NCBI GenBank assembly: GCA_020253595.1
Contig: JADCBH010000372.1
Span: forward strand, 1-35,268
Length of the DNA stretch: 35,268 nt
Direction: 5' to 3'
Source of the DNA: Brevundimonas sp.
GTDB taxonomy: Bacteria > Pseudomonadota > Alphaproteobacteria > Caulobacterales > Caulobacteraceae
The position numbers were made by a program, and so were the translations under genes. Position 1 is the first letter of the stretch, and each line of letters starts with the position of its first letter. The notes beneath the pieces were generated by a model. It was given only the letters and a program-made list of their open reading frames with translations. It did no database searches and was not told the origin of the DNA. This document shows, piece by piece, positions 1-35,268 of the stretch.

Positions 1-47
1 TCAGCGTGACGGGCGATCTACCAAAACTGGTGAGGGGCGAGCCCTGA
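1..47 (+). CDS. C-terminal tail of a UbiH/UbiF-type FAD monooxygenase (5' truncated by window edge)
   Basis: Frame 3 reads SVTGDLPKLVRGEP-stop (TGA 45-47), very similar to the C-terminus of the ubiH-like CDS at 14326-15579 (ATGDLPRLLRGEPV). Confidence 0.55.
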   Translation, partial: SVTGDLPKLVRGEP

Positions 48-71
48 TGCACCTGCACCTGCGCCTTCCCG

Positions 72-100
72 ATCCCGGTTCCGCGAGCGCGGCCCGGGAT
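72..100. terminator. Inverted repeat between convergent genes (possible bidirectional terminator or palindromic repeat)
   Basis: ATCCCGG (72-78) pairs with CCGGGAT (94-100), with an inner CCGC/GCGG; lies between the tail CDS and the clpB stop; no T tract. Confidence 0.4.
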
Positions 101-117
101 GACAACCGGCCCACGTC

Positions 118-2703
<2,586 letters not shown>

Positions 2704-2833
2704 GGTCGGCTTCCCCTGAGCAGGCGGAGGGTGGCGCGGCGCCCTCCGATGAGCAACGCCGCTGTGCCGATCAGTTGGGTGTGGCGAAGCGGCCACACAA
2801 GAGGTCGGGGCCGGGAGGGTCTAGGATGCTCCG

Positions 2834-3478
2834 ATGTCGCACGATCTCTGGCCTGTCGATCCGTCCGTCGTTCTGCCGTTTCTGGTGGGCGTGGCGCTGG
2901 TCGAGCTGACGCCGGGGCCGAACATGGGCTGGCTGGCGCTGGTGTCGATGGCGCAGGGGCGGCTGGCGGGGCTGGCGGCGGTCGCGGGCGTGACGCTGGG
3001 GCTGGCGGTCTGGATGGTGGCGGCGGCGGTCGGGCTGACGTCGGTGCTGCTGGCGTTTCCGGCGCTGTATCAGGCTGTGCGCTGGGCGGGCGTGCTGTTC
3101 CTGCTGTGGCTGGCGTGGGAGGCCTGGGCCGGGGCGGGCAAGACGGTGGTGGAGGTCGGGCGCGATCCGGAGAAGCTGCGTGGCCTGTTCCTGCGGGGCC
3201 TGACGGGCAACCTGCTGAACCCGAAGGCGGCGCTGTTCTATGTGGCGTTGTTGCCGACCTTCATCCGGCCCGACCATGGCCCGCCGATGGTGCAGGCCCT
3301 GATGCTGGGGAGCCTGCACCTGATCGTCAGCGTGGCCATTCATGGCGCCATCGTGCTGGGGGCGGCGGCGGCCGGAGCGGTGGTCATGCGCCGGCTGCGT
3401 GGCCTGTGGGCCGGTCGAGCGATGGCGGCGGGGATCGCCGCCGTCGCCGTCTGGATGGCCTGGGCGACCCGGGGGTGA
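2834..3478 (+). CDS. LysE/RhtB family translocator
   Basis: N-terminal VALVELTPGPNMGWLALVSMAQGRLAG motif and multiple hydrophobic segments; stop 3476-3478. Confidence 0.85.
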   Translation: MSHDLWPVDPSVVLPFLVGVALVELTPGPNMGWLALVSMAQGRLAGLAAVAGVTLGLAVWMVAAAVGLTSVLLAFPALYQAVRWAGVLFLLWLAWEAWAGAGKTVVEVGRDPEKLRGLFLRGLTGNLLNPKAALFYVALLPTFIRPDHGPPMVQALMLGSLHLIVSVAIHGAIVLGAAAAGAVVMRRLRGLWAGRAMAAGIAAVAVWMAWATRG

Positions 3479-3484
3479 CCCGGA

Positions 3485-5734
3485 TCAGCCGCCGGTCGGG
3501 CCGGTCGAGAAGTCGAACTGTTCCGGCTGACGACGCTGGCCGTTGCCTAGAGCCCAGCTGAAGCCGACGTAGAAGGCCGTCAGGTTGATGTCCTGATTGA
3601 ACTCCTCGCGGAAGGCGGGGGTCTCGAACACGCTGTCGTTGTTGAAGGTGCCCAGCACGTCCCGGCCAGTGAAGACGAACGACAGCTGCTCGGTCAGCTT
3701 GCGACGATAGCCGATGTTCAGCATGCCGCCGGCCTCGCGGGTGCCCTGGGCCAGCAGCTGCTCGCCCTGCCAGAAGCCCGAGACCTGGACGAAGTCGTTG
3801 GCCGTCGGCTGCCAGGTCAGGCTCGCGCGGCCGCTGGCGAAGGTGCCTTCGCGGTTGCCGCCGCCCGGAATCCCTGTCGAGTCGATCTCCTGACGGAACA
3901 GGTTGACGGCACCGCTGTAGCGCAGCGTGGACGTCAGCGGGCCGGTGGCCGTCAGCTCCACACCCATGTCGCGGCGCGAGCCCAGGTTCTCGGGCCGGGT
4001 CAGTAGCACGCCGCCGCCGATGTCGCGCGCGACCTCGGTGAAGGCGCCATCCGTGTCCCGCAGATAGGCGGTGGCCATGTAGAAGGTCTGGCCCTGGCGC
4101 ATCTGCCACATGACCTCGAAGGCGTCGGTTTCCTGGGGCTCCAGATCCGGATTGCCCGACCGCAGGTTCAGCGGGTCCTGGAAGGCGACGAAAGGGTTCA
4201 GCTGGGCCGGGGATGGCCGGGCGATGCGGCGCGAATAGCTGGCCCGCAGCGTCTGGGTCTCCGACAGCTTGTACTGCAGGTGAGCGGTCGGATAGGCCTT
4301 GAAGTAGTCCTGCTCGGCCGTGGTGCCGCCGGTCAGGTCGGTGATCTCAATGTCGGCCTGTTCGAGACGCAGACCCAGCTGGGCGGAGAACTTCTCGGTC
4401 AGGGGCCGTTCCCAGGTGGCGTACCAGGCGTGAACCGTCTGCTCGGCCTCGAAGCTGTTGATGAAGCCGGCGATCGGCAACAGGGCCGAGGTCGTGCCGC
4501 CGCGGAATAGCCGGAAGTCCTGCTCGGGCTTCTGGATGTTGAGCTCATAGCCCAGGCGCAGCTGGCCCCCCTCCGCGAAAGGCCGGGTGTAGGCGCTGGT
4601 CAGGCCAATGGTGGTCTGGTCGACGTTCTGGTCGAAGCGCTCAAAGAAGTCCGGGGCCACAGGCGTCAGGAAGCGATTGAGCGTCAGCGCGCCGACCTCA
4701 TTGCTGTTTTCGTCGAAACGAAGCTCGTTGGACCATTCGTGCCCGGCATCGTCGAAGCGATGGAGCAGGCGGACGGTCGCGCCCCAGTTCACGAAGTCGA
4801 AGTCGACGGAACCGTCACGGCGATAGCGGCTGGTTACGGTTCCGGCCGCGTTGCGCGTCTCGAACAGGCCGGGCTGGTCCTGCTCGCCCTCGAAGGCGAC
4901 CCCGCGCAGCTCACCGGTCAGCTGGGTGCGGTCGGTCAGACGGTATTCGGCGGTGACCCGGCTGACCACGCCGGACTGGTCGTTCTCGACCTCCTGCACA
5001 GTGGTCGTGGTCGACAGCAGGGCACCGGTGGCCGGGTTGAACTGTTCGCGGATGCGCTCCAGCGAGACGCCGACGGGGTCAGCGCGGTAGCTGATGTCGC
5101 CGGACAGCGTCAGGCGGTCTTCCTGGATCGAGCCCGAAACGCCCGCGTTCCAGCGGCCGTCATCGCCGACGTTGACGCGGATCGAGCCGGTCGTCTGGCG
5201 TCCGGGACGCGGTGCGCTCGGCCGGGTGATCAGGTTGATGACCCCGCCAGAGCCCTCGGGGCTGTAGGCGGCGGACGGGTTGGTCATGACCTCGATGCGG
5301 GAATACTGGTCGGCCGGCAGCTGAAGGATGGCCTGGCCGCGCCCGGCGCCCGACAGGATGCCGGAGGGGCGGCCGTCGACGAGGATGGTGACGCTGGCAT
5401 CGCCGCGCAGGGACACATTGCCCTCGGGGTCCACATCCACGGAGGGGACGTTGCGCAGGGCGTCGGCCAGGGTACCGGTCGTGGCCTGCAGGTCGTTGGC
5501 CAGGCTGTAGCTGACCGAGTCGATGGAGGTGCGGGTCTCTTCGCGGTTCCCGGTGACCACGACGTCGGTCACGGCGTCGGTCTGGGCCTCGCCCTCCTCC
5601 TGCTCCTGGGCCGGCTGGGTCTGGGCGGGCGGCGTTTGCCGCGCCGGTTGTGCGGGGGCGGTCTGGGCCAGGGCCGGCGAGCCGACGGCGGCCATGGCGG
5701 CACCTGCCATCAGGATGGTTTTCAGTCGGATCAT
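3485..5734 (-). CDS. TonB-dependent receptor / outer membrane beta-barrel family protein
   Basis: Signal peptide, Q/P/E-rich linker, plug-like DVVVTGNREETRTSIDSVSYSLANDLQATTGTLADALRNVPSVDVDPEGNVSLRGDASVTILVDGRP, RIEVMTNPSAAYSPEGSGGVINLITR, then beta-barrel. Confidence 0.88.
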   Translation of the reverse strand: MIRLKTILMAGAAMAAVGSPALAQTAPAQPARQTPPAQTQPAQEQEEGEAQTDAVTDVVVTGNREETRTSIDSVSYSLANDLQATTGTLADALRNVPSVDVDPEGNVSLRGDASVTILVDGRPSGILSGAGRGQAILQLPADQYSRIEVMTNPSAAYSPEGSGGVINLITRPSAPRPGRQTTGSIRVNVGDDGRWNAGVSGSIQEDRLTLSGDISYRADPVGVSLERIREQFNPATGALLSTTTTVQEVENDQSGVVSRVTAEYRLTDRTQLTGELRGVAFEGEQDQPGLFETRNAAGTVTSRYRRDGSVDFDFVNWGATVRLLHRFDDAGHEWSNELRFDENSNEVGALTLNRFLTPVAPDFFERFDQNVDQTTIGLTSAYTRPFAEGGQLRLGYELNIQKPEQDFRLFRGGTTSALLPIAGFINSFEAEQTVHAWYATWERPLTEKFSAQLGLRLEQADIEITDLTGGTTAEQDYFKAYPTAHLQYKLSETQTLRASYSRRIARPSPAQLNPFVAFQDPLNLRSGNPDLEPQETDAFEVMWQMRQGQTFYMATAYLRDTDGAFTEVARDIGGGVLLTRPENLGSRRDMGVELTATGPLTSTLRYSGAVNLFRQEIDSTGIPGGGNREGTFASGRASLTWQPTANDFVQVSGFWQGEQLLAQGTREAGGMLNIGYRRKLTEQLSFVFTGRDVLGTFNNDSVFETPAFREEFNQDINLTAFYVGFSWALGNGQRRQPEQFDFSTGPTGG

Positions 5735-5936
5735 GATCACAGCCCCTTCGCGGTCGCCCGACGCGCCCGTTCCGAGCGCCGCAATATCAAGCTTCCTTTA
5801 CGTCCCAAAGTTACTTCGCTGTCATTTTCCTCGTGATTTCATAATGTTACGGCCGCGCAATAATGATGGCTGAAACAGGGCCCTCGGGTCGGCGGGCTGG
5901 CGCGCCCCGCCTGGCCCCGCTAGCGTCGGTCGCCTG

Positions 5937-7583
5937 ATGAACCGGAGCCCGCCCGTGACCGACCGCCTGCCCGCCCTTACGCGCCGTTCAGCCCTGTTCG
6001 CATCGGCTGGCGCGGCTGCCCTGCCCACGGCCGCATGGGCACAGACGTCGAGCCCGGCCAATGACAACGCCGGGCTGGCCGAGGCGGTCGATGCCTATGT
6101 GCGCCAGTGCATGGCGGCCTGGCCTGATCAGCCGGCGCTGGGCATCGCATTGGTCAGGGACGGTCAGCCGATCCTGACTCGCGGCTATGGCGTCAAGCGG
6201 CAGGGAACCCAGGACAGGGCGGACGAACACACCCTGTTCGCCATCGCCTCGAACACCAAGAACGTCACCGCCGCAGCGCTGGCCATGCTGGTCGACGAGG
6301 GCAAGGTGAAGTGGGACGAGCCGGTGCGGACCTATCTGCCGGACTTCACCCTGTCGGACCCGTTCATCGGTGAGCGGATCACGGTGCGCGATACGCTGAG
6401 CCACCGGGCGGGCTTTGGTCTGGGAGCCGGCGACCTGCTGTTCTGGCCGAACTCGGACCGGAGCCGCGCCGAGATCATGGCGGCGGTGCCTCATGTGCCG
6501 ATCGAGGACGGGTTCCGGGCCAACTACCACTACTGCAACCTGATGTTCGTGGTGGCGGGTGAGGTGCTCGCCGCCGTCTCCGGCATGCCGTGGGAGACCT
6601 TCATCCAGACGCGAATCCTGGACCGGGTCGGCATGAGCGAGACTGTGCCCTTCACTTCCATGGCGGATGCGTCGAAGTCTGCCCTGCCGCACGGACGGAT
6701 CGGGCCGCCGCTGCGCTATCAGGGGGCGATGACCCTGCTGAGCGACACCATCGCCGGCATCTGGAACTGGGATGCCGCGGGGGCGGCGGGTGGTTTCTGC
6801 AGCACCCCGACGGACTGGGCCAAGTGGATCCAGGTGCGGCTCGCCATGGGGGCCCTGCCGGACGGGACGCGGCTGTTCAGTGAGGCGCGCGCCACCGAGA
6901 TGTGGCGGCCCAACATCATCGTTGGCTCTTCGCCGGGGCCGACGGCGGAGTTGCCCGGCAGGGCCATCGCCTCGACCTATGCCATGGGTTGGCAGGTACA
7001 GGACTATCGCGGCGAGCGGCTGATCAGTCACGGCGGCGGGTCACCGGGCGGGATTTCGGCGACCGTGCTGCTGCCCGGGCGAAACGCCGGTTTCGCCATC
7101 TTCTCCAATGCGGAGGAAAGCCTGTTGCTTCGTGCTCTGCGCAGCGGCATCGCCGACATCGTCATGGGCAAGACCGGCTTCGACTGGATCGCGGACTGCA
7201 AGCGTCTGGAGAGCCAGGGGACCGCCCGCTCCCTCGCCGCCGCTGTCGAGATCGATGCCAAGCAGGCGGCGGGAGCCGCGCCGTCGTTGCCGTTGTCGGC
7301 CTATGCCGGGACCTGGCGCGACCCCTGGTACGGCGACATCGTGATCGAACCGCGCGACGTGCAGCTGTGGTTGCGGTTCTCGCGCACCCCGGCGCTGCAG
7401 GGGCCGCTCGAGCCTTATGAGGGCGAGACGATGCGCACGCGCTTCCCCGACAAGCGCGAGGAGGACGCCTTCATCACCTTCGAACTCGAGAACGGCCGAC
7501 CGGTGCGGGCGACGATGAAGGGGGTCAGCCCCGACATCGACTTCAGCTATGACTATCAGAACCTGAGGCTGACGCGGGTCTGA
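5937..7583 (+). CDS. Serine hydrolase (class C beta-lactamase fold) with twin-arginine-like signal
   Basis: TRRSALFASAGAAALPTAAWAQ signal; FAIASNTKNVTAAALAMLVDEGKVKWDEPV (SxxK); YHYCN; HGGGSPGG. Confidence 0.88.
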   Translation: MNRSPPVTDRLPALTRRSALFASAGAAALPTAAWAQTSSPANDNAGLAEAVDAYVRQCMAAWPDQPALGIALVRDGQPILTRGYGVKRQGTQDRADEHTLFAIASNTKNVTAAALAMLVDEGKVKWDEPVRTYLPDFTLSDPFIGERITVRDTLSHRAGFGLGAGDLLFWPNSDRSRAEIMAAVPHVPIEDGFRANYHYCNLMFVVAGEVLAAVSGMPWETFIQTRILDRVGMSETVPFTSMADASKSALPHGRIGPPLRYQGAMTLLSDTIAGIWNWDAAGAAGGFCSTPTDWAKWIQVRLAMGALPDGTRLFSEARATEMWRPNIIVGSSPGPTAELPGRAIASTYAMGWQVQDYRGERLISHGGGSPGGISATVLLPGRNAGFAIFSNAEESLLLRALRSGIADIVMGKTGFDWIADCKRLESQGTARSLAAAVEIDAKQAAGAAPSLPLSAYAGTWRDPWYGDIVIEPRDVQLWLRFSRTPALQGPLEPYEGETMRTRFPDKREEDAFITFELENGRPVRATMKGVSPDIDFSYDYQNLRLTRV

Positions 7584-7700
7584 GCGCCGACGCGGAACCC
7601 TGAAGCCTGAACGACGCTTCATCGGGCCGCCGGAATATGGTCAGGGTCGCGTCACGACCGTGCCGCCAGGCCCGGTGATGATCCGGACGACCCGCAGTGC

Positions 7701-7714
7701 TTCCCGATCGGGAA
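7701..7714. promoter_or_regulatory. Perfect 14-bp palindrome TTCCCGATCGGGAA just upstream of lolA-like CDS
   Basis: Read directly; ends 10 nt before the ATG at 7725. Confidence 0.4.
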
Positions 7715-7724
7715 AAGGAACGAC

Positions 7725-8363
7725 ATGACGCTGTCCCGCAGAGATCTCGGTTTCGGCCTCGCCGCCGTCGCGGCGTTGGCCGGCGCGTTGCCCGCTTCGG
7801 CACAGAGCAGCCTGTCGGAGGCGGACCGCGCCGCGCTGAACCAGGCCCAGTCCTATCTGCAGGGCCTGACCTCGGCGCAGGGGACCTTCGTGGAGACCGG
7901 CGCGGGCGGGCAGAGGCGTGAGGGGCGTTTCTATCTGCAGCGCCCCGGCCGGATGCGGTTTGAATACACGACGCCCGCCGGGTTGCTGGTGGTGGCTGAC
8001 GGGTCGAACGTGAAGCGGTGGGATCCGCGGCTGGAAGTGTTCCGTCAGGTCCCGTTGAGCCAGACACCGCTGTCGACCTTTCTGGCGCGTGAGGTCCGGC
8101 TGGATCAGGGCGTGACCATAGAGCGGGTCACGCGCATGCAGTCCGGTGCCTTCGCCATCACTGCCCGGGACGCGCGGCGGCCCCGTGATGGCCAGGTGAT
8201 CCTGGCCTTCGCCGGAAATCCCCTGCGGCTGCAGGAGTGGACCATTACCGATGCCCAGGGCGCGCGCACGCGGACCCAGCTGACGACGCTGCAGCCTGCA
8301 CCGGGTCTCGCCGCCAGCCTGTTCCGCCTGACGGATCCCACGCGTCGGCCGGGGCGGAATTGA
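7725..8363 (+). CDS. lolA: LolA-like outer membrane lipoprotein carrier protein
   Basis: Signal peptide, then LNQAQSYLQGLTSAQGTFVETGAGGQRREGRFYLQRPGRMRFEYTTPAGLLVVADGSNVKRWDPRL, typical LolA N-terminal core. Confidence 0.85.
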   Translation: MTLSRRDLGFGLAAVAALAGALPASAQSSLSEADRAALNQAQSYLQGLTSAQGTFVETGAGGQRREGRFYLQRPGRMRFEYTTPAGLLVVADGSNVKRWDPRLEVFRQVPLSQTPLSTFLAREVRLDQGVTIERVTRMQSGAFAITARDARRPRDGQVILAFAGNPLRLQEWTITDAQGARTRTQLTTLQPAPGLAASLFRLTDPTRRPGRN

Positions 8364-8449
8364 CGGAATCACGACGCCTGAATCGTGTTCGGAGCAACAC
8401 ACACAAGCGACAGATCTTTGCGTTTGACTCTTTCTGAACGTCGTGACAC

Positions 8450-8561
8450 TTTCGCCACAGGGCGGTCGTGCCGTCCTGACGCTTTCGGACCCAATCCCCT
8501 CCCGATGGCGGCGAGAGAGATCATCTTGAAGCCCCCGGCGTCCGCGTCGGGGGCTTTTTTT
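8450..8561 (+). ncRNA. Candidate small RNA (or lolA 3' UTR) ending at an intrinsic terminator
   Basis: TTGACT at 8424-8429 as possible -35; hairpin CAGGGCGG-TCGTG-CCGTCCTG (8458-8478); unpaired-looking CCCCTCCC stretch (~8495-8502); strong terminator 8530-8561; no good ORF. Confidence 0.4.
8530..8561 (+). terminator. Rho-independent terminator
   Basis: AGCCCCCGGCG-TCCG-CGTCGGGGGCT stem-loop (one G-U) followed by a run of 7 T. Confidence 0.85.
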
Positions 8562-8591
8562 GGACTGGAGCGGACCGGGGCGCGAAAGCCC

Positions 8592-8620
8592 TTGGAAAGC
8601 CGGAGCGGGCGCGCTAAGTC
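8592..8620 (+). promoter_or_regulatory. Candidate Caulobacter-type housekeeping promoter for the DUF4167 gene
   Basis: TTGGAAA-N14-GCTAAGTC resembles the Caulobacter consensus TTGACGS-N10-14-GCTANAWC. Confidence 0.4.
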
Positions 8621-8855
8621 TGCGTCGTCTCCTACCCAACCAAGCCTTCTCGATCCGCCATCAAGGATCGGCGACGCGCGGCCGGGATGAGCGTGAGGGC
8701 CCGAAGGCTTCGGGCGGACCACGCCGGGCGACAACGGTTTTCCGATCACATCGCCATAGGGGATCCGACCCCAGCGACCGCGAGCGGTGACCGGACCAGG
8801 AACAACGGCCCTGTCCGCGCGCTGATGCCCGGAGGCCGACCAGCACGGACGTTCG

Positions 8856-9788
8856 ATGAGAGATTTCAAGGGCATGAAGCGCCAGCGCGGCCGCAACCGG
8901 AAACCGGGCGGCGGCAATGCGAATGCTGCCAATCCGAACCGTTCGTGGGACTCGCAAGGGCCGGAGAACATCAAGGTCCGGGGCAACGCCCAGACCGTCT
9001 ATGAGCGCTATCAACAGCTGGCGCGCGACGCGGCCTCGTCGGGCGACCGGGTTCTGGCCGAGAACTATCTCCAGCACGCCGAGCACTATTTCCGGGTCCT
9101 GAGGGCGCTGCAGCCGCAGCGGCCGGTGTCCGAGATCGCGGCGCGCGAACTGTCCAACCAGGGTTTCGACATCGACTTCGAGGACGAGACCGGGGCCCAG
9201 GCCGCGGCGTTCATGGCCGCTGCACAGCAACAGGCCGAGCGCGAGGCACGTCAGCAATCCGAAGGACAGGGCGATCCGAACCGTGAGCCGCGTGAGCCCC
9301 GTGAGTGGCGCGACCGCGATCGCGATCAGAACCGGGACCCGAACCGTGACGCCCAGCCACGCGAACGCGACGGGGAACCGCGCGCCGACGGCGAGCCCGG
9401 GCAGAACGGCGGGCGCCGGGAAACCCGCCGCGAGCGCTGGGAGCGCCGCCGTGAGGAACGCAACCGCCGCTTCCAGGCGGAAGGCGGTATCGGCGATGCG
9501 CCTGACGAGCGCGGCGGCGGCGATGGCTCCGACGCCGGTGAGGCCTTCGAGGCCCCGACGCCAGAGCCTGTGCACGCTGTCTCTGAGGAGACCCCGGCCC
9601 GCGAGGAGCGGCCGGCCCGCCGGACCCGTACGCCCCGCGCAGAAGAGCCAGCCGGGGACGACACCGGCGCCCTGCCCGGCTTCCTGACCCGTTCGGCAGC
9701 ACCGGCTCCGGCGGCCGCAGAGGGCGAAGCGGCCCCTGCCAAGAAGCGGGCTCCACGCGCCCGCAAGGTCGAGGCCGCCCAGGACTGA
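8856..9788 (+). CDS. DUF4167 domain-containing protein with low-complexity charged tail
   Basis: MKRQRGRNRKPGGGNANAANPNRSWDSQGPENIKVRGNAQTVYERYQQLARDAASSGDRVLAENYLQHAEHYFRVL is characteristic; followed by an R/D/E/N-rich tail. Start could be 8856 or 8874. Confidence 0.88.
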   Translation: MRDFKGMKRQRGRNRKPGGGNANAANPNRSWDSQGPENIKVRGNAQTVYERYQQLARDAASSGDRVLAENYLQHAEHYFRVLRALQPQRPVSEIAARELSNQGFDIDFEDETGAQAAAFMAAAQQQAEREARQQSEGQGDPNREPREPREWRDRDRDQNRDPNRDAQPRERDGEPRADGEPGQNGGRRETRRERWERRREERNRRFQAEGGIGDAPDERGGGDGSDAGEAFEAPTPEPVHAVSEETPAREERPARRTRTPRAEEPAGDDTGALPGFLTRSAAPAPAAAEGEAAPAKKRAPRARKVEAAQD

Positions 9789-9833
9789 TCCGTCGCTTGA
9801 CGGGTCGTTCGCGGTGGGGCTCCCTCTGATCCC

Positions 9834-10490
9834 ATGCGCAACCTGATTTCGGCGCTCGCCGCCCTGACCCTCGTCGGCCCGCTTCTGGCGAGCTGTGCAA
9901 GCACGCCACCTCCTCCTCCGCCGCCCCCGCCGGAAACGGGCGGACAGGGCGTGCTCCGCGACTGGCGCGGCATCGTCTCGGCGACCGACAGGGACCGCTA
10001 TGCCCGCCGCGATGCGGCCTGGCGACTGGCGCTGGAGCAGGCGCGACGTCAGGGCGGATCCGGCGATCTGGAGAGTGTCGGTGATCTGATCGATCCCCGC
10101 GCCGTGCGCGGCGACGTGGCGCCACCGCCCGGGGAGTATCGCTGCCGCACGGTGAAGCTGGGCTCCCAGGGCGGGGAAAGCGGCCTCGGCTATGTCGTCT
10201 ATGGCTGGTTCGCCTGCCGGATCGAACAGACGCCGCGGGGCCTGAAGTTCTCCAAGCTGACCGGATCGCAGCGGCCGAGTGGCCTGTTGTTCCCGGAAGC
10301 CGACCGGCAGATGGTGATGCTGGGATCGATGGCACTGTCGGCCGAGCCACCCGCCAACTCCTATGGCCAGCGCCCGGATCGCGACCTGATTGCCGTTCTG
10401 GAGCGGATCGGACCGCAGCGGTGGCGATTGGTCCTGCCCTGGCCGCAGTATGAATCGAACCTCGATCTGATCGAACTGGTGCCGGCCTGA
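9834..10490 (+). CDS. DUF4893-like putative lipoprotein
   Basis: Lipobox LLASC followed by a polyproline run; WRGIVSATDRDRYARRDAAWRLALEQAR and GEYRCRTVKLG motifs. Confidence 0.65.
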   Translation: MRNLISALAALTLVGPLLASCASTPPPPPPPPPETGGQGVLRDWRGIVSATDRDRYARRDAAWRLALEQARRQGGSGDLESVGDLIDPRAVRGDVAPPPGEYRCRTVKLGSQGGESGLGYVVYGWFACRIEQTPRGLKFSKLTGSQRPSGLLFPEADRQMVMLGSMALSAEPPANSYGQRPDRDLIAVLERIGPQRWRLVLPWPQYESNLDLIELVPA

Positions 10491-11689
10491 GCCCCGTTCG
10501 CGACATCGCCATCGTCGGCGCGGGGCCGACGGGACTGGCGCTGGCGCTGCTGCTCAAGCGGCGCGGCCTGAAGGTCGTCGTGCATGAACGCTTCGCCGAG
10601 CCCCGGCCGATCGGGGCGGGCTTCATGTTGCAGCCGACGGGTCTGCATGTGCTGGACAGGCTGGGACTGACCGCTCAGGTCGCGGCGCTGGGTCAGCCGC
10701 TGAACCACATCTTCGGCCGAGAGGCGCGGCGTGGCCGTGTGGTGCTGGACGTCAAGTATTCCGACCTGAAGTCACCGCGTCCGGACGGGCTGAATGCGCT
10801 GGGGGTACACCGGGCGGCGATCTTCCACGTGCTGCATGACGCCTGTCTGGCCCAAGGGGTCGAGTTCGTGACCGACCGCGAGATCGCGGCGGCATCGGAC
10901 GGGCGGATCGTCGACGCCACGGGGACGGCCAGCCCCGCGTTTGATCTGGTCGTGGATGCGTCGGGCGCGCGCTCGCCCATCGCGTTGGACTTGCTGAAGC
11001 GGCAGGGCGGCCGGCGGACCGATCTGGAATGGGGCGCGGTCTGGGGCACGGTGCCGTGGCCGGGCGCGCCGTTCGATGAGGGCGCGCTGGAGCAGGTCTA
11101 TCGCGGAGCGTCGCGGATGATCGGGGTCCTGCCCTGCGGCGCGCGGCCCGGGTCACCCGATCGGCTCGCGACCTTCTTCTGGAGCCTGAAGTCCGCCGAT
11201 CATACCGCCTGGGTCGCGGCGGGCATGGAGCGGTGGAAGGCGGAGGTGCTGAGCCTGTGGCCCCAGACGGCTCCGGTACTGGAAGCCATTCCGGACGCCG
11301 AGGCTCTGACGCTGGCGCGCTATGGCCACCACACCCTGCCCCTGCCGGTCGCGGACCGACTGGCGGTGGTAGGGGATGCGGCCCACTCGACCAGCCCCCA
11401 GCTGGGGCAGGGGGTCAACATGGGCCTGCTGGACGCCCTGACACTGGCCGATGCGCTGGAGACCCACGCTGATCTGGACGAGGCGCTGATGGCCTATGCC
11501 CGCATCCGGCGCTGGCACATCCGGCTCTATCAGGCGCTGAGCTGGGGCTTCACGCCCTTCTATCAGGCTGACGGAAAGGTCCTGCCGTGGGTGCGCGACC
11601 ATGTGCTGGGCAAGGTCGCGCGCCTGCCGTTCGCGGCGAGGATGCTGGCGGCGACGGTGTCGGGGCTGCTGCTCGATCCGAGGCGCTAG
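10487..11689 (+). CDS. FAD-dependent monooxygenase (UbiH/PHBH-like), probable CTG start
   Basis: Upstream in-frame translation SPVRDIAIVGAGPTGLALALLLKRRGLKVVVHERF supplies the GxGxxG motif missed by the ORF track (GTG at 10580); downstream VVGDAAHSTSPQLGQGVNMGLLDA. No ATG/GTG/TTG in frame between the TGA at 10451 and 10580. Confidence 0.8.
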   Translation: MSPVRDIAIVGAGPTGLALALLLKRRGLKVVVHERFAEPRPIGAGFMLQPTGLHVLDRLGLTAQVAALGQPLNHIFGREARRGRVVLDVKYSDLKSPRPDGLNALGVHRAAIFHVLHDACLAQGVEFVTDREIAAASDGRIVDATGTASPAFDLVVDASGARSPIALDLLKRQGGRRTDLEWGAVWGTVPWPGAPFDEGALEQVYRGASRMIGVLPCGARPGSPDRLATFFWSLKSADHTAWVAAGMERWKAEVLSLWPQTAPVLEAIPDAEALTLARYGHHTLPLPVADRLAVVGDAAHSTSPQLGQGVNMGLLDALTLADALETHADLDEALMAYARIRRWHIRLYQALSWGFTPFYQADGKVLPWVRDHVLGKVARLPFAARMLAATVSGLLLDPRR

Positions 11690-11695
11690 GCCGGG

Positions 11696-14104
11696 TCAGA
11701 TCATGGGCGGCGGACCGGCCAGGACGTCGCGCTTGCCGGCGTGGTTGGCCGGCGAAACGACGCCTTCCTGTTCCATGCGTTCGATCAGAGAGGCGGCGCG
11801 GTTGTAGCCGATCTGGAGGCGGCGCTGGACGTAGCTGGTCGAGGCCTTGCGGTCGCGGGTGACCACGGCCACGGCGCGGTCGTAGAGGTCGTCGCCCGAG
11901 CCGCCGCCGCCTTCGTCGTCGAAGGCCGCGTCGCCGTCGCCGTCCGGATCGTCGGTGATCAGGTCAAGGTAGTCGGGCTCGGCCTGGCTGCGCAGATGCT
12001 TGCAGACTTCCTCGACCTCGCCGTCGGTCACGAACGGGCCGTGCAGGCGGGTGATCCGACCACCGCCGGCCATGTAGAGCATGTCGCCCTGGCCCAGAAG
12101 CTGCTCACCACCCTGCTCGCCCAGGATGGTGCGGCTGTCGATCTTTGAGGTGACCTGGAAGCTGATCCGGGTCGGGAAGTTGGCCTTGATCGTGCCGGTG
12201 ATGACGTCGACCGACGGGCGCTGGGTGGCCATGATCAGGTGGATGCCGGCGGCGCGCGCCATCTGGGCCAGACGCTGGACCGCACCCTCCACGTCCTTGC
12301 CGGCGACCAGCATCAGGTCGGCCATCTCGTCCATGACCACGACCAGATAGGGCATGGGCTCGGGGCGGATCTTCTCGGATTCGAAGACGGGGCGGCCCTG
12401 TTCGTCGAAACCGGTCTGGACCGTGCGCTCGAAATGCTCGCCCTTGGCCTGGGCCTCGCGGGCGCGCTCGTTGTAGCTGGCGACATTGCGCACGCCTAGC
12501 TTGGACATGCGGCGGTAGCGGTCCTCCATCTCGCGCACCGTCCACTTCAGCGCGACGACGGCCTTCTTGGGATCGGTGACGACGGGGGCCAGCAGATGCG
12601 GGATGCCGTCATAGACCGACAGCTCCAGCATCTTGGGGTCGATCATGATGAAGCGGCACTCGGCGGGCGAGAGCCGGTACAGGATCGACAGGATCATGGC
12701 GTTTACGCCGACCGACTTGCCCGAGCCGGTGGTGCCCGCGATCAGCAGGTGCGGCATGCGTGCCAGGTCGGCGACATAGGGCTCGCCGCCGATGGTCTCG
12801 CCGAGCGCGAGCGGCAGGAGGTGGGCGGGCTTGCCGTATTCCGACGAGGCCAGCAGGTCGCGCAGATAGACGGTCTCGCGCTTCAGGTTCGGCAGTTCGA
12901 TGCCGATGGCGTTGCGGTTCGGCACGACCGAGATGCGGCAGGCGCGGGCTGACATGGACCGGGCGATGTCGTCGGACAGGGCCACGACGCGGCCGTGCTT
13001 CACGCCCGGGGCGGGGACCAGTTCATAGAGGGTGACGACGGGGCCAGGGCGAATCTGGTCGATCACACCCTTGACGCCGAACTCGGCCAGAACGCCCTCC
13101 AGCATCTTGGCGTTCTGTTTCAGCGCCGTCTCGTCAACCGTTGACGTGCGAGCCTGGGGCTTGGCCAGCATGGCCAGCGGCGGCAGGTCGAAGTCGCCCT
13201 CGGGCCGGGCGAAGTCGAAAGCGGCCTGGGCATCGTCGACGGCCTTCTTTGACGTCTTGGACGGCTTGGGCGCGGCGACGCGCGGCTCGGGGGCGGTGCG
13301 GGCCGAAGGTACCGCCGGCTCGGGTGTCGGCTCGTCCCACGGCAGGGGGACCACGATCTCATCGTCGTCGGGCAGTTCCAGCCGGGCGGGTCGTCGCGGA
13401 GAGGCGGCTTTCTGCGGGACGGCAATCTCGGGCTCGATGATCGGGCGGCGGCGGGTGGGCACGGGCGCTGACGGGGTCGGGGCGCGACGCAGGCCACCCA
13501 GCCAGGCCGCCGTATCCGCGAAGTCGGTCGTCCTCAGACCGACCGCATAGGCGCAGGTCCAGAGGCCGAAGGCGAGAAAGAGGACGCCGCCCACGATCGT
13601 GCCGCCGGGCACATCGAGGCTGCGGAACAGGCTGTCGAACAGGCCGATCACGGCGTCGCCCCAGAGGCCGCCGAGGCCCGAAGCGAGGGGCCAGACGGCG
13701 GGGGCTGCGAGCGCCGAAAGGGCACCGGCCAGCGACAGCACACCGCCGGTGGCCGCTAGCGCCTTGAGCGGCGTGGGTTTGAGCCGCTGCTGGATCGCGT
13801 CGCCGATGGCGGCCGCGAGGCCAAAGGCGACGGTCAGGGCCGCGGCAGGCCAGGCGGCGAGACCGATCGACTGCATGAACAGGTCGGCGAACAGGGCCCC
13901 GTTCGCGCCCAGCCAGTTGGTCGGAGCGGCCGAGGACGCTGCGTTCAGGCTGGGGTCCGCCGGGTTCCAGGAGACCAGGGCAATGACCAGCAGGGTCGCC
14001 AGCAATGCCTGAAGCACGCCCCGGAACCGCACCACGAAGGGCGCGTCCCACAGGATGACGGCGCTTTGCCAGGCGCGCTGACCGATGGCGAGGGCGGCGG
14101 ACAT
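11696..14104 (-). CDS. ftsK: DNA translocase FtsK
   Basis: N-terminal TM segments, Walker [72 protein letters not shown]-terminal gamma winged helix. Confidence 0.97.
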
Positions 14105-14177
14105 TCATGGCTCCGGACAATGGAGCCCGCAGTGTGAGGCGGTCAGGGTTAAGGGGCTGTTTACCTGAGGGGGAGGG

Positions 14178-14322
14178 CTTCGGGCTTAGGGAGTAGAGCT
14201 TAGGGAGCAGGGAGGACGGAGTGGGGGTTCCTGCCGCATCGCCGCAGGGCGAAGGCCCACGGGGACAGCATCCTCCAATGTGCTATCCCTAGCCCCTGAT
14301 CCCCTAAGCCCTAAGCCCGAAG
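14178..14322. repeat. Inverted repeat with telomere-like GCTTAGGG/CCCTAAGC units
   Basis: CTTCGGGCTTAGGG (14178-14191) is the exact reverse complement of CCCTAAGCCCGAAG (14309-14322); second units at 14198-14205 and 14302-14309. Confidence 0.8.
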
Positions 14323-14325
14323 TCA

Positions 14326-15579
14326 ATGACCCCTCCCCAGACCCATGACGTCATCGTGGCCGGCGCCGGGCTCGCGGGCGCGACCTTCGCGCTGGCGGCG
14401 GCGAGTGGCGGGCTGAGGGTCGCGCTGATCGATCCGCAGCCGTTCCAGGTGCAACAGGCCGAGACCTTCGATGGGCGTTCGACCGCGATCGCCTGGTCGA
14501 CGTTTCGCATGCTGGACGCGCTGGGGATCGGCGAGCGACTGCGGCCGCATGCCTGCCGGATGGATCGCATTCTGGTGACTGACGGGCGGCGGCCGGGGGC
14601 GGCGTCCAAGGCGGCTTCGCCCGCCTTCCTGCGCTTCGATTCCGAAGAGGTCGGCGACGCGACCGGTGGCGAGCCCCTGGGCTATATGGTCGAGAACCGC
14701 CGCATCCGGGCGGCGCTGGCCGAGGTCCTGGCGGACAGCCCGGTCGACCTGATGGCCCCGGCGGCCGTCGAGGCGGTCGATGGGGCTGGTCCTCTTGCGG
14801 TGGTGACATTGAAGGACGGCCGCGTTCTGGCGGCTCCGCTGGTGGTCGGGGCAGAAGGTCGGGGGTCGTTGGTCCGCAAGGCCGCCGGGATCGATACCGT
14901 CGGCTGGGGCTATGGGCAGTCCGGCGTGGTCGCGACCGTGCGTCTGGACCACGACCACGGCAATGTGGCCCACGAATACTTCCTGCCGAACGGCCCCTTC
15001 GCCATCCTGCCGCTGACCGAACAGAGGGCCAGTCTGGTGTGGACAGAGACGACGCGCGCCGCCGAGGCCCTGCGCGACTGTTCGGACGCCGCCTTCCGGT
15101 CCCATCTGATGCGGCGGTTCGGGGAGTTTCTGGGCGAGGCCCGGCCCGAGGGCCCGCGCTTTGTCTATCCCCTGTCCCTGGAGCTGGCGACCCGGCTGAC
15201 CGGCCCGCGCACGGCGCTGCTGGGTGACGCCGCCCACGGCGTGCACCCGGTGGCGGGTCAGGGCCTGAACATGGGTCTGAAGGACACGGCGGCGCTGGCC
15301 GAGATTCTGGTCGAGGCGGCTCGCCTCGGCGAAGACATCGGGTCCGAGACGGTCCTGGATCGCTACGCCCGCTGGCGCCGGTTCGACACCTTCGCCCTGG
15401 CGGCCGGGTTCGACGGCTTCGTGCGCCTGTTCTCCAACGACCTCGCGCCGGTTCGCATGGCGCGCGATCTGGGCATGGCCGCGGTCAACCGGATCGCACC
15501 GCTGCGAAAGGCCTTCATGGGCGAGGCCGGCGGAGCTACGGGCGATCTGCCCCGGCTGCTGCGGGGCGAGCCCGTCTGA
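14326..15579 (+). CDS. UbiH/UbiF/VisC/COQ6-family FAD monooxygenase
   Basis: HDVIVAGAGLAGATFALAAASGGLRVALIDP; ALLGDAAHGVHPVAGQGLNMGLKDTAALAEIL. Confidence 0.92.
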   Translation: MTPPQTHDVIVAGAGLAGATFALAAASGGLRVALIDPQPFQVQQAETFDGRSTAIAWSTFRMLDALGIGERLRPHACRMDRILVTDGRRPGAASKAASPAFLRFDSEEVGDATGGEPLGYMVENRRIRAALAEVLADSPVDLMAPAAVEAVDGAGPLAVVTLKDGRVLAAPLVVGAEGRGSLVRKAAGIDTVGWGYGQSGVVATVRLDHDHGNVAHEYFLPNGPFAILPLTEQRASLVWTETTRAAEALRDCSDAAFRSHLMRRFGEFLGEARPEGPRFVYPLSLELATRLTGPRTALLGDAAHGVHPVAGQGLNMGLKDTAALAEILVEAARLGEDIGSETVLDRYARWRRFDTFALAAGFDGFVRLFSNDLAPVRMARDLGMAAVNRIAPLRKAFMGEAGGATGDLPRLLRGEPV

Positions 15580-15601
15580 CGATCAGGAGGGCGTACGCCG
15601 A

Positions 15602-16120
15602 CTACTGGACCTGTGGCGAAACGGTGCGGCCGAGATCGATGGCGAGGCTGCGCCAGACCTGGATCGGATCGTCCAACTGGGCCGCGCCGCCGCCCTCGTT
15701 CAGCAGGACGTCGTACTGGGCCACCGCCTGACCGGGCACGTTCGATCCTTCCTCGGGGGCGGCGTAGAAGGCCTTCACGAAGCGACGCTCGCCGTTCCAG
15801 CGACCGATGATGGCCTCGGTGGCCTGGGGACCGGTGAAGGCGGCGGTGAACTGCACGTCCGGGCACCGTCCGTCGGTGCAGGAGAACAGGGTCAGCACCC
15901 AGCGCAGCGGGCCGTCATCGACCCGCAGATAGATGCGGTCGCCCGCCGCCTGCGGCTCTGACACCGTCAGACCGGCGGCGGTGAGGCGCCCGGTGATCTC
16001 CGACACCGGCAATCCGGTCCAGCGCCCGGCAGGGGCGCTCGCCGCGTCCTGGGCGTGGCTTACCGTGACGGGCAGAGCCAGGGCGAGAGCGGTGGCGGCG
16101 ATCAGGGCGGTCAGCTTCAT
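15602..16120 (-). CDS. Secreted YbjN-domain-like protein
   Basis: Signal peptide MKLTALIAATALALALPVTVSHA; WNGERRFVKAFYAAPEEGSNVPGQAVAQYDVLL resembles YbjN-type proteins. Confidence 0.55.
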   Translation of the reverse strand: MKLTALIAATALALALPVTVSHAQDAASAPAGRWTGLPVSEITGRLTAAGLTVSEPQAAGDRIYLRVDDGPLRWVLTLFSCTDGRCPDVQFTAAFTGPQATEAIIGRWNGERRFVKAFYAAPEEGSNVPGQAVAQYDVLLNEGGGAAQLDDPIQVWRSLAIDLGRTVSPQVQ

Positions 16121-16145
16121 GGAGGGGTCCCCGGAGTACAGCGGT

Positions 16146-17294
16146 TCAGTCTAGCGCCGATTGCGGCGAAGCGGCGACGGGCGCGTCGATGGTCTCGGTC
16201 GACGCCTGCTCGAGCCACTGCGCCCCCTGCATCTCGTTCAGCCGCGAGACGGTTCGCTCGAACTCGAAGGCGCCGTCGCCCTTGGGATAGAGGGCCTCGG
16301 GCGCGCCCGCCGCGAAGGCCACCAGTCTCCGTCGCGCCTCGTAGAGGGTGTCGATCAGGGTCACGAACCGGTTGGCCGCCTGGCGCTTGTCGGGCGTCAG
16401 CAGCGGGATGTCCTCGATGAACAGGGTGTGGAAGCGCGCCGCGATGGCCAGATAGTCGCGCGACCCCAGCGGCCGGTCACACAGCTCGGCGAAGGTCGCA
16501 CGGGCCAACCCGCCTGCGGTCCTCTGGATCGTCACTTCCCGCCCGAGGATGTGCAGCGTTGTCGGGCATTCCGGCATGCCGCCTCTGAGATCTGACCACA
16601 GCTGCTCGAAACCGTCACGGCGGGACCCTGCCTCGCCGTTGTACCAGACCCGCGACGCCCGCATCCGGTCCAGCCGCCAGTCGCGCGCGCCCTTAAGCTC
16701 CACGACCTCGCAGCGTTCGACGATGCGGTCGATGAAGGGCACGAACAGGGGGCGATTGATGCCGTCCTTGTAGAGCTGGTTCGGTGCCCGGTTGGACGTG
16801 ATGCAGACCACTACTTTTTTGGCGAACAGGGCGTCGAAAAGACGGCCGAGGATCATGGCGTCGGCGATGTCGGTGACCTGCAGTTCGTCGAAGCAGAGCA
16901 GCCGCGCCTCAGAGGCGATCATGGCGGCGACCGGTTCGATGGGATCGTCGCCCTTGTGCGTGCCGAACACACGTTGGCGCGCCTTGCGGTCGCCTTCGCG
17001 CCACTGGCGGACGAGGTCGTGAACCCGGGCCATGAAGGCATGGAAATGAGCGCGGGTCTTTCGCTTCTCGGGCGCGCTGGCAAAGAACAGGTCCATCAGA
17101 ACGGACTTGCCCCGCCCAGGTGGGCCCCAGAGGTAGAGGCCACGGACTTGCGGAACCCCGCCGAACAGGCCGCGCCGCCCGAGATCCCTTTCGAGCCGAA
17201 CCAGCGCCTCCACGGCCTGCCCTTGCGCCGGATCGCGCGTCAGGACGCCGGACTTGAGCCGGTTTTCATAGGCGGCGCGGGTGCGTGATCCCAT
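16146..17294 (-). CDS. zapE: Cell division protein ZapE / AFG1-like ATPase
   Basis: GLYLWGPPGRGKSVLMDLFF Walker A; RAHFHAFMARVHDLV; LLCFDELQVTDIADAMILGRLFDALF. Start chosen at MGSRTRAAYENRL. Confidence 0.93.
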   Translation of the reverse strand: MGSRTRAAYENRLKSGVLTRDPAQGQAVEALVRLERDLGRRGLFGGVPQVRGLYLWGPPGRGKSVLMDLFFASAPEKRKTRAHFHAFMARVHDLVRQWREGDRKARQRVFGTHKGDDPIEPVAAMIASEARLLCFDELQVTDIADAMILGRLFDALFAKKVVVCITSNRAPNQLYKDGINRPLFVPFIDRIVERCEVVELKGARDWRLDRMRASRVWYNGEAGSRRDGFEQLWSDLRGGMPECPTTLHILGREVTIQRTAGGLARATFAELCDRPLGSRDYLAIAARFHTLFIEDIPLLTPDKRQAANRFVTLIDTLYEARRRLVAFAAGAPEALYPKGDGAFEFERTVSRLNEMQGAQWLEQASTETIDAPVAASPQSALD

Positions 17295-17460
17295 AGCCCC
17301 GGGGATTAGCCGGGCCTCTCTCTGGAGGAAAGCGGTTGCTTCGCACACGCGAAGGCATAAATGCGAAGGCGCGGGACCACGGTTCCGCAAACCCCCATAC
17401 CGCGCTCAAGCCGCGAGCCGCCGCACGGCGAGCGCTGGCGCGTCCGAAGGACTGACAAGA

Positions 17461-18507
17461 ATGGCCTACAACGTCGCCATCGTGGGCGCGACCGGCAACG
17501 TCGGACGCGAAATGCTGACCATCCTCGAGGAGCTCGAGTTTCCGGTCGCCGAGATGCATGCCGTGGCGTCGCGCAAATCCAAGCGCATTGAGGTGGCCTG
17601 GAAGGACGGCGTCGTGCGCTGCGAGGTCATCGACACCTTTGACTGGTCCAAGGTGGACATTGTCCTGATGTCTGCGGGCGGGGATGTGTCGCGCGAGTGG
17701 TCCGAGAAGATCGGCAAGATGGGACCGATCGTGATCGACAACTCCTCGGCCTTCCGCAAGGACCCGGACGTTCCCCTGATCGTGCCCGAAGTGAATCCGG
17801 ACGCAATCAAGGACGCCCGAAAGAAGAACATCATCGCCAATCCCAACTGCTCGACCGCCCAGCTGGTCGTTGCGCTGAAGCCCCTGCACGATGCCGCGAA
17901 GATCAAGCGCGCAGTGGTCTCGACCTACCAGTCCGTCTCGGGCGCCGGGAAGGAAGGGATGGACGAGCTGTGGAACCAGACCAAGGCCATCTATGGCCTG
18001 GGCGACGCCAGCCCGAAGAAGTTCCCCAAGCAGATCGCCTTCAACGTCATTCCCTTCATCGGGGCCTTCCGCGACGACGGCTACACCGATGAAGAGGCCA
18101 AGATGTGGGACGAGACCCACAAGATGCTGGACCCGGCGATCAAGCTGACGGTGACCTGCGTGCGCGTGCCGGTGTTTGTCGGCCACTCCGAGTCCGTGAC
18201 GGTCGAGTTCGACAAGCCCATCAGCCCCGACGAGGCCCGCGCCATCCTGCGGGAGGCGCCGGGCGTGCTGGTCGTCGATAAGCAGGAGCACGACGGCTAC
18301 ATCACCCCCGTCGACGCCGCCGGTGACCACGCCGTCTATGTCAGCCGCATTCGTAAGGACCACACGGTCGAGAACGGCCTGTCGTTCTGGGTGGTGTCGG
18401 ACAATCTGAGAAAGGGTGCCGCGCTCAACGCCGTCCAGATCGCCCAGTTGCTGGACGAGACCGGAACGATCAAGCCCAGAAGCGGCTACCGGTCGATCGC
18501 GGTATGA
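17461..18507 (+). CDS. asd: Aspartate-semialdehyde dehydrogenase
   Basis: MAYNVAIVGATGNVGREML; NPNCSTAQLVVALKPLHD active-site Cys; YQSVSGAGKEGMDEL. Start at ATG 17461 rather than the ORF-track 17281. Confidence 0.97.
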   Translation: MAYNVAIVGATGNVGREMLTILEELEFPVAEMHAVASRKSKRIEVAWKDGVVRCEVIDTFDWSKVDIVLMSAGGDVSREWSEKIGKMGPIVIDNSSAFRKDPDVPLIVPEVNPDAIKDARKKNIIANPNCSTAQLVVALKPLHDAAKIKRAVVSTYQSVSGAGKEGMDELWNQTKAIYGLGDASPKKFPKQIAFNVIPFIGAFRDDGYTDEEAKMWDETHKMLDPAIKLTVTCVRVPVFVGHSESVTVEFDKPISPDEARAILREAPGVLVVDKQEHDGYITPVDAAGDHAVYVSRIRKDHTVENGLSFWVVSDNLRKGAALNAVQIAQLLDETGTIKPRSGYRSIAV

Positions 18508-18514
18508 GCCCGCC

Positions 18515-18537
18515 TCCCTCTCCCGCGAGGAGAGGGA
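18515..18537 (+). promoter_or_regulatory. Perfect hairpin overlapping the rarD ribosome-binding site
   Basis: TCCCTCTCC-CGCGA-GGAGAGGGA; 9-bp stem, SD-like GGAGAGG in the 3' arm, one nt before the GTG at 18539. Confidence 0.7.
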
Positions 18538-18538
18538 C

Positions 18539-19453
18539 GTGAGTTCCCAGGCGCGCGCCCCCTTCCTGTCGGCGCTCGGATGCTACGTCATCTGGGGCTT
18601 CATGCCGTTGCTGTTCATGGGACAGGCGGCTATCGGCTTCACGTCGCTGGAGATCCTGTCTCACCGCGCTTTGTGGTCGGTGCTGTTCGCCGGTGGGCTG
18701 GTGCTGCTGGCCAGCCAGTCGGGGCAGGTGCGCACCGCGCTGAGCCAGCCCCGCACCCTGGCCTGGCTGGTGCTCGCCACCGTGCTGATCGCCGTAAACT
18801 GGGGCGTCTACGTCTGGGCCACCACCCATCAGGCGACCCTGGAGGCCAGTCTCGGCTACTACATCAATCCTCTGCTCAATATGGTCGTGGGGCTGTGGTT
18901 GTTTCGCGAGCGGATCGACCGGTGGGGCTGGGTCGCGATCGGCCTGGCGGCGGTCGGGGTGCTGTTTCAGGCGCTGGCGCTGGGCCGACCGCCATGGATC
19001 TCGCTGATCCTGGCGTTCAGCTTCGGGGCCTACGGCGTCATCAAGAAACGCGTGCCCGTCGAGGCACAGGCTGGCCTGTTCATCGAGTGCCTGATCCTGC
19101 TGCCGTTCGGCATCGCCTACGTCGCCTGGGTGCAAGCCTCGGGTCTCGGTCACGGATTCTCATCGCTGGAAGGCTTCGGCTGGGCCCTGCTCAATGGTCC
19201 GGCAACGGTCCTGCCACTGGCGCTGTTCGCCTTCGCGGCCCGCCGCATGCCGCTGTCGACCATGGGCTTCATCCAGTTCCTCGCGCCGACGCTGCAGTTC
19301 TGCGTCGGTCTGGCGACCGGTGAGCACTTCACGGTGCTGCGCGGGGTCTCATTCGCCTTCATCTGGCTGGGTGCGGGTGTGTTCGCCGCGGCCGCCCTGA
19401 TGCGGGCGCGCGCGGCCCGCCGGGCGGCCGAGGACGCAGCCCTGCCGGTCTAG
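18539..19453 (+). CDS. rarD: EamA family transporter RarD
   Basis: GTG start; FLSALGCYVIWGFMPLLFMGQAAIGFTSLEILSHRALWSVLFA; VNWGVYVWATTHQATLEASLGYYINPLLNMVVGLWLFRERI. Confidence 0.93.
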   Translation: MSSQARAPFLSALGCYVIWGFMPLLFMGQAAIGFTSLEILSHRALWSVLFAGGLVLLASQSGQVRTALSQPRTLAWLVLATVLIAVNWGVYVWATTHQATLEASLGYYINPLLNMVVGLWLFRERIDRWGWVAIGLAAVGVLFQALALGRPPWISLILAFSFGAYGVIKKRVPVEAQAGLFIECLILLPFGIAYVAWVQASGLGHGFSSLEGFGWALLNGPATVLPLALFAFAARRMPLSTMGFIQFLAPTLQFCVGLATGEHFTVLRGVSFAFIWLGAGVFAAAALMRARAARRAAEDAALPV

Positions 19454-20595
19454 AGCGCGCCGTAGAGGGCCTGGATCAGCCGTTGTGCGCGCGGATCGCC
19501 GACCAGATAGGGCGATTGCCGCGTCATGGTGTAGGCGGCCGACAGCCTGCGCGCCGGATCGGCGAAGGCGCAGGACCCGCCCCAGCCGCAGTGACCCACC
19601 GCCTCTGGATTGGGCCCGAAGATGTTCAGACCGGCGTTGCGCGTAAAGCCCGCGCCCCAACTTATGACAAAGGGCAGAACCTTGTCCTGGCCCGCCACGC
19701 GCTCGCGTGTCGCCTCGGCGACCACCGTGGGCGACAACAGCCGCTGGCCGTCCAGCATTCCGTCGTTGGCGATGACGCCCAGGATGCGGGCCAGGTCCCG
19801 CGCTGTGCCGTGCAGATTGGCCGACGGGATCTCGATGGAGCGCCACTCGGCCGAGCCGCGCCCGCCCGGGGCCGAGCCCTTGTCGAGGAAGGCGGCCTTC
19901 TTGATGGCGTCCAGGGTTCCAAGGTCGGTCGCCTTGGCGGGCTTTCTGAGCGCCGCGACCCGACCGTGCTCGCTCTCCGGCAAGCCGATCCAGAGGTCGA
20001 GACCGAACGGCCGGGCGAAATCCTCGGCCAGTGCCCGGCCCATGGTCCGACCGTCGGCCAAGCGGAAGACTTCATTGGCGAGATAGCCGACGGTGATGGG
20101 GTGATAGCCCGAGCCCGTCCCGAGCGGCCACATGGGTGCCTGGGCGGCGAGCCGGTCAAGCACCGCCTGCCGGTCGAACCAGATGGCCGGATCAGCGGGC
20201 TCCGAAAAGCCGGGCAGGCCGGCCTGATGCGACAGCAGTTGGGCGACCGTGACCCGGTCCTTGCCTCGGGCCGCGAAGGCGGGCCAAAGCGCGGAGACCG
20301 CTTCTTGATAGGCCAGCTTGCCGCGCTCGACCGCTGAGGCCATCAGGATGGCCATGACAGCCTTGCCGGTCGAGAACACCGGCACCAGCGTCCGTTCGGA
20401 CATGGGCTCGGCCCCTGCGGCATCGGCCTGGCCGGCCCAGATGTCGATGACGGTCTCGCCTTCGATCACCACAGAAAAGCGTGCGCCCTGTTCGTTCAGC
20501 CCATCGGGTGCATCGACGAAGTTGGCGGCGAAGGCATCCTTCACCGCAGCAAGGTGATCGGGGCAGTGGCCGGAGATGTCAGGCTTGGTCGTCAT
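19450..20595 (-). CDS. Serine hydrolase / beta-lactamase-related esterase
   Basis: PVFSTGKAVMAILMASAVERGKLAYQEAVSALWPAFAARGKDRVTVAQLLSHQAGLPGF (SxxK family); GHCGWGGSCAFADP. Confidence 0.9.
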   Translation of the reverse strand: MTTKPDISGHCPDHLAAVKDAFAANFVDAPDGLNEQGARFSVVIEGETVIDIWAGQADAAGAEPMSERTLVPVFSTGKAVMAILMASAVERGKLAYQEAVSALWPAFAARGKDRVTVAQLLSHQAGLPGFSEPADPAIWFDRQAVLDRLAAQAPMWPLGTGSGYHPITVGYLANEVFRLADGRTMGRALAEDFARPFGLDLWIGLPESEHGRVAALRKPAKATDLGTLDAIKKAAFLDKGSAPGGRGSAEWRSIEIPSANLHGTARDLARILGVIANDGMLDGQRLLSPTVVAEATRERVAGQDKVLPFVISWGAGFTRNAGLNIFGPNPEAVGHCGWGGSCAFADPARRLSAAYTMTRQSPYLVGDPRAQRLIQALYGAL

Positions 20596-21821
20596 GCGCC
20601 TTCCCTAGCCGCGCTTTGCGACGCCTGCCACTCCAGCGCGGCACGGCCCGCCACAACGCCCGATGCCAGACTGGCCTGGAGCAGATAGCCGCCGGTCGGG
20701 GCCTCCCAGTCGATCATCTCGCCCGCGACGAAGACGCCCGGCCGGGCCCGCAGCATCAAGGATGGATCCAGGCTTTCGAGCCGGACACCGCCCGCCGAGG
20801 AAATGGCGCGCTCCAAGCCCTGCATTCCGGTCAGTTTCAGCCGGATCGCCTTGATCCGTTTCGCCAGCTTCTCGAGGTTCGTCGGGACTTCACCGATCTC
20901 GCGCAGCAGGGCGACGGCCACGGGGGAAAGGCCGCCGGCCTTGCGCAGGTGATTGGTCAGGCTGTCCTTGCCGCGCGGACGCGCCAGCCTCTCGGCCAGC
21001 GCGGTCTCGGTCAAATCTGGCCGGAGGTCGACAGTCAGGATGGCCGAGCCGTCGCGTGCGATGGCGTCGCGCAGCGCGGACGAGAGGGCGTAAACCGCAC
21101 CGCCTTCGATCCCGTAGCGGGTGACGACCAGCTCGCCCCGCACCTGCCGGTCGCCGAACGTCAGGAGGGCAGGTTTCAGCACGGCTCCGGCGAACCGTTC
21201 GACCAGGACGGGCGACCATGTGACGTCGAAGCCGGCGTTGGCGGGGACCAGAGGTGCGACCTCGGCACCGACCGCCTCAAGCCAGGGGGCCCACGCGCCG
21301 TCCGAACCCAGACGGGGCCAGCTGGCCCCGCCCAGCGCCAGCACAGTCGCGGAGGGTCGCTCCTGGCGTTCGCCGCCGGGTGTGTCGAACACCAGGGTAT
21401 CCGCGTCCCAGCCGGTCCAGCGCGACCGGGTCCGCACCTCGACCCCAAGATCGTCCAGCCTGGCGAGCCAGGCCCGGAGCAGAGGGGAGGCCTTCATAGC
21501 CCGGGGGAACACGCGTCCAGACGACCCGACGAAGGTCGGCTGGCCCAGGCCTTCGGCCCAGGCGATCAGATCAGCCTGCGAAAAGGCGTCGAGCCACGGG
21601 GCGAGATGACCCTGCCGATCTCCATAGCGACGCGCAAACACCTCGACCGGCTCGGAATGCGTCAGGTTCAGCCCACCCCGCCCCGCCATAAGGAACTTGC
21701 GCCCGACCGACGGCATGCGGTCGTGGACCACGACCCGCGCCCCGCCGCGTGCCAGGGTCTCGGCGGCCATCAGGCCGGCGGGGCCGGCGCCGATGACATG
21801 GACGGGATCGGAGATGCTCAT
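20592..21821 (-). CDS. HI0933/BaiN-type NAD(P)/FAD-dependent oxidoreductase
   Basis: VHVIGAGPAGLMAAETLARGGARVVVHDRMPSVGRKFLMAGRGGLNLTHSE; FVGSSGRVFPRAMKASPLLRAWL; ATGA overlap with the downstream hydrolase. Confidence 0.9.
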   Translation of the reverse strand: MSISDPVHVIGAGPAGLMAAETLARGGARVVVHDRMPSVGRKFLMAGRGGLNLTHSEPVEVFARRYGDRQGHLAPWLDAFSQADLIAWAEGLGQPTFVGSSGRVFPRAMKASPLLRAWLARLDDLGVEVRTRSRWTGWDADTLVFDTPGGERQERPSATVLALGGASWPRLGSDGAWAPWLEAVGAEVAPLVPANAGFDVTWSPVLVERFAGAVLKPALLTFGDRQVRGELVVTRYGIEGGAVYALSSALRDAIARDGSAILTVDLRPDLTETALAERLARPRGKDSLTNHLRKAGGLSPVAVALLREIGEVPTNLEKLAKRIKAIRLKLTGMQGLERAISSAGGVRLESLDPSLMLRARPGVFVAGEMIDWEAPTGGYLLQASLASGVVAGRAALEWQASQSAAREGA

Positions 21822-21885
21822 GCGCACCCCTTAGACCGGCCACCCTTGCAGCGGAACGTCCCAGCGCGGCATACGCTTGGGTCCC

Positions 21886-22365
21886 ATGAGTGTCGCCTTC
21901 ACCCGCGAGGAGGATCTGGAGGCCACGGCCGCCGATCTTCCCGACCGCCCCGTCTCTCCGCACCCCAATCTTGTGACGCCCGAAGGGCTGGCCGCCATCG
22001 AAGCCGCTCTGGCCGGCGCGCGCACCGCCTATGCCGCCGCCCAGTCCAAGGGCTCGATCGAGGCGGACCGGACGGCCATGGCGCGGGCGACGCGCGATCT
22101 GCGTTACTGGTCGGCGCGTCGGGCCTCTGCCCAGCTGACGGAGATGCCGGCCGACGGGCGGGTGCGTTTCGGGGGGTCAGTGACGATCGAACGCGAGGAC
22201 GGCCGCACCCAGACCTGGCGCATCGTCGGGGAAGACGAGGCGGATCCGGCGCACGGCTCGGTCAGCCATGTGTCACCTCTGGCACGCGCCCTGATCGGCA
22301 AGCGTCAGGGGGGCGAGGCGGTGGTGGCCGGTCAGACGGTCGAGGTCATCGCCGTCGACGGCTGA
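21886..22365 (+). CDS. GreA/GreB family elongation factor-like protein (divergent)
   Basis: LVTPEGLAAIEAALAGARTAY coiled-coil start and C-terminal SHVSPLARALIGKRQGGEAVVAGQTVEVIAV typical of Gre factors; lacks the canonical GDLxENAEY tip. Confidence 0.75.
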   Translation: MSVAFTREEDLEATAADLPDRPVSPHPNLVTPEGLAAIEAALAGARTAYAAAQSKGSIEADRTAMARATRDLRYWSARRASAQLTEMPADGRVRFGGSVTIEREDGRTQTWRIVGEDEADPAHGSVSHVSPLARALIGKRQGGEAVVAGQTVEVIAVDG

Positions 22366-22367
22366 TG

Positions 22368-23618
22368 TCAGGCCGCCGCGATCTCCGGCAAACCCGCTGC
22401 CCGGTCCAGCCGCGCATCGGTCAGGTCGGCCCCGGCAAGATTGGCACCGGTCAGATCGGCCCCGGACAGGTCCGCACCGATCAACACCGCAGAGGCGAAA
22501 TCGGTTCGACCCAGCTCGGCATAGCGGAGACGAGCTCCCGTCAGGTTGGTCGGAATGGATCGGCTGGGACCAAGCGGGAGGGGGCTGAGGTCCGCTGAGG
22601 TCAGGTCTGCCTTGGTCATCAAGGCCCCGCCCATGCGTGATCCACGCAAATCGGCCTTGCCGAGCCGTGCGCCCCTGAGGTCCGCGTTTTCGAAGTTGGC
22701 TCCCTGAAGGGCCAGGCCCCGCAGGTCCAGGCCAGCCAGACAGGCCCCCTTTGCGCTCATGGCCGAGAGCTTGAGGCCCTTCAGGCGGTCGCCGAGAGGG
22801 CGAAGGTCCTCTCCGTCGAAGATGGCCGCGCCACCCAGCGCGCCGCCGCTCTCCACCCAGGCATTGGCATCCAGAGCCATCTGGAGAAGCTCTTCGGCGC
22901 GGACGACGGCGGCAGGGTCGGGTTCGCGGATGCAGCCGGTGGTGTCGGTCCGGTCCAGCTTTGCGGTTTCCATGGCCACGCCGCTGAGGATGGCGCCGCA
23001 CAGCTTGGCGCCGGCCAGGTTGGCACCGGCGACGGCGGCGCCTTCCATCTGGGCTCCGGACAGGTCCGCATCCTTGAGGTTGGCCCCGGTGAGGTTTGCG
23101 CCCCGCAGTGAGCAGTCGGTGAAGTCGGCCCTGGTCGCGCTGATGCCGTCCATGCGGGATCCATCCAGCGTGGCGCCCGAGAAGCGTGCGCCGTCAGCCT
23201 GTCCGCCCCGGGTCTCGTGGCGGGCGGCAGCGAGGCCCTTGGTTTCGTGAGGCACCGCGATCACGCCCTCGCGGAAGTCTGCCTGGGTCAGGTTGGCTTC
23301 GGAAAGGTCAGCGCCCTGCAGACAGGTTCCGCGAATGTCGGCACGCACCAGCCGGGCTCGTGTCAGATCAGCTCCACGCAGGTCGCAGCCGAACAGGACG
23401 GCGCGCTCCAGACGGGCTCCCGCCATGTTGCAGTTCTGCAGAACCGAGCCGGAGAAATCGGCGTCGTCGAGGATGCGATGCGCCATGCTGACGCCCGTCA
23501 GATCGACGAACTTCAGCGACAGCTTGCGTCCGCCCGGCTTTCCCGAGACGAACCGTTCGTGGGCGGCGGCGAACAGGTCGAAATCGCCCTGGCCCAGGCG
23601 GCGGCGGTTGATCGTCAT
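22368..23618 (-). CDS. Pentapeptide-repeat protein (paralogue 1)
   Basis: Long A(D/N)LxxA repeats in several blocks with conserved interruptions, including LLQMALDANAWVESGGALGGAAIFDGEDLRPLG. Confidence 0.92.
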   Translation of the reverse strand: MTINRRRLGQGDFDLFAAAHERFVSGKPGGRKLSLKFVDLTGVSMAHRILDDADFSGSVLQNCNMAGARLERAVLFGCDLRGADLTRARLVRADIRGTCLQGADLSEANLTQADFREGVIAVPHETKGLAAARHETRGGQADGARFSGATLDGSRMDGISATRADFTDCSLRGANLTGANLKDADLSGAQMEGAAVAGANLAGAKLCGAILSGVAMETAKLDRTDTTGCIREPDPAAVVRAEELLQMALDANAWVESGGALGGAAIFDGEDLRPLGDRLKGLKLSAMSAKGACLAGLDLRGLALQGANFENADLRGARLGKADLRGSRMGGALMTKADLTSADLSPLPLGPSRSIPTNLTGARLRYAELGRTDFASAVLIGADLSGADLTGANLAGADLTDARLDRAAGLPEIAAA

Positions 23619-24910
23619 GCGGATGCCTCCTCCCGTTCAAGGCCGCGAACCCCGGTCAGGATCGCGTCGGCGAAATCGGCGTGCCGCGTCTGGACGCCAT
23701 GCAGGATCGCGCGTGTTAGGTCTGCGCGGACGAGCACCGCCCGTTTGATGTCCGCTCCGGACAGGTCGGCCCCGCGAAGGACTGCGCCTGTCAGGTCGGC
23801 GGGCAGGAGGCGTTCACGACCCAGCATGAGCGGACCCAGTTGGGCCTCGCGCAGATCCGCCCCGTTCAGCCGCGCCCCCGCCAGGCGCGCGCCCCTCAGG
23901 TCGGCCCGGCGCAGGTTGGTCGAGCGCAGATCAGCGCCCTCCAGATGGGCGCCCTGCAGCTGAACGCCCTCCATGTTCAGGCCGTAGAACACCGCCCGCT
24001 TCGCGGAGAGCGCGGTAAGGTTGAGGCCCGTGATCGAACCGAGCGCCCGGAGGTCCACATCGTCGAAGACCGACGGCTGGCCCTCGATCCCCCCGGTTTC
24101 GCACCAGACGGCGTGTTCATGCAGCATGTCTGCCGCCGGAAGCTTGGACACCGGCGCGCCCGACGAGCGACTGTCGGTCAGGGCCCCTTCAAGATTGGCC
24201 CCGTCGGTCCGCCACATGACCGCCGTCACGCCGACCAGCACGGCGTCGCGCAGGTCTGCACCGGTCAGGTCCGCGCCCGACATGTCGGCACCCGCCAGAT
24301 CCGCGCCGCGGAAGTTGGCCGATTTCAGATTGGCCCGAACGAGCTTGCAGTCCTTCATGATGGCGTCGGAGAAGTCGGCCGCCTGGGCTGAAATCCCCGA
24401 AAGACGCGACCTCTGCAGATTGGCACCGACCAAACTCGCGCCCTGGGCCTCGGTCGGGTTCCGCTCCTGGGACGCTACAATCCGGAAGCCGACCGACTTG
24501 TCGGCTGCTGCGAGCGCGCCTTCTCGCAGATCGGCTTCGAAGAGATCCGCGCCTGAAAGGTCGGCACCCTTCAGGCAGGCCCCGCGCAGATCTGCCCGAC
24601 GCAGCGAGGCGTCAACCAGAACGGCGTCCTGCATGTCGGCCCCGAAAAAGGCGGCGTTATCCAGCCGCGCGCCCGTCAGGTCCGCTCCGATCAGGCAGGC
24701 GGCCGAGAAGTCGGCGTCGGCGAGGTTGCGGCCCTTCAGGTTCAGGCCGGACAGGTCCATCCAGGCGAAGACCGCGCGCGCGCCGCCGGGCCGCGCCTGC
24801 CACAGCCGGTCGTGCCGGGCGCAGATGGCGTCGAGCTCCTGCTGGCTGATGCGGCGTCTGAGGACGCCTTCCTGGACCGCTGACATGGTCCCATCCTGGG
24901 ACATCGGCAC
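23615..24910 (-). CDS. Pentapeptide-repeat protein (paralogue 2; true start may be internal, e.g. ATG 24904)
   Basis: A(D/N)LxxA repeats; MLHEHAVWCETGGIEGQPSVFDDVDLRALG interruption aligns with paralogue 1; stop/start ATGA overlap with paralogue 1. Confidence 0.92.
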   Translation of the reverse strand: MPMSQDGTMSAVQEGVLRRRISQQELDAICARHDRLWQARPGGARAVFAWMDLSGLNLKGRNLADADFSAACLIGADLTGARLDNAAFFGADMQDAVLVDASLRRADLRGACLKGADLSGADLFEADLREGALAAADKSVGFRIVASQERNPTEAQGASLVGANLQRSRLSGISAQAADFSDAIMKDCKLVRANLKSANFRGADLAGADMSGADLTGADLRDAVLVGVTAVMWRTDGANLEGALTDSRSSGAPVSKLPAADMLHEHAVWCETGGIEGQPSVFDDVDLRALGSITGLNLTALSAKRAVFYGLNMEGVQLQGAHLEGADLRSTNLRRADLRGARLAGARLNGADLREAQLGPLMLGRERLLPADLTGAVLRGADLSGADIKRAVLVRADLTRAILHGVQTRHADFADAILTGVRGLEREEASA

Positions 24911-24951
24911 TTAAGGAAGGTTTTCGGAAACCCTGGTTCCCAACAAATTTT

Positions 24952-25575
24952 TCAGGCTGTCAGCAGGCCCTGTTCGGCCAGCGCATCGGCCAGCTCGCCC
25001 GGTCCGGTCCAGAGACGCGTGTAGCCGGCTTCGCCGAGCCGTTTCAGCTCGGTCACCAGATCGGCGCGCGGGCTTGCGGCGAAGCGGGCGTCGAAGCCCG
25101 TGCCGTCCGCGCTGACGCGAACCATTGGGCGACCGGTCTCCAGCCGGTGGAGAAAGCCCTCCGACAGGGTCCCCGCAGCGTCCTCCATGAGGCCGGCCTC
25201 AACGACCAGTCCGGCCTGACGCAGTCGCTCCGTGCCGCGGCCCGACGCAAACGGCGAGGGATCGAGGGCGGCGACAACCACGCGAGCGATGCCTGCCTCG
25301 ACCAGGAACTGGGCGCAGGAGGCGCGGCCAGAGGACCGGGCCCCGCATGGCTCCAGAGTGACATAGGCGGTTGCGCCCCGGGCCGCGTCGCCGGCTGCGG
25401 GCACGGCCTGCTCCTCGGCATGGGGCCGGCCTCCTGGCGCTGTGGCGGCCTCGGCCACCACCTGCCCGTCTTTCACCAGGACACACCCGACCGCAGGGTT
25501 GGGCCAGGTCTCGCCCATACGCGCGAGGGCGAGCTCGATGGCGCGAGCCATGAAGCGGGCGTCGTCGTCGCTCAT
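24952..25575 (-). CDS. RibD-like pyrimidine deaminase with strongly shortened reductase domain
   Basis: MARAIELALARMGETWPNPAVGCVLVKDGQVVAEAATAPGGRPHAEEQA and VTLEPCGARSSGRASCAQ; only about 207 aa; C-terminus ELKRLGEAGYTRLWTGPGELADALAEQGLLTA resembles the end of the RibD reductase domain. Confidence 0.82.
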   Translation of the reverse strand: MSDDDARFMARAIELALARMGETWPNPAVGCVLVKDGQVVAEAATAPGGRPHAEEQAVPAAGDAARGATAYVTLEPCGARSSGRASCAQFLVEAGIARVVVAALDPSPFASGRGTERLRQAGLVVEAGLMEDAAGTLSEGFLHRLETGRPMVRVSADGTGFDARFAASPRADLVTELKRLGEAGYTRLWTGPGELADALAEQGLLTA

Positions 25576-26285
25576 GCGGCCTCAGGCAGGGGCTGGGCGC
25601 GGTCAGCGTCCAGGTAACGGGCGTCGATTGGCTTAAGGTCCGCGTCCAGATCGATCTCCAGCGGGTTGCCGGTGGGGATTTCCACGCCGACGATCTGGTC
25701 GTCCGGCACGCTGAACAGGTGCTTGACGATGGCCCGAAGCGAATTGCCATGTGCCGCGATCAGGACGTCCTCGCCGGCTGCCAGTCGCGGGGCGATGGCG
25801 TCGTTCCAGTAGGGCAGGACCCGATCCAGGGTGGTCTTCAGGCTCTCGGTCTTGGGTATGGTCTGGCCGGCGTAGCGGGGATCATCATCGAAATCCCATT
25901 CCGACCCGGCCTCCAGCGGCGGCGGCGGGATGTCGTAGCTGCGTCGCCAGACCTTGACCTGATCCTCGCCGTGCTTGCGGGCTGTCTCGGCCTTGTCGAG
26001 CCCGGTCAGGCCGCCGTAGTGGCGCTCGTTCAGTCGCCAGTCCTCGACGACGGGCACGTCCTTCAGGCCCGCGGACTGGAGCGCCAGGGCACCGGTGCGC
26101 TTTGCCCGGGTCAGGACCGAGGTGAACATTACGGCGGGATGGAAGGCCGCTTGCGCGATCAACTCTCCGGCTCGCCGGGCCTGAGCTTCGCCCTCAGCCG
26201 TCAAGTCCACATCGACCCAACCGGTGAAGCGGTTCTCCAGGTTCCATTGGCTCTGGCCGTGGCGCAGCAGGATCAGGCGAGGCAT
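25572..26285 (-). CDS. gpmA: 2,3-bisphosphoglycerate-dependent phosphoglycerate mutase
   Basis: MPRLILLRHGQSQWNLENRFTGWVDVDLTAEGEAQARRAG; DWRLNERHYGGLTGLDKAET; IAAHGNSLRAIVKHL. The ORF-track extension to 27770 is antisense to the next gene. Confidence 0.97.
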   Translation of the reverse strand: MPRLILLRHGQSQWNLENRFTGWVDVDLTAEGEAQARRAGELIAQAAFHPAVMFTSVLTRAKRTGALALQSAGLKDVPVVEDWRLNERHYGGLTGLDKAETARKHGEDQVKVWRRSYDIPPPPLEAGSEWDFDDDPRYAGQTIPKTESLKTTLDRVLPYWNDAIAPRLAAGEDVLIAAHGNSLRAIVKHLFSVPDDQIVGVEIPTGNPLEIDLDADLKPIDARYLDADRAQPLPEAA

Positions 26286-26441
26286 GTGCTCTCCGCAAAT
26301 CTCGGATGGGTTGGGGTAGGCGTGCCCCATGCGGGGGTCAAGCCGGGACCCTTTTGGCCGCCGCTGCCGTTGTTGTCGGCTCCGCCCCCCCCGTCTATAC
26401 CCCGGCCGGTCCGGCCCAGGCCCGATCCAGAGGAACGCCGC

Positions 26442-27941
26442 ATGCTTAAGCCCCGTCAGGACCTGGTCCCGAATACGTTCGAGTACGAGACTACGGCGCT
26501 GGTGAAGCCCACAGGGTTCCGTGAGTACGATGCGCGCTGGATCCTGGAAAAGGAGATCAATCTCCTCGGGATTCAGGCCCTTGGCCTGGCGATCGCCACC
26601 TTCGTCCACGAGCAGGGTGTGAAGCCCCGGATCGTCGTCGGCCACGACTTCCGATCCTATTCCTCGACGGTGAAGCACGCCCTGATCATCGGCTTGATGG
26701 AGGGTGGCATGGAGGTGCTCGACGTCGGTCTGGCCCTGTCGCCCATGGCCTACTTTGGCCAGTTCGCGCTCGAAGCGCCCTGCGTGGCCATGGTCACCGC
26801 CAGCCACAATGAAAACGGCTGGACCGGGGTCAAGATGGGCACCAATCCGCCGGTTACCTTCGGCCCCGAGGAGATCGGGCGGCTGAAGGAGATCGTGCTG
26901 TCCGGGACGGGTGTTCCCCGGCCCGGCGGTCGCATTGAGCGGGTGGAGAACTTTCGGGAACGCTACCTTCAGGAGGTGGTCGGGGACATCAAGCTGAAGC
27001 GCCCGCTGAAAGTGGTCTGCGCCACCGGCAACGGCACGGCCGGTGCCTTCGCCCCCGAAGCCCTGCGGCGCATGGGTGCCGACGTGATCGAGATGGATGC
27101 CGATCTCGATTGGAGCTTCCCCAAGTACAATCCGAACCCTGAGGACCACGCCATGCTGGTCCAGATGGCGCAAAAGGTCAGGGAGACCGGGGCGGACCTG
27201 GCGCTCGGCTTCGACGGCGATGGCGATCGCTGCGGCGTGGTCGACGACACGGGCGAAGAGATTTTTGCCGACAAGATCGGCCTGCTGCTGGCGCGCGACC
27301 TGTCGGCGCTGCACGCCAATGCGACCTTTGTCGTCGATGTGAAGTCGACGGGGCTCTACAAGACCGACGAGGTCCTGGCGGCCAACGGCGCGACCACCGT
27401 CTACTGGAAGACCGGCCACAGCTACATCAAGCGCAAGACTGCGGAACTCGGCGCACTGGCCGGATTCGAGAAGTCGGGCCACTTCTTTCTCGCCGACCCG
27501 ATCGGGCGCGGATACGACGACGGCCTGGTGGCGGCGGCGGCCGTTCTGCAGATGCTGGATCGCAATCCTGGCAAGCGCCTGTCCGAACTGAAGCGGGCGC
27601 TGCCCGACGCCTGGACCAGCTTGACCATGTCGCCCCACTGCGACGACGAGCTGAAGTACGACGTCCTGGCCAGGATCGTGGCGGAGTATGAGGCCCAGGC
27701 GGCAGCCGGCGGATCGATCCTTGGGCGCAGGATCGTCGAGGTCATCACCGTCAATGGAGCCCGTGTCCATCTGGAAGACGGGTCGTGGGTCCTGGTGCGT
27801 GCCTCCTCCAACAAGCCCGAGCTGGTGGTGGTGGTCGAAAGCATGCGCTCCGAGGATGACATGCGCGCCCTGTTCCGGGAGGAAGTGAAGCCGCGCCTGG
27901 CCCGTTACCCAGAGGTCGGGGCCTACAACCAGGAAATCTAG
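26442..27941 (+). CDS. Phosphomannomutase/phosphoglucomutase
   Basis: VTASHNENGWTGVKMG phosphoserine loop; DLALGFDGDGDRCGVVDDTGEEI metal-binding loop; C-terminal VLVRASSNKPELVVVVES. Start at ATG 26442. Confidence 0.95.
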   Translation: MLKPRQDLVPNTFEYETTALVKPTGFREYDARWILEKEINLLGIQALGLAIATFVHEQGVKPRIVVGHDFRSYSSTVKHALIIGLMEGGMEVLDVGLALSPMAYFGQFALEAPCVAMVTASHNENGWTGVKMGTNPPVTFGPEEIGRLKEIVLSGTGVPRPGGRIERVENFRERYLQEVVGDIKLKRPLKVVCATGNGTAGAFAPEALRRMGADVIEMDADLDWSFPKYNPNPEDHAMLVQMAQKVRETGADLALGFDGDGDRCGVVDDTGEEIFADKIGLLLARDLSALHANATFVVDVKSTGLYKTDEVLAANGATTVYWKTGHSYIKRKTAELGALAGFEKSGHFFLADPIGRGYDDGLVAAAAVLQMLDRNPGKRLSELKRALPDAWTSLTMSPHCDDELKYDVLARIVAEYEAQAAAGGSILGRRIVEVITVNGARVHLEDGSWVLVRASSNKPELVVVVESMRSEDDMRALFREEVKPRLARYPEVGAYNQEI

Positions 27942-29398
27942 GCAGCCGAACCTGCTGGCAGCCGCAGCTCGAAGGTCGTGCCGGTCGGTCCGGTCTCGAC
28001 CAGACGAAGATCGCCGCCGTGGTTGGCCGCCAGCTCGCGCGAGATGGTCAGGCCCAGTCCGGTGCCGTCGGACCCGCTGCCGCTGACGAAGGGTTCGAAC
28101 AGGCGTTCGGAAAGGCGCGGCGGAATGCCCGGACCGTCGTCCGAAAGGCGAATGACGCTCCAGCCCGGCTCCTCCGACGCGGCGACCGTGATGGAGCCCA
28201 GCGACCCGCGCCGGCCGGGCTTGCGGGTCGGATCGGTCTCGATGGCCTGTCGGGCGTTGCGCATCAGATTGACCAGGATGCGATGCAGCTGGTCGCCGTC
28301 GGCCTGAACCATGAACCGGGAGGGAATGTCCCGGACGAGCCGGACGCCGGTCGGTTCGAGCCCCGCGTCCTCCGCAGCCGCACTGACCGCCGACGTCAGG
28401 GCGAGGCGATCCAGGACAGGTGCGGGCTCTTCGGACTTGCCGTAGTCGAGCACATTGCGCGCCAGAGCGGCGGCGCGGCCGAGCGCCCGTTCCAGCCGGG
28501 GGAGCGCCTTGGCCACCTGGGGGTCGGGCGAGGCAGCCAGCCGTTCCGAGGCCATCTGGGCCGACGTGAGCATGTTCCTGAGGTCGTGGTTGATCTTGGC
28601 CACGGCCTGCCCAAGCGCGACGAGCCGTGCGCGGGACTTCAGGGACTGGCGCACTTCCTCCTGCATCCGCGCCAGTTCGCGCTCGACCCGGCCGATCTCG
28701 TCCTGACGATCCGAAGGTTCAGGTCCGGGCTGGAGCGGGTCGGCGGCGAAACCCTCGATGGAGCGGGTCACCCGGCGCAAGGGGCGCAGGACAAGGAAGG
28801 CCAGACCCGCATAGAGCAGTCCGCCTGCCGCCGCAGAGATCAGCAGGGAGAAGATCAGGGTGTTCAGCAGGAAGGCCCGCAGCTCCTGCTTGAGAGGCTC
28901 GGCCGGGGCGACGACGTCGATGAAGTCGCCAGACCGATAACGGGGCCCGGCCCGGACCCGGATGGACCGGTCCGGGTGGCCCATCAGGGTCTCGAACGGT
29001 TCCCAAAGCCGGGCCCCGGTGTTTCGGGCCCTCAGGTCGATGAAATCCGGTGCGCTGGGCAGATCGGGGGCGCGCAGAAGCTGGCTCATCACCCCTTGGT
29101 CCGAAATGGCGACGGCCGACACGCCGCCTATGCGCAGCAGCTGGTTCGCGGTCTCTTCGTCGACTGCGTTGTAGGGCAGGGCCTCGACCCCGACCGAGGC
29201 CAGCTCGGCCGCCTGAAGCCGGTCCTGCAACCAGGTCTCATGGAAGTTGGCGGCGTTGGGCAGCAGAATAAGGGCCTCGACCACCAGGGTGAACAACACC
29301 GTCAGGATCAGCAGGCGCGACTGCAAACCGTCCGGCGCGGTCGGCCGCCAGCGGCGGATCCTTTCCAGCAGGTCATTGAGCCGATCGCGCGGGGTCAT
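27938..29398 (-). CDS. Membrane sensor histidine kinase (HAMP + HisKA-like + HATPase)
   Basis: N-terminal TM, periplasmic region, second TM and HAMP; VALGQAVAKINHDLRNMLTSAQM H-box; VNLMRNARQAIE N-box; DDGPGIPPRLSERLFEPFVSGSGSDGTGLGLTISRELAANHGGDL. Confidence 0.93.
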   Translation of the reverse strand: MTPRDRLNDLLERIRRWRPTAPDGLQSRLLILTVLFTLVVEALILLPNAANFHETWLQDRLQAAELASVGVEALPYNAVDEETANQLLRIGGVSAVAISDQGVMSQLLRAPDLPSAPDFIDLRARNTGARLWEPFETLMGHPDRSIRVRAGPRYRSGDFIDVVAPAEPLKQELRAFLLNTLIFSLLISAAAGGLLYAGLAFLVLRPLRRVTRSIEGFAADPLQPGPEPSDRQDEIGRVERELARMQEEVRQSLKSRARLVALGQAVAKINHDLRNMLTSAQMASERLAASPDPQVAKALPRLERALGRAAALARNVLDYGKSEEPAPVLDRLALTSAVSAAAEDAGLEPTGVRLVRDIPSRFMVQADGDQLHRILVNLMRNARQAIETDPTRKPGRRGSLGSITVAASEEPGWSVIRLSDDGPGIPPRLSERLFEPFVSGSGSDGTGLGLTISRELAANHGGDLRLVETGPTGTTFELRLPAGSAA

Positions 29399-30117
29399 GG
29401 CGCGGCCCCTCCAGGCAGGCGGCGCTGCACGGCCTTGAGCGCCAGGGGAAGGACGACCGCCAGGACGAATACGCCGAGCATCGGTGCCCAGAACTGGCCG
29501 AACAGGGCCTGAATGTCCGGGTCCGGGTCATTGACCAGAAGCATGTTCAGCCGCGCCCCGATCCAGCAGTAGATGATGTGAGCTGGCAAAAGGCCGATCA
29601 CCGTGGCGACAGAGTATGGCAGCAGCCGGACCGTCATCAGACCGGCGGCGACATTGATCATGTGGAACGGCACCACGACGGCCAGTCGGGAGGCCAGCAC
29701 ATACCAGAAGGTGTCCTTGTCGATGGTGGCGCACACCCTGGCGAACATCCCCTTGTCCACCTCAGCCCTGCGCCGCAGGTCCTCGCCCAAGGCCGAACGG
29801 GCCACGCCGTAGACGATCAGGGCCCCCACGGTCGCGGCGATGGCGGTCGAGACGCCCCCGACCCAGGGCCCGAACAGATAACCCGCCGTGATCGTCACGA
29901 AGAACACGCCGGGCACGACGCTGGCGGTCAACACGGCAAACACCGCCATCAGCGTCAACAGCGCCAGGATATAGCTGTCCGCCGCAAAGGCCCGAAGCGC
30001 GCCACCGTGGACCTTCAGTGTCTCCAGCGACAGGTAGCGATGCCAGCCCATGGAGAAGATCAGGGCGATGACGCCGGCGAGGATCAGAAGGGGGAGAAAC
30101 CGCGAAAGGCGCTTCAT
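29395..30117 (-). CDS. TVP38/TMEM64 family membrane protein (DedA-like/VTT domain)
   Basis: VVPGVFFVTITAGYLFGPWVGGVSTAIAATVGALIVYGVAR; SRLAVVVPFHMINVAAGLMTVRLLPYSVATVIGLLPAHIIYCWIGA. Start chosen at MKRLSRF. Confidence 0.88.
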   Translation of the reverse strand: MKRLSRFLPLLILAGVIALIFSMGWHRYLSLETLKVHGGALRAFAADSYILALLTLMAVFAVLTASVVPGVFFVTITAGYLFGPWVGGVSTAIAATVGALIVYGVARSALGEDLRRRAEVDKGMFARVCATIDKDTFWYVLASRLAVVVPFHMINVAAGLMTVRLLPYSVATVIGLLPAHIIYCWIGARLNMLLVNDPDPDIQALFGQFWAPMLGVFVLAVVLPLALKAVQRRLPGGAAP

Positions 30118-30161
30118 AGTGATTCCAACGCCTGACACTCCGGCTCGGCGGCCCGCCGGCG

Positions 30162-30190
30162 TTGACAGCCAAGGCCTCCACCCTTATACG
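30162..30190 (+). promoter_or_regulatory. Candidate sigma-70-type promoter for rpmH-rnpA-yidC
   Basis: TTGACA (30162-30167), 17-nt spacer, TATACG (30185-30190). Confidence 0.7.
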
Positions 30191-30255
30191 CCCGCCCTTC
30201 CCGCGACGGACGCCTTGTCCGGCCGCGCAACCCTATTCTGACACAGGAGCCGACC

Positions 30256-30390
30256 GTGAAGCGGACCTATCAGCCGTCGCGACTCGTGCGCAAGCGCCGT
30301 CACGGCTTCCGTTCGCGGATGGCCACCAAGAACGGCGCGAAGATCGTCGCCCGCCGCCGCGCCAAGGGCCGCAAGCGCCTGACCGCCTAA
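30256..30390 (+). CDS. rpmH: 50S ribosomal protein L34
   Basis: GTG start; [44 protein letters not shown]-stop; 44 aa, missed by the ORF track. Confidence 0.98.
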
Positions 30391-30399
30391 GCCCGACGT

Positions 30400-30418
30400 C
30401 CTCCCCGGACCGGGGAGG
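30400..30418 (+). promoter_or_regulatory. Perfect inverted repeat overlapping the rnpA ribosome-binding site
   Basis: CCTCCCCGG-A-CCGGGGAGG immediately upstream of the ATG at 30422. Confidence 0.65.
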
Positions 30419-30421
30419 GAC

Positions 30422-30859
30422 ATGACTGACGCACCCACATTGCGACGCCTGACCAAGCGGCCCCAGTTCCTGGCGGCCGCCAAAGGCGTTGCTCTGGCGC
30501 GTGGCGCTGTCCTGATCCAGAGGCTCGACCGAGTGGATGAGGATCCGGCCATCGGCGTGGGGTTCACGGCGACCAGGAAGATTGGCGGGGCAGTGGTCCG
30601 CAACCGTGCCAAGCGTCGCCTGCGGGAGGCCGCCCGCGCTCTTCTTCCGATCCACGGCGTTCCCGGTTCCGACTATGTGCTGATCGCGCGTCAGGGCACG
30701 GCGGAGCGACCGTGGGAGCGTCTGCTTGACGATGTGGCGTCCGCCCTTACAAGGCTGGCGCAGCCGGGCCCGCCGGACCCCTCGCGTTCACGTGAACGCG
30801 CTCCCATCTGTGATCTTCCGACCGCCTTCCAGCCCGCCCAGGACGCCTCATCCGAATGA
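30422..30859 (+). CDS. rnpA: Ribonuclease P protein component
   Basis: RLTKRPQFLAAAKG; IGVGFTATRKIGGAVVRNRAKRRLREAAR motif; position after rpmH. Confidence 0.95.
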   Translation: MTDAPTLRRLTKRPQFLAAAKGVALARGAVLIQRLDRVDEDPAIGVGFTATRKIGGAVVRNRAKRRLREAARALLPIHGVPGSDYVLIARQGTAERPWERLLDDVASALTRLAQPGPPDPSRSRERAPICDLPTAFQPAQDASSE

Positions 30860-32679
30860 AGAACGAGAACACGCGGAACATGGTGATCTTCGTCGTGGCG
30901 ACGGCGGTGATCCTGATCCTCTACCAGATCTTCATCCTGGGCCCGCAGGCGGAACAGCAGAGGGCCGCAGCCGAGGCCGCTGCCGCTTCGCAGACCGTGG
31001 ACGCCGCCAGCGAGCCGGCGCTGCCCGGCGCGGCTCCGGCCGAGTCGGCAGCGGTCTTCACCGAGGATCGCAGCGAGGCCCTGGGCACGGTCGCACGCGT
31101 TCCGATCCAGACGGGTAGCCTGCGCGGTTCCATGTCGCTGCAGGGCGGGCGGATCGACGACCTGTTCCTGACCCAATACGAAGAGGTGCAGGGCGAACCC
31201 GCACCGGTCGAGCTGTTCAGGCCCGCCGGCATGGAGCACGCCTTCCTCGCCCAGTTCGGCTGGACCGGCCAGAACATCGCCGGCGGTGTTCCGGGACCCA
31301 ATACTGTCTGGCGGTTGACCGATGGATCGACGCTGACGCCTTCCACGCCGGTCACCTTGACGTGGGACAACGGGCAGGGTCTGCGCTTCACCCGGGTGGT
31401 GTCGGTCGATGAGAACTACATGTTCACCCTGACCGATACGGTCGCCAACCTGGGGACGACGCCGATCGTCATCGCCCCCTATGGCCGCATCGAGCGCCAG
31501 GGCGTGCCGGAGACACTCGGCAAGAATCAGATTCTGCACGAAGGCGGGATTGGCACCTTTGGCGAGCCAGGCGGCTACACCACGACCCAGTTGAAGTACG
31601 GCGACTGGACAAAGAAGCCCCGCGAGCAGTTCGAGTCGATCGGCGGTTGGCTTGGGATCACCGACAAGTATTGGCTGGCGGCCTTGATTCCGGATCAGAA
31701 CGAGACGGTCGAGGCCGAGTTCGTGGCGCGCGACGCCAATGGCCTGCAGATGCGCGAGGCCCGCCTGCTGGGGGAAGCCCGCACCATCAACCCGGGCCGC
31801 CAGATCACCGAAGAGCAGCGCCTGTTCGCCGGTGCCAAGAGAAACGAGATCCTGGCCGGATACGAGAAGGAGCTCGGCCTGCCGCGCTTCGTCTACGCGA
31901 TCGACTGGGGTTTCCTGTTCTTCCTGACGCGGCCGATCTTCCTGCTGGTGCACTTCTTCCAGGGGCTGGTCGGCAACTTCGGCGTGGCCATCCTGCTGCT
32001 GACGCTCACGATCAAGCTCATCATGTTCCCGCTGGCGAACAAGAGCTACGAGAGCCTGTCGAAGATGCGCAAGCTCCAGCCGCAGATGGAGAAAATCAAG
32101 ACGCAGTTCAAAGACGATCCGCAGAAGCAGCAGCAGGAGACGATGGCGCTCTATCAGCGCGAGAAGATCAATCCGCTGGCCGGCTGCCTGCCCATCCTGG
32201 TTCAGATTCCGGTCTTCTACGCCCTCTACAAGGTGCTGTTCGTCACCATCGAGATGCGGCATGCGCCCTTCTTCGGCTGGATCCGCGACTTGTCTGCGCC
32301 TGACCCGACCAACATCTGGACCCTGTTCGGCCTGATCCCGTGGGATCCGGGTTCCATTCCGCTGTTGGGCTCTCTGCTGGTCAACTCGGGCGGTGGCTTC
32401 ACCCTGGGACTTAGCGTGCTCGCCATCTTCTACGGCTTCACCATGTGGCTGCAGCAGGCGATGAACCCGCCGATGCCAGACCCGGTGCAGCGCCAGATCT
32501 TTGCCTGGATGCCGGTGATCTTCACCTTCATCATGGCCGTCTTCCCGGCAGGTCTGCTGGTCTACTGGGCGTGGAACAACGTGCTGTCGATCGCCCAGCA
32601 GTATTTCATCATGAACCGCTTCGGTGCCGAGAATCCGATCGACGACTTCATCGCCAAGCTGAAGAGCAAGGCGGCCTAG
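30856..32679 (+). CDS. yidC: Membrane protein insertase YidC
   Basis: N-terminal TM, periplasmic domain, [60 protein letters not shown] overlap with rnpA. Confidence 0.97.
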
Positions 32680-32731
32680 TGCGCACGATCGGGCCCGAAC
32701 TCCGGCGGCCACTTTTCGGGATCGCGCGTCC

Positions 32732-33391
32732 GTGATCGAGCCGGTCTCGATCTCGGAGTACTCGGACGAGGAGATCGAGGCTGCACGCGTGCTGTTCGCC
32801 CGCCCGGCCACCTTCGTCATGGGCTGCGCCAAGATCGAGCAGCTGCCGGATCCGGACCTGCCCGAGATCGCGTTCGCCGGGCGCTCCAACGTCGGCAAAT
32901 CCAGCCTGATCAACGGCCTGGTCGGCATGCACAAGCTGGCGAGGGCGTCGAACGAGCCGGGCCGGACGCGCGAGGTCAATTTCTTTGACCTCGACGGCAA
33001 GATGCGGCTGGTCGACCTGCCCGGCTATGGCTGGGCCAAGGCATCGAAGTCGACGGTGAAGCAGTTCCAGAACCTGGGCAGGGACTATCTGCGCGGGCGT
33101 GTGACCCTGAAGCGGGTCTATCTCCTGATCGACAGCCGCCACGGCCTGAAGTCGGTCGACACCGAGGCGCTGGACGCCCTCGATCTCGCCGCCGTCAGCT
33201 ATCAGATCGTCATGACCAAAGCTGACAAGATCAAGGCGCACGAGCGCGAGACGGTGCGTGAGGCGACGCTCAAGGCCATCTCAAAGCGGCCGGCGGCGTT
33301 TCCCGCGGTTGCCGTGACCTCGGCCGAGAAGGGCATTGGCCTGCCTGAACTGCGCGCCGAGATCATGCGCACGACAGAGGTCGTGCTCTAG
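32732..33391 (+). CDS. engB: Ribosome biogenesis GTP-binding protein EngB/YihA/YsxC
   Basis: GTG start; [62 protein letters not shown]. Confidence 0.96.
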
Positions 33392-34167
33392 CCCAGCACG
33401 CCCGCCAGCTGCAGGCCCTGGAAGCCCGCCAGCAGGACCAGAAGGCCACCGACCCCATAGGTCAGGGCGCGACGCGGTAGCCGTTTGGTGATCCAGCCGG
33501 CGAAGGGTGCCGCCAGAAGCCCGCCCACGACCAATCCGCCAACAGCAGCAGCATGGTTGTTGAGTGCCCCCGCGTCCTCCCAGTGACCTGTGACCAGGGC
33601 CCAGACGAAGGTTGCGGAAATGGCAACGGTCACAAAGAACTCAGCGGTGTTGACCGTGCCGATGGCCCGACGGGGCTCGGCCCCGGCGCCGACCATCGTG
33701 GAGGACACGGTCGGGCCCCATCCGCCGCCGCCGATCGCGTCGAGGAAGCCTCCGATCAGGCCGAGGGGGGCAACGTTCCAACGGCGGATGCGGCGCGGCG
33801 TGATGTCTTGCCTCGCGCGCCAGAGAATGTAGAGCCCCATGCTGGCCAGATAGGCGACGATGAAGGGCTTGATGATGTCTCCGTCGATGCCCGCCAGCAC
33901 ATAGGCCCCCAGCACGCCGCCGATCATGCCGGCAATGGCCAGTGGGACGAACAGCCGCCACTCCACGTTCTTGTGCCAGACATGGGAACTGGCGGAGGCG
34001 GCGGTGGTGAAGACCTCGGCACCGTGGACGCTGGCTGACGCCATTGCGGGCGGGACACCCAGCGCCAGCAGCACGGACGAGGAGATGACGCCATAGGCCA
34101 TGCCCAGCGCGCCATCGACGGCCTGCGCGAGGGCGCCTACCAGCAGAAACAGCAGAAAGGTGTCCAT
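33388..34167 (-). CDS. TSUP family (TauE/SafE) membrane permease
   Basis: [104 protein letters not shown]. Confidence 0.93.
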
Positions 34168-34348
34168 TCAGCCCCCGGCATGACGGCCCCGGGTGCCGCC
34201 ACGGCTGAGCTAATGCGCCAGACCGACCGGGGTAACTGTTGATGACGGCGATGTTATCGGCCGTGACGGGCCGAGCCGGCTGCATCGACAGGCGGGATGG
34301 CCCGCGATATGGGTCCGGCCCTTCGACGCACCCGAGATTTCAGCCCCC

Positions 34349-35252
34349 TTGCGCCTGCCCCAGTCCAAGCTCGATCAGGTCCTTGACCGCTTCCACCAGG
34401 TGGAGGCGCGCATGGGCGCGGCCACCGACGGTCAGGAGATCGTCCGGCTGTCCAAGGAGCACGCCGAGATGAAGCCGGTGGCCGACGCGGTGACGGCTCT
34501 GGCCCGGGCGCGGGCGGAGATCGAGGACCTGAAGGCGATGGCCTCGGATCCGGAGATGGCGGCGCTGGCGCAAGACGAACTGCGGACACTGAACGATCGG
34601 CTGCCGGACATGGAACGCGATGTCGCCCTGTTGCTGGCACCGCGCGACGCCGATGAGAACGCCTCGGCGGTGCTGGAGGTGCGGGCCGGCACCGGGGGCG
34701 ACGAGGCGGCCCTGTTCGCCGGCGACCTGTTCCGCATGTACAGCCGCTATGCCTCAGCGCGCGGCTGGCGGGTCGAGCTGGACAGCGCCACCGAGGGCGA
34801 GGCCGGGGGCTACAAGGAGATCATCGCCACCGTCACGGGCGATGGTGTGTTCGGGCGGTTGAAGTTCGAAAGTGGCGTCCACCGCGTCCAGCGCGTGCCG
34901 GTGACCGAGGCCGGCGGGCGAATTCATACGTCCGCTGCGACCGTCGCGGTTCTGCCCGAAGTCGAGGACGTGGAGATCGAGATCCACGACAAGGATATCC
35001 GCATCGACACCTATCGCAGCTCGGGCTCGGGCGGCCAGCACGTCAACAAGACGGATTCGGCCGTGCGCATCACCCACCTGCCGACGGGCATTGTGGTGAC
35101 GTCCTCCGAGAAGTCCCAGCACGTCAACCGCGACAAGGCGATGAAGAACCTGCGGGTCCGCCTGTACGACCTGAAGCGTCAGGAAAAGGACCAGGCGCGG
35201 TCCGATGCACGAAAATCCCAGGTCGGCTCCGGCGATCGGTCCGAGCGCATCC
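34349..35252 (+). CDS. prfA: Peptide chain release factor 1 (3' truncated at contig end), probable TTG start
   Basis: [90 protein letters not shown] (GGQ). Not in the ORF track because it runs off the end. Confidence 0.95.
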
Positions 35253-35268
35253 AGATCGGAAGAGCACA
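35253..35268 (+). other. Illumina TruSeq adapter contamination
   Basis: AGATCGGAAGAGCACA exactly equals the first 16 nt of the TruSeq read-1 adapter (AGATCGGAAGAGCACACGTCTGAACTCCAGTCA); the PrfA reading frame diverges from the expected SERIRTYNFPQ at exactly this point. Confidence 0.96.

Follow-up and report, generated by a model that had tools for sequence, protein, structure and literature searches.

Two adjacent genes in the 35,268-nucleotide stretch of Brevundimonas sp. DNA analysed here (the window) encode pentapeptide-repeat proteins, PRP-A and PRP-B, each of which arose long ago by internal duplication of a single capped coil module. This conclusion is well supported by profile comparisons of the protein halves, and it recasts the breaks in the repeat pattern of both proteins as parts of a two-module plan.

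The genes lie in tandem on the minus strand, PRP-B (positions 23615..24910, 431 aa) upstream of PRP-A (22368..23618, 416 aa), and the stop codon of the first overlaps the start codon of the second by 4 bases in an ATGA (23615..23618, minus strand), all as the initial annotation had placed them. PRP-B starts with GTG as called, internal ATG codons at positions 3 and 9 being possible alternatives, and its conservation begins at about residue 17. Pfam matches of both proteins are to pentapeptide families only. Membership of PF00805 is defined by a contiguous run of eight or more A(D/N)LXX pentapeptides and a score above the gathering cut-off; both proteins have these, with 10-18 register matches per repeat block and scores of 199 and 194 bits against a cut-off of 20.2 (E 4.5e-60 for PRP-A, 2.4e-58 for PRP-B). 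The earlier description of the pair as full-length paralogues that align end to end holds, given 42% identity across residues 9-425 of PRP-B (E 2e-83), and every shared segment that it named is present in both proteins and kept in their orthologues. Residues invariant in 60 B-type sequences include H33, G42, G43, R45, R109, D127 and R129, and in the second half H266, G277, D286, R288, D327 and G340; many of these (H33, G42, G43, R45; H266, G277, D286, R288) fall in the caps described below. The same genome also carries a third, diverged pentapeptide-repeat paralogue (locus L199, contig C99), a 396-residue open frame that is 32% identical to PRP-B and forms a long branch in the tree.

AlphaFold models of the two proteins (mean pLDDT 91.8 and pTM 0.85 for PRP-B; 92.7 and 0.88 for PRP-A) place two cap helices in each chain, at residues 23-37 and 259-271 in PRP-B and 10-25 and 235-256 in PRP-A, every one of them followed by a loop and then by a strand every five residues (DSSP, both models). 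As predicted, both proteins thus fit a coil with one strand per pentapeptide, the Rfr-fold. In PRP-B, cap 1 spans residues 20-46 (24773..24853, minus strand, as are all features here) and contains invariant H33, G42, G43 and R45, and cap 2, with invariant H266 and G277, spans residues 257-285 (24056..24142). The PRP-B module-1 insertion (residues ~131-152, 24455..24520) follows the invariant D127-L-R129-E motif, R109, D127 and R129 all preceding it, and is predicted with lower confidence (pLDDT 65-81) to be a hairpin with strands at 134-137 and 141-144. The module-2 insertion, GPLMLGRERLLPA (residues ~359-371, 23798..23836), was located from the in-register module alignment. The corresponding features of PRP-A are the cap 1 helix (residues 10-25, 23544..23591), a module-1 hairpin insertion (residues 118-137, 23208..23267; predicted strands 118-124 and 128-137), the cap 2 helix (residues 235-256, 22851..22916), which is also in register by hhalign, and a module-2 insertion (residues 345-356, 22551..22586) drawn from the model and the module alignment. 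The segmented beta-helix that had been proposed from the breaks is supported, and the breaks are conserved across the family.

Among PDB folds the matches belong to the pentapeptide-repeat class and include HetL and NP275-NP276 as well as MfpA, QnrB1, AlbG and AhQnr. Neither of two fold comparisons gave a functional lead; every match was to a pentapeptide protein or to another kind of beta-helix. Long solenoids superpose poorly, which keeps the Foldseek TM-scores low (0.1-0.34 on the query), so the fold assignment rests on sequence, strand spacing and the identity of the hits. By inspection, no hydrophobic N-terminal stretch is found in PRP-A or PRP-B; the N-termini are charged and helix-forming, which suggests that both proteins are cytosolic.

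When the halves of each protein were compared as profiles with hhalign (residues 20-250 against 253-425 in PRP-B, 7-232 against 234-410 in PRP-A), the best alignment was in each case in register. The in-register score was 218 for PRP-B, the next best alignment reaching 128, and 154 against 97 for PRP-A in the same register. In PRP-B this pairing sets cap against cap, four coils against four coils and insertion against insertion, the module-1 insertion being longer by ~37 residues, and an in-register alignment of halves is also obtained across the two proteins. The register is kept when both caps are masked (offsets 235, 230 and 193 in PRP-B) and when distant orthologues alone are used. When the pentapeptides of the second half were put in shuffled order, the observed score was never reached (0 of 300 trials for PRP-A and 0 of 300 for PRP-B). 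From the in-register halves and the shuffles we conclude that each protein is a duplication of one capped module, and the matching cap helices of the AlphaFold models agree with this. A direct profile comparison of the caps, which are only ~45 residues long, gave 28 against controls of up to 33, so the claim is carried by the alignment of full modules.

The in-register alignment changes how the breaks are read. The initial annotation had proposed a functional site at the W-x-E-x-GG linker; this linker aligns with cap 1 in the profile comparison and is the helical N-cap that begins the second beta-helix module. The N-terminal HxR...PGG segment and the linker are thus copies of one element, a relationship that had been overlooked, and the third break (LSPLPLG/LGPLMLG) corresponds, in module 2, to the DLREG break of module 1. 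Nor is the linker special to the pair: it is equally conserved in species having one of the two genes, and where either gene occurs as a singleton the linker is retained. The phage family PHROG 923 aligns to PRP-B from residue 17 with the cap included (profile positions 763-885 of 990), which points the same way as the cap and module reading. Searching plasmids with cap 2 alone returned Azospirillum orthologues only, while cap 1 with the first coil also matched other pentapeptide proteins, from Vibrio, Paenibacillus and Streptomyces among others, and a Listeria hypothetical protein, which makes the cap generic at least in part.

The internal duplication is the older of two. Module 1 of PRP-B scores 431 against module 1 of PRP-A and 175 against its own module 2, indicating that duplication within the gene came before duplication of the gene. 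In a quick tree with several unresolved forks, the A and B proteins of Caulobacteraceae occupy separate parts, and homologues from across the Alphaproteobacteria group with B. A B-type match is present in 38 of 41 close genomes, and nearly every congener has an orthologue with 71-84% identity. Searching 119 genomes of the family with PRP-A found A, B or another paralogue in 98 (E <= 1e-25). B-type relatives occur in 89 of 289 genomes of the class, often several per genome (E <= 1e-25), and in 16 of 399 sampled from the phylum (E <= 1e-30), all 16 belonging to the same class. The gene order gpmA > ribD-type deaminase > PRP-B (> PRP-A) < hsp20 is kept across Caulobacteraceae, and hsp20 is near PRP-B in several more distant genomes too. 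This conserved order points to vertical inheritance of PRP-B, an ancient gene of Alphaproteobacteria that is near-universal in Brevundimonas. PRP-A is an older duplicate and a dispensable extra copy: it lies directly downstream of PRP-B at 25 of 73 Brevundimonas-type loci (47 are without it and one is incomplete), in other Caulobacteraceae at 16 of 20 loci, and at no distant locus out of 24. An A-type gene without PRP-B is present at three loci (L168, L171, L172).

Upstream of PRP-B in the window is the gpmA neighbour, a RibD-type gene (24952..25575, minus strand, 207 aa) with the deaminase domain only; it is coupled to gpmA, and its TIGR00326 score of 155.6 is just under the cut-off of 156.35. 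On the other side, convergent to PRP-A, is a GreA-family gene (21877-22365, plus strand) that scores above the NF004973 (PRK06342) cut-off. It occupies the position held by hsp20 in most relatives, as it does in loci L079 and L081, so this flank has been rearranged in the lineage of the window. Farther afield, B-type relatives from several distant families lie directly upstream of mutL (L188, L189, L190, L233, L235), mostly with pgi on the opposite side, and another group lies beside ffh and/or dapF (L237, L243, L245, L252, L258, L260).

In Caulobacter crescentus, CCNA_02341 is sHSP1 (PMC8119881; PMC3751524), and CCNA_02342 is described as a 'hypothetical protein with pentapeptide repeats', which the iron-responsive sRNA RusT lowers 2.1-fold (PMC11005374). 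Judged by gene order, CCNA_02342 is probably PRP-A or PRP-B at the orthologous locus beside sHSP1.

Taken together, we consider it rather likely that PRP-A and PRP-B are two-module cytosolic solenoids with a history of two duplications, PRP-B serving as a scaffold or adaptor in a housekeeping role and PRP-A as an optional variant. The ancestral module would have consisted of an alpha-helical N-cap with an H...GG signature, about four coils, an insertion and more coils. Its duplication inside a single gene produced the two-module protein now widespread in Alphaproteobacteria, and a later gene duplication set PRP-A beside PRP-B; Brevundimonas has often lost PRP-A, while many other Caulobacteraceae retain it. 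The caps, the linker being cap 2, may close each coil at its open end, a role suggested by the predicted models. The long, roughly neutral outer faces probably bind protein partners, with PRP-A the faster-evolving of the two, and a scaffold role would be the most likely function of both proteins. The conserved Caulobacteraceae neighbours (gpmA, the deaminase gene and hsp20) may reflect inherited order only.

The neighbourhoods of distant relatives raise the possibility of a narrower role, in which the two-module family would be a signalling adaptor for sensor kinases, chemoreceptors or nucleotide cyclases and the Caulobacteraceae gene would have moved away from its partner. Among 98 immediate neighbours of class-level relatives we counted HisKA (6), Response_reg (5), MCPsignal (2), Guanylate_cyc (2) and CheZ (2) domains, none of which appears among the 25 commonest families of 110 second neighbours. 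Pooled local counts of signalling genes were 17 of 197 immediate against 4 of 193 second neighbours (p 0.006, the loci not being independent), and a histidine kinase gene lies 51-64 bp upstream of a relative, on the same strand, in two Azospirillum plasmid records. A protein family designated c69 is, moreover, an immediate neighbour of relatives in four families. Against this, the replicate set alone was not significant (5 of 79 against 2 of 79, p 0.44), some search seeds were themselves drawn from immediate neighbours of these non-independent loci, the pgi/mutL, ffh/dapF and hsp20 contexts are equally recurrent, and in Caulobacteraceae there is no consistent signalling neighbour. We therefore treat the association as a weak lead and regard the adaptor-and-relocation reading as unlikely. 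A related version, that the proteins form a distinct alphaproteobacterial family of signalling adaptors whose two coils bind such partners, and that PRP-A is a lineage-specific paralogue with altered specificity, seems slightly less likely again. The c69 family itself (~380 aa; L186:5242-6381, L191:4731-5858, L195:7602-8774, L274:2761-3921) recurs as a B-type neighbour, yielded no Pfam or PDB match, and by eye resembles a nucleotide cyclase-like domain.

DNA mimicry of the Qnr/MfpA type, which the initial annotation had brought up, fares a little worse. Under this reading PRP-A and PRP-B would be gyrase or topoisomerase modulators, each module mimicking DNA and binding the enzyme. Qnr, MfpA and AlbG do belong to the same fold class, MfpA, QnrB1, AlbG and AhQnr being among the fold matches, and they resemble a single module in size. 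The insertion, roughly mid-module after about four coils, also recalls the loops that interrupt the coil of Qnr proteins (PMC8145042). In one distant genome, a gene that resembles GyrA at its start (L244:381-3188) lies upstream of a pentapeptide-repeat relative in divergent orientation. However, PRP-A and PRP-B are not strongly acidic overall, with net charges near zero (-4 and -7; orthologue medians 0 for A and -4 for B), and their scores fall far below curated NCBIfam cut-offs for Qnr (NF033086: 76.9 and 70.6 bits against 240) and MfpA (NF000349: 86.4 and 95.5 bits against 360). Qnr and MfpA dimerise head to head through a C-terminal helix. The AlphaFold models have no such helix in PRP-B and only residues 412-415 in PRP-A, and the duplicated modules follow one another head to tail. 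The gene neighbourhoods showed no sign of mobility or resistance, and gyrase mimicry by these proteins is unlikely.

Least probable, and in our view very improbable, is a dedicated heterodimer made in equal amounts through translational coupling, as the ATGA overlap had suggested: the overlap recurs at many loci of the Brevundimonas group and PRP-A is directly downstream in 41 of 41 loci that have both genes, but PRP-B stands without an adjacent PRP-A at 47 of 72 Brevundimonas-type, 4 of 20 other Caulobacteraceae and 24 of 24 distant loci, which argues against an obligate partnership, and A-type genes also occur alone. The overlap is, in addition, confined to the Brevundimonas group, the gap between B and A being 24-108 bp in nearly all loci outside it. 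A transcription start is also listed for CCNA_02342, whose reporter fusion begins 35 bases upstream, numbered relative to that start (PMC11005374).

Several better-studied proteins share parts of the architecture of the two-module solenoids. A helical N-terminal cap is an ordinary feature of pentapeptide-repeat proteins, described in a review for HetL, NP275 and Alr5209 (PMC8145042), which join such an alpha-helical cap to a right-handed pentapeptide beta-helix and, with NP276, are among the best PDB sequence and fold matches. These proteins are, however, cyanobacterial and have one module of ~100-240 residues, whereas PRP-A and PRP-B carry two homologous capped modules per chain, each with a conserved insertion. 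The HetL model (NF047416) gave the two proteins 149.5 and 146.5 bits against a curated cut-off of 260; the 113-residue Alr5209 model (NF052603, cut-off 125) gave 134 and 149 bits, spread over 4-5 repeated stretches and generic to the repeat. YjbI of Caulobacter (CCNA_01968), a PF00805 protein from the same bacterial family as the host, has a secretion signal and acts at the outer membrane (PMC12864828), whereas PRP-A and PRP-B have no hydrophobic N-terminal stretch. The Knotted Solenoid proteins of Brevundimonas are likewise beta-solenoids enriched in this genus, homodimers of unknown function with short triangular knotted coils (PMC13123833); we rejected identity with them, the coils of PRP-A and PRP-B being long, regular and of another size and shape. 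Two other contexts were also set aside. A defence or mobile setting was rejected on the basis of stable chromosomal synteny and the lack of any PADLOC match. Phage origin was rejected as well: the phage matches (up to 46% identity among the matches listed) look repeat-level, being for the most part fragmented over the 49-96% of the protein that they cover, and the PHROG matches are to unnamed pentapeptide families, with one weak tail fibre match.

To our knowledge, most pentapeptide-repeat proteins have no known function. PRP-A and PRP-B are a real and conserved protein pair of an ordinary class with an under-appreciated architecture. The two-module plan accounts for the breaks without a special site and, with its internal helical cap, marks out a family without a match to any specific curated model. 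PRP-B is vertically inherited and near-universal in Brevundimonas, and C. crescentus, which probably has it beside sHSP1, would allow its study in a genetically tractable species.
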